Shown here: positions 1 to 64,000 of the stretch, one piece after another
How positions within the stretch are numbered: position 1 is the first letter of the stretch
How the letters are laid out: every line of letters begins with the position of its first letter
Source of the DNA: Agromyces salentinus
GTDB taxonomy: Bacteria > Actinomycetota > Actinomycetes > Actinomycetales > Microbacteriaceae
DNA: 64,000 bases
Assembly: GCF_009749395.1 (NCBI RefSeq)
Contig: NZ_WBIR01000013.1
Location: forward strand, 62,001 to 126,000
Direction of reading: 5' to 3'
Program-made: the position numbers and the translations under genes
The notes under the pieces: generated by a model
Told to the model about the DNA's origin: nothing
The model's input: the letters and a program-made list of their open reading frames with translations, nothing else
The model's database searches: none

Positions 1-707
1 GGGTCGGCGCCGTCGATGGAGAGCATCGGACGCAGGGCGGGCGCGTGGTCGGCGTCGACGATCGAGGAGTATGCCGACGCGAGCGGGCCCGCGAGCTCAT
101 CGATGAGCGCCACCCGCCGGTCGATGATCTCGGATCCCAGTTGGACCAGGCGCTCGTCCCAGATGTCGAGCGTGGTGAGCTTCTCGGCGGCGAGCCCTCG
201 AGCACGTGCGCTCTTCAGCAGCGTGTTGCGCTGGCGGAGCACGCGGTCGTAGTCCGACATGACCCCGGCGAGGCGGGGGGTGCGCTGCACCAGGAGTTCG
301 TCGAGCAGCCGGCGACGCACCGATGGCTCGCCCCGGACGATGGCGAGGTCCTCGGGTGCGAACAGCACGCAGTGCGCATACCGCGGGAGCTCGCGCGTCT
401 TGACCGGAGCACGATTCAGTTGGGCGCGATTCGCACCCGTCCGGTTCAGCTGGAGTTCGACGAGCAGTTCGCGCTCGGCGTGCGCGAGCAGCGCTCGCAC
501 GATCGCGGCTTCGGCTCCGGCCCTGATGAGCGCCTGATCCGACGACACGCGATGCGAGCCGAGGGTCGCGAGATAGCCGATCGACTCGACGAGATTGGTC
601 TTGCCCTGCCCGTTGCGCCCGACCAGGACCGTCGTGCCCGGGCCGAGCGTCAACTCGGCGCGGGCGTAATTGCGGTAGTCGGTCAACGAGAGCCGAACGA
701 CGTGCAC
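1..707 (-). CDS. recF: DNA replication and repair protein RecF (partial, 3' end outside window)
   Basis: RecF is an SMC-like ATPase that loads RecA at single-strand gaps. The reading frame starts at a GTG (705-707, minus strand) giving MHVVRLSLTDYRNY, and runs off the left edge, so about 235 residues of a protein usually near 370-400 are visible. The Walker A motif GRNGQGKT lies near residue 30, followed by the family-typical NLVESIGYLATLGSHR. Other family segments (LELQLNR, VLFAPEDL, RRRLLDEL) follow in order. It lies 94 bp downstream of dnaN on the same strand, the usual dnaA-dnaN-recF order, so it is probably co-transcribed with dnaN. The gnd gene found between dnaN and recF in some other actinobacteria is absent. 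Identification is secure; the C-terminal end cannot be described. Confidence 0.96.
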   Translation of the reverse strand, partial: MHVVRLSLTDYRNYARAELTLGPGTTVLVGRNGQGKTNLVESIGYLATLGSHRVSSDQALIRAGAEAAIVRALLAHAERELLVELQLNRTGANRAQLNRAPVKTRELPRYAHCVLFAPEDLAIVRGEPSVRRRLLDELLVQRTPRLAGVMSDYDRVLRQRNTLLKSARARGLAAEKLTTLDIWDERLVQLGSEIIDRRVALIDELAGPLASAYSSIVDADHAPALRPMLSIDGAD

Positions 708-801
708 TCCGGCTCCCTTCGCGTCGACCAGGTCAACGCTACCCGCGCCCGCCGACAGTCCGGTCGTGACATCCGCCCGGTCTTCAGGCCCTGCGAACGG
801 C

Positions 802-1956
802 TCAGCGAAGCAGCAGGTTCGGCTGCAGCAGGTACCGGTAGGTGTCGGCGCCGGCCTGCTCGCGCGAGGTCTGGCTCGTGATGAGGACCGGCCCGGGCTT
901 GTTGGGGTTCTCGGTCTTGGTGAACGAGATGCGCACGAACTCCGAGTTCACGGCGCCGAGGCCGTCGAGGAGGAACTGCGGCTTCAGCGACACGACCGTG
1001 TCGTCTCCGGTGAGGATCGCGTCGATCGTCTCCTGGGCTTGGGCCTGCTCGCTGCCGATCGCCTCGAGGGTCAGCCCGTCGGCGGAGAAGGTGAATCGAA
1101 GTGCAGCCTCGCGCTCGAGCACGAGGGCCACGCGTCGGGTCGCCTCGATGAGTTCGGCGGTGTTCATGACCGCGTAGTTCTCGACGGTCTCGGGGAAGAG
1201 CCGGCGGACGGGTGGGAAGTTGCCCTTGATCAGCAGGCTCGTGACGGTCTTCCGGTCTGCGCTGAACGCGATGAGCTCGCGATCGTCGCGACTCGTGATA
1301 GCGACCGAGATCGTGCCCGAGTGCCCGAACGTCTTGCCGACCTCCTGGAGCGTGCGGGCCGGAACCAGCGCTGTCACCGTGTCATCGGAATCGGAGGCGA
1401 CCGTGCCGCCGTCCCATTCGATCTCCCGGACGGCGACGCGGTAGCGATCGGTGGCGACGAGGCCGAGGCTGTTCTGCCTGACCTCGAGCTGTACGCCGGT
1501 GATGACGGGCGTGACGTCGTCGCGCGATGCGGCGACGGCGACCTGTGCCACCGCCGAGGCGAACTCCTCTGCCGGGACGACGCCGGACTGCTCGCCGATC
1601 TCGGGGATCGACGGGTACTCCTCGACCGGCATGGACAGCAGCGTGAAGCTCGCGGATCCGCAACTGACCGAGATGCGCGACTCCTCGGTCGCGATGCGGA
1701 CGGGTGCGTTCGGCAGGCGGCCGGCGATCTCGGCGAGGAGGCGGCCCGAGACGAGCACGGTGCCCGTCTCCTCGACGTCGGCCTGGATCTCGGTCTGGGA
1801 GGAGACCTCGTAGTCGAAGGAGGACAGCACGAGTCCGTTTTCGTTCGCCTGGATGAGCACCCCGGAGAGGATCGGGAGCGTCGTGCGCTGGGGCAAAAGC
1901 TTCACGGCGAACGACACGGCTTCGCTGAAGACGTCGCGGTTGACCTGGAACTTCAC
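802..1956 (-). CDS. dnaN: DNA polymerase III sliding clamp (beta subunit)
   Basis: The product is 384 aa, the normal length for the bacterial beta clamp, which forms a dimeric ring that tethers DNA polymerase III to the template. It begins MKFQVNRDVFSEAVSFAVKLL and has the three repeated clamp domains. Recognisable segments include RTTLPILSGVLI, the central VITGVQLEV.....ATDRYRVA block, and the C-terminal LKPQFLLDGL. The protein ends LLQPNLLLR rather than the more common PVR/PIR ending of the third domain. It lies between the candidate origin and recF, all leftward, and is separated from dnaA by about 450 bp without a gene. Identification is secure. Confidence 0.98.
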   Translation of the reverse strand: MKFQVNRDVFSEAVSFAVKLLPQRTTLPILSGVLIQANENGLVLSSFDYEVSSQTEIQADVEETGTVLVSGRLLAEIAGRLPNAPVRIATEESRISVSCGSASFTLLSMPVEEYPSIPEIGEQSGVVPAEEFASAVAQVAVAASRDDVTPVITGVQLEVRQNSLGLVATDRYRVAVREIEWDGGTVASDSDDTVTALVPARTLQEVGKTFGHSGTISVAITSRDDRELIAFSADRKTVTSLLIKGNFPPVRRLFPETVENYAVMNTAELIEATRRVALVLEREAALRFTFSADGLTLEAIGSEQAQAQETIDAILTGDDTVVSLKPQFLLDGLGAVNSEFVRISFTKTENPNKPGPVLITSQTSREQAGADTYRYLLQPNLLLR

Positions 1957-2039
1957 GGTTCTCCCGTCATGGAGGTGCTGAGGATGGCTCCCATGCTATC
2001 CGCAGGGTGACGGGCGATGCGGTGCGGATTCCTCCGGTG

Positions 2040-2330
2040 CGGCGGGACATCCGCTCCCCGACCCTCGATGTTGTCGGGCCCTCTGGGATTAACAAGTTCT
2101 CTTAACGGTGTTAACCGTTGTGGAAACTGTGGATGGTGTGAAGAGATCCCCGGAATGGTGCCGATCCGAGGCCCTCGCATCTGTGCACGGTGTGTGGATT
2201 CCCGTCGACCATGGTGCGGCGAGTTCTGCACGGTGTCTGCAGTTCTCCACAGGCAGACCCCAAAGGTGCACAGTGTTCAGGCGGTTGCTCGTTAACAATC
2301 CACAAGCTGTCCACAGGTGTGGGTTTCGGT
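2040..2330. other. oriC: candidate chromosomal replication origin (oriC)
   Basis: The 454-bp gap between dnaN and dnaA holds no gene but has a cluster of DnaA-box-like 9-mers related to TTGTCCACA/TTATCCACA. On the minus strand they read TGTGGAAAC (2119-2127), TGTGGATGG (2128-2136) and TGTGGATTC (2193-2201). On the plus strand they read TTCTCCACA (2243-2251), CAATCCACA (2296-2304) and CTGTCCACA (2307-2315, one mismatch). A locally AT-richer stretch (about 2087-2118, with two GTTAA(C) elements) could be the unwinding element. The dnaA-oriC-dnaN arrangement is the usual one in actinobacteria. Exact boundaries and the unwinding site are inferred. The rest of the gap shows nothing else recognisable. 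Confidence 0.8.
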
Positions 2331-2410
2331 GCCGGATGCCTCGAATCCGCGTTTTTCGGGCGCGTTCGACGGACCCGACCGATGGCCGAGGGCGCCGGCG
2401 CGGCATCCGA

Positions 2411-3841
2411 TCAGCGGTATCGGTTCGTCTGCCGGATGCGCGCGGTCAGCTCCGTGACCTGGTTGTAGATGGACCGGCGCTCCTTCATGAGCTCCGAGAT
2501 CTTCTTGTTCGCGTACATCACGGTGGTGTGGTCGCGGTTGCCGAAGAGCTGGCCGATCTTGGGCAGGGAGAGGCTGGTCAGCTCGCGGCAGAGGTACATC
2601 GCGATCTGCCGGGCGGTCGCGACGGCCTGCGATCGGCTCGACCCGTAGAGGTCGTCGACCGTGAGCTTGAAGTAGTCGGCCGTGACGGTGATGATGTCGA
2701 CCGGCGCGACGACGTTGTCCGTGTCATCCGTGATGAGGTCCTTCAGCACCGTCTGCACCAGGGGCATGTCGACGGGCGCGCGGTTCAGGCTCGCGAACGC
2801 GGTCACCCGGATGAGCGTGCCCTCGAGCTCGCGGATGTTGCTCGAGACCTTCGTGGCCATGTACTCGAGGATCTCGTCGGGCACCTGCAGGCGTTCGGAC
2901 TGCGCCTTCTTGCGGAGGATCGCGATGCGCGTCTCGAGGTCGGGAGCCTGGACATCGGTGATGAGTCCCCATTCGAAGCGGCTCCGCATCCGGTCCTCGA
3001 ACCCGGTGAGGTGCTTCGGCGGGACGTCGCTCGTGATGACGACCTGCTTGTTGTGGTCGTGCAGGGTGTTGAAGGTGTGGAAGAACGCCTCCTGCGTCTC
3101 CGCCTTGCCCTGCAGGAACTGGATGTCGTCGATCAGCAGGATGTCGATGTTGCGATAGCGCTGCTGGAAGAGCGAGCCCCGGTTGTTCGCGATCGAGTTG
3201 ATGAAGTCGTTCGTGAACTCCTCGGAGGAGACGTACCGGACGCGGATGCCGGGATACATCGTCATCGCGTAGTGGCCGATCGCGTGCAGGAGGTGCGTCT
3301 TGCCCAGGCCCGAGTCGCCATAGATGAACAGCGGGTTGTAGGCCTTCGCCGGTGCCTCCGCCACGGCGACCGCTGCCGCGTGGGAGAACCGGTTCGACTG
3401 CCCGATGACGAAGCTGTCGAAGCTGTACTTCGGGTTCAGCCGGGTGTCGCCCGGGCGGTCGGGACTCGTGTTCTCGAACACCGACTGGGGCGAGGCGGGG
3501 AGGTCGACGCGGTCGACCGCGCTCGGGAGCGGCTGCGAGGTGAAGGCGTCCGAGTCGGACGGCCGCGACTCCTCCAGCTCGGGGTTCACGACGACGTAGA
3601 AGGAGGTCACGGGGGTCGGTGCCTCGATCGCGCTCATCGCGGAGAGCAGGGACACGCGCATGCGCTGGTTCAGCATGCTGCCCGTGAAGTCGTTCGGCAC
3701 CTCGAGGTAGAACGTCCCCGCGGCGATGCCCTTCGGCTCGACGAGGTTCAGGAACCCCTGCAGCATCGGCGTGATCGTCTCGTCGTCCGAGAGTCGTTCG
3801 AGGACCGTGGCCCATGTATCGGTGATGGGCTGTTCGGTCAT
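2411..3841 (-). CDS. dnaA: Chromosomal replication initiator protein DnaA
   Basis: DnaA binds DnaA boxes and melts oriC. The start is set at the second of two adjacent ATGs (3839-3841; the other is 3842-3844), giving MTEQPITDTWATVLERL, a typical domain I beginning, and a 476-aa protein. The frame stays open to 3937, but that upstream part does not resemble DnaA. Walker A GDSGLGKTH lies at about residues 175-183 and Walker B LLIDDIQF near 237. The AAA+ sensor region and the C-terminal box-binding domain (ATARQIAMYLCREL, then FGNRDHTTVMYANKKI) are complete. The linker domain II is short and rich in Ser, Pro and Asp. DnaA boxes upstream (3930-4076) suggest autoregulation. Identification is secure; the exact start is less so. 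Confidence 0.97.
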   Translation of the reverse strand: MTEQPITDTWATVLERLSDDETITPMLQGFLNLVEPKGIAAGTFYLEVPNDFTGSMLNQRMRVSLLSAMSAIEAPTPVTSFYVVVNPELEESRPSDSDAFTSQPLPSAVDRVDLPASPQSVFENTSPDRPGDTRLNPKYSFDSFVIGQSNRFSHAAAVAVAEAPAKAYNPLFIYGDSGLGKTHLLHAIGHYAMTMYPGIRVRYVSSEEFTNDFINSIANNRGSLFQQRYRNIDILLIDDIQFLQGKAETQEAFFHTFNTLHDHNKQVVITSDVPPKHLTGFEDRMRSRFEWGLITDVQAPDLETRIAILRKKAQSERLQVPDEILEYMATKVSSNIRELEGTLIRVTAFASLNRAPVDMPLVQTVLKDLITDDTDNVVAPVDIITVTADYFKLTVDDLYGSSRSQAVATARQIAMYLCRELTSLSLPKIGQLFGNRDHTTVMYANKKISELMKERRSIYNQVTELTARIRQTNRYR

Positions 3842-3925
3842 CATTCCCCGCAATCTCGGTGCTCTCGTCTGCCACTCGTCGATCCCCCGAACGACGGAGC
3901 AAGCGGCACGAGATGAAGTATTCAC

Positions 3926-4076
3926 AGTGTTATCCACCGGCTGTGGGCAGATTCCGGGCGAACCGCGAGATTCCGCGCCCGAGGTTGGGGATAACTGGTC
4001 TCAAACGGTAGCGAAAGTCGGGCCTGTGGACAAATGCCGCTCGCGGGATCCTTCCGACTCGGCGTGTCTTTCCACA
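3926..4076. promoter_or_regulatory. DnaA boxes in the dnaA-rpmH divergent intergenic region
   Basis: The gap of about 435 bp between the divergent dnaA and rpmH genes contains a perfect DnaA box on the minus strand (TGTGGACAA, 4025-4033). It also has a one-mismatch box on the plus strand (TTATCCACC, 3930-3938) and a box-like CTTTCCACA (4068-4076). The sites lie upstream of dnaA and probably mediate autoregulation, or they may form a second part of a bipartite origin. The remaining 4080-4278 should hold the rpmH promoter and leader, but I see no clear structure there. Confidence 0.7.
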
Positions 4077-4278
4077 GGGTTTCCCGAGGAACGGGAGATA
4101 CTCTCTCTTTTGCGCTACGTCGGCTCGATCGCCTCCTGGTTTGACGACAGGTCCTCGAGGCCGTAGTTTTAATCAGTTGACCCTCGCCCGTTTGGGCGCC
4201 CAGTTTTCCCGTCACCGCATGAATCGGCCTGGCCGACATTCGCGTGAGGCGCGGAGATCCGAAAGCCGGAGAAGAAGA

Positions 4279-4416
4279 ATGAGCAAGCGTACGTTCCAGC
4301 CGAACAACCGTCGTCGTGCCAAGAAGCACGGCTTCCGCCTTCGCATGCGCACCCGCGCCGGCCGTGCCATCCTTTCGGCACGCCGCGGCAAGGGTCGCAC
4401 CGAACTCTCCGCATAG
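4279..4416 (+). CDS. rpmH: 50S ribosomal protein L34
   Basis: This is a 45-aa, very basic protein beginning [20 protein letters not shown], with the L34 signature [19 protein letters not shown]. The length is normal for L34, a component of the large ribosomal subunit. The ATG at 4279 is preceded by an A/G-rich GAGAAGAAGA stretch that serves as ribosome binding site. It is followed 7 nt later by rnpA, the near-universal rpmH-rnpA pair next to dnaA. Identification is secure. Confidence 0.98.
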
Positions 4417-4423
4417 TCGTTCG

Positions 4424-4825
4424 GTGCTCGCCAAGGCGAATCGCATCACGAGTGCTGACGACTACCGGGTCGTCGTGCGCCGTGGTGCGAAAGTGGCGAC
4501 GCCGCACACGGTCTGTTACGTGCGGTCTCGCGAATCCGCAGGCGATGCACGATTCGGTTTCATCGTTTCCAAGAAGGTCGGGTCGGCGGTTCGTCGCAAT
4601 CGAATCCGCCGCCGCCTGAAGGCCGTGACCCATGAGGTCGTGCTCGCCGGCGCTGCGGATGTCGACGTCGTGGTCCGCGCCCTCCCCGGAGCAGCGGATG
4701 CTGCGTGGCCCGAGCTTCGTGACGAGGTGCTGCGGGCGCTCGCCCGACGCGGCGTGACGACCCCATCGCCGACCTCGCCGTCAGCGGAATCCACTCTCCA
4801 CTCCGAGGTGGGATCACATGCGTGA
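4424..4825 (+). CDS. rnpA: Ribonuclease P protein component
   Basis: RnpA is the protein subunit of RNase P, which trims tRNA 5' ends. The GTG start at 4424 gives MLAKANRITSADDYRVVVRRG, matching the family N-terminus, and a 133-aa protein. An in-frame ATG further upstream lies inside rpmH and is unlikely. The diagnostic RNR-type motif appears as GFIVSKKVGSAVRRNRIRRRL near residues 45-65. The C-terminal 20 residues are a Ser/Thr/Pro-rich tail without family similarity. The end overlaps yidD by 8 bp, implying translational coupling. Confidence 0.96.
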   Translation: MLAKANRITSADDYRVVVRRGAKVATPHTVCYVRSRESAGDARFGFIVSKKVGSAVRRNRIRRRLKAVTHEVVLAGAADVDVVVRALPGAADAAWPELRDEVLRALARRGVTTPSPTSPSAESTLHSEVGSHA

Positions 4826-5249
4826 CGCCCTCCTGTTCGTCGGGCTGCTGCCACGGAATCTCGGAGTCCTCCTGATCCGCGGGTATCGCGCCGCGATCTC
4901 CCCGCTGTACGGCGACGTCTGCCGCTACTATCCCTCCTGCTCCGCGTACGGACTCGGCTCCGTCCAGCAGCGAGGTCTCCTCCTGGGCAGCGGGCTCACC
5001 GCATGGCGCATCCTTCGATGCAATCCGTGGTCGGCCGGCGGCATCGATGATGTTCGCGCCGCCAAGCACGACCGGTACGCGGTCACTCCGTTCGGATGGG
5101 TCATCCCCCGCTCATGGGCGGCCTCTCCTGCCGGCGCCAGCCGGACCCTCGACAGCCACGCCCACGCGTCGCATGACGGATGCGATGCGGCATCCGACAT
5201 CTCCGTGCCGGCGATCGCCTCAGCCCCCACCATGTCCCGAAAGGACTGA
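4818..5249 (+). CDS. yidD: Membrane protein insertion efficiency factor YidD
   Basis: YidD is a small membrane-associated protein thought to help YidC-dependent insertion. The 143-aa product has the conserved core: LIRGYRAAISPLYGDVCRYYPSCSAYGL near residues 20-45, with the family cysteines, then WRILRCNPWSAGGIDDV near 63-79. The last 55 residues or so are a low-complexity Ala/Ser/His-rich tail longer than in most family members. It overlaps rnpA by 8 bp and is followed 9 nt later by yidC. Confidence 0.95.
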   Translation: MRDALLFVGLLPRNLGVLLIRGYRAAISPLYGDVCRYYPSCSAYGLGSVQQRGLLLGSGLTAWRILRCNPWSAGGIDDVRAAKHDRYAVTPFGWVIPRSWAASPAGASRTLDSHAHASHDGCDAASDISVPAIASAPTMSRKD

Positions 5250-5258
5250 TCCGCCGCA

Positions 5259-6218
5259 ATGGATATCATCAGCCTGGTCCTCTGGCCCATCAAATGGGTC
5301 ATCGAGCTGATCCTCGTCGCGTTCCACTCCCTGTGGACGTTCACCGGCCTCGATCCTGACGCCGGCATCACCTGGGTCCTCTCGATCGTGGGCCTCGTCA
5401 TCGTGGTCCGCGCCGCGCTCATCCCGATCTTCGTTCGGCAGATCAAGAGTCAGCGGCGCATGCTCGAGGTCGCCCCGCAGCTCAAGAAGATCCAGGAGAA
5501 GTACAAGGGCAAGAAGGACCAGTTCTCCCGCGAAGCGATGTCGCGCGAGACCATGGAGCTCTACAAGAAGACGGGCACCAACCCGCTCTCGTCGTGCCTC
5601 CCCCTGCTCCTGCAGATGCCGATCTTCTTCGGCCTGTTCTCGGTGCTCAACGATGCCCAGCACGACAAGGCCGGCGTCGGCGTCTTCACGCAGGACCTCG
5701 CCAACTCGTTCGCGAACTCCGAGATCCTCGGTGCCCCGCTGAAGGGCACGTTCATCGGCGCGATGAACGGCGAGTACCCCTGGCAGGTCATGGTCATCGC
5801 AGCGACGATGATCATCCTGATGACGGCATCGCAGTTCATCACGCAGCTGCAGATCGTCTCGAAGAACATGTCGCCCGAGACCAAGGCGAGCCCGATGTTC
5901 CGTCAGCAGCGCATCATGTTGTACCTGCTCCCCCTCGTGTTCGCCTTCTCGGGTGTCGCCTTCCCCATCGGCGTCATGTTCTACTGGCTCGTCTCGAACT
6001 TCTGGACGATGGGTCAGCAGTTCCTGGTCATCCGCAACATGCCGACCCCGGGCAGCGAGGCCGCCAAGGCTCGCGAGGAGCGGCTCGCCAAGAAGGGCAA
6101 GCTCGTCATCGAGGAAAAGGACGCCGGGACCACGACCGTGGTCGTGGAAGAGAAGAAGACGACGCAGCGCCAGCAGCCGGTCGGCAAGAACCGCGCGAAG
6201 AAGCAGGGTGGAAAGTGA
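5259..6218 (+). CDS. yidC: Membrane protein insertase YidC/Oxa1
   Basis: YidC inserts and folds inner-membrane proteins with or without Sec. The 319-aa protein is the Gram-positive short form without the large periplasmic domain. It has an N-terminal membrane segment (SLVLWPIKWVIELILVAFHS), a second segment near 38-58, and a basic cytoplasmic loop (IKSQRRMLEVAPQLKKIQEK). The core motif NPLSSCLPLLLQMPIFFGL and further membrane helices around 170-190 and 220-255 follow. The C-terminal tail is Lys-rich and ends NRAKKQGGK, as in actinobacterial homologues, and may contact ribosomes. It lies directly upstream of jag; only 2 nt separate its stop codon from the chosen jag ATG. Confidence 0.97.
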   Translation: MDIISLVLWPIKWVIELILVAFHSLWTFTGLDPDAGITWVLSIVGLVIVVRAALIPIFVRQIKSQRRMLEVAPQLKKIQEKYKGKKDQFSREAMSRETMELYKKTGTNPLSSCLPLLLQMPIFFGLFSVLNDAQHDKAGVGVFTQDLANSFANSEILGAPLKGTFIGAMNGEYPWQVMVIAATMIILMTASQFITQLQIVSKNMSPETKASPMFRQQRIMLYLLPLVFAFSGVAFPIGVMFYWLVSNFWTMGQQFLVIRNMPTPGSEAAKAREERLAKKGKLVIEEKDAGTTTVVVEEKKTTQRQQPVGKNRAKKQGGK

Positions 6219-6220
6219 CC

Positions 6221-6718
6221 ATGACCGACGTTCAGAACCTGAATGAGGAGCGCTCCGTCTCGCAGCTCGAGGAGGAGGGCGACATCGCCGCCGACTACAT
6301 CGAGGAACTGCTCGACATCTGCGACCTCGATGGCGACATCGACATCGATGCGCGCAACGGTCGCGCCTACGTCTCGGTCAATGCCGGCGAGGGTGCGAAC
6401 CTGAACCTCCTCTCGAAGCCCGACACCGTGAACGCACTCCAGGAGTTGGCGCGCCTCGCGGTGCAGACGAAGACCGGTGCCTTCTCACGGTTGATCCTCG
6501 ACATCGGCGGATCCCGCGATGCCCGTCGCGACGAACTGGCGGGTCTCGTCGAGCGCGCGGTTGAGCGCATTGAGGGTGGGGCCTCGGAAGCATCGCTCCC
6601 CCCGATGTCGTCCTATGAGCGCAAGCTCGTGCACGACCTGGTGGGCGAGCGAGGCTTCCACTCGGCTTCGCGCGGCGAGGGCGCTGATCGCCACACGGTG
6701 ATCACGCGCTCCGCGTGA
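6221..6718 (+). CDS. jag: Jag/KhpB-type KH-R3H RNA-binding protein
   Basis: The 165-aa protein has an acidic N-terminus, a KH-like segment (about residues 25-95) and a C-terminal R3H domain. The R3H domain contains SYERKLVHDLVGERGFHSASRGEG and the ending RHTVITRSA, typical of Jag proteins encoded next to yidC. It lacks the long Jag_N extension of Firmicutes homologues. ATG at 6221 is chosen because AGGGTGGA lies at suitable distance; an in-frame GTG at 6215 overlaps the yidC stop and is an alternative. Jag/KhpB proteins bind RNA and influence cell division and envelope growth in other Gram-positive bacteria. Its stop codon abuts a parS site. Confidence 0.93.
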   Translation: MTDVQNLNEERSVSQLEEEGDIAADYIEELLDICDLDGDIDIDARNGRAYVSVNAGEGANLNLLSKPDTVNALQELARLAVQTKTGAFSRLILDIGGSRDARRDELAGLVERAVERIEGGASEASLPPMSSYERKLVHDLVGERGFHSASRGEGADRHTVITRSA

Positions 6719-6734
6719 TGTTTCACGTGAAACG
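6719..6734. other. parS: parS site 1 (ParB-binding centromere site)
   Basis: TGTTTCACGTGAAACG matches the bacterial parS consensus TGTTTCACGTGAAACA with one change at the last base. It occupies exactly the 16 bp between the jag stop codon and the rsmG ATG, so it replaces any conventional ribosome binding site for rsmG. Confidence 0.95.
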
Positions 6735-7370
6735 ATGAGCGACGAACTCGAGGCTGAGCCGGCCGTCGCGTCGGCCGTGTTCGGTGATCGCATCGAGGTC
6801 GGCCGCGCCTTCACCTCCGCTTTGGCGCGTCACGGCGAGGAACTCGGCCTGATCGGACCGCTGGAGCTCCCCCGCCTGTGGACTCGGCACATCGTGAACT
6901 CGGGCCTGGTCGCAGGACTGCTCCGCCCTGGGTCCGTGGCCGACGTCGGATCGGGGGCGGGCCTGCCCGGTCTCGTCCTCGCGATCATTCGTCCCGATGT
7001 CTCCTTCACGCTCATCGAACCCATGGAGCGACGGGTCGACTGGCTCGAGCGCCAGGTCCGTGAGCTCGATCTGAAGAACGTCGTCGTCGAACGTGCCCGA
7101 GCCGAGGACTCCTCGCACAAGCGGCAGTTCGACCAGGTCACGGCTCGTGCAGTGAGCGCGCTCCGGACCCTCATCCCCGTCACCGCTCCCCTGCTGAAGC
7201 CGGGCGGCGAGTTGGTGCTCTTGAAGGGCGCCGGCGTGGACGGCGAGATCGGCGCCGCTCAGAAGGTCTTCCGCAAGTACCTCGTGTCGGATCCGGAGGT
7301 CGTCGTTCTCGGTGAAGATCTCGGCACTGAGGTCACGCGCGTCTTCCGGGCGACGGTCGACGCGCGCTGA
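6735..7370 (+). CDS. rsmG: 16S rRNA (guanine-N7) methyltransferase RsmG/GidB
   Basis: RsmG methylates G527 of 16S rRNA using SAM; loss gives low-level streptomycin resistance in other bacteria. The 211-aa protein has LWTRHIVNSGLVAG, then the SAM-binding VADVGSGAGLPGLVLAI near residues 75-90. FTLIEPMERRVDWLERQV and the later VTARAVSALRTLIPVTAPLLKPGGELVLLKG block complete the fold. It is located jag-rsmG-parA, as in most actinobacteria. No Shine-Dalgarno sequence precedes the ATG because parS site 1 fills the gap, so translation probably depends on coupling to jag. A short hairpin at 7417-7434 follows. Confidence 0.96.
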   Translation: MSDELEAEPAVASAVFGDRIEVGRAFTSALARHGEELGLIGPLELPRLWTRHIVNSGLVAGLLRPGSVADVGSGAGLPGLVLAIIRPDVSFTLIEPMERRVDWLERQVRELDLKNVVVERARAEDSSHKRQFDQVTARAVSALRTLIPVTAPLLKPGGELVLLKGAGVDGEIGAAQKVFRKYLVSDPEVVVLGEDLGTEVTRVFRATVDAR

Positions 7371-7416
7371 ACCGGCGCGCGGCTCCGTGCGCGTCAGGTC
7401 GAATTCGCCCCTCGCA

Positions 7417-7434
7417 GACGCCGGATTCGGCGTC
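7417..7434 (+). terminator. hairpin downstream of rsmG
   Basis: GACGCCG (7417-7423), GATT loop, CGGCGTC (7428-7434): a perfect 7-bp GC-rich stem 46 bp after the rsmG stop. There is no clear T-run, so it is either an intrinsic-like terminator or an mRNA 3' stabiliser. Confidence 0.5.
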
Positions 7435-7730
7435 CGCCGACCGACCCGGCCGGCCTGTAGCAGGTGCACTTGGGACAGCTGGCTCCTCGGGCGGATGCTG
7501 GCCGGCCTCGGCGTGCGGCTGCGGAGCGTTGCCCATCCCGAACGGTGAGGGTGGACCACCGCCGTTCGCTGGGGATGCTGGTTCCGGAATCCCGCTTGGC
7601 TCGCTGAAGAGCGGACGCTCATCCGTATGGTCGTGCGAGTGCCGACCGCACCTGTGCGGGCGGCACCAAGTGTCCGGTCTCCCGACGCGGTGGCTGGGTA
7701 CGCGGTGCGGAGATCACTCCGGGCGGCGCA

Positions 7731-7746
7731 TGTTTCACGTGAAACA
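7731..7746. other. parS: parS site 2 (perfect consensus)
   Basis: TGTTTCACGTGAAACA is a full 16-bp match to the bacterial parS consensus. It is intergenic, 361 bp after the end of rsmG, and marks the left part of the gene-free region. Confidence 0.97.
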
Positions 7747-7861
7747 AGGAAGCGGCTCGCGGGCCTAGCCCTCATTGAAGAGGGGTGAAGTTCCGAACCC
7801 CTGGCGGCATGTGCAGCGATCTTTGCGTCCTAGGAGTTTCCAGCCCCGAGTCCCGAGCGCG

Positions 7862-8230
7862 GAGCGCCGAGCGCCGAGTACCAGGCAGGGTGCCAGCGGA
7901 GACCGAGCGCCTTTGGCCGAGCGCCATTGGCTGAACGCCTTCGGCCGAACGCCTAATGCCGCTCGCCTTGCCGCTCATCGCTCATCGCTCATCGCGAGCC
8001 GAGCACGGAGCGCCGAGCACCACGCCGGCCACCAGCGGGAGACCGAACGCCCTGCGCCGATCGCCGTGTGCCGAGCATCGAGCATCGAGCGTCACGAGCC
8101 GAGCGGCGAGCGCCGAGCGCCGAGCGCAGAGCGCAGAGCATGCGGGAGGGCAGCGACATGGGCGTTGAGCGCAGAGCGCCGAGCACGCGGCAGGGCAGCA
8201 CCACGAGCGCCGAGCGCTATCTAGCGTAGA
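7862..8230. repeat. degenerate GAGCnnn heptad repeats in nested longer units
   Basis: The block is built from 7-bp units GAGC+3 (GAGCGCC, GAGCGCA, GAGCATC, GAGCACG). Strict tandem runs include 7862-7875 (2 units), 8073-8093 (3) and 8101-8142 (6). Three inverse units GCTCATC occur at 7973-7993. Longer degenerate copies also recur: sequence starting at 7869 is similar for about 55 bp to that starting at 8008, and the segment at 8129 is similar to that at 8174. A 7-bp period does not fit a reading frame. There are no CRISPR-like spacers. Function is unknown. Confidence 0.75.
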
Positions 8231-8420
8231 GCGCCGGGTCTTTGCTGCCGTGATCTGGCGGCCTGACACCTTCGCGGGCCGAAAGCCGAGAGGCATCAAG
8301 ACCGGGGCAGGTTCGGGTCTGCATTCCGAATGCCGTCGCTGGGTCGGTGCCCGGAGCGGCATCAGCGGCGCTTCATCGTGATCGCGCGATCGCGGTCCGA
8401 ACCGGGTGAGCGTCTCGCAA

Positions 8421-8529
8421 CGCTCTCTTCTTTGCTTCGTTTCCTTCTCCTCCCCCTCCCCCCTCCTTCTTCTTCACCCGTTTCCTCCTCCCTGCTTCTC
8501 GCTGTCCTTTACCTTTGGTTCCCTCTTCG
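8421..8529. repeat. polypyrimidine tract
   Basis: About 110 bp are almost entirely C and T on the plus strand, including an uninterrupted 36-nt pyrimidine run at 8440-8475. The central part is close to mirror-symmetric around about 8457. Such homopurine/homopyrimidine mirror sequences can form triplex (H-DNA) in supercoiled DNA. It lies in the gene-free region between parS sites 2 and 3. The role is not known. Confidence 0.7.
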
Positions 8530-9486
8530 CAGTTCGTTGCCGTCGGATCCGGAAACTCGTGCTTGCCCCTCCCTTGTTCTTCGTTCGAAGAGGTTTCCGC
8601 GTTTGCTGGGTATGGCCACAGGCCCGGGTATTTGGCGGCGGTCCAGCGAGTGCCGCATCGTCGACATCCGTGCTTCCGTGGGCGGCGAGCCAAGGGCGGC
8701 GCCCAGGAATATGCATCGATGGTGCAAGATTCCGATCGAAGCCCCGATCGGCCCGGGCTTGCTGATCCCGTGTCGCAGTGCGGGCTGGGCGAGTTGGAGG
8801 TTGCGCCGGGCTGTTTCCTGATGACCACCGTGGGCTCGTCGGGTCGACCTCCGCGCTCTGTCGCGAGGCCACATCACCTGCACCATCTCGGGTGACGGCG
8901 ACTCGGATCGGGCGTGCCAGCACCTGCGCCCGGCTTCAATCGCGATGCCGGCTCTCACCGGCCAGGCGGCTTGAGTGCGAGTCCACTGGCCACAATGGCA
9001 GCGTGTGAGCCGACCGAGCGCGACGGGTGGTCGATATTCGGATGCCCCTCCTGGCCACGGCTGTGCGACCGACCTCGATCCGTGATGTCTGCTTCGGAGC
9101 GTGAGCACGGGCGCCGAACCTCTCCCGCGATGGGAACCAGTGCGCCCTAACGCAGCTGTTTCCGCACTGGCGTGTTCGAAGCGCTGACGCCCGCTGGACC
9201 GAAACCAGCGCTGGAACGGCAGCGACCGGCGCAGTGGAGATGAGAGGGTAGCCCCGCAGAGGGCGATCGAGGCCGTGCTGCAAGAGGGGACTGAGGGCCC
9301 GCGACCGCGCGAATCCTTGCTCATTCAGCCCGGGTCGGATCCAGCATCGATTTCATTGATCCCCCGCAGTCGGGATGACGCTTCCGAACGGCGAGTCGTG
9401 GTCGGCACGCATGCGTGCCGGTGCGGTCCCATGGCCGTTCACCAGCGTTGTACACGTGACCTTCCCGTCCTTGCGAATCACGTGGA

Positions 9487-9502
9487 TGTTTCACGTGAAA
9501 CA
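9487..9502. other. parS: parS site 3 (perfect consensus)
   Basis: TGTTTCACGTGAAACA is a full consensus match. It lies 190 bp upstream of the parA start, so ParB binding here could also influence parAB transcription. Confidence 0.97.
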
Positions 9503-9692
9503 CCGGCGTCGAGCGCGTCCAAGCTCCAGTCGACCCGGCTGGGCCGCTTCACTCTCGCGCGTCGTCACGCAACTCCGTCCGCATGGGTCGGTGGTGGCGG
9601 TTAGGCTTGGGTGTCCAGTGGAGTTCGGTCGACTGCACTGACTGGTGGCACCCGATCGTGGGGAATGACGGATCAGGTTTGGAGAATTCGGC

Positions 9693-11705
9693 ATGGCACA
9701 GGGCGGAGGTCGCGGATGGTTTCATCGTCGTCGATCACAGCCCGAACCACCGGCCACTCCCCCAACTCCTGACGTGAAGTCTGAAGAGACCTCGCCGCTC
9801 CCGACACCTGCCGAAACGGCGAGTCCGGCCGCTCCAGAGTTCACGGCCGCGGAGCTGCGTCCAGCCTCCATTGTTCGCCATCCTGATGTGCACGGTGATG
9901 CCCGGGCATGGTCCACCCCCGGTGACGCTGATCGATCTGCACGCGGCGCGGAGCCTCCTGCTGCCACCCCGGTCACTGGTGCGGTTCCGGATGGAATCAG
10001 CGCTGCGGTCGGTGCGAGCCCCCATGTCGCTCCCCCGAGCACGGAAGAGCGAGGCGTGGATGATCCTCGTCAGTCCACGGTGAAGAGCTACGACTGGGAC
10101 GCCGCGACGGCCGCGGCGCTGAGCGACGAGGATGGTCCGGCCGTACCGGCCCGGGCTGCACACTCGCTCGCTCAGCCCGATCGCCTCCTCGAAGACATCA
10201 TCCGTGAGATCGTCGGCGACGCCGCTGCGGATACGGTGAGCTCCCTGCAGACCGCCCGCGCGACGACCCCATCTTCCATCCCAGAGGCGACACGGGCGTA
10301 CGATCTCAACTCGCAGCCGACGGGTGAGACCGTTTCCGGACGCGAGCAGACGGTTCCCGATGTTTCCGATGTCCCGCTCCCTTCAGCACTCATGGGCACT
10401 GACGCAGGATTTGCCGACGCGGCAGAAGTGCCGACGGAGGAAGGCGATGCAGACCCGCACGGCGTTTCACGTGAAACGGCTCACCACGCCCCGTCGGAAA
10501 CCAGCACCATCCGCGAGGAGCCGGACGCTCCCAAGGATCCCGATGAGCATCCGAACCCGCCCATAGTCGAGGCCCCCTTGGCACCACACGTCGCCGTTTC
10601 CGATCGCGACCACGACGATCCCGGCGGCGATCCGCCGGTCTTGGCCCACGACGTCGTGACGACTCCGGTCGTCGATGCGCCGAGCGCTCTCCCGGTGAGC
10701 ACTGTCATCGAGGCACTTCCGGCGTCCGATGCACATCGAGCGTCGCCTGAACTCGACCCTGGCGCGGCGAAGCCTGCGCTCGTACCCCCCGTTTCACGTG
10801 AAACGGAGCCCGAATACGGAGGAACTCCCCTGGCCGACCAAATTGCCGACGAGACTCGTCGACGCATCGCACTCGAGACCGCGGTCCTCCCGTTGCCCGC
10901 ACAGACGCGCGTGTTCACGATCTCCAATCAGAAGGGCGGAGTGGGCAAGACCACGACCGCCGTGAATCTGGCAGCGGCGCTGGCACGATCCGGCGCCCAT
11001 GTGCTCGTGGTGGATCTCGACCCGCAGGGCAACGCGTCAACCGCGCTCGGCGTCGATCACCGCTCCGACCAGCAGAGTGTCTACGAAGTGCTTGTCGCAG
11101 ACCTGGAACTTGCGGCTGTCGTCCGACCTTCGACAGAGCACGAACGGCTCGATTGCGTGCCCGCCACGATCCACCTCGCCGGAGCTGAGATCGAACTCGT
11201 CTCGCTCGTCGCTCGCGAACAGCGGCTCCGCCGCGCCATCGACAAGCATCTCGCCTCGATGGACCGACCGTACGACTACGTCTTCATCGACTGCCCGCCG
11301 TCCCTCGGGCTCCTCACCATCAATGCATTCGTGGCGGCACGAGAGGTGCTGATCCCGATCCAGTGCGAGTACTACGCGCTGGAGGGACTCTCCCAGCTCC
11401 TGAGCAATATCGAGTTGATCGAGAAGCACCTGAATTCCGAGCTCCGACTCTCGACCATCCTCTTGACGATGTACGACTCCCGCACCAACCTGGCGCAGCA
11501 GGTGGCGCAAGAGGTACGCGATCACTTCCCGGTGGAGACGCTCGAGACGATCATCCCCCGATCGGTTCGGGTATCCGAAGCGCCGAGTTACGGCCAGAGC
11601 GTCATCAGCTACGACTACTCGTCGTCCGGTTCGCTGTCATATCGTGAGGCCGCGGCGGAGATTGCACAGCGAGCCGCTTCGGCGGCACGGAAGGAAGCGA
11701 ACTGA
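9693..11705 (+). CDS. parA: Chromosome partitioning ATPase ParA with very long N-terminal extension
   Basis: ParA is a Walker-type ATPase that, with ParB-parS, separates newly replicated origins. The C-terminal 290 residues are canonical. TPLADQIADETRRRIALE lies near 378-396, Walker A KGGVGKTTT at about 414-422, DLDPQGNAST follows it, and DCPPSLGLLTINA and the later EAPSYGQSVISYD block are present. The first 375 residues or so are Pro/Ala/Glu/Asp-rich, look disordered, and match no family I know. Two parS sites lie inside this part, each read as VSRET. The ATG at 9693 has TTGGAG upstream. A GGAGG at 10818-10822 lies 7 nt before an in-frame CTG (10830), which could allow a short form. The stop overlaps parB (TGATG). 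Confidence 0.93.
   Translation: MAQGGGRGWFHRRRSQPEPPATPPTPDVKSEETSPLPTPAETASPAAPEFTAAELRPASIVRHPDVHGDARAWSTPGDADRSARGAEPPAATPVTGAVPDGISAAVGASPHVAPPSTEERGVDDPRQSTVKSYDWDAATAAALSDEDGPAVPARAAHSLAQPDRLLEDIIREIVGDAAADTVSSLQTARATTPSSIPEATRAYDLNSQPTGETVSGREQTVPDVSDVPLPSALMGTDAGFADAAEVPTEEGDADPHGVSRETAHHAPSETSTIREEPDAPKDPDEHPNPPIVEAPLAPHVAVSDRDHDDPGGDPPVLAHDVVTTPVVDAPSALPVSTVIEALPASDAHRASPELDPGAAKPALVPPVSRETEPEYGGTPLADQIADETRRRIALETAVLPLPAQTRVFTISNQKGGVGKTTTAVNLAAALARSGAHVLVVDLDPQGNASTALGVDHRSDQQSVYEVLVADLELAAVVRPSTEHERLDCVPATIHLAGAEIELVSLVAREQRLRRAIDKHLASMDRPYDYVFIDCPPSLGLLTINAFVAAREVLIPIQCEYYALEGLSQLLSNIELIEKHLNSELRLSTILLTMYDSRTNLAQQVAQEVRDHFPVETLETIIPRSVRVSEAPSYGQSVISYDYSSSGSLSYREAAAEIAQRAASAARKEAN
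10463..10478. other. parS: parS site 4, inside the parA coding region
   Basis: CGTTTCACGTGAAACG keeps the 14-bp core GTTTCACGTGAAAC with symmetric end changes. In the parA frame it encodes VSRET in the N-terminal extension. Confidence 0.9.
10790..10805. other. parS: parS site 5, inside the parA coding region
   Basis: CGTTTCACGTGAAACG is identical to site 4, 327 bp downstream of it, and again encodes VSRET just before the conserved ParA domain. Confidence 0.9.
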
Positions 11706-12703
11706 TGGCTACGAAGCGCACAGGACTGGGTCGAGGTATCGGTGCACTCATTCCGCAAGGCGAGGACGCCGCCCGCGCGACTCGACCGGTGGACGTGTTC
11801 TTCCCGGACTCCGAGGCCGGCCAGTCGGCGTCAGTCGCAGTGGTCGAGGCAGCGGCTGATGCCGCAGAGTCGAGTGGGCTCGTCTCCGTGCCCGGCGCTC
11901 GTCTCGCACGATTGAATCCCGATGACATCGTGCCGAATGCGGTGCAGCCGCGGCATGTCTTCGATCCGGAGGACCTCGCCGAACTCGTCCACAGCGTGCG
12001 CGAGTTCGGAGTCCTCCAACCCATCGTCGTTCGTCCCCACCCAGACCAGGCCGGCAAGTTCGAACTCGTCATGGGTGAGCGACGCCTTCGCGCCACGAAG
12101 GAAGCGGGTCTCGACTCCATCCCGGCGGTCATCAAGGACACCGCCAACGAGGACATGCTGCGCGACGCGCTGCTCGAGAATCTCCACCGTTCACAGTTGA
12201 ACGCCCTCGAGGAAGCCTCCGCGTATCAGCAACTTCTCGCCGATTTCGGAATCACGCAGGAGGAACTCGCCGCGCGGATCGGGCGGTCACGCCCGCAGAT
12301 CTCCAACACGCTGCGGCTGCTGAAGCTCCCCGAGTCGGTTCAGGTTCGGGTGGCCGCCGGAGTCTTGAGCGCAGGTCACGCCCGAGCGATCCTCGCAACG
12401 GGCGGTGACAGCGAGCAGATGCAGCGCTTCGCGGACAAGATCGTCAACGAGGAACTCTCCGTTCGTGCGGCGGAGGCTGCAGCCACCTCCGCCGCACCGG
12501 GTACTTCAAGTCGAGCGAAGCCATCGGCCGGCAAGCGGCAGGATTTCCTCGATGATCTCGCCGGGCGCCTCGGAGACCGGCTGAACACGCGGGTGAACAT
12601 CAAGCTCGGTGCGCGAAAAGGCCAGATCAGCATAGATTTCGCGACCGTTCAGGACCTTCGGCGGATCCTCACGGATCTTGGCGAAGAACTCGAAGGCGTC
12701 TGA
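11705..12703 (+). CDS. parB: Chromosome partitioning protein ParB
   Basis: ParB binds parS and spreads or slides along DNA as a CTP-dependent clamp. The 332-aa protein begins with KRTGLGRGIGALIP, the usual ParA-stimulating N-terminal motif. It then has the CTPase/N-domain (DDIVPNAVQPRHVFD, ELVHSVREFGVLQPIVVR, and GERRLRATKEAG near 120-132). The helix-turn-helix region follows (ENLHRSQLNALEEASAYQQL; IGRSRPQISNTLRLLKLP), and a C-terminal dimerisation domain ends the protein. The start codon overlaps the parA stop, so the two are co-translated. A strong bidirectional hairpin follows at 12782-12816. Confidence 0.97.
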   Translation: MATKRTGLGRGIGALIPQGEDAARATRPVDVFFPDSEAGQSASVAVVEAAADAAESSGLVSVPGARLARLNPDDIVPNAVQPRHVFDPEDLAELVHSVREFGVLQPIVVRPHPDQAGKFELVMGERRLRATKEAGLDSIPAVIKDTANEDMLRDALLENLHRSQLNALEEASAYQQLLADFGITQEELAARIGRSRPQISNTLRLLKLPESVQVRVAAGVLSAGHARAILATGGDSEQMQRFADKIVNEELSVRAAEAAATSAAPGTSSRAKPSAGKRQDFLDDLAGRLGDRLNTRVNIKLGARKGQISIDFATVQDLRRILTDLGEELEGV

Positions 12704-12781
12704 CGCGACTTCCTGCTCAGGATCGTTCCTGACGAAGCGAAATACGACGGAAATCGCCCTCGGTCGTCGCCACTGATCGGA

Positions 12782-12816
12782 CGATCCCTCGCCGGAGCCA
12801 ACCCGGCGAGGGATCG
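12782..12816. terminator. bidirectional terminator between parB and ddl
   Basis: A perfect 14-bp stem, CGATCCCTCGCCGG (12782-12795) with CCGGCGAGGGATCG (12803-12816), has a 7-nt loop. It sits between the convergent parB and ddl genes. Confidence 0.85.
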
Positions 12817-12818
12817 GA

Positions 12819-13793
12819 TCAGTGAACGGTCGCGTGGTTCGACCTCGCGACGGCTGCAGCGACGAGGCCGGAGTAGACCTCCGCCGCGGTCGTTCCCGAG
12901 GCCTCGATGGCGAGGGGCAGAAGCGAAGTCTCAGTCAAGCCCGGGATGACGTTCGCCTCCAGGAACCACGGAGTACCCGCGGCATCCACGATGAAGTCGA
13001 CGCGGGAGAGCTCGCGCAGCCCGAGCGCCGTGTGTGCGTTCACCGCTGCCGCCGCGACCGTTTCGATGACCGCGGGCTCGAGTCGCGACGGCGCGTAGAA
13101 GGTCGTCTCCCCCGCGTTGTACCGAGCCTGGAAACTGTAGATGCCATTGGAGGGTTCGATCTCCACGGGCGTCAGCGCGACCGGGCCGTCGCCGGCGTCG
13201 ATGACGCCGACGGCGATCTCGGTGCCGACGATGCGTCGTTCGACCACGACGACGTCCGCGTAGGTGAATGCCTCGACCATGGCTCGGGGCAGGTCGTTCG
13301 AGTCGGTGACGATCGAGACTCCCTGAGCCGAGCCGCCCATCGCCGGCTTCACGACGAGGTCGTCGGGGAGGGAGTCGCGCACGACACGGAGCACCCCTGA
13401 GGCTCCCAGTTCGCGGAACGCCTCGTGCGAGAGCACGATCGACTCCGGAACCGATGCCCCGGTCGCGGCGATGAGTGAACTCGCGATGGGCTTGGACCAG
13501 GCTCGTCGAGCTGCCGCGGCGCTCGAGCCGACTGTCGGGATGCCGAGCGCCGTGAGCAGGCCGATGAGCGAGCCGTCTTCGCCGCTGGAACCATGCAGGG
13601 CGGGGAACACCGCGTCGGGTCGTTCGTTCGCGAGGAACGGCAGGAGGCCGGCATCGGGATCGCGAAGGACGACCCGGTGTCCGGCCGCGGCCAGGGCATC
13701 GGCGACGCGTCGTCCCGATCGAAGCGACACGTCTCGCTCATGGGAGATGCCACCCGCGAGCACGACGACGTGAAGACCGTTGGAATCGCTCAT
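12819..13793 (-). CDS. D-alanine--D-alanine ligase-like ATP-grasp protein
   Basis: Ddl enzymes make D-Ala-D-Ala for peptidoglycan precursors. The 324-aa protein has VVLAGGISHERDVSLRSGRRVADAL at the N-terminus (family motif GGxSxER), then PALHGSSGEDGSLIGLLTALGIPTVGS. The ATP-grasp block DLVVKPAMGGSAQGVSIV and the C-terminal RVDFIVDAAGTPWFLEANVIPGLTETSLLP, with the Mg-binding Glu/Asn pair, complete it. The length is at the short end for Ddl (about 300-370). It lies 16 bp downstream of an aminotransferase gene and is probably co-transcribed with it. A second, main ddl may exist elsewhere in the genome, so it could act on a related dipeptide. Confidence 0.88.
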   Translation of the reverse strand: MSDSNGLHVVVLAGGISHERDVSLRSGRRVADALAAAGHRVVLRDPDAGLLPFLANERPDAVFPALHGSSGEDGSLIGLLTALGIPTVGSSAAAARRAWSKPIASSLIAATGASVPESIVLSHEAFRELGASGVLRVVRDSLPDDLVVKPAMGGSAQGVSIVTDSNDLPRAMVEAFTYADVVVVERRIVGTEIAVGVIDAGDGPVALTPVEIEPSNGIYSFQARYNAGETTFYAPSRLEPAVIETVAAAAVNAHTALGLRELSRVDFIVDAAGTPWFLEANVIPGLTETSLLPLAIEASGTTAAEVYSGLVAAAVARSNHATVH

Positions 13794-13809
13794 GATCAGG
13801 GGTTCTCCA

Positions 13810-15132
13810 CTACTTCAGGTCGGTCGGGGGTGCCGGTTCGATGCCGGGCTTGATGGGCAGCTGAAGCGGTCCGGTGCCCGCGAAGGTGTCGAGCAGGTCG
13901 AGCTCGCCGTTCACGACCGTCGCAAGCCGTCGGATGCCGACCCGAATGGCGTCGGGCGTCGGATAGCAGAACGACAGGCGCATGGCATGGCGCCCGCGTC
14001 CATCGGCGAAGAACGCGGTGCCCGGCGTATAGGCGACGAGCTCCTTGACGGCCCTCGGCAGCATCTGCTTGGAGTCGAGGACGTCGGGCATCGTCACCCA
14101 GACATAGAAACCGCCGTTGGGGTTGGTCCAACTGAGTTGCGGAAGGTACTCCCCCAGAGCCTCGATCATCGCGTCCTTGCGTTCGCGGTAGACCCCTCGG
14201 AAGGTGTCGATCTGTCCGCGCCAGTCGGTACTGGACAGGTACTCGGAGACGACGAGTTGGCTGAACGAGCTCGGCGAGAGGATGGCGGCCTCGGCGGCGA
14301 GGATGAGCTTCTCGCGGATGGCATGCGGGGCGAGTGCCCAGCCCACGCGGAACCCGGGTGCCAACGTCTTGGAGAACGACCCCAGGTAGATGACGCCTTC
14401 CGGGTCGAGTGACCGCAGGGCGTTCGGGGCGGGCTCGTCGAAGTGGAGCAGGCCGTACGGGTTGTCCTCGAGGACGAGGATCTCGTTCGCGCGGCAGATC
14501 TCGAGGATCTCGGGTCGGCGTTCGGCCGAGAGCGTGACGCCGGCCGGGTTGTGGAAGTTCGGGATCGTGTAGAGGAACTTGATGCGCCGGCTCTGGCCGC
14601 GAAGGTGGGCGATCGTCTGGCGCAGTGCCTCGGGGATGAGACCGTGCTCGTCCATGGCCACATGGACGACGCTCGCCTGGTAGGAGCGGAAGACGCCGAG
14701 CGCACCGACGTAGCTCGGAGACTCCGCGAGGATCACGTCACCGGGATCGATGAACAGCTTGGCGACGAGATCGAGCGCCTGCTGCGAGCCGGTCGACGTC
14801 ACGACGTTGTCGACGGACCCCTGGATGCCCTCGAGCGCCATCACGTCGAGGATGTGCTCGCGCAGCGCGGGAATGCCCTGACCAGAGCCGTATTGCAGAG
14901 CGGTGGGGCCCTCGGTGCGCATGACCCGGTCCATCGACGACAGGATGAGGTCCTGCGGCAGGGCGGACACGTACGGCATGCCGCCGGCGAGCGAGACGAC
15001 CTCGGGTCGCGAGGCGACGGCGAACAGGGCGCGAACCTCGGAGGCGGCCAGGCCGGCGGCTCGCTCGGCGTAGTTCGCGTACCACGGGTCGAGGTTGTTG
15101 CCGGTCCGCTGGGGGACGCCGTCAGAGGTCAC
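13810..15132 (-). CDS. PLP-dependent aminotransferase, class I/II (2-aminoadipate/aromatic type)
   Basis: The 440-aa fold-type I aminotransferase resembles LysN/YdcR-like enzymes without the GntR regulator domain. Visible motifs are SLAGGMPYVSALP, ALQYGSGQGIPALREHI, the TSTGSQQALDLVAKLFIDPGD block and IPNFHNPAGVTLSAERR. EDNPYGLLHF, the PLP lysine in GSFSKTLAPGFRVGW and the C-terminal NGGFYVWV also fit. Substrate cannot be told; 2-aminoadipate, aromatic and branched-chain amino acids are all possible. It lies between trxA and ddl on the same strand, in the place where cwlM and other genes lie in mycobacteria, and is probably co-transcribed with ddl. Confidence 0.88.
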   Translation of the reverse strand: MTSDGVPQRTGNNLDPWYANYAERAAGLAASEVRALFAVASRPEVVSLAGGMPYVSALPQDLILSSMDRVMRTEGPTALQYGSGQGIPALREHILDVMALEGIQGSVDNVVTSTGSQQALDLVAKLFIDPGDVILAESPSYVGALGVFRSYQASVVHVAMDEHGLIPEALRQTIAHLRGQSRRIKFLYTIPNFHNPAGVTLSAERRPEILEICRANEILVLEDNPYGLLHFDEPAPNALRSLDPEGVIYLGSFSKTLAPGFRVGWALAPHAIREKLILAAEAAILSPSSFSQLVVSEYLSSTDWRGQIDTFRGVYRERKDAMIEALGEYLPQLSWTNPNGGFYVWVTMPDVLDSKQMLPRAVKELVAYTPGTAFFADGRGRHAMRLSFCYPTPDAIRVGIRRLATVVNGELDLLDTFAGTGPLQLPIKPGIEPAPPTDLK

Positions 15133-15299
15133 GAGTGCTGATTCCGATCTGTTCTGGGTTGTTCAATGCTAGTTGCCGCCCGGAGGATGACTCGCCATGC
15201 GTCGTGGTCGCCGGCCATGCGACGAGGTCGCGGTGCATCCCCGGTCGTCGAGCGCTGCGCGCGGCATCCGCTCGGGTGTTCGCCTGCCCGAATGCGAAA

Positions 15300-15327
15300 G
15301 ACCCGCCCGGCGTGTGCCGGGCGGGTC
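15300..15327 (-). terminator. terminator downstream of trxA
   Basis: A perfect 12-bp stem, GACCCGCCCGGC (15300-15311) with GCCGGGCGGGTC (15316-15327), has a GTGT loop. On the minus strand it is followed by a short TCTTTC tract, consistent with termination of the trxB-trxA transcript. Confidence 0.85.
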
Positions 15328-15349
15328 TCGAGCGTGACGAGGCGGCCGA

Positions 15350-15673
15350 CTACGAGATGTAGGCGGCGAGGTCGGCCTCGAGGGCGGGCTTCGGCTTGGC
15401 GCCGATGACGGTCTTGACGACCTCGCCCTTCTCGAAGACCTTGAACGCCGGGATGGCGGTGATCTGGTACTTCATCGCGAGCTGCGGGTTCTCGTCGACG
15501 TTGAGCTTGACGATGTCGAGCTTGTCGGCGTGCTCGCTGGCGATCTGGTCGAGGATCGGGCTGACCGCGCGACACGGCCCGCACCACTCGGCCCAGAAGT
15601 CGACGAGGACGGCCTTCTCGTTGTTCAGGACCTCCTGCTCGAAGGTGGCCTCGGTCACGGCACGTGCAGTCAT
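15350..15673 (-). CDS. trxA: Thioredoxin
   Basis: The 107-aa thioredoxin has the active-site motif WAEWCGPCRAVSP near residues 28-40 and the cis-proline region ITAIPAFKVFEKGE. It reduces protein disulfides in the cytoplasm and is itself reduced by TrxB. The ATG at 15671-15673 has a good GAGGAG ribosome binding site 7-8 nt upstream, so the longer open frame is not used. It lies 52 bp downstream of trxB on the same strand, a typical trxB-trxA operon. Confidence 0.97.
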   Translation of the reverse strand: MTARAVTEATFEQEVLNNEKAVLVDFWAEWCGPCRAVSPILDQIASEHADKLDIVKLNVDENPQLAMKYQITAIPAFKVFEKGEVVKTVIGAKPKPALEADLAAYIS

Positions 15674-15725
15674 GGGTGTCTCCTCAGTGTGAATCGTGAA
15701 GCGGATGCCGCGGTGCGGCCGGCGT

Positions 15726-16802
15726 TCAGCGAGCTCGAACGAGCCCGTCGATGGCGACGCCCTCATCGATGGCCTCGGCCTCGATCTCGGCGGCCTCGGG
15801 CGATGCGGTGTCCTCGAGCGCGGCGAGGTAGTGCTCCGCATCGAGCGCTGCGACCGTGCCGGAGCCGGCGGCGGTCACGGCCTGACGGTAGAACGGGTCG
15901 ATCACGTCGCCCGCGGCGAACACGCCCGCCACTGACGTGCGCGACGAGCGTCCCTCGACATGGATGGTGCCCTCGCGCGTGAGCTCGAGCTTGCCGTGCA
16001 CGAGGTGGGTGCGCGGGTCGTTGCCGATCGCGACGAACAGGCCGTCGAGGTCGAGACCGCGCTCCTCACCGGTGACGGTGTCGCGGAGCGTGACGCCAGT
16101 GACGGCGGTCGTGCCGTGGATCGCAGCGACCTCGGAGTTCCAGATGAACTCGATCTTCTCGTTGTCGATCGCGCGCTGCTGCATGATCTTCGACGCCTTG
16201 AGGGTGTCGCGACGGTGCACGACGTAGACCTTGTCGGCGAAGCGCGTGAGGAAGGTCGCCTCCTCCATCGCCGAGTCGCCGCCGCCGATGACGGCGATCG
16301 TCTTCTGGCGGAAGAAGAAGCCGTCGCAGGTCGCGCACCAGGAGAGGCCATGTCCGGAGAGGACCTCCTCCTCGGGCAGGCCGAGCTTGCGGTATGCCGA
16401 GCCCGTTGCATAGATGAGCGCGGATGCCTCGTGGGTCTCGCCGTTGCCGAGCGTGACGCGCTTGACGGGGCCCTCGAGGTCGAGCGACACGACGTCGTCG
16501 TAGACGACCTCGGTGCCGAAGCGCTCGGCCTGGGCCTGCATCTTGCCCATCAGGTCGGGGCCCATGATGCCCTCGGGGAATCCGGGGAAGTTCTCGACCT
16601 CGGTCGTGTTCATCAGCTCGCCGCCGATCTCGACGGAACTCGCGATGAGCAGGGGCTTCAGCTCCGCGCGGGCAGCGTAGATCGCTGCGGTGAAGCCCGC
16701 AGGACCAGAGCCGATGATGATGATGTCGCGCAAGGAGGCTCCTGTCGTCGGTCGGTGGTTCGTGGCATCCGGATCGGTGGATCGGATCGGAGGCAACGAC
16801 AT
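15726..16802 (-). CDS. trxB: Thioredoxin reductase
   Basis: TrxB is a flavoprotein that passes electrons from NADPH to thioredoxin. The protein of about 358 aa has the FAD-binding IIIIGSGPAGFTAAIYAARA near residue 30, the redox-active WCATCDGFFFR (CATC motif) near 155, and the NADPH-binding VIGGGDSAMEEA. The second FAD motif GVFAAGDVIDPFYRQAVTAAGSG follows. The C-terminal 25 residues or so are an acidic extension beyond the usual end. A TAGACT -10 element lies 9 nt before the chosen ATG (16800-16802). A GTG at 16811 gives three more residues but would directly abut that -10. Confidence 0.96.
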   Translation of the reverse strand: MSLPPIRSTDPDATNHRPTTGASLRDIIIIGSGPAGFTAAIYAARAELKPLLIASSVEIGGELMNTTEVENFPGFPEGIMGPDLMGKMQAQAERFGTEVVYDDVVSLDLEGPVKRVTLGNGETHEASALIYATGSAYRKLGLPEEEVLSGHGLSWCATCDGFFFRQKTIAVIGGGDSAMEEATFLTRFADKVYVVHRRDTLKASKIMQQRAIDNEKIEFIWNSEVAAIHGTTAVTGVTLRDTVTGEERGLDLDGLFVAIGNDPRTHLVHGKLELTREGTIHVEGRSSRTSVAGVFAAGDVIDPFYRQAVTAAGSGTVAALDAEHYLAALEDTASPEAAEIEAEAIDEGVAIDGLVRAR

Positions 16803-16905
16803 GGTCAACACAGTCTAGGCGTCGCGTATTCCGGCGCCGTCGGCCCGCTCGGTATGTGACGGATGCCGCGCCGTGGTCGAGTCGTGGAGCGCGGCGGCCG
16901 CCGGT

Positions 16906-18522
16906 TCAACGGCGACGCAACCGGGCGATGAGCGGAGCCGCGAAGCCGTGCAGCTCGGGCGAGCGGAGGAGCCAGAGCCCGCCGAAGTACAGCCCGGACA
17001 TCACGATGCCGATGACCACCATGGTCACCATCGCACCGGCGACGCTCGAGATGGCGAAGCCTCCCTCGGTCAGTCCGCCGAAGGCGATGAGGAGCACGAT
17101 GCCCACGCCGACGGGCAGCACGAGGCAGAGCAGCGAACGGCTCAGCGTGCCGAGGATCCGGCGCCCGTCGATGCTTCCGAGGCGGCGACGGAGCAACGCG
17201 GTCGCGAGCACGAACTGCGCGGTCACGGCGACGGATGTCGCGAGGGCGACGCCCACGCCGATGAGGTCGAGCGGCAGCAGGAGGGCGCTGAGTGCTCCGA
17301 TGGCGAACACGATGACTTGGAAGAGCGTGAAGAAGAACGGGGTCCGCGTGTCGTTCAGGGCATAGAAGGTGCGCTGGACCACGAACAGGAGGCTGAACGC
17401 GACCAGCCCGACCGAGAAGGCGATGATGACGTTGCCGATGGTCGAGGCGCCGTCGAGGCCCCGATTGAAGACCGCGCCGAACGGGTAGGCGACCACCATC
17501 AGGCCGACGGCGGCGAGCATCATGATCATCAGGACACCGCGGATCGCGCCCGACAGGTCGGAGCGGACCTCGTCGAGTCGGTCGGTTGCGGCGTGCTCGC
17601 TCATACGCGTGAAGTACGCGGTCGCGATGGACACGGTGATGACCGAGTGCGGCAGCATGAAGACCAGCCAGGCCGTGTCCACGGCGGCGACGGAGGCGCC
17701 GTTGCCCGAGGCGACGACGAGGACCTGCGACTGCACGATCCCGGCCCCGGTCGTGAGCAGCAGCATCCCGAAGGTCCAGCCGGCGAGCTTGCCGGCCGCC
17801 CGCAGTCCGACGCCCCGCCAGGCGAAGTCGGGACGGTAGCGCAGGCCCACGCGCCGCCAGAACCAGAACAGCACGACCGCCTGCGCCATGATGCCGAGGG
17901 TCGCGGTGCCGGCCAGGAGGGCGATCATGCCGGGCGTCCAGTCACCCACCTGGCGGAGGCCGTCGGGGTCGAATCCGAAGATCGCCCCGAATGCGACGAG
18001 GCCCGCGATGGCGACGACATTGTTCAGCACCGGCACCCAGGTGAACGGACCGAAGCTGCGTCGCGCGTTGAGCACCTCACCGAGGAGCGTGTACATGCCG
18101 TAGAAGAAGATCTGGGGCAGGCACCACCACGCGAACGCGATGGCGAGCGGCAGGATCTCGGCGTTGGAACCGGCATACAGCGCGGTGAGCAGCGGCGCCG
18201 CCGCGGTCGCCACGATGGTCGCGGCGCCGAGGATGACGAAGGCCAGGGTCAGGAGCTTGTTGATGTACGCGCTGCCGCCGTCGGCGTGGGCCGAGGCCCG
18301 AACGATCTGCGGGACCAGGACAGCGCTCAGGACTCCGCCAGCGACGATCACGTAGACCGTGTTGGGCAGGCCGTTGGCAACGGCGAACGCGTCGGCGCCC
18401 GACCCGACCACGCCGATCGTCGCGGCAAGCACCGCCACCTTCGCGAATCCGAGCAGACGCGAGACCAGCGTCCCCGAGGCGAGGAAGAGGCTCGCGCGAC
18501 CGATGCGGTCGTCGTCAGCCAT
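16906..18522 (-). CDS. murJ: Lipid II flippase MurJ (MviN family)
   Basis: MurJ flips lipid II across the cytoplasmic membrane for peptidoglycan synthesis. The protein starting at ATG 18520-18522 is 538 aa with about 14 predicted membrane segments. The family features include SGTLVSRLLGFAKVAVLAA at the N-terminus, ANGLPNTVYVIVAGGVLSAVLVPQIVRA, and later FYALNDTRTPFF. The C-terminus stops soon after the last helix; there is no long cytoplasmic kinase-like extension of the sort seen in mycobacterial Rv3910. It overlaps the end of the DUF6049 gene by 8 bp, so translation is coupled. In mycobacteria the same pair lies next to trxB. Confidence 0.95.
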   Translation of the reverse strand: MADDDRIGRASLFLASGTLVSRLLGFAKVAVLAATIGVVGSGADAFAVANGLPNTVYVIVAGGVLSAVLVPQIVRASAHADGGSAYINKLLTLAFVILGAATIVATAAAPLLTALYAGSNAEILPLAIAFAWWCLPQIFFYGMYTLLGEVLNARRSFGPFTWVPVLNNVVAIAGLVAFGAIFGFDPDGLRQVGDWTPGMIALLAGTATLGIMAQAVVLFWFWRRVGLRYRPDFAWRGVGLRAAGKLAGWTFGMLLLTTGAGIVQSQVLVVASGNGASVAAVDTAWLVFMLPHSVITVSIATAYFTRMSEHAATDRLDEVRSDLSGAIRGVLMIMMLAAVGLMVVAYPFGAVFNRGLDGASTIGNVIIAFSVGLVAFSLLFVVQRTFYALNDTRTPFFFTLFQVIVFAIGALSALLLPLDLIGVGVALATSVAVTAQFVLATALLRRRLGSIDGRRILGTLSRSLLCLVLPVGVGIVLLIAFGGLTEGGFAISSVAGAMVTMVVIGIVMSGLYFGGLWLLRSPELHGFAAPLIARLRRR

Positions 18523-21055
18523 CGCGCCGCCCGTCGGGTCGGGCGTCGGTGTCGCCGCGGGCGTCCTCGATGTCACGGGTTTCCTCTGCGTCATGGCGCT
18601 CCTCGGTGCCGGGAGCGGTCTCGGCGTCGGGCTCGACGTCGGCGTCGGGCGCGGTCTCGGTGCCGGCCACGTCGGTCTCAGCCGCTGCGGCAGTCTCGGC
18701 GGCGCGCTGGCGACGACGACGACGGATGTTGCGCCAGATGCCGATGCCGAAGACGACGATCAGGATGCCCCCGAGCACGGCGGCGCCGATGCCCTCCCAG
18801 TCGGCCTGGACGTCCGCCTGGATGACGACGGTCGACCCCACCGCGACCCCGGTGAGCGAGGTCAACGAGACCATGAGGAGCACCTCGCCGTTGCCGACAC
18901 CGGCCGCGACCGGGACGCTCACGGTGTTCCGCGATTCCGGCTCGACCGTCACTTGCACGGGTTCGTCGACGACCAACCGGCCGTTCGAGGGTGCGACGTC
19001 GACCTCGACGGTGACGGCGTACGCGGACGTGTTCTGCACGGTGATGGGGATGCCGGTCGAGCTCGCGACGACGAGCACGCTGCTGCTCGGCACGACGGAG
19101 ACCGAGTCGACCAGCGCGCGCTGCGCGGTGAGCCACTCGGTCGATGCGGCCGACCATTCGGGGGTGGTCGCGAGCCATCCGACGTCGAGGAGGGCGAGGA
19201 GGTCGCGCCGGGTCGGACCGGTGAGGTCGGCGGGCTCGGCGAGCAGGGACGAGAACGAGGCGACGTCGGACTCGGCGGACACCATCGCCTGGGCGAGGCT
19301 GCGACGACCCTCCCCCTCGATCGAGTCGACGAGCGAGCGCGGAGTGGGGGGCGCGCCGATGGCCTGGGCGAGGCCCGTGGGCGTCACGAACTGCGAACCG
19401 GCGAGCTCGACGAGCAGTTCGCCGACGCGTTCGGGGTCCTCGCCGGCACTTCGGGAGAACGTGGCGAGCAAGGGGATCGTCGAGTCCTGGGCGCCGTCGA
19501 GGGTGGCACGGGCCAGGACCTCGCTCGCGGCATCCCGCCATTCGAGGTCGCTCGTGGCCGCCGCCGCATCGCGGACCGCGGAGGTCAGGTCCTGGTCGGA
19601 GACGATGGCCGTGCCGCCGTCGACCAGGGCGGAGGTGCGAGCGCCGGGGAGGTCCTCGACGTTGGCCGAGTCGAGGATCGAGGTCGTCATCCCTGCGGCG
19701 TTGAAGAACGAGATGTCGCCGGGCGCGACGGTGGTGTCGCCGGGCCAGGCGATGTCGGTGCGCGTGTACGACCAAGCCAGCAGTTCGGCAGTGTCGGGCA
19801 CGGTGGAGACGGGAGCGGTGGGGGTGGGCGTCGGCGACTCGCTGGGGGTGGGCGCGGTCTCGGCCGGGGCCTCGGTCGCCTCCGGCTGCCCGACACCCAG
19901 GTCGCCCTGGTCGCCTGCTGCCGGATCCTGCACGAAGTCGTCGGGGTCGAGCACGTCCGCGAAGCTCTCGGGCACGAGCGGAGCGCTCAGGCCGATCTGG
20001 GACTGCAGGGCGAGGTCGGCGTCGGCGTAGGCCAGCGGGAAGGTCTCGTTGGGCACGTCGGCGAGGCGCTGGAGCCACTCGAGCGCCTCGGGGGGCGCCG
20101 CGCTGCCAAGCGACCTGATGGAGGCGATGACGCGGGGATCGATCCCGATCGCGACCTCGCGGCCGGCCAGCGCATCGAGTTGGGTGCTGAGCGTGCCGTC
20201 GGGCGCGGTCCATGCGGCGAGCTCGTCGATGCCGATGAGACCCGTGGTCGCGGTCGGAACCGTCAGCGGAGCCACGAGCGCGATCGGCGCGGCGCCGGCG
20301 GCCGTCGAGGCCGTGTTCGCGAGTGCGGAGGTCTGGGTGGCGACCACGACATCGCCCACGCGGAGTTCCGCACCGAGCCCGATGACCGGAGAGCCCGCGA
20401 CATCCGCGAACGCCTCGGCCGGAACGGTGAAGGCGACCTGTGCGATCGCGCCGGTCGCCAGGCCACGCGTCGGCGACTCGCCCAGCGCGACCGGCTCGGT
20501 CGAGAATCCCGACGTCGCGCCCGCGAGCCAGGCGTCGAGGTCGCCGGATGCCTCGATCGGCGAGCCGGCGCGGACGAGACGGAGCCTGCCCTCCTCGAGG
20601 AAGGAACCGCTGAGGTTCTCGAGCTCGACGGAGACCGCGACGGCGCTGCCGGCGGCCCCGGGGGTGAACGTCGTCGAGATGGTGGGGGCGATGCTGATGT
20701 CGACGCCCTCCTCCACCTTCTGCTGGGCCGTCGACATGGACGCGGACGCGGCGGCATCCGTCGAGTCGGTGACGGCGTCGCTCCGCGTGGCCGATGATGC
20801 GGCGCCGACGAGCACGTCGCGGATGCCGGTCACGGGGTCGATGCCGCCGGCCTGCGCGGCGAGCGGCGCCACGACCGCGGCGGCGACGCCGAACGCGGAG
20901 ACCGCGATGACGGAGCGGCGAACCCAGCGGCGGCGCGGGCGCCCTGCTGCGCCGACTGCCGACGTCGACGAGGTCTCGTCGTGCGCGCCCGAAGCGCCGG
21001 TGGATCCGAATCGCCTGCGGGCACGACGACGCCCAGCGTTCGAGTCGGCCACCAT
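18515..21055 (-). CDS. DUF6049 family cell-envelope protein (Rv3909-like)
   Basis: The 846-aa protein has a basic N-terminus, a membrane/signal segment (WVRRSVIAVSAFGVAAAVVA near residues 44-63), a large extracytoplasmic part, a C-terminal membrane helix (ILIVVFGIGIWRNI) and an Arg-rich then acidic cytoplasmic tail. The extracytoplasmic part includes immunoglobulin-like segments and a Pro/Thr/Glu-rich linker. The same gene order (cca, DUF6049, murJ) is conserved in actinobacteria, where the mycobacterial counterpart is Rv3909; the function is not established. The start ATG at 21053-21055 lies 7 nt after a TAGAAT -10 element, so the mRNA is probably leaderless. The frame continues open upstream, but that is antisense to cca. 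Confidence 0.85.
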   Translation of the reverse strand: MVADSNAGRRRARRRFGSTGASGAHDETSSTSAVGAAGRPRRRWVRRSVIAVSAFGVAAAVVAPLAAQAGGIDPVTGIRDVLVGAASSATRSDAVTDSTDAAASASMSTAQQKVEEGVDISIAPTISTTFTPGAAGSAVAVSVELENLSGSFLEEGRLRLVRAGSPIEASGDLDAWLAGATSGFSTEPVALGESPTRGLATGAIAQVAFTVPAEAFADVAGSPVIGLGAELRVGDVVVATQTSALANTASTAAGAAPIALVAPLTVPTATTGLIGIDELAAWTAPDGTLSTQLDALAGREVAIGIDPRVIASIRSLGSAAPPEALEWLQRLADVPNETFPLAYADADLALQSQIGLSAPLVPESFADVLDPDDFVQDPAAGDQGDLGVGQPEATEAPAETAPTPSESPTPTPTAPVSTVPDTAELLAWSYTRTDIAWPGDTTVAPGDISFFNAAGMTTSILDSANVEDLPGARTSALVDGGTAIVSDQDLTSAVRDAAAATSDLEWRDAASEVLARATLDGAQDSTIPLLATFSRSAGEDPERVGELLVELAGSQFVTPTGLAQAIGAPPTPRSLVDSIEGEGRRSLAQAMVSAESDVASFSSLLAEPADLTGPTRRDLLALLDVGWLATTPEWSAASTEWLTAQRALVDSVSVVPSSSVLVVASSTGIPITVQNTSAYAVTVEVDVAPSNGRLVVDEPVQVTVEPESRNTVSVPVAAGVGNGEVLLMVSLTSLTGVAVGSTVVIQADVQADWEGIGAAVLGGILIVVFGIGIWRNIRRRRRQRAAETAAAAETDVAGTETAPDADVEPDAETAPGTEERHDAEETRDIEDARGDTDARPDGRRDG

Positions 21056-21062
21056 GCTCGCG

Positions 21063-21147
21063 ATTCTACGGCGTGAGCCCGTGGCGCCGGTGCGGCGATG
21101 CACAGGTTCGGCTCCGCACCGTGCCGTGCGCGGCACCCGAATAGCAT
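21063..21147. promoter_or_regulatory. divergent leaderless promoters of the DUF6049 gene and cca
   Basis: In the 99-bp divergent gap, TAGAAT (minus strand, 21063-21068) lies 7 nt before the DUF6049 ATG. TAGCAT (plus strand, 21142-21147) lies 7 nt before the cca ATG. The spacing implies transcripts that begin at or next to the start codon. Confidence 0.65.
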
Positions 21148-21154
21148 TGACGGC

Positions 21155-22591
21155 ATGCAGAGTGTCGCCGAGGCCCTCGCCCGCCTGGGCGAACTGGCCG
21201 CTTCGCCGACCGTCTCGAAGCTCGCGGCGGCCTTCGAGCGGGCCGGATTCGAGCTCGCCCTCGTCGGCGGGCCCGTGCGCGACGCCTTCCTCGGCCGGGC
21301 GGTCAACGACCTCGACTTCACGACGGATGCCACGCCCGACGAGATCCTCACCGTCGTGAAGCCGATCTCCGAGGCCCACTGGGACATCGGGCGGGCCTTC
21401 GGCACGATCGGCGCGAAGGTCGCCGGCGAGACGGTCGAGATCACCACGTACCGGGCCGATGCCTACGACGGCGACTCGCGCAAGCCCGACGTCGTGTTCG
21501 GCTCGAGCCTCGACGACGACCTCGGACGGCGCGACTTCACGGTCAACGCCCTCGCGCTCCGACTCCCGAAGCTCGAACTCGTCGATCCCTCCGGCGGGGT
21601 CGAGGACCTGCTCGCGAAGACGCTCCGCACGCCGTCGGCGCCCGAGATCTCCTTCGGCGACGACCCGCTGCGGATGCTCCGCGCAGCCCGCTTCTCGGCG
21701 CAGCTCGGGTTCGAGGTCGAGGACGGCACGCGTGCGGCGATGACCGAGCTCGCCGACCAGATCGACCGCATCTCCGCGGAGCGCGTGCGCGATGAGCTGT
21801 CGAAACTCCTCCTGACCGCGGCGCCGACCGGCGGCATCCGCCTGCTCGTGGAATCGGGACTCGCCGAGCGCGTGATCCCCGAGATCCCCGCGCTCCGGCT
21901 CGAGGTCGACGAGCACCACCACCACAAGGACGTGTACGAGCACTCGCTCACGGTGCTCGAGCAGGCCATCGACTACGAGGTCGCTCGGGGCAACCTCGAC
22001 TCCCCCGACCTCGTGGTCCGCCTGGCGGCGCTGATGCACGACATCGGCAAGCCGGCGACCCGCCGCCTCGAGAAGGGCGGCGTGGTCTCGTTCCACCACC
22101 ACGACGTGGTCGGCGCGAAGCTCGCCCGGAAGCGGCTGCGCGCCCTGCGCTTCGACAACGACACGATCGCCGCCGTCACGCGCCTCATCGAGCTGCACCT
22201 GCGCTTCTTCGGGTATGCGGATGCCGCGTGGACCGACTCCGCGGTGCGCCGCTACGTGCGCGACGCGGGCGACCAGCTCGAGCGGCTGCACATCCTCACC
22301 AGAGCGGATGTCACGACCCGCAACCGCCGCAAGGCCGACCGCCTCGGCTTCGCGTACGACGACCTCGAGGAGCGCATCGCCGTGCTCGCCGAGGAGGAGG
22401 AGCTCGCGGCCGTGCGGCCGGAACTCGACGGCGCCGACATCATGCGCCTGCTCGACCTGAAGCCGGGACCGATCGTGGGCGAGGCTTACCGCTACCTCCT
22501 CGAGGTGCGCCTCGACGAGGGACCCATCGGACCGGATGCCGCGGAGCAGCGCCTGCGCGCCTGGTGGGACGCGCGCGACGCCGACGCCTGA
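21155..22591 (+). CDS. cca: CCA tRNA nucleotidyltransferase
   Basis: The enzyme adds or repairs the CCA end of tRNAs. The 478-aa protein starts at ATG 21155. It has the class II nucleotidyltransferase head FELALVGGPVRDAFLGRAVNDLDFTTDA (motif GGxVRD, catalytic DxD) near residues 30-60, the RRDFTVNALAL motif, and DPLRMLRAARFSAQLGF. An HD-type domain follows (HDIGKPATRR; FHHHDVVGAKLARKRLR). An HD domain is usual in actinobacterial members. It is divergent from the DUF6049-murJ genes, as in mycobacteria (pcnA position), and has its own leaderless promoter. Confidence 0.95.
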   Translation: MQSVAEALARLGELAASPTVSKLAAAFERAGFELALVGGPVRDAFLGRAVNDLDFTTDATPDEILTVVKPISEAHWDIGRAFGTIGAKVAGETVEITTYRADAYDGDSRKPDVVFGSSLDDDLGRRDFTVNALALRLPKLELVDPSGGVEDLLAKTLRTPSAPEISFGDDPLRMLRAARFSAQLGFEVEDGTRAAMTELADQIDRISAERVRDELSKLLLTAAPTGGIRLLVESGLAERVIPEIPALRLEVDEHHHHKDVYEHSLTVLEQAIDYEVARGNLDSPDLVVRLAALMHDIGKPATRRLEKGGVVSFHHHDVVGAKLARKRLRALRFDNDTIAAVTRLIELHLRFFGYADAAWTDSAVRRYVRDAGDQLERLHILTRADVTTRNRRKADRLGFAYDDLEERIAVLAEEEELAAVRPELDGADIMRLLDLKPGPIVGEAYRYLLEVRLDEGPIGPDAAEQRLRAWWDARDADA

Positions 22592-22657
22592 GCCCGCGTC
22601 GCCGCCCGCCGCCGGGCGGGGCTGACCGCACGAATGGCGCCTGCACGCGGCATCCGC

Positions 22658-22774
22658 TAGACTGTCAAGGTTGCCCGTGCGCCTCGAATGTGAGGCCTCC
22701 TCGGGTGGCGTATGCACAACCCTCCTGCTGCAGAGATCCTGTAGCCGTTTGAGTCCGAAGGAGGTGGGTTAGTC
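22658..22774 (+). promoter_or_regulatory. rpsF promoter and structured mRNA leader
   Basis: A TAGACT -10 element lies at 22658-22663, giving a predicted 5' leader of about 105 nt. The leader can fold into nested stems: GGTTG (22669-22673) with CAACC (22717-22721), CCCG (22674-22677) with CGGG (22702-22705), and GCCTC (22681-22685) with GAGGC (22692-22696). A strong AAGGAGG precedes the rpsF ATG. In many bacteria the rpsF leader binds the S6:S18 complex for feedback control; whether this is that motif is inference. Confidence 0.55.
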
Positions 22775-23146
22775 ATGCACCAGTACGAGCTGATGGTTAT
22801 CCTCGATCCAGAGATCGATGAGCGCACCGTTGCTCCCAGCCTTGACAAGTTCCTCAACGTCATCCGAAACGATGGCGGCACGGTCGACAAGGTCGACATC
22901 TGGGGACGTCGTCGTCTGGCCTACGAGATCAACAAGAAGAACGAGGGCATCTACGCCGTCGTCGACTTCACCGCCGAGTCCAAGACCACCGACGAGCTCG
23001 ACCGCCAGCTGAACCTCAGCGAGGCCGTCATGCGCACGAAGGTGCTCCGCGCGGAAGAGGCGATCGCACAGGTCGCCGCTCACGCGAAGGCTCAGGAAGA
23101 GAAGGCCGCCAAGAAGGCTGCCGCTTCGGCCAAGAAGGACGCCTAG
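22775..23146 (+). CDS. rpsF: 30S ribosomal protein S6
   Basis: The 123-aa S6 protein begins [19 protein letters not shown] and contains [25 protein letters not shown], both family signatures. The C-terminus is a Lys/Ala-rich tail ([17 protein letters not shown]-like) common in actinobacterial S6. It binds S18 and 16S rRNA in the platform of the small subunit. It is the first gene of the rpsF-ssb-rpsR-rplI operon, preceded by a strong ribosome binding site and a structured leader. Confidence 0.98.
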
Positions 23147-23151
23147 TCCCC

Positions 23152-23676
23152 ATGGCAGGCGAGACCATCATCACTGTGGTGGGCAACCTCACGGCAGATC
23201 CCGAGCTGCGCTACACGCAGGGCGGACTGGCGGTTGCCAACTTCACCATCGCTTCCACTCCCCGGACGTTCGATCGTCAGGCCAACGAGTGGAAGGACGG
23301 CGAAGCGCTGTTCCTGCGTGCGAGCTGCTGGCGTGAATTCGCCGAGCACGTCGCGGGTTCACTCACCAAGGGTTCCCGGGTCATCGCTACCGGACGTCTC
23401 AAGCAGCGTTCCTACGAGACGAAGGAAGGCGAGAAGCGCACCTCCATGGAGCTGGAGATCGACGAGATCGGTCCCTCGCTCCGGTACGCGACGGCTTCCA
23501 TCACGCGTGCGCAGTCCAACCGCGGTGCGGTCGGCGGCGGCGGCAACTCCTTCGGGGGCGGCGGCCAGCAGTCCGACGACGCGTGGGCTCCCAGCGCTCC
23601 CGCAGCCCAGTCGGGCGGCGGCGGCGACGTCTGGAACACGCCCGGAACGAACTACGGCGACGAGACGCCCTTCTAG
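23152..23676 (+). CDS. ssb: Single-stranded DNA-binding protein
   Basis: The 174-aa SSB has the OB fold ([28 protein letters not shown], then [24 protein letters not shown]), a Gly/Gln-rich flexible linker and the acidic tip ending GDETPF, which recruits partner proteins. It starts 5 bp after rpsF. The placement between S6 and S18 genes is the standard housekeeping locus, so this is the main SSB rather than a phage or plasmid copy. Confidence 0.98.
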
Positions 23677-23751
23677 GCCCCAGGGCCGGTGAACGGATGC
23701 CGCCAGCCGGGGCATCCGCTCGCACATCGTTTTCAACAGACAGGAAATCCA

Positions 23752-24012
23752 ATGGCTGGAAAGAGCAGCGGCGACCGCCGCAAGCCGAGCCGCGGGAAGG
23801 GCGCGAAGAACGCCGCCCCGGCGAAGTCGATCAAGGTCGGCATCATCGACTACAAGGACGTTGCGACCCTTCGCAAGTTCATCTCCGAGCGTGGAAAGAT
23901 CCGCGCCCGCCGCATCACCGGTGTCTCCGTGCAGGAGCAGCGCCTCATCGCCCGTGCCGTGAAGAACGCACGCGAGATGGCGCTCCTGCCCTACTCGGGC
24001 TCCGGCCGCTAA
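23752..24012 (+). CDS. rpsR: 30S ribosomal protein S18
   Basis: The 86-aa protein starts at ATG 23752, after CAGGAAA as ribosome binding site. The S18 signature is clear: [19 protein letters not shown], then [29 protein letters not shown]. The cysteine (zinc-binding) residues found in some S18 paralogues are missing from the N-terminus, so this is the zinc-independent form. Third gene of the operon. Confidence 0.98.
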
Positions 24013-24023
24013 GGAGCACGACA

Positions 24024-24476
24024 ATGGCAAAGGTTATTCTCACGCACGAGGTCACCGGCCTCGGCACGGCCGGCGACGTCGTCGAGGTCAAGAACGGCTA
24101 CGCGCGCAACTACCTGGTTCCCCAGGGCTTCGCGACGCCGTGGACCCGCGGTGGCGAGAAGCAGGTCGAGCAGATCAAGGCCGCTCGCGCGGCTCGCGCC
24201 CTGCACTCGCTCGAGGACGCGCAGGCCCTCAAGGCCTCGCTCGAGTCCACCAAGGTCAAGCTCGCCGTCAAGGCGGGCGTCGGCGGACGCCTCTTCGGCT
24301 CCGTCAAGACCTCGGACGTCGCGGCTGCGGTCGAGGCCGCCGGCCTCGGCTCGGTCGACAAGCGCAAGGTCACCATCCCCTCGCCGATCAAGTCGGTCGG
24401 GGACCACGAGGCCATCGTGCGTCTGCACGACGAGCTCTCGGCCACGATCACCCTCCAGGTGGTCGCCGCGAAGTAA
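24024..24476 (+). CDS. rplI: 50S ribosomal protein L9
   Basis: The 150-aa L9 begins [20 protein letters not shown] and has the family signature [13 protein letters not shown] near residues 25-37, the long connecting helix and a C-terminal domain with [14 protein letters not shown]. It starts 11 nt after rpsR and ends the operon; a strong terminator hairpin follows at 24494-24527. Confidence 0.98.
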
Positions 24477-24493
24477 TTCGCGCACGCACGACC

Positions 24494-24527
24494 AGCGGCG
24501 GTTCGGGCTTCGGCCCGGGCCGCCGCT
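24494..24527 (+). terminator. terminator of the rpsF-ssb-rpsR-rplI operon
   Basis: A stem of 15 pairs is formed by AGCGGCGG (24494-24501) with CCGCCGCT (24520-24527), two G-U pairs, and CGGGC with GCCCG closed by a TTCG tetraloop. A TTCGTATTT tract follows. Confidence 0.88.
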
Positions 24528-24603
24528 TCGTATTTCCCGGCCCCGTTTTTCGTGCGTCTCATGGGCCTCGAACACAAGGAATCTTCAGTGTTTCCTGTGC
24601 TCG

Positions 24604-24814
24604 TTGTACACAGGTGGGGTATCGCACACCGTGGAGTTCTCAAGAACTTTTTCCACACAGGTGTGGAAACTCTAAATGCCCGATCAAGTCAGAATTCAAC
24701 TCGTGTAATTCACAACAATTCCACAGATATCCACAGGCTGATTGCACATGTTCTGCGGCGTTTCGCCCAGATTCTCCCCAGAGTTATCCACAGGCTGGGT
24801 TGTGCTGTGGAGAT
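24604..24814. promoter_or_regulatory. DnaA-box cluster upstream of dnaB
   Basis: The 470-bp gap between rplI and dnaB contains, in a locally AT-rich stretch, a perfect DnaA box TTATCCACA (24784-24792). Near matches are TTGTACACA (24604-24612), TTTTCCACA (24649-24657), TGTGGAAAC on the other strand (24662-24670), AATTCCACA (24717-24725), ATATCCACA (24727-24735) and TGTGGAGAT (24806-24814). The density exceeds that of the dnaA-dnaN gap. The cluster could regulate dnaB, titrate DnaA or form an auxiliary origin element. The remaining 24815-24945 shows no structure beyond the dnaB ribosome binding site. Confidence 0.7.
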
Positions 24815-24945
24815 GCCTTCCATATCGTGAAGCAGCGTCCCGCGAATCCCCGGTCATCCACCGCGGGAATCACCGTGTCGGTGGTTCCCCGCAGACTCGG
24901 TCGTGGGCGCACAACGTGCAGCCCGTGTGGCTGGAACCGGAGGTC

Positions 24946-26322
24946 ATGGAGTTGTCGATCGCGCACATCGGGCTCGCCGAGACGACCGACGACGGAGCCC
25001 GCCGCGGTGAACGGGTTCCTCCCCACGACCTCCTCGCAGAGCAGAGCGCCCTCGGCGGCATGATGCTCTCGAAGGACGCCGTCGCCGACGTCATCGAGAC
25101 CATCCGCGGCGTGGACTTCTACGTGCCCAAGCACGAGGTCGTGTTCAACGCGATCCTCACGCTCTACTCGCACGGCGAGCCGACCGACGTCATCGCCGTG
25201 ACCGACGAACTGACGAAGACCGGCGAGCTGCAGCGCGCGGGTGGCGTCGAGTACCTCCACACGCTCACCGGACTCGTCCCCACCGCGGCGAACGCCGGCT
25301 TCTACGCGTCCATCGTCGCCGAGCGAGCCCTCCTCCGTCGCCTGGTCGAGGCCGGCACGCGCATCGTGCAGATGGGCTACGCCGGCGAGGGCGAGGTCGT
25401 CGACCTGGTCAACAACGCCCAGGCCGAGATCTACTCGGTGACCGGGTCCGTCGAGACCGAGGACTACGTGCCGCTCTCCGAGGCGGTCACCGTGGCGATC
25501 GACGAGATCGAGGCGGCTAAGCACACCGATGGCAAGTTCACCGGAGTGCCGACCGGCTTCGCCGATCTCGACGACCTGACGAACGGGTTCCACCCGGGCC
25601 AGATGATCATCGTCGCGGCCCGACCCGCCATGGGAAAGTCGACGCTCGCGCTCGACTTCGCTCGCGCCGCCGCGATCACCAGCGACCTGCCGGCCGTCTT
25701 CTTCAGCCTCGAGATGGGCAAGAGCGAGATCGCGATGCGCCTGCTCTCGGCCGAGGCATCCGTGCCGCTCCAGAACATGCGCAAGGGCACCGTCGACTCG
25801 CGCGACTGGACAACCATCGCTTCAACCCGAGGCCGCATCAACGATGCTCCGCTCTACATCGACGACTCCCCCAACATGACGCTCGTCGAGATCCGCGCCA
25901 AGTGTCGCCGGCTCAAGCAGCGCGTCGGCCTCAAGATGGTCGTCATCGACTACCTCCAGCTCATGACGAGCGGCAAGCGCGTCGAGAGCCGCCAGCAGGA
26001 GGTCTCGGAGTTCTCCCGTGCACTCAAGCTCCTCGCGAAGGAGTTGCAGGTACCGGTCATCGCCCTCTCGCAGCTGAACCGTGGCCCCGAGCAGCGAGCC
26101 GACAAGATGCCCGCGCTCTCCGACCTGCGCGAGTCGGGCTCGATCGAGCAGGACGCCGACATGGTGATCCTCCTGCACCGCGAGGCCGCCTACGAGCGTG
26201 ACAGTCCTCGTGCCGGTGAGGCCGACCTCATCGTCGCCAAGCACCGTAACGGCCCCACCCGCACCATCACGGTCGCGTTCCACGGGCACTTCTCGCGCTT
26301 CGCCGACATGGTGCAGGTCTAG
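24946..26322 (+). CDS. dnaB: Replicative DNA helicase DnaB
   Basis: DnaB is the hexameric helicase at the replication fork. The start at ATG 24946 (GGAGG close upstream) gives 458 aa, a usual length; an open frame continues further upstream through the DnaA-box region. It has the N-terminal domain (PPHDLLAEQSALGGMMLSKDA), Walker A ARPAMGKSTLAL near residue 225, and FFSLEMGKSEIAMRLLSAEA. Walker B-like VVIDYLQLM, ALSQLNRGPEQR and SDLRESGSIEQDADMVI complete the RecA-like core. There is no intein. It stands alone after the rplI terminator and is followed by a terminator at 26338-26368. Confidence 0.97.
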   Translation: MELSIAHIGLAETTDDGARRGERVPPHDLLAEQSALGGMMLSKDAVADVIETIRGVDFYVPKHEVVFNAILTLYSHGEPTDVIAVTDELTKTGELQRAGGVEYLHTLTGLVPTAANAGFYASIVAERALLRRLVEAGTRIVQMGYAGEGEVVDLVNNAQAEIYSVTGSVETEDYVPLSEAVTVAIDEIEAAKHTDGKFTGVPTGFADLDDLTNGFHPGQMIIVAARPAMGKSTLALDFARAAAITSDLPAVFFSLEMGKSEIAMRLLSAEASVPLQNMRKGTVDSRDWTTIASTRGRINDAPLYIDDSPNMTLVEIRAKCRRLKQRVGLKMVVIDYLQLMTSGKRVESRQQEVSEFSRALKLLAKELQVPVIALSQLNRGPEQRADKMPALSDLRESGSIEQDADMVILLHREAAYERDSPRAGEADLIVAKHRNGPTRTITVAFHGHFSRFADMVQV

Positions 26323-26337
26323 GCGGCCGTGTAGACG

Positions 26338-26368
26338 TACCCGTCCGGGCTTCGTCACCGGGCGGGTA
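26338..26368 (+). terminator. terminator of dnaB
   Basis: An 11-bp stem, TACCCGTCCGG (26338-26348) with CCGGGCGGGTA (26358-26368), has one G-U pair and a 9-nt loop. It lies 15 bp after the dnaB stop. Confidence 0.85.
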
Positions 26369-26466
26369 TCCGAAAGACCCCTTCGACGGGGCCGGCGAGA
26401 TGGCCTCGGCAGTCGACGCACGCCCGCTGCGACCGGGAACCGAGTACGCGGCGCTACCCTTTCGTT

Positions 26467-26745
26467 GTGCAGCCGGGCGAAGAGATGACGTTCGAAGTCC
26501 AGAGTCGCTGGAAGGAAGAAGTCATCTACTGGGAGGGCTCCCGCGGCTTCGTCTTCGAGGCCGGGTGGGGTGTCCAGCCTTTCGTCCTCTACGTGCCCTC
26601 GGATAACGAGTGGGATTCCGTGACGGCCGAGTGGATGGTCGGTCGGCGGGCGCTGATCGTCAGCCGCCTCGCGGAGCGATCGGGGCACGTTCTTCGCGAG
26701 GGAGGCTACGCGGGCGGCCCAGCCGGGCGCACGCTGGTGCGCTGA
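26467..26745 (+). CDS. hypothetical protein, 92 aa
   Basis: I do not recognise the family. The product is a small soluble protein with many aromatic residues (SRWKEEVIYWEGSRGFVFEA, PFVLYVPSDNEWD) and no membrane segment or signal peptide. GTG at 26467 is chosen because a TACCCT -10-like element lies 6 nt upstream, as in other apparently leaderless genes here. An ATG at 26485 preceded by GAAGAG is the alternative and would shorten it by six residues. It stands alone between dnaB and a YkvA-like gene. Confidence 0.6.
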   Translation: MQPGEEMTFEVQSRWKEEVIYWEGSRGFVFEAGWGVQPFVLYVPSDNEWDSVTAEWMVGRRALIVSRLAERSGHVLREGGYAGGPAGRTLVR

Positions 26746-26821
26746 TCGACCCCGTTCCGCGCGCAGCGAAGAATTGAACTCATTTGCCGTCGTCGCCGTA
26801 GTCGTGCCGCACACTGGAAGC

Positions 26822-27049
26822 ATGTGGAGGTTTCTCAAGGCGGTCAAGGATCGCGAACACCGTGTCGCGCTGTCGACGTGGGTCGGCGCGATCGCTGCTG
26901 TCGTCTACACGGTCGCACCGATCGATCTGATCCCCGAACTCGTGCTCGGCCCATTGGGATTCGTGGACGACATCGGCATGTGGACGATATTCGCTGTGCT
27001 CTTCACACGCGAACAGCGCCGGTGGCAAGCCGGCCTCGCATCGCAGTAG
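26822..27049 (+). CDS. YkvA/DUF1232-like small membrane protein
   Basis: The 75-aa protein has the DUF1232 core: a central hydrophobic helix and the VYTVAPIDLIPELVLGPLGFVDDIG motif (residues about 27-50). A second hydrophobic helix follows. DUF1232 proteins (YkvA type) are small membrane-associated proteins of unknown role. The ATG at 26822 starts MWRFLKAVKDREHRVALSTW. A longer in-frame start exists at 26774 but gives residues that do not fit the family. Confidence 0.72.
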   Translation: MWRFLKAVKDREHRVALSTWVGAIAAVVYTVAPIDLIPELVLGPLGFVDDIGMWTIFAVLFTREQRRWQAGLASQ

Positions 27050-27172
27050 GCCAGGGATCGCCGAACGGGCAGTTCCACGTCGCGGGTACCCGGAGCAGGA
27101 TCCATCGGTCGATGTGGCACGGACGTGTCGTCCCGTGTGGACTTCGTGCATCGATGGTGCCATCTTGAGTGC

Positions 27173-27673
27173 GTGGAACCGCCTCTCGCCGTCGACAGGA
27201 ATGGCCAGCGTCTGATTGAGCTGCGACCGGCTGACGAGCCGACAACCGCCGAAGCGGACGGCCTGCCGTGTCCACTCTCGCTCGTCGTCCTGACGCATCA
27301 ATCTCGGGTGCTCTTCGGTGTGAACCGGTGGCGGATGCAGTGGGAGCTTCCCGGCGGAATGATCGACGCAGGCGAGACACCACGGGCGGCTGCGACACGA
27401 GAGCTGCAGGAGGAAACGGGCGTGCTCGTGAACGAAGACGATTTGCGATGGGTCGGGCTGGCGGTGTTCGATCTGCTCGACCCCGCACGAAGAGAGCTGG
27501 CCGCTGTCTACGACGTGGTTGTACTCGCCCCGCCCCTCGCTCACCCCACCGAGGAACTCATCCGTGTCGGATGGATAGACCTGGGCGACGCTCCCTCCGA
27601 CGCGTCGCCCCTCGATCTGGCCATCGCGCGAGGGACCACCGAGCCAGGGGCTTCGCTCGTCAGCGGTAGGTGA
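27173..27673 (+). CDS. Nudix hydrolase
   Basis: The protein contains a full Nudix box, GGMIDAGETPRAAATRELQEETGV (positions about 27355-27425 in DNA), with the metal-binding REx2EE residues, preceded by the strand QWELP. Nudix enzymes hydrolyse nucleoside diphosphates linked to another moiety; the substrate cannot be told. I start it at GTG 27173 (166 aa). A GTG at 27125 would add 16 residues with no clear advantage, so the start is uncertain. Convergent with the MFS gene that follows 22 bp later. Confidence 0.82.
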   Translation: MEPPLAVDRNGQRLIELRPADEPTTAEADGLPCPLSLVVLTHQSRVLFGVNRWRMQWELPGGMIDAGETPRAAATRELQEETGVLVNEDDLRWVGLAVFDLLDPARRELAAVYDVVVLAPPLAHPTEELIRVGWIDLGDAPSDASPLDLAIARGTTEPGASLVSGR

Positions 27674-27694
27674 CATGGACCCCGCGCATCGCTG

Positions 27695-28951
27695 TCAGGG
27701 CGCTGCGTGCGCGAGGTCGTCGAGAGCGACGACCTTGCGCGCGGGAGAGGCTGCGACGGGAATGGAGGCGAGCGCCATGATGACGGCTCCGATGATGGCG
27801 GCGGGCCAGGAGCCGGTGACGGAGACGAGTACGCCGCCGGCCAGCGCTCCCAAGGCGAGAAACCCCCAGGATGCCAGCCGGTACCCGGCATTGACCCGGC
27901 CACGGACCTCGGCCGGCACGGCGAGTTGGCGGATGCTGACGGCCTGCGAGTTGGCGACGCCGATGCCGACTCCGGACATGAGGAATGCCAGGGTCAGTGC
28001 GATCACCGCCGTTGCGGACGCCGCGCCCGCGAAAGCGATGCCGATGAGCGGTGCCGTGTTCCCGAGCAGGAGCGACCCGATCAGAGCACGACCGTATCCG
28101 AAGCGCTCGGTCAGGCGCCTGCTGGACATGCTGCCGAGAACGGCTCCGAGCCCGCCGCTCATCAGCACGATTCCGAGGATGAGCGGCCCCAACTGGTAGT
28201 CCTGAAGGACCAGGATCGTGAGGGCGATGGTGAAGATCTCGTTGCCGAAGTTCCAGACGCCGGCCTCCGCCACGAGCCCTCGCAGCACCGGATGCCTGAT
28301 CAGGAGGTCGATACCCGCTCGAGCCTCACGGAACGCCGAGGCGTGTTCCGTGCGTCCCCTGGCCGTTTCCTCGGCGCGGACTGCGGTGATGAGGGATCCG
28401 GAGACGAAATAACTGAGCGCGTTCAGACCGAGCGCCAGCGGCGCCGTGATCAGTTGGACGAGCGCTCCGCCGGCGCCGGCGCCGGCGATTCCGATCGCGG
28501 ACTGGGTTGCCGTGATTCTCGCGTTCGCGTCGAGGAGATTCTGTTCCTCCACGATGAGGGGCAGGAAGGCGAAGTCCGCCATCGCGTACACGACGGTGAA
28601 GGATCCGAGGAGCAGGGCCGCGACGATCAGCATCGGGATGGTCAGCCACCCCGCCACGGCGAACCAGCACACGAGTGCCAGCAACACGCCGCGCGCGAGA
28701 TCGGCCGCGATCATCAGCGGGCGTCGCCGGCTCCGGTCGACGACGACGCCTGCCCACAATGTCAGCAGCAGGAATGGCACGAGCAGGGCGGCACGCACGA
28801 AAGAGAGCTCGGATGCCGATGCAGCCAGGGTCATCAGGGCCAGGACGGGGATCGCGAGTTCGCCGATCTCCCCGCCCAGGGTCGAGATCGCACCCGCGCC
28901 CCAAACGCGTCGGAACTGCGCGTTGCGCCACACGCTCGTAACCGCCGTCAT
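27695..28951 (-). CDS. MFS transporter (EntS-like, 12 TM exporter)
   Basis: The 418-aa protein starts at ATG 28949-28951 (MTAVTSVWRNAQFRRVWGAG) and has 12 predicted membrane segments. The MFS A-motif-like loop between helices 2 and 3 reads AGVVVDRSRRRPLMIAADLARG, and GSMSSRRLTERFGYGRALIG marks the second half. The layout resembles EntS/MFS_3 drug or siderophore exporters. It is divergent from a CGNR zinc-finger regulator across a 56-bp gap with a small dyad, so it is probably controlled by that regulator. The substrate is unknown. Confidence 0.85.
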   Translation of the reverse strand: MTAVTSVWRNAQFRRVWGAGAISTLGGEIGELAIPVLALMTLAASASELSFVRAALLVPFLLLTLWAGVVVDRSRRRPLMIAADLARGVLLALVCWFAVAGWLTIPMLIVAALLLGSFTVVYAMADFAFLPLIVEEQNLLDANARITATQSAIGIAGAGAGGALVQLITAPLALGLNALSYFVSGSLITAVRAEETARGRTEHASAFREARAGIDLLIRHPVLRGLVAEAGVWNFGNEIFTIALTILVLQDYQLGPLILGIVLMSGGLGAVLGSMSSRRLTERFGYGRALIGSLLLGNTAPLIGIAFAGAASATAVIALTLAFLMSGVGIGVANSQAVSIRQLAVPAEVRGRVNAGYRLASWGFLALGALAGGVLVSVTGSWPAAIIGAVIMALASIPVAASPARKVVALDDLAHAAP

Positions 28952-29007
28952 GAGAATGCAGGTTAGTTTGACAACCGGCATCCCGTCAATGGTGGTTAGA
29001 TGTAGCC
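28952..29007. promoter_or_regulatory. divergent promoter/operator of the MFS-CGNR pair
   Basis: The 56-bp gap carries an inverted repeat, TTGAC (28968-28972) and GTCAA (28985-28989). Rightward, a TTAGAT element (28996-29001) lies 6 nt before the CGNR ATG, suggesting a leaderless transcript. Leftward, TTGACG (minus strand, 28984-28989) is followed 18 bp later by TAACCT as a possible -35/-10 pair for the MFS gene. Confidence 0.5.
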
Positions 29008-29556
29008 ATGTCGCGGACGGTGTATCCCAGTGCTCCCGGCGAGCTCGAGTTCGTTCGCTCGTTCGTGAACACGCTGGACGTCGAGAAGGGCACTGACCAG
29101 CTGCGTGACGGGACGTCCTGGATGGCGTGGGCGACCGAACACCAGGTGCGCGGGGCCGCTTCGGCAGCCGACCTCGCAGTCGCACGCGAGGTTCGCGAGG
29201 CCATTCGAGAGGCGATGATCGCCAACCATGATCGGTCGGGTCTCCCCGCCGGTGCGATCTCCGCTCTCGACATGATCGCCGACCGGGCGAACGTGAAGGT
29301 TCGGTTCTCCGCCACCGGTGCCCGTCTGCGCGGTTCCGGCGCAGGAATCGACGCGGCCTTCGCCAGGATCGTCACGGCGGTCGCGGAATCGATAGCCGAT
29401 GACACCTGGACCCGTCTGAAAGCGTGCGTCAACGACGAATGCCAATGGGCGTTCTATGACACGTCCCGCTCACGAACAGGACAGTGGTGCTCGATGAGCA
29501 TCTGCGGCAACCGCGCCAAGCAGAGCCGTTGGCGGGCAGCACGAGACGGGTCATAG
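29008..29556 (+). CDS. CGNR zinc-finger (ABATE-domain) transcriptional regulator
   Basis: The 182-aa protein has an N-terminal ABATE-like domain (ELEFVRSFVNTLDVEKGTDQ near residues 12-31). A C-terminal CGNR zinc finger follows: CVNDECQWAFYDTSRSRTGQWCSMSICGNRAKQSRWR-type pattern, residues about 138-177, with four cysteines and the CGNR signature. Proteins of this type are stress-responsive actinobacterial regulators often next to transporters. Here it is divergent from an MFS exporter, which it probably represses or activates. Confidence 0.88.
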   Translation: MSRTVYPSAPGELEFVRSFVNTLDVEKGTDQLRDGTSWMAWATEHQVRGAASAADLAVAREVREAIREAMIANHDRSGLPAGAISALDMIADRANVKVRFSATGARLRGSGAGIDAAFARIVTAVAESIADDTWTRLKACVNDECQWAFYDTSRSRTGQWCSMSICGNRAKQSRWRAARDGS

Positions 29557-29613
29557 CGCCCAGGCCTCAACGTCGCACGGAAACGATACAGAGTTCCCTT
29601 AATTCATAGATCG

Positions 29614-29622
29614 CTGTACAGT
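29614..29622 (+). promoter_or_regulatory. promoter/operator of the ArsR-CDF genes
   Basis: A palindrome CTGTACAG (29614-29621) overlaps a TACAGT -10 element (29617-29622) that lies 7 nt before the ArsR-family ATG, suggesting a leaderless transcript with the operator on the -10 element. Confidence 0.5.
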
Positions 29623-29629
29623 CGCTCGC

Positions 29630-29968
29630 ATGTCGACCGCCACCGCGTCCGTGACGCACACCGCCGCACTGGCCCGGCTCGGGTACGCGCTCTCGGACGC
29701 CACCCGTGCCGGCGTCCTCCTGGCCCTCCGCGAAGCCCCGGCGTACCCATCCGATCTGGCCGATGCGCTCGGCGTCTCCCGCCAGGTCATGTCGAACCAG
29801 CTGGCCTGCCTGCGCGGATGCGGCCTCGTCGAAGCAGTGCCCGACGGACGCCGCACGTGGTACCGCCTCGCCGACCCGCACCTCGCACCCGCGCTCAACG
29901 AACTGCTCCAGGTCGTGCTGTTCGTCGACCCCGACTGCTGCGCAGGAGAGAGCTGCGCCTGCGCATGA
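29630..29968 (+). CDS. ArsR/SmtB-family metal-sensing repressor (CmtR/CadC-like)
   Basis: The 112-aa winged-helix protein has ALARLGYALSDATRAGVLLAL at the N-terminus, the recognition helix region DLADALGVSRQVMSNQLACLRGCGLVEAV (residues about 43-71), and a wing (PDGRRTWYRL). A C-terminal cluster DPDCCAGESCACA provides four cysteines. A cysteine after the HTH (LACLRGCG) and C-terminal cysteines resemble CmtR-type cadmium/lead sensors. The stop overlaps the start of a CDF efflux gene (ATGA), so it almost surely represses that pump and releases it on metal binding. Confidence 0.88.
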   Translation: MSTATASVTHTAALARLGYALSDATRAGVLLALREAPAYPSDLADALGVSRQVMSNQLACLRGCGLVEAVPDGRRTWYRLADPHLAPALNELLQVVLFVDPDCCAGESCACA

Positions 29969-30690
29969 CCGTCCACACGCCGTCACTCTCCGGCGAACGC
30001 AAGCACACCCTGCAGCGCCGGATCCGCTGGATCGTCACGGCGACCATCGCGTACAACCTCATCGAAGCCGTCGTCGCGATCACCGCTGGGAGCATCGCGT
30101 CCTCATCCGCATTGATCGCGTTCGGGCTGGACTCGACCGTCGAGGTGCTCTCCGCGGCAGCGGTCGCCTGGCAATTCACGCGCCGGGACCCCGAGCGCTG
30201 GGAGCAGGGCACCCTGCGCGTCATCGCGGTCGCGTTCTTCGCCCTCGCCGCGTACGTGACTGCTTCCTCGCTAGTCGCCCTGATCCTTCAAGCCGACGTC
30301 GAGCACAGCACCCTCGGCCTGATCATCACCGCGCTCAGCGTGCTCGTGATGCCATTCCTCTCGATCGCGGAACGCCGAGCCGGCCGCGAGCTGGGATCGG
30401 CGACCGCCGTCGCGGACTCGAAACAGACCCTCATCTGCACGTATCTGTCCGCGGCCGTGCTCGTCGGCCTCGTCCTGAACAGCCTGCTCGGATGGTGGTG
30501 GGCCGACGCGATCGCCGGCCTCGTCATCGCCGGCTTCGCCGTACGCGAGGGCATCGAAGCATGGCACGGCGACGCCTGCGCCACGTCCGTCGGCATGCTC
30601 CTCGAGGACGAGCACGAGGACGAGCACGAGCACGAGGACGAGGACGAGCACGAGGACGAGCACGAGGAGCGCGGCACCACTTCCCGATAA
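29965..30690 (+). CDS. Cation diffusion facilitator (CDF) metal efflux protein with acidic/His tail
   Basis: The 241-aa protein has about six hydrophobic segments. The CDF core motifs are seen in TAGSIASSSALIAFGLDSTVEVLSA (metal-binding Asp in the second helix) and later TAVADSKQTLICTYLSA. The cytoplasmic C-terminal domain is replaced by a short tail from about residue 211, made of repeated Asp/Glu/His (EDEHEDEHEHEDED pattern) and encoded by GACGAGCACGAG-type repeats (about 30602-30668). Such a tail can bind metal ions. It overlaps the upstream ArsR-family gene by 4 bp. Likely exports Zn, Cd, Co or similar ions. Confidence 0.85.
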   Translation: MTVHTPSLSGERKHTLQRRIRWIVTATIAYNLIEAVVAITAGSIASSSALIAFGLDSTVEVLSAAAVAWQFTRRDPERWEQGTLRVIAVAFFALAAYVTASSLVALILQADVEHSTLGLIITALSVLVMPFLSIAERRAGRELGSATAVADSKQTLICTYLSAAVLVGLVLNSLLGWWWADAIAGLVIAGFAVREGIEAWHGDACATSVGMLLEDEHEDEHEHEDEDEHEDEHEERGTTSR

Positions 30691-30765
30691 CGATCTCTCT
30701 GCGAACGCCGCGCAAAGAGGATCCGCTTGCGGGCGGGCGCGCTGTAGCTCACGGGGTGTCCTCGA

Positions 30766-31542
30766 TCACTCGTGGGGCACTGCGATGCCGGCACTCCGCA
30801 GTCGTGCCTCGGTGAGCGCGGTCAGCCTGGCTGAGATGGGTGCCTGGTCCTCGCCGTGGTTGTTGATCAGTGAGTACTTGGCGGTGGCGTTGAGCCAGGC
30901 GCGCATGATCTCAGGGTCCCCGAGGAGGGCGGGGTTGGCGAGATAGTGATCGGCCGTGGCGGTCGCGAGCTCCTCGATGCGCGGGTCGTCGGCATCCCAG
31001 GCCTCCGCCTCCCAACTGCGTTTGGTCAGGTCGACGAACACTGGATCCTCGAGCCGGAGTTCGATCTGAGCGAGGAAGCTCTCGAAGCCGACCGGCAGCA
31101 GTGCTCGAGCCAGCACAAGTCCCTCACGCTGGCCGACCAGGTAGTCAGGGCTGAAGCCGAGGGCGCGCATCCGTTCAAGCAGAGCGCACGCCCGATCCGG
31201 CAGAAGAGCCCGGTCGCCGTCGGCGAGCCGGTGCAGCGTGTCGCGACGCGCGATCAACGCCGAGATCTGATCGGAGAGCCGCTGCTCGACGTCGACGAGA
31301 GCGGCGGTGAACTGCTTCGTGCCGGCGTCGAGCAGGGGACCGATCTCGGCCAGGGGTACCCCCGCAGTGGCCAGGGTACGAACCTGCACCAGCCGCAGCA
31401 GCTCGCTCGATCCATACCGCCGATAGCCAGAACTGTCACGGCTCGGCTCTCCGACCAGGCCGAGCCGATGGTAGTGCCGCACGGTCTTCACGGTGACCCC
31501 GGCGTAGGTCGCCGCCATCCCGATCGTCAGTCCACCGGCCAT
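30766..31542 (-). CDS. MerR-family transcriptional regulator
   Basis: The 258-aa protein starts with the MerR winged helix: LTIGMAATYAGVTVKTVRHYHRLGLVGEPSRDSSGYRRYG (residues about 5-44). LLRLVQVRTLATAGVPLAEIGPLL and a coiled-coil dimerisation helix follow. The long C-terminal domain (about 150 residues) has no cysteine cluster and resembles ligand-binding regions of TipA-like or BltR-like drug-sensing members. It follows a hydrolase gene by only 3 bp and is probably translated from the same mRNA. The promoter upstream of that gene has the long 19-bp spacer and dyad typical of MerR control. Confidence 0.88.
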   Translation of the reverse strand: MAGGLTIGMAATYAGVTVKTVRHYHRLGLVGEPSRDSSGYRRYGSSELLRLVQVRTLATAGVPLAEIGPLLDAGTKQFTAALVDVEQRLSDQISALIARRDTLHRLADGDRALLPDRACALLERMRALGFSPDYLVGQREGLVLARALLPVGFESFLAQIELRLEDPVFVDLTKRSWEAEAWDADDPRIEELATATADHYLANPALLGDPEIMRAWLNATAKYSLINNHGEDQAPISARLTALTEARLRSAGIAVPHE

Positions 31543-31545
31543 GCC

Positions 31546-32364
31546 CTAACGACCCGGCCGTTCAAGGGCGGCGACCTCGCGCACGACGACAGCAACAGCG
31601 CGGGAATCCTTCCGCAGGACGCTCCCGTGGTTGCTTCCCACCTTCGCGCTCACCTTCAGGTTCGGGTTTCGGGCCAGCAGCGGGTCGATGGCCTTGCGCA
31701 TCTGCTCCTGCAGGTCGTCGCGGCTTCCGACGGCCTCCCCGGATGCGACGACGTAACGGACCGGCACGGTGATGCCGTCGAGGACGGGCTCGAGGGCGGC
31801 GTGCAGAAGGTGAGACTCGATGGCGAGATCCGCATGCGTCTCAGCGGAGAATCGCGCGGCCAAACCCAACGGGCGAACCAGCGGCATCAGCGGCTTCATC
31901 CGCTTGAACACCTTCCGGATCTCGTCGTGGCCGGCCTCGTCGGTCCAGCCGACCGGATACGGGCCATCGACACCGACCACACCCAAGGCGCGGGTCGGGT
32001 TCCGACTCGCCCAGTGCACACCGAGCAGGGCTCCGTACGACCAACCGACCAGCAGTGGACGCTCCACGCCCCTCGCATCGAGGACGGCGTCGATGTCGCG
32101 CATACAGGCCTCGAACGAGTAGTCGGTCGCGCGCTTGGACTTCCCACGGGCCCGTTCATCGAAAGCGATGTGTCGGTAGCCCGGCCCGAGCTCGGCGATG
32201 ACGCGCTGCCAGTGCCGCGTTGAGGCATATGCGCCGTTCAAGTAGACGACAGGGATGCCCGGGCCGCCGGTGTCGGTGACGGCTAGAGCCGTGTCGTCGA
32301 CCGCTACCATGCCGGTCCAGGTCGTGTCGGAATCATGGGCTGTCGTTGCGCTCGTCGTGTTCAT
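31546..32364 (-). CDS. alpha/beta-hydrolase fold protein
   Basis: The 272-aa protein starts at ATG 32362-32364 (an upstream in-frame ATG at 32379 would overlap the promoter). The fold is shown by VVYLNGAYASTRHWQRVI (oxyanion region), FDERARGKSKRA, and the nucleophile elbow GWSYGALLG with Ser near residue 115. The late His in KVGSNHGSVL completes a possible triad. The substrate is unknown. It is the first gene of a two-gene unit with a MerR regulator, so it may modify or break down the compound the regulator senses. Confidence 0.82.
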   Translation of the reverse strand: MNTTSATTAHDSDTTWTGMVAVDDTALAVTDTGGPGIPVVYLNGAYASTRHWQRVIAELGPGYRHIAFDERARGKSKRATDYSFEACMRDIDAVLDARGVERPLLVGWSYGALLGVHWASRNPTRALGVVGVDGPYPVGWTDEAGHDEIRKVFKRMKPLMPLVRPLGLAARFSAETHADLAIESHLLHAALEPVLDGITVPVRYVVASGEAVGSRDDLQEQMRKAIDPLLARNPNLKVSAKVGSNHGSVLRKDSRAVAVVVREVAALERPGR

Positions 32365-32370
32365 GTCGTC

Positions 32371-32401
32371 AGCATTCACCGTGACCTAAGGTCAGGGTCA
32401 A
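32371..32401 (-). promoter_or_regulatory. MerR-type promoter of the hydrolase-merR operon
   Basis: On the minus strand TTGACC (32396-32401) is the -35 and AATGCT (32371-32376) the -10, separated by 19 bp. The spacer contains a perfect dyad TGACCTTAGGTCA (32382-32394). An over-long spacer with a central dyad is the hallmark of promoters activated by MerR-family proteins through DNA distortion. Confidence 0.8.
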
Positions 32402-32448
32402 GAGCCGTACTCGATTGCGCCCGTGCGCAATGGGTCCCGCCATCCGTC

Positions 32449-33198
32449 CTAGCTCCGTTCGCGATGCTCCAGGCGGTAGGTGCCAGGATCGGGGCACGCC
32501 TCGTGGAGCGCAGCGTCCATCTCCCGGTCGAGGAATCGCTGGTCGGCGGCAGCGCTCGGGAACCAGCCGAATTCCGGCCAGCTTTCGATCCATGCGTCAC
32601 GGTCGGGTGCCGACTCGACGGTGATGCCGTTGGCTTCGAGACAGGGCGCGTAGAACGACGTGAGGTAGTCGTACACCCAGCCGAGCTCGTCGTCGTTCGG
32701 CGGAGGCGTGGTGGCCTTTGTCGAGTGGGCGGCGTTGCATGCCCAGCCGGCGATGAGGTCCGCCTCTGTCGACGCGGAGTAGTTGAGCCCCGAGTATCCA
32801 GCCGTATCAGCCGGCGTGCTCGGGACGACAGAGAGGTCGGCGTCCTCGTAGCAGGCGCCGAGCACGGCGGCTTCGTCCTCATCGGTGAGGTAGCCCTCGA
32901 ACGCGACCTCCGGACGTACGGCGTCCGGGTACTGGGCGAGCACACCCTGCCATTTCAGTTCGAGCTGCGTGATCCGCTCGGCTTCGGATTGGGCCTCACT
33001 CAAGGGCTGATCCGGTGCAGGCACCGGCGCGAACTCAGGGGCAGGGATGCTCACGATCGCGTCCACCGGGTCGGATGCCGCCGCCGTCGGCTCATCGGCG
33101 CCCGCTGGGGAGGCGGTGCACCCGACGAGCAAAAGGGTGAGGAGCGCCGGGACGGCGGTCAAGAGCGAGAGTGTGCGGTGTCGCGCGGATCGGGTCAC
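32449..33198 (-). CDS. hypothetical lipoprotein
   Basis: The 249-aa protein has a lipoprotein signal peptide: basic MTRSARHR, a hydrophobic stretch, and the lipobox LLVGC with the modified Cys near residue 27. The mature part begins Ala/Pro-rich and has four further cysteines (GACYED, GWACNA, YAPCLE, EACPDP) that may form disulfides. I do not recognise a family beyond this. GTG at 33196-33198 is the start, with a CAGAAT element 6 nt upstream. It stands alone between the MerR unit and a divergent membrane-protein gene. Confidence 0.72.
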   Translation of the reverse strand: MTRSARHRTLSLLTAVPALLTLLLVGCTASPAGADEPTAAASDPVDAIVSIPAPEFAPVPAPDQPLSEAQSEAERITQLELKWQGVLAQYPDAVRPEVAFEGYLTDEDEAAVLGACYEDADLSVVPSTPADTAGYSGLNYSASTEADLIAGWACNAAHSTKATTPPPNDDELGWVYDYLTSFYAPCLEANGITVESAPDRDAWIESWPEFGWFPSAAADQRFLDREMDAALHEACPDPGTYRLEHRERS

Positions 33199-33327
33199 CT
33201 GCGCATTCTGCCGGAACCGGCCACCTCGACGTCAAGCGGCCAGCACCGATCGCGCTGGCTCTGATCACTGTGGCTCCTGCCATCGGTCACCGGTGGCGGC
33301 TTGACATGCCGACGGCTGGTTGGTCGG

Positions 33328-33777
33328 ATGGAGCACGTGGCGACGACGGCGGCTTGGCTCAGTGCGATCATCGGCGTCGGCTTGCTCACCTGGTCCGTGG
33401 TCGTGGTGAGTCGCGCCAACGCGGGAGACGAGTTGCCCTACTGGACGAATGCCGCGCGGACTCCGCGCCGCTCCATGGGGCTGCGGGTTGCGGGCGTCGC
33501 CTTGGTCATACTCGGGACCGGTCTGTTGTCGCCCACGCTGAGCTACTGGGCTGTCGCAATCGTCGTCGGGGCCTTCCTCCCGGGCATCGCGCTCATGATC
33601 TGGCACAACCAGGCGGTGTCCAGGATGAGACGCCGGGACGCAGGCCGCATGCCCGCCTCTCCTCTCGCGGGCGGAACCGCGCGCGGGCCGGCTGCCTCGC
33701 GGGCCGGCGAACGGCGAGAGAGCGAGGGGAACTTCGGGGTGATGCTGGAGCCCGCACGGCGATCCGACGGAGACTGA
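33328..33777 (+). CDS. hypothetical membrane protein
   Basis: The 149-aa protein (start ATG 33328) has three hydrophobic segments: near residues 6-27 (AWLSAIIGVGLLTWSVVVVS), 51-68 (LRVAGVALVILGTGLLS) and 73-92 (YWAVAIVVGAFLPGIALMIW). A hydrophilic Arg/Gly-rich cytoplasmic tail ends it. No family is recognised. It is followed 4 bp later by an M23-like gene and may be co-transcribed with it. Confidence 0.6.
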   Translation: MEHVATTAAWLSAIIGVGLLTWSVVVVSRANAGDELPYWTNAARTPRRSMGLRVAGVALVILGTGLLSPTLSYWAVAIVVGAFLPGIALMIWHNQAVSRMRRRDAGRMPASPLAGGTARGPAASRAGERRESEGNFGVMLEPARRSDGD

Positions 33778-33781
33778 CCGC

Positions 33782-34453
33782 ATGCCGACTCCACCGCTCG
33801 ACCGGCGGCCCGTCCTCCTGAGCTACCCCTTGAGAGGGCTGTTCCGTGCACGCAACAGCCCCGCCCGGCGGGTGCCAAGCCATGGCACGGATCTTATGGG
33901 GACCACCTATGCCATCGACCTGATTCCGGTCGACTCCCGTGGGCGATCGGCGCCCTGGGGTTGGCGGGCGGTCGGAACGACTGAGCGACCCGACGCCTTC
34001 ATCGGATTCGGTGCGACGGTGTTCGCACCAGGTGCAGGTGTGGTGGTCGTCGCTCACGATGGCGAGACCGACCACGAGGCGCGGAGGTCGCAGCTCGCAC
34101 TCCTGCGCTACATGGCGGGACAGGCCGAGCGCATACGACGCGGCCCTGCCGCGATCGCGGGAAATCACGTGGTCATCGACCTCGGCGACGATGGACCCTT
34201 CGTTCTCATCGCCCACTTGCAGAAGGGGTCACTCGGCGTCCGCGTCGGCGAGCGCGTCCGCGATGGCGAACCGATCGGGAAATGCGGCAACTCGGGGAAC
34301 AGCACCCAACCACATGTGCACGTGCAGGTCACGGACAGCATCGAATGGACAACGGCACGTGGCATCCCGATCGCGTTCAGAACCTCCGCCGGCACTGAGC
34401 TTCCCGCCGAATCGCAACTCATCGCCGTCACGGCGGAACCGGATTCTCGGTAG
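33782..34453 (+). CDS. M23-family peptidase-like protein
   Basis: The 223-aa protein has the LytM/M23 pattern: HGTDLMGTTYAIDLIP (H...D pair near residues 34-46), FAPGAGVVVVAHDG, the GNHVVIDLGDDGPFVLIAHLQKGSLGVRVGERVRDGEPIG block, and CGNSGNSTQPHVHVQV (HxH near 178). The family contains zinc endopeptidases that cut peptidoglycan. No signal peptide or membrane segment is visible at the N-terminus, which starts MPTPPLDRRPVLLSYPLRG, so either it is exported another way or acts inside the cell. A hairpin follows at 34473-34488. Confidence 0.75.
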   Translation: MPTPPLDRRPVLLSYPLRGLFRARNSPARRVPSHGTDLMGTTYAIDLIPVDSRGRSAPWGWRAVGTTERPDAFIGFGATVFAPGAGVVVVAHDGETDHEARRSQLALLRYMAGQAERIRRGPAAIAGNHVVIDLGDDGPFVLIAHLQKGSLGVRVGERVRDGEPIGKCGNSGNSTQPHVHVQVTDSIEWTTARGIPIAFRTSAGTELPAESQLIAVTAEPDSR

Positions 34454-34472
34454 ACGACCCGATGCGGGCGGG

Positions 34473-34488
34473 CCGGCCGTTCGGCCGG
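34473..34488 (+). terminator. hairpin after the M23-like gene
   Basis: CCGGCCG (34473-34479) and CGGCCGG (34482-34488) form a compact GC stem 19 bp after the stop codon. There is no T-run; moderate support only. Confidence 0.45.
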
Positions 34489-34572
34489 TGCGTCCCTTCG
34501 CTCCGCGCCGCGCTCGACCGGACCTGCAGGATCGCCCGGCCGTGTCCGATCGCCTCCGCATGCATGCCGCAC

Positions 34573-34617
34573 GATGAACGTCCGGTCCAGTCCGCTGGGA
34601 CCGGACCGGACGTCATC
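34573..34617 (-). terminator. terminator of the secreted peptidoglycan-binding gene
   Basis: An imperfect 15-bp stem forms from GATG plus ACGTCCGGTCC (34573-34588, one bulged A) with GGACCGGACGT plus CATC (34603-34617). It lies 56 bp downstream of the 34673 stop on the minus strand. Confidence 0.7.
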
Positions 34618-34672
34618 GCGGCAACGCTCGGTGGAGAGCCGCCGGCTCAATCGTGCGCGGTGCGCCGAGTCG

Positions 34673-35131
34673 TCAGACGCTGATTCGGTGACAACCCCCC
34701 GAACCATCCGTCCACCAGAAGGCTCGAGCCGTGTTGGGTCCGTAGATTCCGTCGGCGGTCACGCCGAACTTCTGCTGGGCCCGGATCAGTGCGGAGCGGG
34801 TCGCCGGCCCGAAGACGCCGTCGACGGCGAGCCCGGCACGGACCGCGCAGGCTCCGTTCAGGCCCTGCTGGAGCGCCTTGACGGCGATGGAGTTCGCGCC
34901 CTGATCGAGGCGGCACAGCTCGTTGAAGTTGGAATCGGCCGGGGTGTTCCACCAGCGGTCACCCGCTCCCCAGTTCATGATGAGCTTCGAGCAGTAACCG
35001 CCGTTGGCGGCATTCGCAGCCGGGGCGGCCACGAGGCCGAGCCCGAACAGCATGCCGACCGCGAGCATCGTCGCGGTGATCCGCTTGGCCCACCGGGACC
35101 TCGTGGCTGACGTGAATTTCGTGAACTTCAT
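34673..35131 (-). CDS. secreted peptidoglycan-binding domain protein
   Basis: The 152-aa protein has a classical signal peptide: basic MKFTKFTSATRSRWAKR, hydrophobic ITATMLAVGMLFGLGLVAAP, and a likely cleavage after ANA (AAPAANA-A near residue 42). The mature part contains a PG_binding_1 repeat: ALQQGLNGACAVRAGLAVDGVFGPATRSALIRAQQKFGVTADGIYGPNTARAFWW-type pattern (residues about 87-141). Such domains bind peptidoglycan or accompany secreted hydrolases; no catalytic domain is present here. It probably sticks to the cell wall. The ribosome binding site GAAGAAGGGGAA precedes the ATG. Confidence 0.85.
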   Translation of the reverse strand: MKFTKFTSATRSRWAKRITATMLAVGMLFGLGLVAAPAANAANGGYCSKLIMNWGAGDRWWNTPADSNFNELCRLDQGANSIAVKALQQGLNGACAVRAGLAVDGVFGPATRSALIRAQQKFGVTADGIYGPNTARAFWWTDGSGGCHRISV

Positions 35132-35352
35132 CGTTCCCCTTCTTCAGTCGAAACGCGCTCCCGGCACGATCATCGGGCCCGGCGCGGATCGGACAGCGTT
35201 GTCCGATCCGGTGCAGGGTATCGAATGGAACGACGGAGGATGCCACGTTGTCCACAGGCCGGGAAGCGGAGCGAGGGATGCTCCGTCGGCACGTGTCGGA
35301 TGGGTTCGACGGTGCCCGCCGCCCGCGTGCACTCGGTCTCCCGCCCATGGTC

Positions 35353-35399
35353 TTGACGAGCCCTGCCGGCAGCCATACATTTAACGCACTCGTTAAATG
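35353..35399 (+). promoter_or_regulatory. promoter with palindromic operator for the ArsR-SRPBCC-reductase operon
   Basis: TTGACG (35353-35358), 17 bp, TACATT (35376-35381) form a near-ideal promoter. A perfect palindrome, CATTTAACG (35378-35386), CACT, CGTTAAATG (35391-35399), overlaps the -10 and the start site. It is very probably the binding site of the ArsR-family protein encoded immediately downstream. Confidence 0.85.
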
Positions 35400-35411
35400 A
35401 ATGGAGCCAAG

Positions 35412-35813
35412 GTGAGCGGCACCGATCAGCTCAGCGCGGTGTTCTCGGCACTCGCCGACCCGACCAGGCGCGTGATCCTCGCGGGCCTGGCCGAGGGCGA
35501 TGCCACCGTCACCGAGCTCACGGCTCGGCTTCCGATCTCGATGCCGGCAGTGTCGCGACATCTGAAGGTGCTCGAGGGCGCCACGCTCATCTCGCGGACG
35601 CGCTCGGGCAAGTGGCGTGCGAGCCACCTCGAAGCGGCACCGCTGCGCGAGGCAGCGGACTGGATCGAGCGCTATCGCGAGTTCTGGGACACGTCCCTCA
35701 CCCGCCTCGACGCCCACCTCGCCGCCGTGCAGGCCGCCGAGCGCGCCGGCGTCACGACGGAGCACGACCTCGGGCGACCCGCCCACTCGACCACCGACCT
35801 CGAGGAACCATGA
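35412..35813 (+). CDS. ArsR-family repressor (SdpR/YgaV-like)
   Basis: The 133-aa winged-helix regulator begins (GTG 35412) MSGTDQLSAVFSALADPTRR and has the HTH TVTELTARLPISMPAVSRHLKVLEGATLISR (residues about 32-62) and the wing RSGKWRASHLE. There is no metal-binding cysteine pattern. This subgroup typically lies upstream of an AHSA1/SRPBCC gene, as here. GTG is preferred over ATG 35397 because GGAG lies 7 nt upstream and the ATG overlaps the operator. The stop overlaps the next gene (ATGA). Confidence 0.88.
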   Translation: MSGTDQLSAVFSALADPTRRVILAGLAEGDATVTELTARLPISMPAVSRHLKVLEGATLISRTRSGKWRASHLEAAPLREAADWIERYREFWDTSLTRLDAHLAAVQAAERAGVTTEHDLGRPAHSTTDLEEP

Positions 35814-36295
35814 TGCAGACCGACGTCCCGCAGATCGACATCTCGCGCCTGCTCGACGCGCCACGTGAGCTCGCCTACCGTGCCTTCACCGATCCCGACC
35901 ACTTCGTGGCCTGGTGGGGTCCCGTCGGAAACTCGCTGCCGCGCGAGGAGATCGAGTTCGACGTGCGTCCCGGAGGCCACCAGCGATGGACGGAGGTCTC
36001 CGCGGCCGACCCCGCCATCCGCGTCCTGATCTCCGTCGAGCTGACCGATGTCGGCCACGGTGAGTTCCTCGACGGCCTCATGCACGTCGGCGGCCGACTC
36101 CCGAACGGCATCGAGCCGTTCGAGACGAGAATCCGGGTCGAGTTCCACGATGCGCCCGACGGGCGCACCCGACTGGAGATCCGCCAGTGGCTTCCAGAAC
36201 CCCTGGCGCACCCCAGCGAGGAGGGCTGGCGCCAGGTGTTGGGCAAGCTCGACGCCGTGCTGAGGGGCATCCGGACCATTGCAGTCGATCAGTGA
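35810..36295 (+). CDS. SRPBCC/AHSA1-like domain protein
   Basis: The 161-aa protein has the AHSA1 (activator of Hsp90 ATPase homologue) fold pattern: ISRLLDAPRELAYRAFTDPDHFVAWWGP (residues about 10-37), EEIEFDVRPGGHQRW, and the C-terminal long helix HPSEEGWRQVLGKLDAVL. These proteins bind small hydrophobic ligands; the role in bacteria is mostly unknown. It is translationally coupled to the upstream ArsR gene and followed 14 bp later by a RibD-like reductase gene, a common trio in actinobacteria. Confidence 0.85.
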   Translation: MMQTDVPQIDISRLLDAPRELAYRAFTDPDHFVAWWGPVGNSLPREEIEFDVRPGGHQRWTEVSAADPAIRVLISVELTDVGHGEFLDGLMHVGGRLPNGIEPFETRIRVEFHDAPDGRTRLEIRQWLPEPLAHPSEEGWRQVLGKLDAVLRGIRTIAVDQ

Positions 36296-36309
36296 GAGAG
36301 GAAAGAGAC

Positions 36310-36870
36310 ATGGCGAAGCTGACCTACGTGACGAACGTGTCGCTCGACGGCTACATCGAGGACGAGCGCGGCGCGTTCGACTGGTTCCCGATCGGTGACG
36401 AGGTGTTCGCGTTCCACACCGAGCTCCTGAGGTCCACAGGAACCCTCCTCTACGGGCGGCGGCTGTACGAGGCGATGTCGGTCTGGGAGACCGACACCGC
36501 ACTCGCCGCACAGTCCGAGCTCATGGCCGACTTCGCGAGTGCGTGGAAGGCCGCGAGCAAGGTCGTGTACTCGACGACCCTCGCCGAGGTGTCGACGGCC
36601 GACACCCGGATCGAACGCCGCTTCGGCCCCGCCGCCGTGCGCGAGCTGAAGGCCACGGCCGACAGCGACCTCACCGTGGGGGGTGCCGACCTCGCGGCTC
36701 AGGCGTTCCGGGCGGGCCTGGTCGACGAGTGCCGGCTGGTCATCCTGCCCGTCATCGTCGGCGGCGGGAAGCCGGGCCTGCCGACCGGAATCCGCGCCGA
36801 TCTCGAGCTCCTCGATGAGCGTCGGTTCGAGAACGGCATCGTGGAGCTCAGGTATCGCGTCACGGGCTGA
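36310..36870 (+). CDS. dihydrofolate reductase/RibD C-terminal domain family protein
   Basis: The 186-aa protein begins MAKLTYVTNVSLDGYIEDERG, the typical start of the RibD_C/DHFR-like family, with GTLLYGRRLYEAMSVWE and the late VGGADLAAQAFRAGLVDECRLVILPVIVGGGKPGLP block. Members use NADPH to reduce pterin- or pyrimidine-like substrates, but stand-alone members like this one are mostly uncharacterised. AGAGAGGAAAGAGA precedes the ATG as ribosome binding site. Last gene of the ArsR-SRPBCC operon. Confidence 0.85.
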   Translation: MAKLTYVTNVSLDGYIEDERGAFDWFPIGDEVFAFHTELLRSTGTLLYGRRLYEAMSVWETDTALAAQSELMADFASAWKAASKVVYSTTLAEVSTADTRIERRFGPAAVRELKATADSDLTVGGADLAAQAFRAGLVDECRLVILPVIVGGGKPGLPTGIRADLELLDERRFENGIVELRYRVTG

Positions 36871-36903
36871 CCCGCGGAGACGTCCGCGGGAGTGCGGCGC
36901 GTC

Positions 36904-37491
36904 TCAGTCGCGCCGCGCGTCCCATTCGACGTCGCGCAGCGCGTAGACATCCGTGTCGGCCCAGCGGCCCTTGAACCAGATGTTCTCGACGAGGTGGGCC
37001 TCCTTGCGCATTCCGAGCCGACGGCAGAGCGCGACGGATGCCGCGTTCTGCGGATCCACCTCGGCGACGATGCGATGCAGGCCGATCGTCTCGAACCCCA
37101 GCCGCAGCACCTCCATCGCCGCCTCGGTCGCGTACCCCCGACCGGAGTACCCGGGATGGAACGCCCAGCCGATCGCGGCGCAGCCGTGCTCTGCCCGCTC
37201 GAGCATGAAGTAGAGGTCGCCGATCACGCGCGCGTCCGCCCGGTGTTCGACCGCGAGCTCCAGGAAGTCGCCATCGGATGCGAGGGTGGACTGCGTCGAC
37301 CACTTGGCGATCCTCGCCGCGAGGGTCTCGCGGTCTCGCGGCTCGTAGAGCAGGAACTCGCAGACGTCGGCCCGAGCCTGGTAGTCGAGGATGTCATCGA
37401 GGTCGGCTGCGCGCATGATCCGCAGCCGGAGGCGTTCGGTGAGCGTCTCCTCGAACCGGAACGGGAGACGGAAGGCAGGACGCTCGATCAC
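36904..37491 (-). CDS. GNAT family N-acetyltransferase (RimJ/RimL type)
   Basis: The 195-aa protein has the RimJ/RimL pattern: LTERLRLRIMRAADLDDILDYQA near the N-terminus, IGWAFHPGYSGRGYATEAAMEVLRLGFE (acetyl-CoA loop RGYATE near residue 115), then GLHRIVAEVDPQNAASVALCRRLGMRKEA. Such enzymes acetylate N-termini of proteins or small amines; substrate unknown. The GTG start (37489-37491) lies 7 nt after a TAGACT -10 element (minus strand, 37499-37504), which supports a leaderless mRNA and fixes the start. Confidence 0.85.
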   Translation of the reverse strand: MIERPAFRLPFRFEETLTERLRLRIMRAADLDDILDYQARADVCEFLLYEPRDRETLAARIAKWSTQSTLASDGDFLELAVEHRADARVIGDLYFMLERAEHGCAAIGWAFHPGYSGRGYATEAAMEVLRLGFETIGLHRIVAEVDPQNAASVALCRRLGMRKEAHLVENIWFKGRWADTDVYALRDVEWDARRD

Positions 37492-37561
37492 GCCGCCGAG
37501 TCTAGAGGGCGTCTTGCGGCGGGCCGGGCGACGGTTGACCGCGAACCCGAGGTGCTCCAGA

Positions 37562-38662
37562 GTGAGACGGGTGCACTGGGCACTGGCCGTCCTCACCGTC
37601 GTCGCGTACCTGACGCTCCCGCTCGGGTCCGCGAGCTCCGTGCAGCTCCTTCCGACGATGCTGGTCGGTCTCGCCTACACGGCGATCGCGATTCTCGGCT
37701 TCAGGTTCGTGCAAACACGGTCGGTCTGGTGGGGCGCCGGCTACGTGGTCCTCCAGATGGTCCTCGGGTTCGTCGTCTTCGCGCTCGCCGACGCGGCGGT
37801 CGGCGCGGTCCTGCTCCTGGTGGTCCTCGTCGCGCAGGCGGTGCTGCTCCTGCCGCTGCCGGCCGCGATCGTCGTGGCCGTCGTGGTCCCGCTCGCGCAC
37901 CTCGGCATGCCCTGGCCGCATGTCCTCCGCGAGGGCCTCAGCACGCTCGCGGTCGCGACGTTCACGGTCGTCGTGACGGAACTGCTCGTGCGGGAGCGCA
38001 ACGCCAGGGCCCAGCTCGCCGAAGCCCATGAGCAGCTGCGGGGATACGCCGCCCAGGCCGAGCAGCTGGCCACGATGAAGGAACGGAACCGGCTCGCGCG
38101 TGACATCCACGACGGGGTGGGACACCACCTGACCGTCGTCCAGATGCTGCTCGAGGCCGCTCGCGCCGTCGCCCGCACGGGCGACCACGAGCGCCTCGAC
38201 CCCATGCTGGCGAAGGCCCAGGCGCAATCGGGCGAGGCCCTCGCCGAGGTGCGGCGATCGGTCGGCGCGCTGCGGGAGCAGCGCCCCGCCCTGGCCGCAG
38301 CACTCCAGACCCTCGTGGCCGAATCGACCGAGGCCGGCGTGCCGACCCGGCTCGACGTGCTCGGAGAGGTGCGGAGCCTGCGCTCCGACGTCGAGGAGTC
38401 GCTCTTCCGGGCCGCCCAGGAGGGGCTCACCAACGTTCGGAAGCATGCGCGCGCCACCCGAGCCGGCGTCATCCTCGACTACCGCGGGGACGAGCGCGTC
38501 CGGCTCGAGGTGCACGACGACGGGCGAGGACTGCCCCCGCAGCACGGTGCCGGCTTCGGGCTGACGGGCCTCCGCGAGCGCACGGCGAGCCTCGGCGGCC
38601 GCATGTCGCTCGACGCGGCCGACCGTGGCGGACTCACCCTCACCGTGGAGGTGCCGGGATGA
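37562..38662 (+). CDS. sensor histidine kinase, NarL/HisKA_3 type
   Basis: The 366-aa kinase has about five membrane segments in the first 140 residues, followed by a coiled coil (RNARAQLAEAHEQLRGYAAQAEQL). The HisKA_3 phosphoacceptor box is KERNRLARDIHDGVGHHLTVV with the His near residue 184. An HATPase domain follows (AAQEGLTNVRKHARA as N-box; VHDDGRGLPPQHGAGFGLTGLRERTASLGG as G-boxes). No extracellular sensor domain is seen, so the signal is probably sensed in the membrane. Start GTG 37562 is a choice between two nearby GTGs. It overlaps the response regulator by 4 bp. Confidence 0.9.
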   Translation: MRRVHWALAVLTVVAYLTLPLGSASSVQLLPTMLVGLAYTAIAILGFRFVQTRSVWWGAGYVVLQMVLGFVVFALADAAVGAVLLLVVLVAQAVLLLPLPAAIVVAVVVPLAHLGMPWPHVLREGLSTLAVATFTVVVTELLVRERNARAQLAEAHEQLRGYAAQAEQLATMKERNRLARDIHDGVGHHLTVVQMLLEAARAVARTGDHERLDPMLAKAQAQSGEALAEVRRSVGALREQRPALAAALQTLVAESTEAGVPTRLDVLGEVRSLRSDVEESLFRAAQEGLTNVRKHARATRAGVILDYRGDERVRLEVHDDGRGLPPQHGAGFGLTGLRERTASLGGRMSLDAADRGGLTLTVEVPG

Positions 38663-39294
38663 CGGTCCGGGTGCTCGTGGTCGACGATCAGGCGCTCTTC
38701 CGCGAGGCGCTGACGACCCTGCTCGAGGTGCAGCCGGGCATCGAGCCCGTCGGCGAGGCGGGCGACGGCGAGCAGGCGATCCGGCGGGCCGCCGAGCTGC
38801 GGCCCGACGTCGTCCTCATGGACCTGCGGATGCCGGTGCTCGACGGAATCGCTGCGACGGCGCGTCTGCGCGTGGAGCACCCAGAGGTCCGCGTGCTCGC
38901 CCTCACGACGTTCGACGACGACGAGGACGTCTTCGCGGCGTTGCGTGCCGGTGCGGTCGGATACCTCCTCAAGGACGTGTCGTCGGCCAGGCTCGTCGAG
39001 GCGATCACCGCCGCGTCGCGTGGCGAGACCGTCCTCCAGCCGTCGGTGGCGGCGAAGGTCGTCGCACGGGTGGCGCGGATGCCGCAGCAGCCGGCGCCCG
39101 CCCACCCGCTGACCGACCGGGAGGTCGACGTGGTCCGCCTCCTCGCCGAGGGGCGCAGCAACCGGGAGATCGCCGGCGCACTGTTCCTCGCGGAGGGAAC
39201 GGTGAAGAACCTCGTCACCAGCGTGCTTTCGAAGCTCGACGTGCGCGACCGCACGCAGGCGGCCCTGCGCGCCCGGGACCTCGGCCTCCTCTGA
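38659..39294 (+). CDS. response regulator, NarL/LuxR type
   Basis: The 211-aa regulator has a receiver domain (VLVVDDQALFREAL; phosphoacceptor Asp in VVLMDLRMPVLDG near residue 54; LTTFDDDEDVFAALRAGAVGYLLKD). A LuxR-type HTH follows: LTDREVDVVRLLAEGRSNREIAGALFLAEGTVKNLVTSVLSKLDVRDRTQAAL. It forms a standard two-component pair with the kinase directly upstream (ATGA overlap). Its targets may include the envelope genes that follow at 39.4-42.5 kb. Confidence 0.93.
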   Translation: MTVRVLVVDDQALFREALTTLLEVQPGIEPVGEAGDGEQAIRRAAELRPDVVLMDLRMPVLDGIAATARLRVEHPEVRVLALTTFDDDEDVFAALRAGAVGYLLKDVSSARLVEAITAASRGETVLQPSVAAKVVARVARMPQQPAPAHPLTDREVDVVRLLAEGRSNREIAGALFLAEGTVKNLVTSVLSKLDVRDRTQAALRARDLGLL

Positions 39295-39424
39295 CGGATC
39301 GGCGTCGCGGAGGTTCGTCGGTCACACCCGAGAGGTGACCCCGGCATGACCTCCGGCACGTGCCGGAGACCCCGCCTCCCGCGGAGGATTCCCATGTCCG
39401 ACGCGAATCTCCGGGAGGAACGAG

Positions 39425-39820
39425 ATGAACCACGAAGAGACGACCCTGCGCCGACCATCCATCATGCGGTTCGCACTGCATGGCGTCGGGATGGTGATCG
39501 CGATGGTCCTGGGCATGATGCTGCTCGCACCGATCTGGTCGTGGGCCTGGCCCGGGCTCGATGAGAACACCACCGCGCAGGCCCTGGTGATGGCCACGGA
39601 CATGTCGATCGGCATGGCCGTGTGGATGCGGATCCGAGGCCACGGGCGCCGGCCCATCCTCGAGATGTGCGCCGCGATGTACCTGCCGTTCCTGGTGCTG
39701 CTCCCGTTCCACTGGGTCGGGATGCTGTCGGCCACGGGGCTCATGACCGCCGGCCACCTGCTCATGATCCCGGCGATGCTGGCCGCGATGCTGCTTCGGC
39801 GGCGCGAGTACGGGTGGTGA
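39425..39820 (+). CDS. hypothetical membrane protein, 131 aa
   Basis: Four hydrophobic segments are visible: ALHGVGMVIAMVLGMMLLAP, ALVMATDMSIGMAVWM, ILEMCAAMYLPFLVLLPF and GLMTAGHLLMIPAMLAAMLL. Methionine is unusually abundant in the helices, as in some metal-handling membrane proteins, but no family is recognised. CGGGAGGAACG precedes the ATG. The stop overlaps an alternative GTG start of the next gene, so the two are co-translated. Confidence 0.7.
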   Translation: MNHEETTLRRPSIMRFALHGVGMVIAMVLGMMLLAPIWSWAWPGLDENTTAQALVMATDMSIGMAVWMRIRGHGRRPILEMCAAMYLPFLVLLPFHWVGMLSATGLMTAGHLLMIPAMLAAMLLRRREYGW

Positions 39821-39825
39821 CCGGC

Positions 39826-41175
39826 ATGCGTGCGATCCTCGCCGTCGTCGCGCTGGTGCTCGCCGCGCTGGCACTGCCGGCCGCGGTCGGCGCGCCGGCC
39901 GTGGCGGGCGCGCTCGACCTCTACGAGCCGAGGTCGGACGGCGCCCCCGAACCGGTTGAACCCGCGGGACCGGTCGAACACGACTCGTCGAAGCCCACCG
40001 CCGCCGTCGTCGTCGGCGAGCGGGGCGCCGTCGTGTCCGACACCCTCGCACCGTACGAGATCCTCGCCCGCACCGGCGGATTCAACGTCTACACGGTGGC
40101 ATCCGAGATGCAGCCCGTGCCGCTGACCGGCGGACTCGACCTGCTGCCCGACCTCACGTTCGCCGGCCTCGAGGAGCTCCTGGGAGGCTCGGCCGACGTC
40201 GTCGTGGTCCCCGCGATGCCCGATGTGGGGCAGCCCACGACGAAGCCGGTCACCGACTGGCTCGTGCGACAGGAGAACGACGGCGCCACGCTCCTGAGCG
40301 TCTGCAACGGGGCCGCGGTGCTCGCATCGGCCGGCCTCCTCGACGGGCGCGAGGCCACCGCGCACTGGCTGCGCATCGACGAGTGGGAATCCACCTACCC
40401 GGACGTGGACTGGGTGCGCGGCACCAGGTACGTCGACGACGGCGACGTCGTCAGCACCGCCGGCATCCTCTCCGGCATCGACGGGACCCTGCACGTCGTG
40501 GCTCGCACGCTCGGCGCCGACGCCGCGGCCCAGGCGGCGCGGGCGATCGAATGGCCGCACCACGACCCGGACGGCGCCTCGCCCATCGAGCAGTCGCAGC
40601 TCGAGGCATCCGATGCGGTCGTGGTGTTCAACACCGCCTTCGGATGGGACCGGCCGCGGATCGGCGTCCAGTTGACCGACGGGGTCGGCGAGGTCGAACT
40701 CGCCTCGGTGTTCGACACCTACGGGCAGTCGCTGGCCGTGGGCACGGTCGCCGTCGGTGACGGAGCGGTGCAGTCCCGCCATGGACTGACCTTCGTGCCG
40801 CGAGCGGAGACGGGCGCCGGGCTCGATCGCCTGGTGGTCCCGGGAACGACCGGACACGAGGTCGAGCCCGGCATGGTGGCGACGCACCCGCATCGAGAGC
40901 CCGGCTTCGCCTACGACGCCGTGCTGCAGGACCTCGCGAGGACGACCGACGTGGCCACCGCCCGGTGGACGGCGAAGGCCCTCGAATACCCCGTCGACGG
41001 GCTGCGGCTCGAGGGTGAGGCCTGGCCCTGGACCGAGACCGTCCGGCCGCTCGCCCTCGCACTCCTCGGCGTGGTGCTCGCGCTCGCCGGCTACGCGCTC
41101 GCTCGGCGGTGGCGCAGACGGCCGCGGAAGGCCGCCGCCGATCCGTCGGGACATCGAGAAGGGATGCCGCGATGA
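39826..41175 (+). CDS. membrane-anchored DJ-1/PfpI (class I glutamine amidotransferase-like) protein
   Basis: The 449-aa protein has a signal peptide or N-terminal anchor (MRAILAVVALVLAALALPAA), an extracytoplasmic part, and a C-terminal helix (LALALLGVVLALAGYALARRW) followed by a basic tail. The first half is DJ-1/PfpI-like: TAAVVVGERGAVVSDTLAPYEILARTGGFNVYTVA, DVVVVPAMPD, and the nucleophile elbow SVCNGAAVLASAGLLDG (Cys near residue 160). The part after about residue 265 looks like a second, incomplete copy (IGVQLTDGVGEVELASVFDTYGQSL; DRLVVPG) lacking the Cys elbow. DJ-1/PfpI proteins are usually cytoplasmic, so this topology is uncommon. GTG 39817 is an alternative start. Confidence 0.78.
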   Translation: MRAILAVVALVLAALALPAAVGAPAVAGALDLYEPRSDGAPEPVEPAGPVEHDSSKPTAAVVVGERGAVVSDTLAPYEILARTGGFNVYTVASEMQPVPLTGGLDLLPDLTFAGLEELLGGSADVVVVPAMPDVGQPTTKPVTDWLVRQENDGATLLSVCNGAAVLASAGLLDGREATAHWLRIDEWESTYPDVDWVRGTRYVDDGDVVSTAGILSGIDGTLHVVARTLGADAAAQAARAIEWPHHDPDGASPIEQSQLEASDAVVVFNTAFGWDRPRIGVQLTDGVGEVELASVFDTYGQSLAVGTVAVGDGAVQSRHGLTFVPRAETGAGLDRLVVPGTTGHEVEPGMVATHPHREPGFAYDAVLQDLARTTDVATARWTAKALEYPVDGLRLEGEAWPWTETVRPLALALLGVVLALAGYALARRWRRRPRKAAADPSGHREGMPR

Positions 41176-41924
41176 GCGACTGCCTCCGGCTCCGGGACGT
41201 CGAGCTCTGGTACGACGAGCAGGGATCGGGGCGTCCGGTCACCCTGCTGCACGGCAACTTCAGCGACGCACGCGACTTCGCGGGGAACCTGGACACCCTC
41301 GCGTCCTCCGCGCGGCTCCTGCTCCCCGAGCGTCGCGGACACGGCCACACCGCGGACGTCGTGGGACCCATCACGGTCGCCGACCTCGTGACCGACACGA
41401 TCGAGTTCATCGAGCGGGTGGCCGGCGGTCCGTCGGCGGTCGTCGGCTACAGCACCGGCGCCTGCGTGGCGCTCTGCGTCGCGGTGCGGCGTCCCGATCT
41501 GGTCTCCGAGCTCGTGCTGATCAGCGGCGCCTTCGACACGGCCGCCTACGTCGTGCAGCCCGATCCGGACGGTCGGTGGCCGCGGCAGGTCGTCGACGCC
41601 TATGGCGACGTCTCCCCCGACGGCCGGGACCATTTTCCGGTCGTCGCACGCAAGACGGCGCTAGCCTTCCTCGAGGGCCTCCAGTTGAACGCAGGCGACG
41701 TGGCGCGCATCGCCTGCCCGACGCTCGTGATCTCCGCCGACGACGACCTGGTCCCGCTCGAGCACACCCTCGAGCTGTACCGGGCGCTCCCCGATGGGGA
41801 CCTCGCGGTCGTCCCGGGATCCAGCCACCTGCTGCTGCTCGAGCATCCGGAACTCTGCACTCGGCTCGTCGGCGACTTCCTGTTCGGGCGTCGCGGCGCG
41901 CGCCTGATGCCGGTCGCCCGATGA
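41172..41924 (+). CDS. alpha/beta hydrolase
   Basis: The 250-aa protein shows the classical fold: VTLLHGNFSDARDF (HG oxyanion motif), LLLPERRGHGHTAD, nucleophile elbow GYSTGACVALCVA with Ser near residue 95, ISADDDLVPLEHTLELY (Asp), and VPGSSHLLLLEHPE (His). The substrate is unknown. It overlaps the preceding DJ-1/PfpI-like gene and the following response-regulator gene by 4 bp each, so all three are translated together. Confidence 0.87.
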   Translation: MSDCLRLRDVELWYDEQGSGRPVTLLHGNFSDARDFAGNLDTLASSARLLLPERRGHGHTADVVGPITVADLVTDTIEFIERVAGGPSAVVGYSTGACVALCVAVRRPDLVSELVLISGAFDTAAYVVQPDPDGRWPRQVVDAYGDVSPDGRDHFPVVARKTALAFLEGLQLNAGDVARIACPTLVISADDDLVPLEHTLELYRALPDGDLAVVPGSSHLLLLEHPELCTRLVGDFLFGRRGARLMPVAR

Positions 41925-42535
41925 GCGCCCCGATCCGGGTCCTCCTTGCCGACGACGAGGAGCTGATCCGGGATGCGCTCGCCGCGCTGCTGGGGTGCGA
42001 GCCGGACATCCGGGTCGTGGGCACCGCCCGAGACGGTCGCCACGCGATCGAGCTTGCACTGCTGCATCGGCCGGATGTCGCGGTCGTCGACCTGCAGATG
42101 CCGAGGGTCGACGGCGTCGGCGTCATCCTGGAGCTGGGCCGGGCCCTGCCCGCGTGTGCCGGGGTGATCCTCACCGGCCACGCCCACCCGGCCGTGCTGC
42201 GCCGGGCACTGGATTCCGGCGCGCGCGGGTTCCTGGCCAAGGGTGCTCCCGGTACCGCGCTCGCCGATGTCGTGCGGCGCGTCCATGAGGGGCAGCGCTA
42301 CGTGGACCCGGTGCTCGCCGCGGACGCGCTCACCCAGCCGGCGTCCCCGCTGACCCCGCGCGAGACCGAGGTGCTCCTCGTCGCGCAGGAGGACCGGTCG
42401 GTGCGGGAGGTCTCGCGCGAGCTCTTCCTCTCGCCCGGCACGGTCCGCAACTACCTCGCCGCCGTCACCCGCAAGCTCGGAGCCGACACCCGTTCGGAGG
42501 CGTACCGGATCGCCCACGAGAACGGATGGGCGTGA
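41921..42535 (+). CDS. response regulator, NarL/LuxR type (no adjacent kinase)
   Basis: The 204-aa regulator has a receiver domain (VLLADDEELIRDALAALL; Asp in VAVVDLQMPRVDG near residue 54; LTGHAHPAVLRRALDSGARGFLAKG). A LuxR HTH follows (LTPRETEVLLVAQEDRSVREVSRELFLSPGTVRNYLAAVTRKLG). It closes the unit membrane protein - DJ-1-like - hydrolase - regulator. No histidine kinase lies next to it; the nearest kinases are at 37.6 and 45.6 kb, so it is an orphan or shares one of them. Confidence 0.9.
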   Translation: MSAPIRVLLADDEELIRDALAALLGCEPDIRVVGTARDGRHAIELALLHRPDVAVVDLQMPRVDGVGVILELGRALPACAGVILTGHAHPAVLRRALDSGARGFLAKGAPGTALADVVRRVHEGQRYVDPVLAADALTQPASPLTPRETEVLLVAQEDRSVREVSRELFLSPGTVRNYLAAVTRKLGADTRSEAYRIAHENGWA

Positions 42536-42630
42536 AATCCGCCGGGCGTCGCGGCTCGAACGACCCTCACGACCCGGTCATGACAGGTGCACGGGTTCGA
42601 CGCGCGCCGAGCGAACGGAGACTGACTGGC

Positions 42631-43242
42631 ATGGACCAGACGACGAACCTCGAACGCAACGCGCACCACCACCACGCATCCGGCCTCGCCGCGGACGTCG
42701 GACTGCAGCTGCTCGCGCGGTGGCCCGCGGTCCTCGGCCTGCTGGGCCTGCTCACCAGCACGGCGGACGGGGCGGATGCCCACGTGACCGCGATGATCAT
42801 CATCGTCGCCTCGGTGTGCTACCTCGGCGCCGCCGCCCTCGGCTCCCGCCGGGGCGGGTGGGTCATGGTGGTCGTCACCGGCGTCGCCGTCCTCCTCGCC
42901 CGCATGACCGGGCTCGACCAGACGATCGTGCTGCTCGTCCTGGGCGCGGCCGTCGCCGTGCTCGGGCTCTTCCGTTTCGGCGCCGTCGATCGTCGCGAGC
43001 TCGGCGTGCAGGCGCTCGCCTTCATCGGCTTCAGCGCGCTGGCCCTCACGGCGATGATGTCGGGTCCCGTGGTGGCCCTCTCCCTTGCCGCTGCGGCCGC
43101 GATCGGGCACGCGGTCTGGGACGTGATCCACTTCGTGCGCGACAAGGTCGTCACGCGATCGCTCACCGAGGCCTGCTTCCTCCTCGATCTCGGGCTCGGG
43201 ATGGCGCTGCTCCTCGCTGCCGCGGGCGTGTCCGCGGCCTGA
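42631..43242 (+). CDS. hypothetical integral membrane protein
   Basis: The 203-aa protein starts at ATG 42631 with a hydrophilic N-terminus containing four consecutive His (ERNAHHHHASG). Six hydrophobic segments between about residues 24 and 200 follow. No known motif is recognised. The His cluster could bind metal, but this is speculation. It stands alone after the response-regulator gene. Confidence 0.65.
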   Translation: MDQTTNLERNAHHHHASGLAADVGLQLLARWPAVLGLLGLLTSTADGADAHVTAMIIIVASVCYLGAAALGSRRGGWVMVVVTGVAVLLARMTGLDQTIVLLVLGAAVAVLGLFRFGAVDRRELGVQALAFIGFSALALTAMMSGPVVALSLAAAAAIGHAVWDVIHFVRDKVVTRSLTEACFLLDLGLGMALLLAAAGVSAA

Positions 43243-43303
43243 CCGCTCGAGGGGCCACGCGAGCATCTGGACGCGGGCGCGCCGCGTGGACGAGGCTGGG
43301 GAC

Positions 43304-43789
43304 ATGGATCGCGAGACGAGGGTGACCGTTCGCCGCATGACGCCGTCGGAGTTCGACGAGTGGCAGGCCGAGCTCGCCGCGCAGTACGCGGTCGAGCAGG
43401 TCGCAGCCGGGCGGTGGCCGCGGGAGGGCGCCGAGCAGCGGGCTCGCGACGAGAACGCGCAGTTGCTGCCAGGCGGGCCGGAGACGGACCGGATGCTGGT
43501 CCTCCGCGGCGTCGACGCGGCGGGCGAGCCCGTCGGCAGGGCGTGGGTGGGGCTCGACCACCCGCGCGGCATGGCGGACGTCGCGTTCCTCTACGACATC
43601 GAGGTCATCGAGTCGATGCGGGGACGCGGGTTCGGGCGCGCCCTCCTCGAGGCGGTCGAGGATGCGACGCGGCGGGCCGGGGCATCCGCCCTGGAACTCA
43701 ACGTCTTCGGGCACAACCGCACGGCCATCGCGCTGTACGGGGCATCCGGCTACGACGTCGTCACGCAGCAGATGCGGAAGGCGCTCTGA
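43304..43789 (+). CDS. GNAT family N-acetyltransferase
   Basis: The 161-aa protein has the GNAT core: RVTVRRMTPSEFDEWQAE at the start, AFLYDIEVIESMRGRGFGRALLEAVEDATRRAGASALELNVFGHNRTAIALYGASGYDVV-type pattern with the acetyl-CoA motif RGRGFGRAL near residue 107. The substrate is unknown. GTG 43286 would add six residues; ATG 43304 is preferred for its upstream GAGGCTGGGG. Confidence 0.85.
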   Translation: MDRETRVTVRRMTPSEFDEWQAELAAQYAVEQVAAGRWPREGAEQRARDENAQLLPGGPETDRMLVLRGVDAAGEPVGRAWVGLDHPRGMADVAFLYDIEVIESMRGRGFGRALLEAVEDATRRAGASALELNVFGHNRTAIALYGASGYDVVTQQMRKAL

Positions 43790-43930
43790 GGCCGCGGGCC
43801 CGGCGCACCCGACGCGCCCGGCGCACCCCGCGCGCATCCACCGATCGGTGGATTCCGGGATCATCCGCGGCCGGCTGATCCAACCCGCCCGGTCGATGGG
43901 CTGGGCCCCCGCTCTCGCGATGCTGGATCC

Positions 43931-44848
43931 ATGCCAGTCATCGACGTCACCGAAGTCACCAAGCGCTACGCCGGCCGCACCGTCCTCGACGGGATCACCT
44001 TCTCGGTCGAGGAGGGCGAGATCTTCGGCATCCTCGGGCCGAACGGCACCGGAAAGACCACCACGGTCGAGATCATCGAGGGGCTGCGCGCCGCCGACTC
44101 CGGCTCGGTCCGCGTGCTCGGGCTCGACCCCATCACCGACGGCAGGCGGCTGAAGGAGTTCATCGGCGTGCAGCTCCAGCACACCGACCTGCCGGACAAC
44201 CTCAAGGTCTGGGAGGCGCTCGACCTCTACGCATCGTTCTACGAGGACCCGCGCGACTGGCGTGAGCTGCTCGTCGAATGGGGCCTCGACGACCTGCGGA
44301 ACGTCCGCTTCGCCAAGCTCTCGGGCGGGCAGAAGCAGCGCCTCATCATCGCCCTCGCGCTCGTCGGCAACCCGCGGGTCGCCTTCCTCGACGAGCTGAC
44401 CACGGGGCTCGACCCCCAGGCCCGCCGGGCGACGTGGGAGCTCATCAAGCAGATCCGGGCGACCGGCGTGACGGTCGTGCTCGTCAGCCACTTCATGGAC
44501 GAGGTCGAGGAGCTGTGCGACCGGGTCGCGGTGTTCAGCCAGGGGCGCATCGTCGCGATCGACACGCCCGCCGAGCTGATCAACGGCGTCGATGCGGAGC
44601 ACTCGATGCGGTTCAGCCTGGCATCGGATGCCGCGGAGGAGATCCTCGACCTCATCCGACGCGTTCCCGGCGTCGCGTCGGTGCAGCGGAACGGCGCCGT
44701 GGTCACGGTGTCGGGCCGGAGCGACTTCGCCACGGCCGTGACGTCGGTGCTCGCGCGCGAGCACGTGGTCGTCACCGACCTGCGCATCGACAAGCGAACC
44801 CTCGACGACGCCTTCGTCGCCCTCACCGGGCGCGAGTTCGACGTCTGA
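43931..44848 (+). CDS. ABC transporter ATP-binding protein (drug-exporter type)
   Basis: The 305-aa protein has Walker A GPNGTGKTTT near residue 37, Q-loop VQLQHTDLPDNLKVWE, signature LSGGQKQRL near 136, Walker B VAFLDELTTGLDPQ and the switch His in VLVSHFMDEVE. A C-terminal extension of about 80 residues resembles that of DrrA-type exporters. It pairs with the ABC-2 permease gene 37 bp downstream and a kinase/regulator pair beyond. Probably an exporter regulated by that two-component system. Confidence 0.92.
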   Translation: MPVIDVTEVTKRYAGRTVLDGITFSVEEGEIFGILGPNGTGKTTTVEIIEGLRAADSGSVRVLGLDPITDGRRLKEFIGVQLQHTDLPDNLKVWEALDLYASFYEDPRDWRELLVEWGLDDLRNVRFAKLSGGQKQRLIIALALVGNPRVAFLDELTTGLDPQARRATWELIKQIRATGVTVVLVSHFMDEVEELCDRVAVFSQGRIVAIDTPAELINGVDAEHSMRFSLASDAAEEILDLIRRVPGVASVQRNGAVVTVSGRSDFATAVTSVLAREHVVVTDLRIDKRTLDDAFVALTGREFDV

Positions 44849-44885
44849 CCCCGAAGCATCCGACACCCGTCCTCAGGAGACCCCC

Positions 44886-45590
44886 ATGTCCGCAACCGCG
44901 AAGCTCACCGCCGTGGAGTCGAAGCTGCTCGTGCGCGAGCCCGGCTCGCTGTTCACCGTCGTCATCCCACTGTTCGTCCTCATCGTCTTCGGCAGCTCGA
45001 TCGGCCCCGACGACACGACCCTCCTCCCGATGACCATCGCCATCGCGATCGGGCTCGTCGGGCTCTACCTCATGCCCACCGCGCTCGCGACCTACCGCGA
45101 GAAGGGGATCCTCCGCAGGCTCTCGACCACGCCCGTGCGGCCCGCGAGCCTGCTCGTGGTGCAGCTCATCCTGCAGTTCGTGCTGGCGCTCGCGAGCTGC
45201 GGCGCACTGCTCGCGGTGGCCGGAACCGTGCTCGGGGCGAGGCTCCCCGCGAATGCCCTGACCTTCATCGCGGTCTTCGTGCTCGGGACGGCGTCGATGT
45301 TCGCCATCGGGCTGCTCATCGCAGCCCTCGCGCCGAGCGGTCGGGCCGCCAACGGCATCGGCGTGCTCCTCTACTTCCCGATGGCCTACCTGGCCGGGCT
45401 CATGCAGCCGGTCTCGCAGATGCCCGCTATCTTGGTGAGGATCGGGGAGTTCACCCCGCTGGGCGCCTTCCGCCAGAGCCTGCAGGACGTCTGGGAGGGA
45501 ACGGCACCCGACCCCGTGCTGCTGGGGGTCATGGCCGCGTACGCGGTGGTCGTGAGTATTGCGGCAGCCAGGTTCTTCCGTTGGGAGTGA
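44886..45590 (+). CDS. ABC-2 type transporter permease
   Basis: The 234-aa protein has six hydrophobic segments and the ABC-2 layout: ESKLLVREPGSLFTVVIPLFVLIVFGS at the start, EKGILRRLSTTPVRPASLLVVQL (cytoplasmic coupling segment), and the late PMAYLAGLMQPVSQMP and FTPLGAFRQSLQDVWEG segments. Works with the ATPase upstream as an exporter. Its stop overlaps the GTG start of the histidine kinase (GTGA), linking transport and signalling genes in one operon. Confidence 0.92.
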   Translation: MSATAKLTAVESKLLVREPGSLFTVVIPLFVLIVFGSSIGPDDTTLLPMTIAIAIGLVGLYLMPTALATYREKGILRRLSTTPVRPASLLVVQLILQFVLALASCGALLAVAGTVLGARLPANALTFIAVFVLGTASMFAIGLLIAALAPSGRAANGIGVLLYFPMAYLAGLMQPVSQMPAILVRIGEFTPLGAFRQSLQDVWEGTAPDPVLLGVMAAYAVVVSIAAARFFRWE

Positions 45591-46933
45591 GCACGGTGGC
45601 GGTGACGACGGCGAAGCAGCTGGAGCAGCGCGAACAGCGCCTGCTCCGCGTGATGGCCGTCGCCCCGTACCTGCTCCTGGCCACCTCGGCCGCCCTCGCG
45701 ATGCTCACCGGGGCCCACTCGTGGACCGACCGGCTCATCACCCTGTGGCTCGTCCTGATGGCGGCCGCGTGGATGTGGCTCATGAGCCGGCGTGCCCCTG
45801 GCGGGGTCTACGTCGCCGGGCTGCTCCTGCTCCTCGCCCTGCTCTGCGCCCGCGACGAGTGGTTCGCAGGGCTCTTCGGGTTCGTCGGCTACCTGCACTC
45901 CTGGCAGTACCTCCGCAGCGGATGGCGCTTCGTCGGGCTGACCGTCACCGCGACGATCAGCATCACGACGTTCATGGGCGGGATCCCCGATCCGACGCCG
46001 GTCGCCGTGCTCACCTACCTCTTCTTCATCGGGGCCATCGTGGCGGTCGTGGGCCTGTTCAGCAGCATCGGCGACACCACGACGGCGCACAGCGCCGAGC
46101 GCAAGCGCATGGTGGCGCAACTCGAGGAGACGATCCGCGAGAACGAGGGCCTGCATGCGCAGTTGCTCGTGCAGGCCCGCGAGGCCGGCATGCTCGACGA
46201 GCGCCAGCGCCTCGCCCGCGAGATCCACGACACCATCGCGCAGGGCCTCGCCGGCATCGTCACGCAACTGCAGGCGGCCGAGCGGGCGGCCGACGCCGGC
46301 AGCGACGAGCTGTGGCGCCGCCACCTCGGCAACGCCACGACGCTCGCCAGGGAGAGCCTCGCCGAGGCGCGCCGATCGGTGCACGACATCGGCCCGTCGC
46401 AGCTCGAGTCCGCCCGGTTGCCCGACGCGATCGCCGCCGTGGCGGCTGACTGGGGCACGATGCACGAGGTCGCCGTCGAGGTGACCACGACGGGCGACGT
46501 CCGGCCGCTGCATCCGGAGATCGAAGTGACCCTCCTGCGCATCGCACAGGAGGCGCTCGCCAATGCGGCCAAGCATGCCGGCGCCGCGCGGGTCGGCCTC
46601 ACCCTGTCGTACATGGACGACGTGGTCACGCTCGACGTGCGCGACGACGGGGTGGGGTTCGACCCCGCGCAGGCGGGCGGCGGCGGGTTCGGCCTGACCT
46701 CCATGCGCCAGCGGGCCGGGCGCGTCAGCGGCACGTTCGAGATCGAGTCGGAGCGCGGCACCGGTACCGCGATCTCGGCGAGCATGCCCGCGATCCCGGC
46801 CGACTCGGCCGTGCCGGCCGTTACCGGGGTTCTCCCCGAGCCGCCTGCGCACGGCGGCGAACGCGACGAGCCAGGCCCCGCGGGTCGGGCGCGACCGGAC
46901 ACGACCCGCCCCTGCGACGAGGAGCACGCATGA
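45587..46933 (+). CDS. sensor histidine kinase, NarL/HisKA_3 type
   Basis: The 448-aa kinase has about five or six membrane segments within the first 160 residues. A coiled coil, the HisKA_3 box DERQRLAREIHDTIAQGLAGIVTQ (His near residue 213) and an HATPase domain (RIAQEALANAAKHAGAA; RDDGVGFDPAQAGGGGFGLTSMRQRAG) follow. After about residue 405 comes a Pro/Glu/Arg-rich tail with no similarity. GTG 45587 overlaps the permease stop. It overlaps the regulator gene by 4 bp. Confidence 0.9.
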   Translation: MSTVAVTTAKQLEQREQRLLRVMAVAPYLLLATSAALAMLTGAHSWTDRLITLWLVLMAAAWMWLMSRRAPGGVYVAGLLLLLALLCARDEWFAGLFGFVGYLHSWQYLRSGWRFVGLTVTATISITTFMGGIPDPTPVAVLTYLFFIGAIVAVVGLFSSIGDTTTAHSAERKRMVAQLEETIRENEGLHAQLLVQAREAGMLDERQRLAREIHDTIAQGLAGIVTQLQAAERAADAGSDELWRRHLGNATTLARESLAEARRSVHDIGPSQLESARLPDAIAAVAADWGTMHEVAVEVTTTGDVRPLHPEIEVTLLRIAQEALANAAKHAGAARVGLTLSYMDDVVTLDVRDDGVGFDPAQAGGGGFGLTSMRQRAGRVSGTFEIESERGTGTAISASMPAIPADSAVPAVTGVLPEPPAHGGERDEPGPAGRARPDTTRPCDEEHA

Positions 46934-47559
46934 CCGAGCACGCGATCCGGGTGCTGATCGCCGACGACCACCCGATCGTCAGGGACGGGCTGCGCGGCAT
47001 GTTCACCGGCGACGCCAGGTTCGAGGTCGTCGGGGAGGCCGCGGACGGTGCGGAGGCCGTCGCCCTCGCCCGGGCCCTCGAACCCGCGGTCGTGCTCATG
47101 GACCTGCGGATGCCGCGCATGGACGGCGTCACGGCCATCAAGCGCCTCGCCGAGTTGGGCCTCGCGACGCGGGTGCTCGTGCTCACCACGTACGACACCG
47201 AGAGCGAGGTGCTCCCGGCGATCGAGGCCGGCGCCACCGGGTACCTGCTGAAGGACGCGCCGGGCGACGAGCTCATGCGCGCGGTGGAGGCCGCGGCCCG
47301 CGGGGAGGCGGTGCTTTCGCCGGCCGTCGCGATGCGGTTGATGGGGCGGGTGCGCCGACCCGAGTCGCCGCTCAGCGCGCGCGAACTCGAGGTGCTCCGA
47401 CTGATCGCGACCGGGGGGACCAACCGTGATGTCGCCGCGCGGCTGTTCATCAGCGAGGCGACCGTGAAGACCCACATCCTGCACATCTACACCAAGCTCG
47501 ACGTCAACGACCGGGCGGCCGCGGTCGCCGTGGGGTTCCAGCGCGGACTGCTCGACTGA
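46930..47559 (+). CDS. response regulator, NarL/LuxR type
   Basis: The 209-aa regulator has a receiver (VLIADDHPIVRDGLRGMF; phosphoacceptor Asp in VVLMDLRMPRMDG; LTTYDTESEVLPAIEAGATGYLLKDAP). A LuxR HTH follows (LSARELEVLRLIATGGTNRDVAARLFISEATVKTHILHIYTKLDVNDRAAAV). It is the last gene of the ABC-ABC-kinase-regulator operon and probably controls the exporter genes. Confidence 0.93.
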   Translation: MTEHAIRVLIADDHPIVRDGLRGMFTGDARFEVVGEAADGAEAVALARALEPAVVLMDLRMPRMDGVTAIKRLAELGLATRVLVLTTYDTESEVLPAIEAGATGYLLKDAPGDELMRAVEAAARGEAVLSPAVAMRLMGRVRRPESPLSARELEVLRLIATGGTNRDVAARLFISEATVKTHILHIYTKLDVNDRAAAVAVGFQRGLLD

Positions 47560-47613
47560 GCGGAGATCGTGTCGCCGTGTGACGGCTCGATGGCGAGGGA
47601 GGCGTCGCGAAGC

Positions 47614-47635
47614 TAGCTTGTAACCGTGGTTACAA
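47614..47635 (+). promoter_or_regulatory. chrB operator/promoter overlapping the start codon
   Basis: A perfect palindrome TTGTAACC-GT-GGTTACAA (47618-47635) overlaps both a TAGCTT -10 element (47614-47619) and the GTG start codon (47626) of the chrB N-terminal gene. The -10 to start spacing of 6 nt implies a leaderless mRNA, so a protein bound here would block transcription initiation directly. Confidence 0.75.
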
Positions 47636-48108
47636 ACGTCGCCTGGCTTCTCCTGTCCTACCGCGTCCCCCGCGAGCCGTCCGCGCCGCGCATCGCGGTC
47701 TGGCGTCGCCTGAAGCGGCTCGGCGTCGCCCAACTCGGCGACGGCCTCGTCGCGCTCCCGGCCGACGCGCGCACCAAGGAGCACCTGGAGTGGATCGCGG
47801 AACTCGTCGACGAGGCAGGCGGCTCGAGTTCGCTCTGGAGAGCCGAGGTCACGGGGCGCCGTGACGAGGAGCGCATCATCGCCGACCTGGTGGCCGCGCG
47901 CGCTGCGGAGTACGAGGCGGTCATCGCCCGGGCGCATGAGGCGATCGAGCCGGAGGCCGCGCGGGTCCTGAGGTCCCTTCGCCAGGAGCTCCGGCAGATC
48001 GAGCGACGCGACCACTTCCCGCCCGAGAACCGGGAGCTCGCCCGCGCCGCCGTCCGGGAGCTCGCCGAGCGCGTCAGCGCACGCGCGACCGAGGCGGTGG
48101 TCTCGTGA
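47626..48108 (+). CDS. chrB: ChrB N-terminal domain protein (chromate resistance regulator part)
   Basis: The 160-aa protein matches the N-terminal domain of ChrB: MVTNVAWLLLSYRVPREPSAPRIAVWRRLKRLGVAQLGDGLVALP and the later helical EEYEAVIARA-type region. In Ochrobactrum and Arthrobacter, ChrB proteins regulate chromate efflux. Here the two ChrB domains are separate genes, as described for Arthrobacter. The start lies within a palindromic operator, suggesting autoregulation. It overlaps the next gene by 4 bp. Confidence 0.85.
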   Translation: MVTNVAWLLLSYRVPREPSAPRIAVWRRLKRLGVAQLGDGLVALPADARTKEHLEWIAELVDEAGGSSSLWRAEVTGRRDEERIIADLVAARAAEYEAVIARAHEAIEPEAARVLRSLRQELRQIERRDHFPPENRELARAAVRELAERVSARATEAVVS

Positions 48109-48536
48109 GGTGGGCGACCCGTGCCGGCGTGCACATCGACCGGGCCTCCTCGGCGTGGCTGATCCGCCGGTTCATCGACGAGACCGCGGAGTTCGTCTTC
48201 GTCGCCGACCCCGCTGACGTGCCCGCCGACGCCGTGCCGTTCGACATGCGCGGCGTCGAGTTCGGCCACCACGGCGACGACTGCACGTTCGAGACCCTCC
48301 TGCGCCGGCACGACCTCGCGGATCCGGTGCTCTGGCGGATCGCGGAGATCATCCATGAGGCCGACCTCGAGGACGACCGCTACGACGCGCCCGAGGCCGC
48401 GGGCATCGACGTCGTCCTGCGCGGCCTCTCGCTGACGCAGCCCGACGAGGCGATCCTCGACCTCACCGGGCCGATCTTCGACGGCCTGTACGAGTACCAC
48501 CGACGGGCGCTGCTCGGTCGAAAGGAGCCCTCGTGA
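48105..48536 (+). CDS. ChrB C-terminal domain protein
   Basis: The 143-aa protein carries the ChrB C-terminal domain: MRWATRAGVHIDRASSAWLIRRFID, then FDMRGVEFGHHGDDCTFETLL with a His-His and Cys that could bind metal, and ADLEDDRYDAPEAAGID. In many bacteria this is fused to the N-terminal domain; here it is a separate frame overlapping it by 4 bp. It may act with the N-terminal protein in sensing chromate. It overlaps chrA by 4 bp. Confidence 0.87.
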   Translation: MRWATRAGVHIDRASSAWLIRRFIDETAEFVFVADPADVPADAVPFDMRGVEFGHHGDDCTFETLLRRHDLADPVLWRIAEIIHEADLEDDRYDAPEAAGIDVVLRGLSLTQPDEAILDLTGPIFDGLYEYHRRALLGRKEPS

Positions 48537-49903
48537 CCAGCACGGCCACCCGTGACGTCGTCCCGCTCCGCGACGCCACCCGCGCCTGGTTCCTCATCTC
48601 GCTGCAGACCTTCGGCGGGCCGGCAGGCCAGATCGCGGTCATGCAGCGCACGCTCGTCGACGAGCGACGCTGGATCAGCCAGCAGCGCTTCCTCTTCGCG
48701 CTCTCCTACTGCACGCTGCTCCCCGGCCCCGAGGCGCAGCAGCTCGCCACGTACGTCGGGTGGCTGCTGAACGGGACGCGCGGGGCCCTGATCGCAGGGA
48801 CGCTGTTCATCCTCCCGGGCGTGGTGGCGCTCCTCGGACTCTCGGCCGTCTACGTCGCCTTCGGCGACACGGTCTGGGTGCAGGGCCTGTTCCTCGGCCT
48901 CGCGCCCGCGGTCATCGCGATCGTGCTCCAGGCCCTGCTCCGCGTCGCCGGGCGCGCCCTCCACCATCCCGCACTCATCGCGATCGCCGTGGGCGCCTTC
49001 ATCGCCTTGAGCATTTTCGCCGTACCGTTCCCGCTCGTGATCGCCGCCGCGGCGCTGGCGGGCTGGGTCCTCGGCCGCGTGCGTCCCGACGTGAGTGCAC
49101 CCAAGAAAATCGCGGCGAGCGATGGGCCGCCTCCGCTCATCGCGGATGACGCCCTGCACTCCGAACTCCCGTCCCGCACGCGCACCGTGTTCGTGCTCGT
49201 GTTCGGGGTCGTCATCTGGCTGCTGCCGGTCGCGCTGGCGGCGGTGTTCCTCGGCGCGCAGAGCGTGTACGTCGACCAGGGGCTGTTCTTCTCCGGGGCC
49301 GCCCTCGTCACCTTCGGCGGTGCGTACGCCGTGCTGGCGTACGTGGGCCAGCAGGCCGTGAGCGTCTACGGATGGCTGGGATCGGGCGAGATGGCCCGTG
49401 GCCTCGCGCTCGCCGAGACCACGCCGGGGCCGCTCATCATGGTCGTCCAGTTCGTGGCGTTCCTCGGCGCCTTCCGCGACCCGGGGGCGTTCGGGCCCTG
49501 GGGCGGCGCCGTCGTGGCTGCCCTGCTCGTGACATGGGTCACCTTCGTGCCGAGCTTCCTCTTCATCCTCCTCGGCGCGCCGTACGTCGAGCGCCTCCGC
49601 CAGAACCGCGGCCTGGCATCCGCGCTCGGGGGCATCACCGCCGCGGTCGTGGGCATCATCGCCGATCTCGCGCTCTTCTTCACCCTGCACACCCTCTTCA
49701 CGCAGACTACGGTCGTCATCTGGGGCCCGGTGGTCGTGGAGGTCCCCGACTTCGGGACGGTCGACCTCGTCGCGCTGGCGATCACGGTGCTCGCCCTGTT
49801 CCTCGTCTTCGTGGCGAAGTGGGGCGCCCTCCGGATCCTCGGCGCCTGCGCCCTCGTCGGCATCGTCAGCCACCTCATCGTCACCGCGCTGATCGGCGGC
49901 TGA
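48533..49903 (+). CDS. chrA: Chromate transporter ChrA (two-domain CHR family)
   Basis: The 456-aa protein is a long-chain CHR transporter with two homologous halves. The first contains FLISLQTFGGPAGQIAVMQRTLVDERRWIS and PGPEAQQLATYVGWLLNG; the second has LVTFGGAYAVLAYVGQQAV and ETTPGPLIMVVQFVAFLGA. These GG...P and PGP motifs are the family signatures. It exports chromate from the cytoplasm. The gene is translationally coupled to the two chrB-domain genes, forming a compact resistance operon. Confidence 0.93.
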   Translation: MTSTATRDVVPLRDATRAWFLISLQTFGGPAGQIAVMQRTLVDERRWISQQRFLFALSYCTLLPGPEAQQLATYVGWLLNGTRGALIAGTLFILPGVVALLGLSAVYVAFGDTVWVQGLFLGLAPAVIAIVLQALLRVAGRALHHPALIAIAVGAFIALSIFAVPFPLVIAAAALAGWVLGRVRPDVSAPKKIAASDGPPPLIADDALHSELPSRTRTVFVLVFGVVIWLLPVALAAVFLGAQSVYVDQGLFFSGAALVTFGGAYAVLAYVGQQAVSVYGWLGSGEMARGLALAETTPGPLIMVVQFVAFLGAFRDPGAFGPWGGAVVAALLVTWVTFVPSFLFILLGAPYVERLRQNRGLASALGGITAAVVGIIADLALFFTLHTLFTQTTVVIWGPVVVEVPDFGTVDLVALAITVLALFLVFVAKWGALRILGACALVGIVSHLIVTALIGG

Positions 49904-50045
49904 TCGGCGGCGGCTGCCAGGGCGGCCACGCTGCGTACCCGTCGCCGATGCGGCGGCATCCGGAGCCTGATCCCCCGATGTGGCATGCCCCGGCCGGCCG
50001 CGCCGGCGGCTCGCGCCCGAACCATCCTGAAAAATCTGCTATTCA

Positions 50046-50098
50046 GTGTTGCTATCTACCGGTACTCATGCTTACTATGTACCAGTACTCAGCAACAC
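50046..50098 (+). promoter_or_regulatory. PadR-operon promoter and inverted-repeat operator
   Basis: Inverted repeat arms GTGTTGCT (50046-50053) and AGCAACAC (50091-50098) flank an inner ACCGGTACT/AGTAC pattern, a long dyad overall. The promoter lies within: TTGCTA (50049-50054), 18 bp, TACTAT (50073-50078). The region is AT-rich against its surroundings. It probably binds the PadR protein encoded downstream. Confidence 0.75.
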
Positions 50099-50125
50099 CA
50101 AGTACCAGATGAGAGGAGGGGTTCC

Positions 50126-50479
50126 ATGGGCAAGCAATCGACCGAGATGCTGAAGGGCACGCTCGAGGGCATCGTCCTCGCGACGCTCGCCGTTCAGCCG
50201 GCATACGGCTACGAGATCACGGCTCGACTTCGCGAGCAGGGCTTCACCGACATCGTCGAGGGCACCGTCTACGCGCTCCTGATCAGGATCGAGCAGCGCG
50301 GCCTCGTCGACGTCGAGAAGGTCCCGTCCGAGAAGGGGCCGCCGCGAAAGGTCTACTCGCTGAACGCGCAGGGCAGCGAGTACCTCGAGGAGTTCTGGAG
50401 CACCTGGAGCTTCCTCGCCGACCGCATCGAACAGCTTCACCAGAACATCGCACGCACGAACGACCAAGGAGAGAACTGA
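50126..50479 (+). CDS. PadR-family transcriptional regulator
   Basis: The 117-aa protein has the PadR winged helix: MLKGTLEGIVLATLAVQPAYGYEITARLREQGFTDIVEGTVYALLIRIEQRGLVDVEKVPSEKGPPRKVYSLNAQG-type pattern (residues about 8-83), followed by a C-terminal helix. PadR proteins of this size are drug-responsive repressors of nearby exporters. GAGAGGAGGGG precedes the ATG. It lies upstream of DUF1048 and ABC exporter genes, with which it forms one operon. Confidence 0.92.
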   Translation: MGKQSTEMLKGTLEGIVLATLAVQPAYGYEITARLREQGFTDIVEGTVYALLIRIEQRGLVDVEKVPSEKGPPRKVYSLNAQGSEYLEEFWSTWSFLADRIEQLHQNIARTNDQGEN

Positions 50480-50481
50480 TC

Positions 50482-50856
50482 ATGGCTGCAAAGTGGTACG
50501 AGCTCATCACCGGATCGCTCGACGACAAGAAGGCGTACCGCCAGTACAAGGCCAGGGTCGCGGCCCTGCCCGAGCCCTACGGTACGGCCGCGAAGGCCTA
50601 CGAGCGCTACTTCATGTACAACGGCGGCATCACCGACGGCGACCCCGCCGTGATGATCACCATGCTGAACGACTTCGCCGACCTGTGGGAGCGGGCCGCC
50701 GTCGACGGGACCCCCGTCGAGGACATCGTGGGCGACGACCCGGTCGAGTTCGCCGAGGCCTTCGCCGCGGCATACGCCGGCAAGCGATGGATCGACAAGG
50801 AGCGCAACCGCCTCACAGAGACCATCCAGAACCTCGAGGGAAAGGGCGAGCGATGA
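50482..50856 (+). CDS. DUF1048 domain protein
   Basis: The 124-aa helical protein contains the DUF1048 pattern: ITGSLDDKKAYRQYKARVAALPEPYGTAAKAYERYFMYNGGITDG and FADLWERAAVDGTPVEDIVGDDPVEFAEAFAAAY. DUF1048 genes almost always follow padR genes next to ABC exporters; the function is unknown. It starts 2 bp after padR and overlaps the ATPase gene by 4 bp. Confidence 0.88.
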   Translation: MAAKWYELITGSLDDKKAYRQYKARVAALPEPYGTAAKAYERYFMYNGGITDGDPAVMITMLNDFADLWERAAVDGTPVEDIVGDDPVEFAEAFAAAYAGKRWIDKERNRLTETIQNLEGKGER

Positions 50857-51680
50857 ACACCGATTCCAACACCGACGCATCTCGACCGGCGATCCAGGTC
50901 AGGGGCATCGAGAAGTCCTTCAAGGACCTGCACGTGCTCCGGGGCGTCGACTTCGACGTGAAGGCGGGAAGCATCTTCGCCCTCCTCGGCTCGAACGGCG
51001 CGGGCAAGACCACCGTGGTCCGTATCCTGTCGACGCTGTTGAAGGCCGACGCGGGCACCGCGACGGTCTCCGGGTTCGATGTCGCCGCGAAGCCGAACGA
51101 CGTCCGCGAGTCGATCAGCCTGACCGGGCAGTTCGCCGCGGTCGACGAGGTGCTGACCGGCCGTGAGAACCTCGTGCTCGTGGCGAAGCTGCGGCATCTG
51201 AAGAACCCGGGCGCGATCGCCGACGAGCTGCTCGCCCGCTTCTCGCTCACCGAGGCGGGCGGCCGCAGGGCGGGCACGTACTCGGGTGGCATGCGCCGCC
51301 GGCTCGACATCTCGATGAGCCTGATCGGCAACCCGCCGATCATCTTCCTCGACGAGCCGACGACCGGGCTCGACCCGCAGGCGCGCATCGAGGTGTGGCA
51401 GACGGTCAAGAAGCTGGCCGAGGGTGGCACGACCGTGCTGCTCACCACGCAGTACCTCGATGAGGCCGAGCAGCTCGCCGACCGCATCGCGATCCTGCAC
51501 AAGGGCACCATCATCCAGAACGGCACCCTCGCCGAACTCAAGCAGCTCCTCCCGGCCGCCAAGGTCGAGTACGTCGAGAAGCAGCCCTCCCTCGAGGACG
51601 TCTTCCTCGCGCTCGTCGGCGAGACCGGCGAGACCGATGCCGCAGTCGAGCCCGAAACCGCAGGAAAGGAACTCCGATGA
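50853..51680 (+). CDS. ABC transporter ATP-binding protein (daunorubicin/drug type)
   Basis: The 275-aa protein has Walker A GSNGAGKTT near residue 46, Q-loop SLTGQFAAVDEVLTGRENL, signature YSGGMRRRLDIS near 145, Walker B IIFLDEPTTGLDPQ, and the switch region LTTQYLDEAEQLADRI. The Q-loop sequence is of the DrrA type. The C-terminus is short. It pairs with the permease gene that overlaps it by 4 bp; the pair is probably a multidrug exporter controlled by the PadR protein. Confidence 0.93.
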   Translation: MNTDSNTDASRPAIQVRGIEKSFKDLHVLRGVDFDVKAGSIFALLGSNGAGKTTVVRILSTLLKADAGTATVSGFDVAAKPNDVRESISLTGQFAAVDEVLTGRENLVLVAKLRHLKNPGAIADELLARFSLTEAGGRRAGTYSGGMRRRLDISMSLIGNPPIIFLDEPTTGLDPQARIEVWQTVKKLAEGGTTVLLTTQYLDEAEQLADRIAILHKGTIIQNGTLAELKQLLPAAKVEYVEKQPSLEDVFLALVGETGETDAAVEPETAGKELR

Positions 51681-52441
51681 CCAGCCACGTCCTCGGCGAC
51701 ACCCGGGTCCTCACGGGCCGGTCGCTGACCCACATCCTCCGCAGTCCCGACACGATCATCACCACCGCGGTCACCCCGATCGCGCTGATGCTCCTCTTCG
51801 TGTACGTGCTCGGCGGGGCGATCAACACCGGATCCGACGAGTCCTACATCAACTACATGCTTCCGGGCATCCTGCTGATCACGGTCGCGTCGGGCATCGC
51901 GTACACGGCCTACCGCCTGTTCCTCGACATGCAGGGCGGCATCTTCGAGCGGTTCCAGTCCATGCCGATCGCGAGGTCGAGCGTGCTGTGGGCGCACGTG
52001 CTCACGTCGCTGGTCTCGAACCTCGTGTCGGTCGCGATCGTCATCGGCGTCGCGTTCATCATGGGGTTCCGCACTGGGGCGTCGCTCGGCGCCTGGCTCG
52101 GCGTCGCCGGCATCCTGGTCCTGTTCACGCTGGCCCTGACCTGGCTCGCCGTGGTCGCAGGCCTCTCGGCGAAGACGGTCGACGGCGCGAGCGCGTTCAG
52201 CTATCCGCTGATCTTCCTCCCGTTCATCAGCTCGGCGTTCGTACCCACCGACACGATGCCCGCCCCGGTCGCCTGGTTCGCCGAGAACCAGCCGGTCACC
52301 TCCATCGTCGACACCCTGCGCGCCCTGTTCGCACAGGAGCCCGTCGGCAACGAGATCTGGATCGCCCTCGGCTGGCTCGTCGCCATCCTGGTCGGCGCCT
52401 ACATCTGGTCCGTCGCGATCTACCGCCGCAAGCTCAGCTGA
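51677..52441 (+). CDS. ABC-2 type transporter permease
   Basis: The 254-aa protein has six membrane segments with the DrrB-like layout: LTGRSLTHILRSPDTIITTAVTPIALMLLFVYVLGG, QGGIFERFQSMPIARSSVLWAHVL, and PLIFLPFISSAFVPTDTMP and FAENQPVTSIVDTLRALF near the C-terminus. Last gene of the PadR-DUF1048-ABC operon; a strong terminator follows at 52490-52533. Confidence 0.93.
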   Translation: MTSHVLGDTRVLTGRSLTHILRSPDTIITTAVTPIALMLLFVYVLGGAINTGSDESYINYMLPGILLITVASGIAYTAYRLFLDMQGGIFERFQSMPIARSSVLWAHVLTSLVSNLVSVAIVIGVAFIMGFRTGASLGAWLGVAGILVLFTLALTWLAVVAGLSAKTVDGASAFSYPLIFLPFISSAFVPTDTMPAPVAWFAENQPVTSIVDTLRALFAQEPVGNEIWIALGWLVAILVGAYIWSVAIYRRKLS

Positions 52442-52489
52442 GTGATCGGCTTCCGCCGGGCTTCCCGGTCCGGACGACGTACCTCCAGG

Positions 52490-52533
52490 ACGAAAGCCGT
52501 CCGCCTCCCCTCGGGGAAGCGGGCGGCTTTCGT
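52490..52533 (+). terminator. terminator of the PadR-ABC operon
   Basis: A 15-bp stem, ACGAAAGCCGTCCGC (52490-52504) with GCGGGCGGCTTTCGT (52519-52533), has one G-U pair. The loop has its own small CCCC/GGGG hairpin. It is nearly symmetrical and may serve both strands. Confidence 0.85.
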
Positions 52534-52555
52534 CGTCGCCGCATCCGGTGGCGCG

Positions 52556-53962
52556 TCAGGAGCCCGGGGCCGGTCCCCAGACGGCGAGACCTCGAATCAG
52601 GGCGGGGCCAGCTCCGGCTGGTGCGAAGATCCCGAGCCCCTGGATCGATCGGCCCGCCAGGGGTGACATCCGGACCGGTCGTACCGCGGATGCCGCGGGC
52701 AGGCTCGCACGCAGCGGGAACCAGCCACCGGTGCAGCCCACCCGAGTGACGCCCGCATGCAGCGGGCGCGAGACGAGCCACTCGCCGCCGCCGCCGTCGC
52801 TGCCGCTGCCGCCGCCGGCGAGCACGGCGAGGCGGAGCCCCCGGCCGCGCCGGACGTCGACGGTCACCGCGCGAATCGCCCTCGCGATCGTGGGTGACAG
52901 CGAGTCGACGATCACGAGCCGGTCGCGCGCATGTGCCGAAACCCCGAGGCCGCCCTCGGTCACCACGGCCCCGGGGTGGAGACGTCGCATCCGACCGCGA
53001 CTGCGAGGAGCCCGAATCGGCACCTCGGTCCAGCCCAGCTCGACGAGCGGCCACGCCGTGGCGGTTCCGGCGGCGACCAGCGGGCGGCCCGCCGGCCCGC
53101 CCGCGCGCCCGCCGTACATGTCCAGCTCGATCAGCGGTCGGCTCGCGGGCGTCCATGCCCGTGCCAGCTCGACGACCTCGTCGGCAGCCAGCGCGCGCGG
53201 CCACACCGCGAGGCGGGCGACCGCTCCCGCGAGATGGTTGCCCATTCCGCGCGACAGCCGCACGGCGCCGACGGTGAAGTCGGATGTCGGACCGCGGTTC
53301 AGGCCGGCCGTGGAGACGTAGGGGTTCTTCGAATAGGTGAGGCCGGCACCCGTCGGCGGTCCGACCTCGGTGAACCTCGGCCTCCGGTCGGCGATCCCGT
53401 CGAGGAAGGAGAGGATGCGGCATCCGTCGTAGGTGAAGCCGACCACCCGCCAGGAGCCGGGTGCGACCTTCCGCGCGCTGGCCGAGTAGTCCCGGCTGTA
53501 GGGCAGGCCGGGGCTCGCCCGGCCATCGTGCGAGACGTGCCCCGCCACCTGATCCGCGCCCCCGTAGGTGGGCAGGCTGAGGAACAGGCCGTACTGGCGG
53601 CGCGGATCGTCGTCGTCCTCCTGCCACATCCCCGCGACGAAACCGGTCGAGGTGGTGTCGCGGCGGACGAGGGCGAAGACCGAGACGGCGTCGCCGGCAC
53701 GGGCCGCGTCGAGCGGACCGACACGACGCCCGTCGATGGACAGGTGCTCCGTGCGGCCGTCGAACTCGATCGCCCCGCCGGCGATGGCGTCGGGTCTCCA
53801 CCTGGGTGCGCCCGAACCCAGGAGGCGGAGGCCGTGACCCGTCAGGTCGACGAGCCCGGACGGGCCGCGCCTGAGATCCCATTCGACGTGCGCGTCACCG
53901 CCGTCAGCGCGGCGGGCGGCGGCCGGGAGAACGCCCGTGCCGCCGCCCGCCGATCGCGTCAC
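52556..53962 (-). CDS. LamG/concanavalin A-like domain protein co-translated with a solute-binding protein
   Basis: The 468-aa protein (GTG start overlapping the SBP stop) has a LamG-like jelly-roll: HVEWDLRRGPSGLVDLTGHGLRLLG, GGAIEFDGRTEHLSIDG, AVSVFALVRRDTTSTGFVAGM, and VARLAVWPRALAADEVVELARAW (residues about 25-275). A second beta-rich region of about 180 residues follows. LamG domains bind glycans. No signal peptide or membrane segment is visible, which is odd next to an importer. The final 130 residues are Gly/Arg-rich. No family with known function is recognised. Confidence 0.72.
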   Translation of the reverse strand: MTRSAGGGTGVLPAAARRADGGDAHVEWDLRRGPSGLVDLTGHGLRLLGSGAPRWRPDAIAGGAIEFDGRTEHLSIDGRRVGPLDAARAGDAVSVFALVRRDTTSTGFVAGMWQEDDDDPRRQYGLFLSLPTYGGADQVAGHVSHDGRASPGLPYSRDYSASARKVAPGSWRVVGFTYDGCRILSFLDGIADRRPRFTEVGPPTGAGLTYSKNPYVSTAGLNRGPTSDFTVGAVRLSRGMGNHLAGAVARLAVWPRALAADEVVELARAWTPASRPLIELDMYGGRAGGPAGRPLVAAGTATAWPLVELGWTEVPIRAPRSRGRMRRLHPGAVVTEGGLGVSAHARDRLVIVDSLSPTIARAIRAVTVDVRRGRGLRLAVLAGGGSGSDGGGGEWLVSRPLHAGVTRVGCTGGWFPLRASLPAASAVRPVRMSPLAGRSIQGLGIFAPAGAGPALIRGLAVWGPAPGS

Positions 53963-55251
53963 TGCGACTGGAGGATCGGATCGGCCGTGGCGCAGACCTC
54001 CTCGAGGACCGCCTGGATATCGGCATCCGGCTGCCAGACACCGTCGAAGATCGGCTTGGTCGCCGTCTCGAGTTCGGGGAATGCCACGGGGTAGTCGAGC
54101 TGCTCCGCCACATCGAGCGTGTCGAGCAGCGACGCCTTCGCGGACTCCGCCGGTACCTGCGGGTACAGGCCGGCCACGAATTCCTCGGTCTGCAACGAGG
54201 CCCGGGGCGCGACGTACGGCAGCGCGGCCGAGCCCTCCTCGCTCGTGAGGAAACCGAAGAGCCTGGTCGCCAGTTCCGGCGCCTTGCCGTCGGCGAAGAC
54301 CACCATCGACGCCTGGCCGATGAACGGGCTGTACTCGACCTCGCCCTCGGGCTGCGGGGCCATGTCGTACTCGAACGTGCTGTCGGCCAACTGCGCCAGG
54401 GTGCTCGGGGCCCCGAGGTACATCCCGGTGTCCCCGGTCGGGAAGCTCGACGCGGAACCCGGCGCCGGGTACGAGCCGTCCTCGAAGACCATGTCGTGTA
54501 CGAACTCGAACGTCTCGACGGATGCCTCGTCGGCGTACCCGCATGTTTCCCCGTCGGGATACGCCTCCGCACCGAACGCCTTCATGAACGGCGTGAACAG
54601 CGCGTAGCTCGTGTACCCCCACTGCGGGATGTCGAAGCCGTACGTCACGACACCGGCATCCACCAGGGCCTTCGCCTGCTCGCGCAGGGCATCCCAGGTC
54701 CATTCACCCTTCGCGAGGAGCTCGTTCGGCGTCTCCAGGCCGGCGGCTTCGAAGGCCGTGGCGTTGTAGACGATCGGATGCGTCGTGCCGGCGAACGGGT
54801 AGCCGTAGAGCTCCCCGTCCTCACCCTCGAGCGCCGTGATGAGGTTCGGGATGATGTCGTCGTACGCCCAGTCCTCATCGGCCTCGAGCGAGCTGACGTC
54901 GGCGAGGGCCCCCGAATCGACCCACGCGGGCGTGGCCGACTCGACGATCCAGCCGAGGTCGGGGGCCTCGCCGCCGCTCAGCCGGATCGCGAGCTGCGAG
55001 TTGTACTCCGCGAAGGGGATGGTCTCGATCGTCAACTCCCCGAGTTCGGGATTCTCCTCCCGGAAGGCGTCGGCCCGCGCCTGGAACTGGTCGATGATCG
55101 CCTCGTCCGCGGTCCAGAGCGTCATGGTCAGGTCGACCGGCTCGTCGTACTCGGGCACGGCTGCGGTCGTCTCCGCGCTCGGCGAGCAGCCGACGAGCGC
55201 GAGGGCTGCGGCTGCCGCGAACGCGATCCCCGCGTGCTGTGTGCTTCTCAT
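53959..55251 (-). CDS. sugar ABC transporter substrate-binding lipoprotein (CUT1 type)
   Basis: The 430-aa protein has a lipoprotein signal peptide with lipobox ALVGC near residue 23, then TLWTADEAIIDQFQARADAFREENPELGELTIE typical of extracellular solute-binding proteins family 1. ETIPFAEYNSQLAIRLSGGEAPDLGWI and YGYPFAGTTHPIVYNATAFEAAGLETPNEL follow. It captures a sugar or related solute outside the cell and delivers it to the two permeases encoded upstream. It overlaps the LamG-like gene by 4 bp. Confidence 0.9.
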   Translation of the reverse strand: MRSTQHAGIAFAAAAALALVGCSPSAETTAAVPEYDEPVDLTMTLWTADEAIIDQFQARADAFREENPELGELTIETIPFAEYNSQLAIRLSGGEAPDLGWIVESATPAWVDSGALADVSSLEADEDWAYDDIIPNLITALEGEDGELYGYPFAGTTHPIVYNATAFEAAGLETPNELLAKGEWTWDALREQAKALVDAGVVTYGFDIPQWGYTSYALFTPFMKAFGAEAYPDGETCGYADEASVETFEFVHDMVFEDGSYPAPGSASSFPTGDTGMYLGAPSTLAQLADSTFEYDMAPQPEGEVEYSPFIGQASMVVFADGKAPELATRLFGFLTSEEGSAALPYVAPRASLQTEEFVAGLYPQVPAESAKASLLDTLDVAEQLDYPVAFPELETATKPIFDGVWQPDADIQAVLEEVCATADPILQSQ

Positions 55252-55308
55252 GGGTCGTGCCTCTCTCTCAGATGTGCGGCGTGCCTCTGCGGCCCCGCGA
55301 GGTTGCGG

Positions 55309-56235
55309 TCACTTGATGCCCGTGCCGGCGATGCCCTGGACGAACTGGCGCTGCGCGACGAAGAACACCGCGAGCACCGGGATCACGCTGAGGGTGGTCG
55401 CGGCCATCTGGACGTTCCAGATCGGCGTCCCAGTGATCGGGTCGGTGAAGGACTGGAGTGCGATCGGCACGGTCCAGAGCTCCTGCGTACGGAGGAAGAC
55501 GAGCGGCTCGAGGAAGTCGTTCCAGCTGTTCAGGAACGTCAGGATGGCCAGTGCCGCGAGCGGCGCCTTCGCGAGCGGGAGTGCGATGCGGGCGAAGAGG
55601 CCGAATCGCCCGAGCCCGTCGACGCGCCCGGCCTGCTCGAGCTCGGCGGGCAGGGCGAGGAAGAACTGGCGCATCAGGAACACGCCGAGCACCGCCGGGA
55701 CTCCGAACACCGCAGGGACGATGAGGGAGAGGTGCGAGTCGATCCACCCGAATGCCGAGACGATCCGGAAGAGGGGGATGATCGTCACCTCCGGTGGGAT
55801 CAGCAGGGCGCTCAACAGGACGACGAACAGCACGGAACGGCCACGGAACTGGATGCGGGCGAACGCGTAGCCGGCGAGCGAGGCGACGGCGAGGACCCCG
55901 ATGGTCGTGATGGATGCGATGTAGATCGAGTTCAGGAACTGCTGGAGGAAGGGTCCCGAGGTGAAGGGGACGAGGTAGTTGCCCCATTTCGGATCTTCGG
56001 GCCAGAGCACCGGCGGGTTCTCGAAGACGTCGCCGTAGGTCTTCAACCCGGTGGAGAACATCCAGTACACGGGGAACACGAACGGCAGCGCCACGAGCGT
56101 CAGCAGGACGTACATGCCGATCGCGCCGAGCCGCGTCCGCCGGTCGGGCCCGCCCGTCCGCGCCCGCCGTGCGCGGCGTCGCCCCCGTGCATCGACCGGT
56201 GCCACGACGGCCGCGGTGGTCAGTTCACGACTCAT
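55309..56235 (-). CDS. carbohydrate ABC transporter permease (MalG type)
   Basis: The 308-aa protein has six membrane segments after a basic N-terminus (RGRRRARRARTGGPDRRTR). The EAA-loop reads ELEQAGRVDGLGRFGLFARIALPLAKAPLAA (residues about 197-227), contacting the ATPase. The MalG-like ending is QRQFVQGIAGTGIK. It overlaps the first permease gene by 11 bp and is followed by the binding-protein gene. Confidence 0.93.
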   Translation of the reverse strand: MSRELTTAAVVAPVDARGRRRARRARTGGPDRRTRLGAIGMYVLLTLVALPFVFPVYWMFSTGLKTYGDVFENPPVLWPEDPKWGNYLVPFTSGPFLQQFLNSIYIASITTIGVLAVASLAGYAFARIQFRGRSVLFVVLLSALLIPPEVTIIPLFRIVSAFGWIDSHLSLIVPAVFGVPAVLGVFLMRQFFLALPAELEQAGRVDGLGRFGLFARIALPLAKAPLAALAILTFLNSWNDFLEPLVFLRTQELWTVPIALQSFTDPITGTPIWNVQMAATTLSVIPVLAVFFVAQRQFVQGIAGTGIK

Positions 56236-57202
56236 TGAAGACCCACCTCCTCCGCGACCACCACTGCAGGAGCGTGAGCAGGAGCACGATCAGGAACAGG
56301 AAGACCGCCGCCGTGCTCGCGAATCCGACCTGGAACGCCTTGAACGCCTGCTCGTAGATGAAGTAGCCGAGGATGCTCGTCGAGAGCCCGGGGCCGCCCT
56401 CCGTCAGGAGGAAGACCTGCGCGAAGGCCTTCAGGGAGTTGATGGTCGCCAGGATCGCGACCATCATGACCGTCGGCGTGATGAGCGGCAGGATGACGCT
56501 GCGGAAGACCTGCCGGGGCTTGGCACCGTCGATCCTGGCGGCCTCGATCAGTTCGACGGGCACCTCCTGGAGGGCCGCGAGGAAGAGGATCATGCTGACC
56601 CCGACGCCCTTCAGCACCTGCACGAAGATGATCGAGGTCATGGCCCACTCGGGGTCGGCGAGCCAGTTCGGCCCGTCGATGCCGATCATGGCGAGCCATC
56701 CGTTGAGGCCCCCGGAATCCTGGAGCATGACCTCCCAGACCAGCGACCACGCGACGAGCGAGATGACGACCGGGACGAAGAATGCGGCACGGAAGATCGC
56801 GATGGCGCGGATGCGCTGGTTCACGAGGACCGCCAGGACGAGCCCGATGACGAGGTTGGCCGGGATCACGAACGCCGAGAACACGGCCGTGTTGCGAAGC
56901 ACGGTTCCGAACACGTCGCTCGCGAGCAGTCGCTCGTAGTTCTCCATGCCGACGAAGTCGGAGCGGCCCGAGAGGCTGTTGTAGTCCTGCACGCTGAAGA
57001 CGAAGACGCCGGCGATCGGCAGGGCGACGAAGACGACGAACCCGATGACGGCCGGGGCGATGAACGCGTAGCCGTAGGCGGCGTCGACTCGCGCGAGGTG
57101 CCCGCGGCGTCGCCCGGGCTCCCGGCCGGTCTTCTGCTCGGAAGGCCCGGATCGCGGATCCGGGGCCGCCGGATCCACAGTCGAGTCCATGAGAATCGCC
57201 AT
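56225..57202 (-). CDS. carbohydrate ABC transporter permease (MalF type)
   Basis: The 325-aa protein starts at ATG 57200-57202 with AAGGGG just upstream. It has six membrane segments and the EAA-loop ELIEAARIDGAKPRQVFRSVILPLITPT (residues about 217-244). It pairs with the MalG-type permease as the channel of a CUT1 importer. No ATPase gene is present in the operon or elsewhere in the window, so the importer probably uses a shared MsiK-like ATPase, as is common in actinobacteria. Confidence 0.93.
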   Translation of the reverse strand: MAILMDSTVDPAAPDPRSGPSEQKTGREPGRRRGHLARVDAAYGYAFIAPAVIGFVVFVALPIAGVFVFSVQDYNSLSGRSDFVGMENYERLLASDVFGTVLRNTAVFSAFVIPANLVIGLVLAVLVNQRIRAIAIFRAAFFVPVVISLVAWSLVWEVMLQDSGGLNGWLAMIGIDGPNWLADPEWAMTSIIFVQVLKGVGVSMILFLAALQEVPVELIEAARIDGAKPRQVFRSVILPLITPTVMMVAILATINSLKAFAQVFLLTEGGPGLSTSILGYFIYEQAFKAFQVGFASTAAVFLFLIVLLLTLLQWWSRRRWVFNES

Positions 57203-57236
57203 GACCCCTTGTCTCTCGTCGTCGAGGCGGGCTTCC

Positions 57237-57272
57237 CAACGTTGCATTTACTAAAACAACGTTGTGTAGAAT
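57237..57272. promoter_or_regulatory. operator between the ABC importer operon and its IclR regulator
   Basis: Two copies of the palindrome CAACGTTG (57237-57244 and 57257-57264) lie exactly 20 bp apart, within GTTGCA-N6-AAAACAA (57241-57259). A TAGAAT -10 for the iclR gene lies at 57267-57272. A similar GTTGCA-N6-AAAACAA occurs at 59740-59758, upstream of the RraA/dehydratase genes. Confidence 0.7.
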
Positions 57273-57363
57273 GAATCAAGAATGGGACTTCGCGCCCGCA
57301 AAGTCAAGAGACCGAGCCGAGTAGTGTCGGTTGCATCCCGTTCATCGGAGAAGGGAGCGCGCG

Positions 57364-58137
57364 GTGACGCTCGCACAACCGCCCGCAGTCGCGGCGACCT
57401 CCCGGACGCTCGTCCGCGGCCTCTCGATCCTCGAGGTCGTGGCCGGTGCCGGCAGCGGCATCGGCGTCACCGAGATCGCAGCCGAGTCGGGGCTCGACAA
57501 GGGCACGGTCTCGCGACTGCTGTCGACGCTGCGCCAGATGGGCTACGTGCAGCAGCGGGCCGGCGACCGACGGTTCGTCCTCGGCAGCCGATGCCTCTGG
57601 CTCGCGCGCGAGTACGGATCGCGCCAGGAGGACCTGAGCAGCCGTGCCCAGCCCTTCCTCGCGGCGCTCCGCGACGTCACCCACGAGACCGTCCATCTCG
57701 CGATCCGCGAGGGGAGCAACGTCGTGTTCATCGCACAGGAACAGCCCGATCGTTCGATCCGGGTGCGCTCGGCGGTCGGGTCGAGGCTGCCGATGCACCG
57801 TACGGCGATGGGCCGGGCCATCCTTGCCGCCCTCGGGCCGACCGAGCGCGAGACGCTCCTGGAGGCGCTCCATGCGGAGGCCCTCGCCGCGGGCGACGCG
57901 TTCGATCTCGACGGCATCCGTCGGGATGTCGAGCAGGCGGTCGAGCGCGGCTGGGCGGCGGTGGATCGCCATGATGACGTCACCCGGCTCGCCGCCGCGA
58001 TCGTGGACGCCGCCGGTGAGCCCATCGCCGCGATCACGCTCTCCGGACCGACCTATCGGGTCGAGCCGGACATCGACGCGCTCGGACGGGATGTCACGAA
58101 GGCCGCCGCAGCCGTGAGCGAGTCCCTCGGCCACTGA
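57364..58137 (+). CDS. IclR-family transcriptional regulator
   Basis: The 257-aa protein has the IclR N-terminal HTH (TSRTLVRGLSILEVVAGAGSGIGVTEIAAESGLDKGTVSRLLSTLRQMGYV, residues about 12-62). The effector domain follows, with LPMHRTAMGRAILAAL and GWAAVDRHDDVTRLAAAIVDAAGEPIAAITLSGP-type pattern. IclR proteins usually repress catabolic genes and respond to pathway intermediates. GTG 57364 is preferred (GGGAG upstream). It is divergent from the sugar ABC importer and probably controls it together with the dehydratase and RraA genes, which share an operator-like motif. Confidence 0.92.
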   Translation: MTLAQPPAVAATSRTLVRGLSILEVVAGAGSGIGVTEIAAESGLDKGTVSRLLSTLRQMGYVQQRAGDRRFVLGSRCLWLAREYGSRQEDLSSRAQPFLAALRDVTHETVHLAIREGSNVVFIAQEQPDRSIRVRSAVGSRLPMHRTAMGRAILAALGPTERETLLEALHAEALAAGDAFDLDGIRRDVEQAVERGWAAVDRHDDVTRLAAAIVDAAGEPIAAITLSGPTYRVEPDIDALGRDVTKAAAAVSESLGH

Positions 58138-58188
58138 CCTCGGCGGAACCGGGTGCGATGCTCGCCCGTCGCCCACGACTGCCGTCCG

Positions 58189-58917
58189 CTACAGCAGGTA
58201 CCCGCCGTCGACCGGGAGGTCGCGGCCGGTGATGTAGGCGCCCGCATCCGAGCAGAGCAGGAGGGCGAGCGGCACGCAATCGCCCGGCGAGCCGATGCGA
58301 CCCGCCGGGATCTGCGCCACCACGCGACGGTGGTACTCGTCGGACGCGAGCGCGTCCCGATTGCGCGGGGTGTCGATCACGCCGGGCGAGAGGCTGTTGA
58401 TCGTGACGCCGGTCGGTGCGACCTGCTTCGCGAGGTTGGCGACAAGATTCACCTGGGCGGCCTTGGATGCGGCGTACCCGGCCATCTCGGGATGCGGGCG
58501 ACCCTGCTGGACGCTGCCGATCGCCAGGACCCGTCCCCAACCGCGCTCCGACATCGGTGGCACGAGGCGTTGCGCGAGCTCGAGGAACGCCAGGAGGTTC
58601 ACGCGCAGTTGCAGTTCCATCTGTTCGGCGGTGATCGCCTGCCACGGCCGGCGGATCTGGACGGATGCCGAGTGCACGAGGATGTCGACCGTGCCCACCT
58701 CGAGCGCGGCGACCGCGAGGCGATCACCGGCGCCGGTGGCGGCCAGGTCCTCCGTCAACAGGGTGCCGGGCGCCCCCGGTGCCGGTGACAGCCCGTGCCG
58801 GATGACCACGGCACCCGCCTGCTCGAGGCCATCGGCGATGGCCGCGCCGATCCCGCTCGTCGATCCGGTGACGAGGGCCGTGCGTCCGTCCACGCGAGAC
58901 TGCGCCGTACCGGGCAT
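58189..58917 (-). CDS. short-chain dehydrogenase/reductase (SDR)
   Basis: The 242-aa protein is a classical SDR: TALVTGSTSGIGAAIADGLEQAGA (cofactor-binding TGxxxGIG), VHSASVQ (NAG-like), catalytic Ser in AIGSVQQG and YAASKAAQ (YxxxK) near residues 155-159. PGVIDTPRN and the end DLPVDGGYLL also fit. It oxidises or reduces an alcohol/ketone, plausibly a sugar or sugar acid given its neighbours. GGGGAGAACCCGC precedes the ATG. It is co-directional with the RraA-family gene 58 bp upstream. Confidence 0.92.
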   Translation of the reverse strand: MPGTAQSRVDGRTALVTGSTSGIGAAIADGLEQAGAVVIRHGLSPAPGAPGTLLTEDLAATGAGDRLAVAALEVGTVDILVHSASVQIRRPWQAITAEQMELQLRVNLLAFLELAQRLVPPMSERGWGRVLAIGSVQQGRPHPEMAGYAASKAAQVNLVANLAKQVAPTGVTINSLSPGVIDTPRNRDALASDEYHRRVVAQIPAGRIGSPGDCVPLALLLCSDAGAYITGRDLPVDGGYLL

Positions 58918-58975
58918 GCGGGTTCTCCCCTCGAGTCGCGTCGCGCCAGCCTACGGCCGGACCCCGCCTCCGCGT

Positions 58976-59677
58976 CTAGAGGCGGCCATGGCGTCGGTAC
59001 ACGCCCACCGGATCGTCGCTCACGAGGAACTCCTCGCGGACGACGTCCTCGTGGCGGATGAGCTCCTCGGCCTGCCTCAGCACGTCGACGACGAGTTCCC
59101 GGGGGACCACGACCACGCCGTCGAGGTCGCCGACGAGGAAGTCGCCGGGAGAGACCGGGACCGTCGAGGTGAGTGCTCCGCGGAGGGAGACGGTGTTCTG
59201 CCAGTCGTAGTAGCTCCAGCGCTTCACCGCCTCCACGGGCGAGAGGTATCGGCAGAAGAGCGGGAAGTCGCGCTCGAGGAGGAAGCGGGTGTCCCGGGAG
59301 CCGCCGTCGACGACGGCGCCGATGACCCCGCATGCCGACCCGACCGTGGCGTTCATCTCGCCGTAGTGGGCGGCCTGGGTGTCGAAGCTGCAGTCCCGGA
59401 CGTCGATGATCGGGACGCCCGTGGCCTTCATCGCCTCGAACATGTGGATGCGGCGAGCCCGGAGGTCGGGGTCGCCTGTTGGCTCGGGTATGCCCTTCAT
59501 CGTGAAGGCCGGACCGGCCAGCGTCCAGGCGCGATCGACCGGCTTGATGTCGGGAGCGAGCGCCTGGTTGGGGTACCCCATCTCATCGAGCACGTCGTAC
59601 ACCGCGCCCGAGTAGGTCGCCCGGTAGCGCTCGATGAGTTCGGGCACCGGGAGGGGATATGCATAGGGGTTCGACAT
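58976..59677 (-). CDS. RraA-family protein (HMG/CHA aldolase or decarboxylase-like)
   Basis: The 233-aa protein has the RraA fold motifs: YRATYSGAVYDVLDEMGYPNQALAPDIKPV near the N-terminus, GPAFTMKG, GSACGVIGAVVDGGSRDTRFL (the G.DG..RD motif that binds metal and substrate), and VSPGDFLVGDLDGVVVVPRE. Catabolic members act as 4-hydroxy-4-methyl-2-oxoglutarate aldolases or oxaloacetate decarboxylases, or in sugar-acid pathways; regulatory RraA proteins are shorter. ATG 59675-59677 is preferred over 59683 because GAGG lies just upstream. It heads a unit with the SDR. Confidence 0.88.
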   Translation of the reverse strand: MSNPYAYPLPVPELIERYRATYSGAVYDVLDEMGYPNQALAPDIKPVDRAWTLAGPAFTMKGIPEPTGDPDLRARRIHMFEAMKATGVPIIDVRDCSFDTQAAHYGEMNATVGSACGVIGAVVDGGSRDTRFLLERDFPLFCRYLSPVEAVKRWSYYDWQNTVSLRGALTSTVPVSPGDFLVGDLDGVVVVPRELVVDVLRQAEELIRHEDVVREEFLVSDDPVGVYRRHGRL

Positions 59678-59715
59678 GAGCATCCTCGATCATCACGGGC
59701 CGCGGACCTTCCCGA

Positions 59716-59759
59716 AGCGTTGCACGTGATGCTACTAGCGTTGCAGTAGTCAAAACAAG
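59716..59759. promoter_or_regulatory. operator-like repeats between the RraA and dehydratase genes
   Basis: AGCGTTGCA occurs twice (59716-59724, 59737-59745), 21 bp apart. The second is part of GTTGCA-N6-AAAACAA (59740-59758), the same arrangement as at 57241-57259. On the minus strand TTGTTT, 18 bp, TAGCAT could serve as promoter of the RraA-SDR unit. Confidence 0.65.
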
Positions 59760-59788
59760 TAGGCTTCAGCCTTGACGGACGGGGAGCA

Positions 59789-60979
59789 ATGAAGATCATC
59801 GAACTGCGCACGCGCACCGTGGCGATCCCGACTGATTCCAAACTCCGGCACAGCAGTGGAGTGCACCCCGGCTACTTCATCCGTACAATCCTCGAGCTCG
59901 TCACCGACGAGGGGCTCGTGGGGCTCGGCGAGGTGGGCGGCGGCGACCAGCGCGGTGCGCTCGCAAAGCTCGCACCGCGGCTCATCGGCATGGACCCCTT
60001 CCACCTCGAGGCGATCAAGTTGAAGGTGCTCCGTTCGATCTACTACCTCTCGAACGCGAGGCTCTACGCGGCGATCGAGATCGCGTGCCTCGACATCCAG
60101 GGCAAGGCTTTCGGCAGGTCGGTCGGCGACCTGCTCGGCGGAGCGGTCCGCCATGAGGTCCCCTTCATCGCGTACCTCTTCTGGCGCTATGACCGGCCGG
60201 GCGGCGGCGATGACACCCGCGCCGAGGACATCGCCGATGAATGCGAGGCCCTGCGGGAGCGCCTCGGCGTCACGGCGATGAAGATGAAGGCCGGCGTCGA
60301 GGACCCCGGCGAGGAGGCGCGCGTGCTCGAGCTCTGCCGCGAGCGGCTCGGCGAGGGGTTCGGCCTGCGCATCGATCCCAACGGCGTGTGGTCCGTTCCG
60401 ACCGCCGTCCGCATCGGGCGCCGACTCGAGGCCGTGGCGCCCGAGTACTTCGAGGACCCGTCGTGGGGCCTGCTCGGAAATGCGGCGGTGCGCGAACAGG
60501 TGCGCACTCCTATCGCCACCAACATGTATCCCGCGAAGTTCGACGATCTGGGGCCGGCCATCAGGCTCGGAGCCGTCGACGTCGTGCTCACCGACCTCCA
60601 CTACTGGGAGGGGCCGCGCGGGGTGAAGGAGCTCGCCGCCGTCTGCCGCACGTTCGGCCTCGGTGTGGCCATGCACTCCGGCACCGAGTTCGGCATCGAA
60701 CTCGCGGCGATGCTGCATACGGCGAGCACGATCCCCGAGATGATCACGCCCGGGGACGCGCACTACCACTACCTCACCGACGACGTCATCGCCGGCGGGC
60801 CGATGCCCTACCGCGACGGTGCGATCGCCGTCCCGACCGGCCCGGGTCTCGGCGTCGAACTCGACCCCGAGAAGATGGACAAGTACGAACGGTACTTCGA
60901 GGAGCACGGCGACTACTACGCGCGGTTCCACGTGGACGAGCGCAATCCCGACTGGGTGCCCACCGTCGGGGGCTTCTGA
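59789..60979 (+). CDS. enolase-superfamily sugar-acid dehydratase (glucarate-dehydratase-like)
   Basis: The 396-aa protein is of the mandelate racemase/glucarate dehydratase type. Catalytic elements are the KxK pair (AMKMKAG, Lys165 and Lys167), metal ligands Asp196 (RIDPNGVW) and Glu222 (YFEDPSWG), Asn245 (ATNMYPAKF), and the Asp269/His296 dyad (VVLTDLHYW; AMHSGTEFGIELAAM). The spacing and the ATNM and TDxHYW segments resemble glucarate dehydratase. It probably dehydrates an aldarate or aldonate; the exact substrate cannot be told. GGGGAGCA precedes the ATG. Confidence 0.88.
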   Translation: MKIIELRTRTVAIPTDSKLRHSSGVHPGYFIRTILELVTDEGLVGLGEVGGGDQRGALAKLAPRLIGMDPFHLEAIKLKVLRSIYYLSNARLYAAIEIACLDIQGKAFGRSVGDLLGGAVRHEVPFIAYLFWRYDRPGGGDDTRAEDIADECEALRERLGVTAMKMKAGVEDPGEEARVLELCRERLGEGFGLRIDPNGVWSVPTAVRIGRRLEAVAPEYFEDPSWGLLGNAAVREQVRTPIATNMYPAKFDDLGPAIRLGAVDVVLTDLHYWEGPRGVKELAAVCRTFGLGVAMHSGTEFGIELAAMLHTASTIPEMITPGDAHYHYLTDDVIAGGPMPYRDGAIAVPTGPGLGVELDPEKMDKYERYFEEHGDYYARFHVDERNPDWVPTVGGF

Positions 60980-60994
60980 CGCCACCCGGCATCC

Positions 60995-61062
60995 TTGCCG
61001 CCGCCGACCGCGCGACCTACACTGTCTGAGCGATATGGGAACGGCGTGTTCGTTTATCGAAC
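60995..61062 (+). promoter_or_regulatory. promoter and IclR-type operator of the monooxygenase gene
   Basis: TTGCCG (60995-61000), 17 bp, TACACT (61018-61023) form a promoter. Downstream lies GTTCG-TTTAT-CGAAC (61048-61062), a 15-bp palindrome resembling the operators described for PcaR/PobR-type IclR regulators of aromatic catabolism. It would lie about 20 bp after the transcription start, suited to repression. Confidence 0.7.
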
Positions 61063-61104
61063 GCGTGCGACGCCACATCACCCACGATGAAGTGAGGAAG
61101 AACC

Positions 61105-63060
61105 GTGCAGTTCCACCACTACGGCTACGTGTCCGGAGACCCCCGCATCCAGCCGGCGGCCGGCGTGGGGCTCGACCGCCCCGAGGAGCTGCCCGACGAG
61201 GTCGACGTGCTCATCGTCGGATCCGGGCCGGCCGGCATGGTCGCCGCGGCCCAGCTCGCGCAGTTCCCCGGCGTCACGGCCCGTCTCGTCGAGCGGAGGG
61301 GCGGCCGGCTCGAGATCGGCCAGGCCGATGGCATCCAGGCACGAAGCGTCGAGACGTTCCAGGCGTTCGGCTTCGCCGAACGCATCATCGCCGAGGCCTA
61401 CCGCATCACCGAGATGGCGTTCTGGAAGCCCGACCCCGAGAACCACGCGAACATCCGCCGCGCCGCGGTGACGCCCGACGACCCGACGGGCATCAGCGAG
61501 TTCCCGCACCTCATCGTCAACCAGGCCCGGGTGCTCGACTACTTCGCGGAGTACGCCCGCAACTCCCCCGGCCGCCTCGTGCCCGACTACGGGTGGGAGT
61601 TCGTCGGCCTCGAGGTCGCGCAGCCCGGCGCCGGCGGCGAGCTGCCCGAGCACCCCGTCACCGTCACGCTCGAGCGGGCCACCGGCGTGGGCGTCGGGGC
61701 CGGCGACGCCTCGCATGCGGCGCCCCTCGACGGCGAGCTCACGGGCGAGCGCCGCACCGTCCGCGCAAAGTACGTCGTCGGGGCCGACGGTGCCCGCAGC
61801 CGCGTGCGCGAGTCGATCGGCGCGCAGCACGTCGGGGCGCAGTCCTTCCACGCCTGGGGGGTCATGGACACGCTGGCCGTCACGGACTTCCCCGACATCC
61901 GCACGAAGTGCTCGATCCAGTCGGAGGCGGGCAACATCCTGCTCATCCCGCGCGAGGGCGGGCAGCTGTTCCGCATGTACGTCGACCTCGGCGAGGTTCC
62001 CGAGGACGACCACGGCGCCGTGCGTCGCACCACCCTCGACCAGGTCATCGCGAAGGCGAACGACATCCTGCACCCCTACTCGCTCGACGTGCGCGACGTG
62101 CCGTGGCACTCGGTGTACGAGGTCGGCCACCGCGTGACCGACCGGTTCGACGACGTGCCGATCGAGGAGCAGGGCACGCGCACGCCGCGCGTGTTCATCA
62201 CCGGAGACGCCTGCCACACCCACAGCGCCAAGGCCGGGCAGGGCATGAACGTCTCGATGCAGGACGGCTGGAACATCGGCTGGAAGCTCGGGCACGTGCT
62301 CGACGGCCGTGCGGACTCGTCGCTGCTCGAGACCTACCATTCCGAACGCCACGTGGTCGCCGCCGAGCTCATCGCCTTCGACCGGGAGTGGTCCAGGCTC
62401 ATGGCCACGAAGCCGGAGGACCTCGGCGACCCGGCCGAACTCGAGGAGTTCTACGTGCGCACGTTCGAGTTCCCGGCCGGCTTCATGACGCAGTACGAGC
62501 CCTCGATGATCATCGGGTCGCAGCAGCACCAGGGGCTCGCGACGGGATTCCCGGTCGGCAAGCGCTTCAAGTCGGCCGCCGTCGAGCGCGTGTGCGACGG
62601 CAACCCCGTCCACCTCGGCCACCACCACCGCGCCGACGGGCGGTGGCGCATCTACGCGTTCGCCGATGCCGGCCTCTCGCGAGCGGATGACTCGGCGCTC
62701 GCCTCGTGGGCGGGCTGGCTCGCCGAGGCATCCGACTCGCCCCTCGCTGCCCATGTGCCCGACGGCGGCAACTTCGACGACGTGTTCGACGTGAAGGTCG
62801 TCTACCAGCAGCCGCACACCGAGGTCGACCTCGGTCGCGTGCCGCGCGTGTTCCTGCCGGCGACCGGGCCGTTCGGGCTCACCGACTACGAGAAGGTGTA
62901 CGCGACCGATCCCGCCCACGACGTCTTCGAGGAGCGCGGCCTCTCGCGCGACGGGGTGGTCGTGGTCGTGCGGCCCGATCACTACGTCGCCCAGGTGCTG
63001 CCGCTCTCGGCCACGGACGAGCTCGCCGAGTTCTTCCGGGGCGCGCTGCTCCAACGCTGA
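61105..63060 (+). CDS. FAD-dependent aromatic monooxygenase (3-hydroxybenzoate 4-monooxygenase/phenol 2-monooxygenase type)
   Basis: The 651-aa flavoprotein has three recognisable parts. The FAD-binding N-terminus has VLIVGSGPAGMVAAAQLA near residues 36-53. The middle part has YVVGADGARSRVRESIG (DG motif) and VFITGDACHTHSAKAGQGMNVSMQDGWNIGWK (GD motif). The C-terminal thioredoxin-like domain is typical of phenol hydroxylases (FFRGALL ending). Length and N-terminus (MQFHHYGYVSGDPR) fit MobA-type 3-hydroxybenzoate 4-monooxygenase, which yields protocatechuate. GTG start with GAGGAAGAA upstream. Convergent with the second iclR gene. Confidence 0.9.
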   Translation: MQFHHYGYVSGDPRIQPAAGVGLDRPEELPDEVDVLIVGSGPAGMVAAAQLAQFPGVTARLVERRGGRLEIGQADGIQARSVETFQAFGFAERIIAEAYRITEMAFWKPDPENHANIRRAAVTPDDPTGISEFPHLIVNQARVLDYFAEYARNSPGRLVPDYGWEFVGLEVAQPGAGGELPEHPVTVTLERATGVGVGAGDASHAAPLDGELTGERRTVRAKYVVGADGARSRVRESIGAQHVGAQSFHAWGVMDTLAVTDFPDIRTKCSIQSEAGNILLIPREGGQLFRMYVDLGEVPEDDHGAVRRTTLDQVIAKANDILHPYSLDVRDVPWHSVYEVGHRVTDRFDDVPIEEQGTRTPRVFITGDACHTHSAKAGQGMNVSMQDGWNIGWKLGHVLDGRADSSLLETYHSERHVVAAELIAFDREWSRLMATKPEDLGDPAELEEFYVRTFEFPAGFMTQYEPSMIIGSQQHQGLATGFPVGKRFKSAAVERVCDGNPVHLGHHHRADGRWRIYAFADAGLSRADDSALASWAGWLAEASDSPLAAHVPDGGNFDDVFDVKVVYQQPHTEVDLGRVPRVFLPATGPFGLTDYEKVYATDPAHDVFEERGLSRDGVVVVVRPDHYVAQVLPLSATDELAEFFRGALLQR

Positions 63061-63102
63061 CCGAAGCACTCCGCGGTTCGCCGGGCGCGTGCGGATGCCG
63101 CG

Positions 63103-63819
63103 TCAGGCGCCATACGCGCGCCGGATCGCCGCCGCGGCGGCCATCAGCCGTTCGGCGATCTCGGCCTCGCTGCGCGAGAAGCTCACGTGGATCACCGCGA
63201 TGGAGGCCGGTGGCTGCCCCGGGAGCGCGAGCGGCACCGCGACCGACCGCAGCGACGGCACGACCTCGTCGTGGCTGACCGCGTACCCCCGCTGCGTGGT
63301 GACGCGGATCTCGGCGCGCAGCGCGTCGGTCGCGGCATCCGGCCACGCTGCTTCGGGCAGGCTCGCGAGGATCGCCTTGCCCGGTCCGCCACGGGTGATC
63401 GGATGCCGGTGGCCCGGCCGGTACGAGACGACGGCCATGCTCTGCCGCGGCGCCGCGCTGACGAGGGTCGCCGCTTCGTCGGCGTCGACCTGCACCGCGA
63501 GCAGGCACGTCATGCCGAGCTCGTTCGCGACATCCGTCAGTTCGGGCAGTGCGACCTGCTGGAGGTCGCGCGCGACGCCGGACGCGAGTGCCGCGAGCCC
63601 GGTGCCGAGGGTGATGCGCCCGCCCGAGTCGCGCGCGACGAGGCCGTGGTCCTCGAGCGTTCGGAGCAGGCGGTACGCGACGGAGCGGTGCACGCCGAGT
63701 TCGGCCGCGAGCTCGTCGATCGTCAGGTTGCGCTCGGCGCCGGCGAGGATCTCGAGCAGGCGGATGCCGCGGCTCAGCGTCTGCGACCCGGTCTGCGCGG
63801 TGGCTCCGTCGGCGACCAT
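63103..63819 (-). CDS. IclR-family transcriptional regulator
   Basis: The 238-aa protein has the IclR HTH (SQTLSRGIRLLEILAGAERNLTIDELAAELGVHRSVAYRLLRTLEDHGLVAR, residues about 12-63). The effector domain follows, with HPITRGGPGKAILASL and RGYAVSHDEVVPSLRSVAVPLALPGQPPASIAVIHV-type pattern. GAGGAGGAGGGG precedes the ATG. It is convergent with the monooxygenase gene; the palindrome upstream of that gene is a likely binding site. Confidence 0.9.
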   Translation of the reverse strand: MVADGATAQTGSQTLSRGIRLLEILAGAERNLTIDELAAELGVHRSVAYRLLRTLEDHGLVARDSGGRITLGTGLAALASGVARDLQQVALPELTDVANELGMTCLLAVQVDADEAATLVSAAPRQSMAVVSYRPGHRHPITRGGPGKAILASLPEAAWPDAATDALRAEIRVTTQRGYAVSHDEVVPSLRSVAVPLALPGQPPASIAVIHVSFSRSEAEIAERLMAAAAAIRRAYGA

Positions 63820-64000
63820 GGCCCCTCCTCCTCGTCGATGCGGCGACGCGGTGCGCGGCGGCGGGCATGCGGTGCGCGCATCGTTCGTTCGATCGTAGAG
63901 CGCCGGATGGCGGATGCCACGCGTGCGCGAATTCCGGCCCGCGAAAGAACCGCCGATCCTTCATGGAGTTTCGCCCCACGAGACGGGGCCGGCGCTCGCG
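63820..64000. other. right-edge region upstream of the second iclR gene
   Basis: These 181 bp hold the upstream region of the iclR gene. At 63881-63894 CGTTCGTTCGATCG partly resembles the GTTCG...CGAAC element at 61048-61062. No further gene is visible before the window ends. Confidence 0.5.

Follow-up and report, generated by a model that had tools for sequence, protein, structure and literature searches.

The chromosome segregation genes parA and parB of this Agromyces genome lie beside five copies of the centromere palindrome parS, two of which fall inside the coding sequence of parA and are translated there as the peptide VSRET. One DNA stretch thus serves as both centromere and coding sequence, which raises the question of which of the two roles is under selection. 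The locus is a clean natural case of this kind, and one for which family-wide evidence is available. Comparison of the sites within the 64-kb window (the whole stretch of DNA analysed), across Agromyces and across the Microbacteriaceae suggests that evolution keeps the parS DNA and not the short peptide VSRET.

The parS cluster and its neighbourhood

The original prediction held that there are five parS sites here and that sites 4 and 5 are read as VSRET in the parA frame. Both points were borne out: GTTTCACGTGAAAC occurs exactly at 6720, 7732, 9488, 10464 and 10791 of the window, and the last two copies encode VSRET within a 670-codon ORF (9693-11705). Our coordinates refer to 14-mers (6720-10804); the earlier ones counted 16-mers and are one base lower. 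The sites and their surroundings are as follows.

6720-6733, no strand: parS site 1, exact palindrome at the jag/gidB junction
7371-9692, no strand: gidB-parA gap, holding parS sites 2 and 3, evolving as non-coding DNA
7732-7745, no strand: parS site 2, exact palindrome within the gidB-parA gap
9488-9501, no strand: parS site 3, exact palindrome within the gidB-parA gap
9693-11705, plus strand: parA long form, 670 aa, with Pfam AAA_31 at 406-585; start motif and upstream sequence common to relatives
10464-10477, no strand: parS site 4, exact palindrome in parA, VSRET at ParA residues 258-262
10791-10804, no strand: parS site 5, exact palindrome in parA, VSRET at ParA residues 367-371
11705-12703, plus strand: parB, by sequence the cognate parS-binding CTPase, with Pfam ParB_N, HTH_ParB and ParB_C

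Allowing up to two mismatches, we found no parS beyond these five in the 64-kb window and no sixth in the 4.23-Mb genome (40 contigs). A control pattern, parS read backwards, matched two places in the genome. Chance origin of the five sites was ruled out by 100 dinucleotide shuffles of the window, which gave a mean of 0.04 parS matches, a maximum of one and never five. As in chromosomal parS systems, the palindrome fits the consensus core TGTTNCACGTGAAACA (PMC2346475; this and the other papers are cited for the portions of their text that were available), the sites cluster near dnaA/oriC (five inside 4.1 kb, 2.8-6.9 kb from the dnaA end) and nowhere else in the assembly at up to two mismatches, and the adjacent ParB has the N-terminal, HTH and C-terminal domains. 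It aligns with solved ParB/Spo0J chains, the GERR-x-RA stretch included. ParA has the deviant Walker A motif and the ParA-type ATPase domain of a chromosomal ParA/Soj ATPase encoded beside parB; KGGVGKT is invariant in 42 ParA sequences, and the match to the NCBIfam equivalog ParA_partition is below cut-off (114 of 180 bits). We accordingly read the five palindromes as the parS cluster of an Agromyces chromosome, on which the ParB of the adjacent gene would be expected, from its family, to load with CTP and then spread, and ParA would be expected to move the resulting ParB-parS complex.

The genes are ordered jag-gidB-parA-parB, and an SD-like GGAG (9681-9684) precedes the long-form start of parA. 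We rejected the gidB-parA gap as a set of genes: only 48 of its 224 indels (seven genome pairs) are multiples of three, and none of the 11 ORFs of at least 80 aa wholly within it reached a Pfam cut-off. For ten of these Pfam gave nothing up to E 1, and the eleventh had two sub-threshold matches (E about 0.1) that we took as chance. The gap also contains tandem repeats (7903-8217). No RNA family was detected in the window at gathering thresholds.

Site 1 has counterparts elsewhere. Among loci with the gidB start in view, an exact or one-mismatch parS lies within 100 nt of that start in 33 of 37 Agromyces loci and in 56 of 78 other Microbacteriaceae loci. The symmetric C/G ends that had been pointed out for sites 4 and 5 are present in this genome but are not conserved at site 5, where the base before the palindrome is T in 21, C in 9 and G in 3 of 33 Agromyces and the base after it is A in 19 and G in 14; we rejected them as a conserved mark.

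Conservation and reading frame of the sites in parA

Of 38 Agromyces, 33 have site 5 at an identical spacing of -93 nt; one more genome has it displaced outward by 9 nt, and in the other four a single base of the site differs. Its first four codons, GTT TCA CGT GAA, are invariant in the 33, and codon usage assigns this choice a P of about 1e-4, a value for one gene in related genomes that are not independent. When synonymous conservation was scored in 253 five-codon windows, two peaks stood out, one of them VSRET of site 5. Site 4 behaves differently in that its place shifts: a second in-frame coding parS was found in 9 of 38 Agromyces, at positions from -129 to -420, and the copies of the window and of genome L035 do not align, so that site 4 was rejected as one conserved element. 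By these comparisons it is a mobile extra. Its nine carriers comprise a supported four-row clade and five rows of a ten-row group; because they fall in two parts of a tree with several forks open, a single origin is possible. The expectation that parS/VSRET positions are conserved was therefore upheld for site 5 and failed for site 4, and loss of the motif with retention of the protein, the case that would have spoken against a DNA role, was not seen for site 5 in the 38 Agromyces.

As a peptide, VSRET is not conserved. The closest other genera carry a related extension in which parS is read as FHVKQS (two loci) or in which parA has no parS (two loci). Across 80 loci from 78 other Microbacteriaceae genera, a parS proximal to the ParA core was present in 62 (54 exact, 8 with one mismatch) and occurred in all three frames (E0 in 16, E2 in 35 and E1 in 11), the readings being VSRET, FHVK and an in-frame stop. 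In the 11 E1 loci, no in-frame stop lies closer ahead of ParA than the TGA within parS. The proximal site is missing in 18 of the 80 loci between -210 and -60, and in 11 between -450 and -30. Variants tell a similar story: 22 of the 28 one-mismatch frame-0 variants in our panels are a single DNA variant in two orientations (VPRET 16, VSRGT 6), although these counts are not independent, as four of the six VSRGT come from one Agromyces clade and the 16 VPRET from 13 loci. Only 4 of the 28 are synonymous. The base that varies in the VPRET/VSRGT variant is the N of the published consensus (PMC2346475). The use of all three frames, together with one DNA change that yields two peptides, points to selection on the DNA with the peptide as a by-product. 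The same parS in three frames across genera is a control seldom had for overlapping codes.

The simplest reading of a proximal parS present in 62 of 80 loci and in every frame is that the site is older and ParA expanded around it, and on parsimony site 5 looks to predate the extension. Site 5 would then be the old ParA-proximal parS, its DNA kept across much of the Microbacteriaceae. In the Agromyces lineage, again on parsimony, the parA start would have shifted about 1.1 kb upstream, and the new upstream part, a translated and probably disordered extension, would have come to enclose the site. One frame of parS contains a stop and the other two are open; Agromyces would have come to use the VSRET frame and its closest relatives the FHVK frame, with VSRET a tolerated by-product in a floppy linker and selection acting on the DNA. 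We consider this account as a whole highly probable. The proposal that the parA extension serves as DNA address as well as protein is thus retained in part: the site appears to be selected as DNA within a translated stretch, but the address probably did not arise with the extension.

Two other roles for the embedded sites were weighed against this one. VSRET could be primarily a functional ParA peptide, for example a ParB or ParA contact, with the parS match secondary. All 47 coding parS sites in the 38 Agromyces are in frame 0, although they represent few independent events, and VSRET prevails beyond the Microbacteriaceae (15 of 17 in-frame sites in an order panel, 18 of 19 in a Streptomyces panel), where it may have some value as a peptide. 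However, the codons are frozen rather than varied, and most variants change the peptide and belong to a single DNA class. In Microbacterium and in many other loci of the family, FHVK or a stop is read near the same place, and the parS sequence also occurs at the gidB start, where no ParA peptide is encoded; we find a primary peptide role very improbable. In an operator role, bound ParB would block or tune parA expression (autoregulation), and segregation would not be the main function. Casart et al. suggested such a role for the M. bovis BCG parS that lies in parA (PMC2346475), and many family loci have parS just before or at a plausible, putative parA start. In Agromyces, however, the long-form start lies 1.1 kb upstream of the site, and the cluster holds further copies of this sequence, making a mainly regulatory function unlikely here. 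An operator role is also compatible with a role in segregation.

The ParA extension and the GGAGG-N7-CTG element

The preferred reading, an old parS engulfed by a growing ParA, depends on the sequence before the core being translated. The following features were distinguished there.

9693-10790, plus strand: ParA N-terminal extension up to site 5, probably disordered (in-frame indels, dN/dS, low pLDDT)
9693-9734, plus strand: conserved N-terminal motif MAQGGGRGWFHRRR; G8, W9 and F10 invariant in 42 sequences
10092-10121, plus strand: motif DWDAATAAAL, predicted short helix; DWDxxTAAA[LF] in 36/36 Agromyces proteins listed
10185-10220, plus strand: motif LLEDIIREIVGD, predicted short helix; in 28/36 Agromyces proteins tested
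10818-10832, plus strand: GGAGG (10818-10822), 7 nt and CTG (10830-10832); synonymously frozen, possible internal translation start

In this ParA 397 aa precede the core, and an extension was found in all 38 Agromyces genomes examined. Judged by its sequence evolution, it is translated and evolves in frame. All 15 of its indels in six close pairs are multiples of three; for the gap in these pairs the figure is 42 of 199. The dN/dS is 0.28-0.74 (eight pairs). The two most diverged pairs (window/L035 and L039/L045) have 32 extension indels, 17 of them with a length not divisible by three, a result that we attribute to poor alignment at 53-59% identity. Residues 1-366 had no Pfam match up to E 1, and we rejected the extension as a known domain. 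Its predicted structure is mostly of low pLDDT, a low-confidence coil with two short helices in a full-length model that is itself weak (mean pLDDT 56); the extension is probably disordered. The DNA patterns of the GWF motif and of DWDAAT, the latter with a single occurrence in the genome, match parA alone (0 and 1 mismatch; divergent copies would be missed), so that we discarded the idea that these motifs are common to other proteins of this genome. The RGWF-RRR, DWDAATAAAL and LLEDIIREIVGD motifs probably give the extension a tethering or partner-binding role. Among the papers listed by a literature search on VSRET, parS in coding DNA, ParA extensions and Microbacteriaceae parS, none was seen to deal with this extension, which, with its three conserved short motifs, is apparently new.

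The second peak of interest lies just after site 5. GGAGG-N7-CTG is the top window of the 253 for synonymous conservation; it is present in 33 of 38 Agromyces and absent in the other five. Its GGAGG and CTG are kept in 33/33 rows with site 5 at -93, and the spacer varies in five. With one exact genome copy and one place at two mismatches, GGAGGAACTCCCCTGGC was ruled out as a repeated operator, and as a short inverted repeat it is broken in two rows that have the spacer AACCCCC and retain GGAGG and CTG. This frozen element is apparently new as well.

Two readings would change how the parA ORF is understood. It could be that the extension is an annotation artefact, with parA starting near the core, the frame open by chance and site 5 non-coding. 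Frames easily stay open in G+C-rich DNA, and codon-position GC is less biased in the extension than in the core (eight genomes checked). Against these points stand the conserved start motif, usually with an SD-like sequence, the in-frame indels and dN/dS below 1 described above, and the conserved internal motifs, and we regard an artefact as scarcely credible. Alternatively, parA may yield a canonical short ParA of 291 aa, initiated at CTG 10830 behind the GGAGG, in addition to the 670-aa long form. The invariance of GGAGG and CTG beside a varying spacer, the rank of the element among the synonymous windows and its one exact copy all favour this, and initiation at the CTG would fall at the first helix predicted ahead of the core (379-396). 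However, CTG rarely serves as a start codon, five of the 38 Agromyces lack the element, GGAGG is found at that place in 0/68 other family loci with a TPLA-like motif, and the Leu is invariant in 42 proteins and so is kept for protein reasons too. Two products are therefore possible, and we hold the idea tentatively, as the less probable outcome. It is compatible with an old parS engulfed by ParA; site 5 would then belong to the short form's leader, a position that parS may also have in relatives. A further step, in which a long ParA with a disordered tether anchors or recruits the motor alongside short ParA and centromere-bound ParB sets their ratio, is a speculation that we think improbable. 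The extension and the GGAGG-CTG element offer specific, testable leads on how a segregation ATPase gains partners or a second isoform.

Comparison with known segregation systems

Type Ia plasmid ParA proteins have an N-terminal DNA-binding domain with a helix-turn-helix. The present ParA shares with them an N-terminal part, but residues 1-366 match no Pfam domain up to E 1.

The closest parallel is the mycobacterial parAB locus, a Spo0J/Soj-type chromosomal ParABS system. M. bovis BCG has one parS before gidB and one inside parA (PMC2346475), so a parS inside parA has already been reported; the available portions of PMC10714820, PMC9298525, PMC7083940, PMC7022226 and PMC12511625 contained no parS within parA. 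Both loci share the palindrome, the jag-gidB-parA-parB order, a parS at the gidB start and a parS in parA coding DNA. Unlike the two mycobacterial sites (PMC2346475), there are five here, two of them in parA, and a large gidB-parA gap holds the others beyond site 1. The site in parA lies 366 codons into the ORF, unlike that of M. bovis BCG, because of the long extension. In Corynebacterium glutamicum, also an actinobacterium with several identical parS not far from oriC, one of the ten sites (parS1-10) is in coding sequence; that sequence is trpCF, however, and the cluster, 73 kb away from oriC, extends over 35 kb (PMC7083940). A short N-terminal extension of 20-25 aa is described for Actinomycetota ParA, and the N-terminus of M. 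smegmatis ParA is involved in DivIVA binding (PMC9298525). The Agromyces extension, too, is added at the N-terminus of a chromosomal ParA and may serve a polar partner, but it is 113-603 aa long among the Agromyces listed, carries other motifs and has a parS inside.

parS sites of the origin region

The window covers the origin region of an actinobacterium: the minus strand carries dnaN and dnaA, and beyond them yidC, jag, gidB, parA and parB run along the plus strand. Pfam assigned dnaN, dnaA, gidB, parA and parB, and we take the other two genes to be yidC and jag from the known gene order. By ParA, the closest named relative is Agromyces humatus (89%), which a tree placed among the same-genus genomes, and the next is Homoserinibacter (76%); the genus is therefore probably Agromyces. 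The five parS sites with a common core that had been predicted are all present, as exact copies of GTTTCACGTGAAAC at 6720, 7732, 9488, 10464 and 10791 (sites 1 to 5). The shuffled window gave a mean of 0.04 matches at up to two mismatches, and no further parS was found at this threshold in the 4.23-Mb assembly. ParB binds parS with CTP and then spreads, and ParA moves the complex. The ParB encoded here has the expected domains and, by family, would load on parS with CTP, spread and be moved by ParA.

Separately, two DnaA-box-like sequences (pattern TTWTNCACA) lie 135 nt apart at 24649-24792, distant from dnaA; 0.13 were expected by chance in the window, and 1 of 100 shuffles reached the same number.

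Conservation of site 5

Sites 4 and 5 lie inside parA and are read as VSRET. We compared them across 38 Agromyces genomes (the window, 36 same-genus genomes and A. humatus), counting positions from a chosen ParA core start at 10884. Conservation among relatives, which the original prediction had proposed to check, was found for site 5 but not for site 4. Site 5 lies at exactly -93 nt in 33 of the 38, at -102 in one and, with one mismatch, at -84 in four. Only 9 of 38 have a further coding parS, site 4, its position moving between -129 and -420; its carriers fall in two parts of the tree, and the copies of the window and its nearest relative do not align.

The first four codons of site 5 are unchanged in all 33 loci with the site at -93 and are uncommon ones (GTT 6%, TCA 4%, CGT 19% and GAA 22% of usage from the core start to the parA end). 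Along parA, VSRET and GGTPL are the outstanding peaks of synonymous conservation among 253 five-codon windows. Across 80 loci from 78 other genera of Microbacteriaceae, parS occurs between -210 and -60 in 62, read as VSRET in 16, as FHVK in 35 and with an in-frame stop in 11; in these 11, no in-frame stop lies closer ahead of ParA than the TGA of parS. Of the parA loci from other genera that carry a related RGWF extension and score nearest by ParA, two (L201 and L202) read the site as FHVKQS, and two (L203 and L204) have no parS in parA, the nearest being at -1196 and -1215. Among 28 one-mismatch frame-0 variants from all panels, which are not 28 independent events since four of the VSRGT cases belong to one Agromyces clade, VPRET (16) and VSRGT (6) represent one DNA variant in two orientations; the four synonymous variants are likewise a single DNA variant of their own, in two orientations. 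The most variable parS position is the N of the consensus quoted in PMC2346475. Together, the invariant uncommon codons, the synonymous peak, the three frames and the predominance of one DNA variant point to selection on DNA.

In Microbacterium and kin (parA loci L100-L103, L108 and L264), an ATG overlapping parS begins MFHVKQ, a possible ParA start. An exact parS is also present within the ATPase core of parA, at +324 and read as VSRET, in L104 and L106, the loci of Sanguibacter and of a Cellulomonadaceae genome.

The ParA extension and a second conserved element

The parA ORF has 670 codons, and its ATPase domain starts only at residue 406 (Pfam). GRGW[FL] was found near the N-terminus in 35 of the 36 Agromyces ParA proteins of an initial set and ARGWF in the remaining one; two further loci begin MAQGGRGWF and MAGWFQRR. 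By a loose criterion of four bases, an SD-like sequence precedes the long-form start in 35 of 37 scanned loci. G8-W9-F10 is invariant in 42 aligned sequences, of which 38 are from Agromyces and the other four from two further genera; their consensus shows DWDAATAAAL and LLEDIIREIVGD in the extension. AlphaFold gave low confidence across the extension, with two short helices, one at each inner motif:

10092-10121 and 10185-10220, inner motifs of the ParA extension, both conserved and predicted to be helical, putatively partner-binding

Indel lengths were compared in pairs of genomes. Six close pairs had 15 indels in the extension, every one a multiple of three, whereas in their gidB-parA gaps this held for 42 of 199; in the two pairs that had diverged most, it held for only 15 of 32 extension indels. 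dN/dS in eight pairs was 0.28-0.74 for the extension and 0.00-0.04 for the core. From the start and inner motifs, in-frame indels, dN/dS and AlphaFold model, we take the extension to be translated, to evolve fast and to be probably disordered.

The GGTPL codons, GGAGGAACTCCCCTG, begin thirteen nt past site 5 and hold a further element:

10818-10832, plus strand, GGAGG-N7-CTG element, its synonymous positions frozen in 33 of the 38 Agromyces

GGAGG and CTG are constant in these 33, five of which differ in the seven-base spacer. The element is absent from the other five Agromyces. Elsewhere in the family, 68 loci have a TPLA-like motif, and none of them has GGAGG at the matching place. Its spacing and content resemble a Shine-Dalgarno sequence plus a CTG start, from which a 291-aa ParA would begin at the first predicted helix ahead of the core (379-396). 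An internal start giving a short ParA is possible.

History of the sites and comparison with known systems

Close to the gidB start, at no more than 100 nt from it, a parS was found in 28 (exact) plus 5 (one-mismatch) of the 37 Agromyces loci in view and in 53 plus 3 of 78 other family loci, and was rarer outside the family (4 plus 2 of 22 order loci; 20 plus 1 of 73 named loci). Near ParA, at -450 to -30, parS with at most one mismatch occurs in each of three further panels: 17 of 23 order loci (15 of them in frame, VSRET-type), all 19 named Streptomyces (18 in the VSRET frame) and 55 of 60 further named loci (VSRET 32, FHVK 12, otherwise or outside the open frame 11); depending on where parA truly starts, some of these sites may be leader, not coding. 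Because parS is common in the family both at the gidB start and at ParA, the ParA-proximal site seems to have marked the boundary between gidB and parA since long ago. By parsimony, the Agromyces parA start would have shifted upstream, drawing site 5 into the protein. The proposal that the extension doubles as a DNA address is thus borne out in part: selection appears to act on DNA within a translated stretch, but the site looks older than the extension.

The gidB-parA gap (7371-9692) is gene-poor, with short tandem repeats and parS inside. Its length ranges from 0.8 to 5.9 kb in 35 Agromyces measured. Among 22 loci from other families, 17 have a gap shorter than 0.3 kb, but it is also long in Microbacterium and certain other family genera. 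By sequence, the gap behaves like a fast-evolving centromere spacer.

The literature covered, with few subscription papers, contained no report of the Agromyces extension, the three-frame pattern or the GGAGG-CTG element. In M. smegmatis, the ParA N-terminus is involved in DivIVA binding, though 20 of its residues were insufficient to transfer that binding (PMC9298525); that the Agromyces extension tethers ParA to some polar partner is therefore only a first guess. A parS within a gene is not unusual: C. glutamicum parS1 sits in trpCF and works alone (PMC7083940). A parS inside parA has already been published for M. bovis BCG, where Casart et al. suggested that it might let ParB tune parA expression (PMC2346475).
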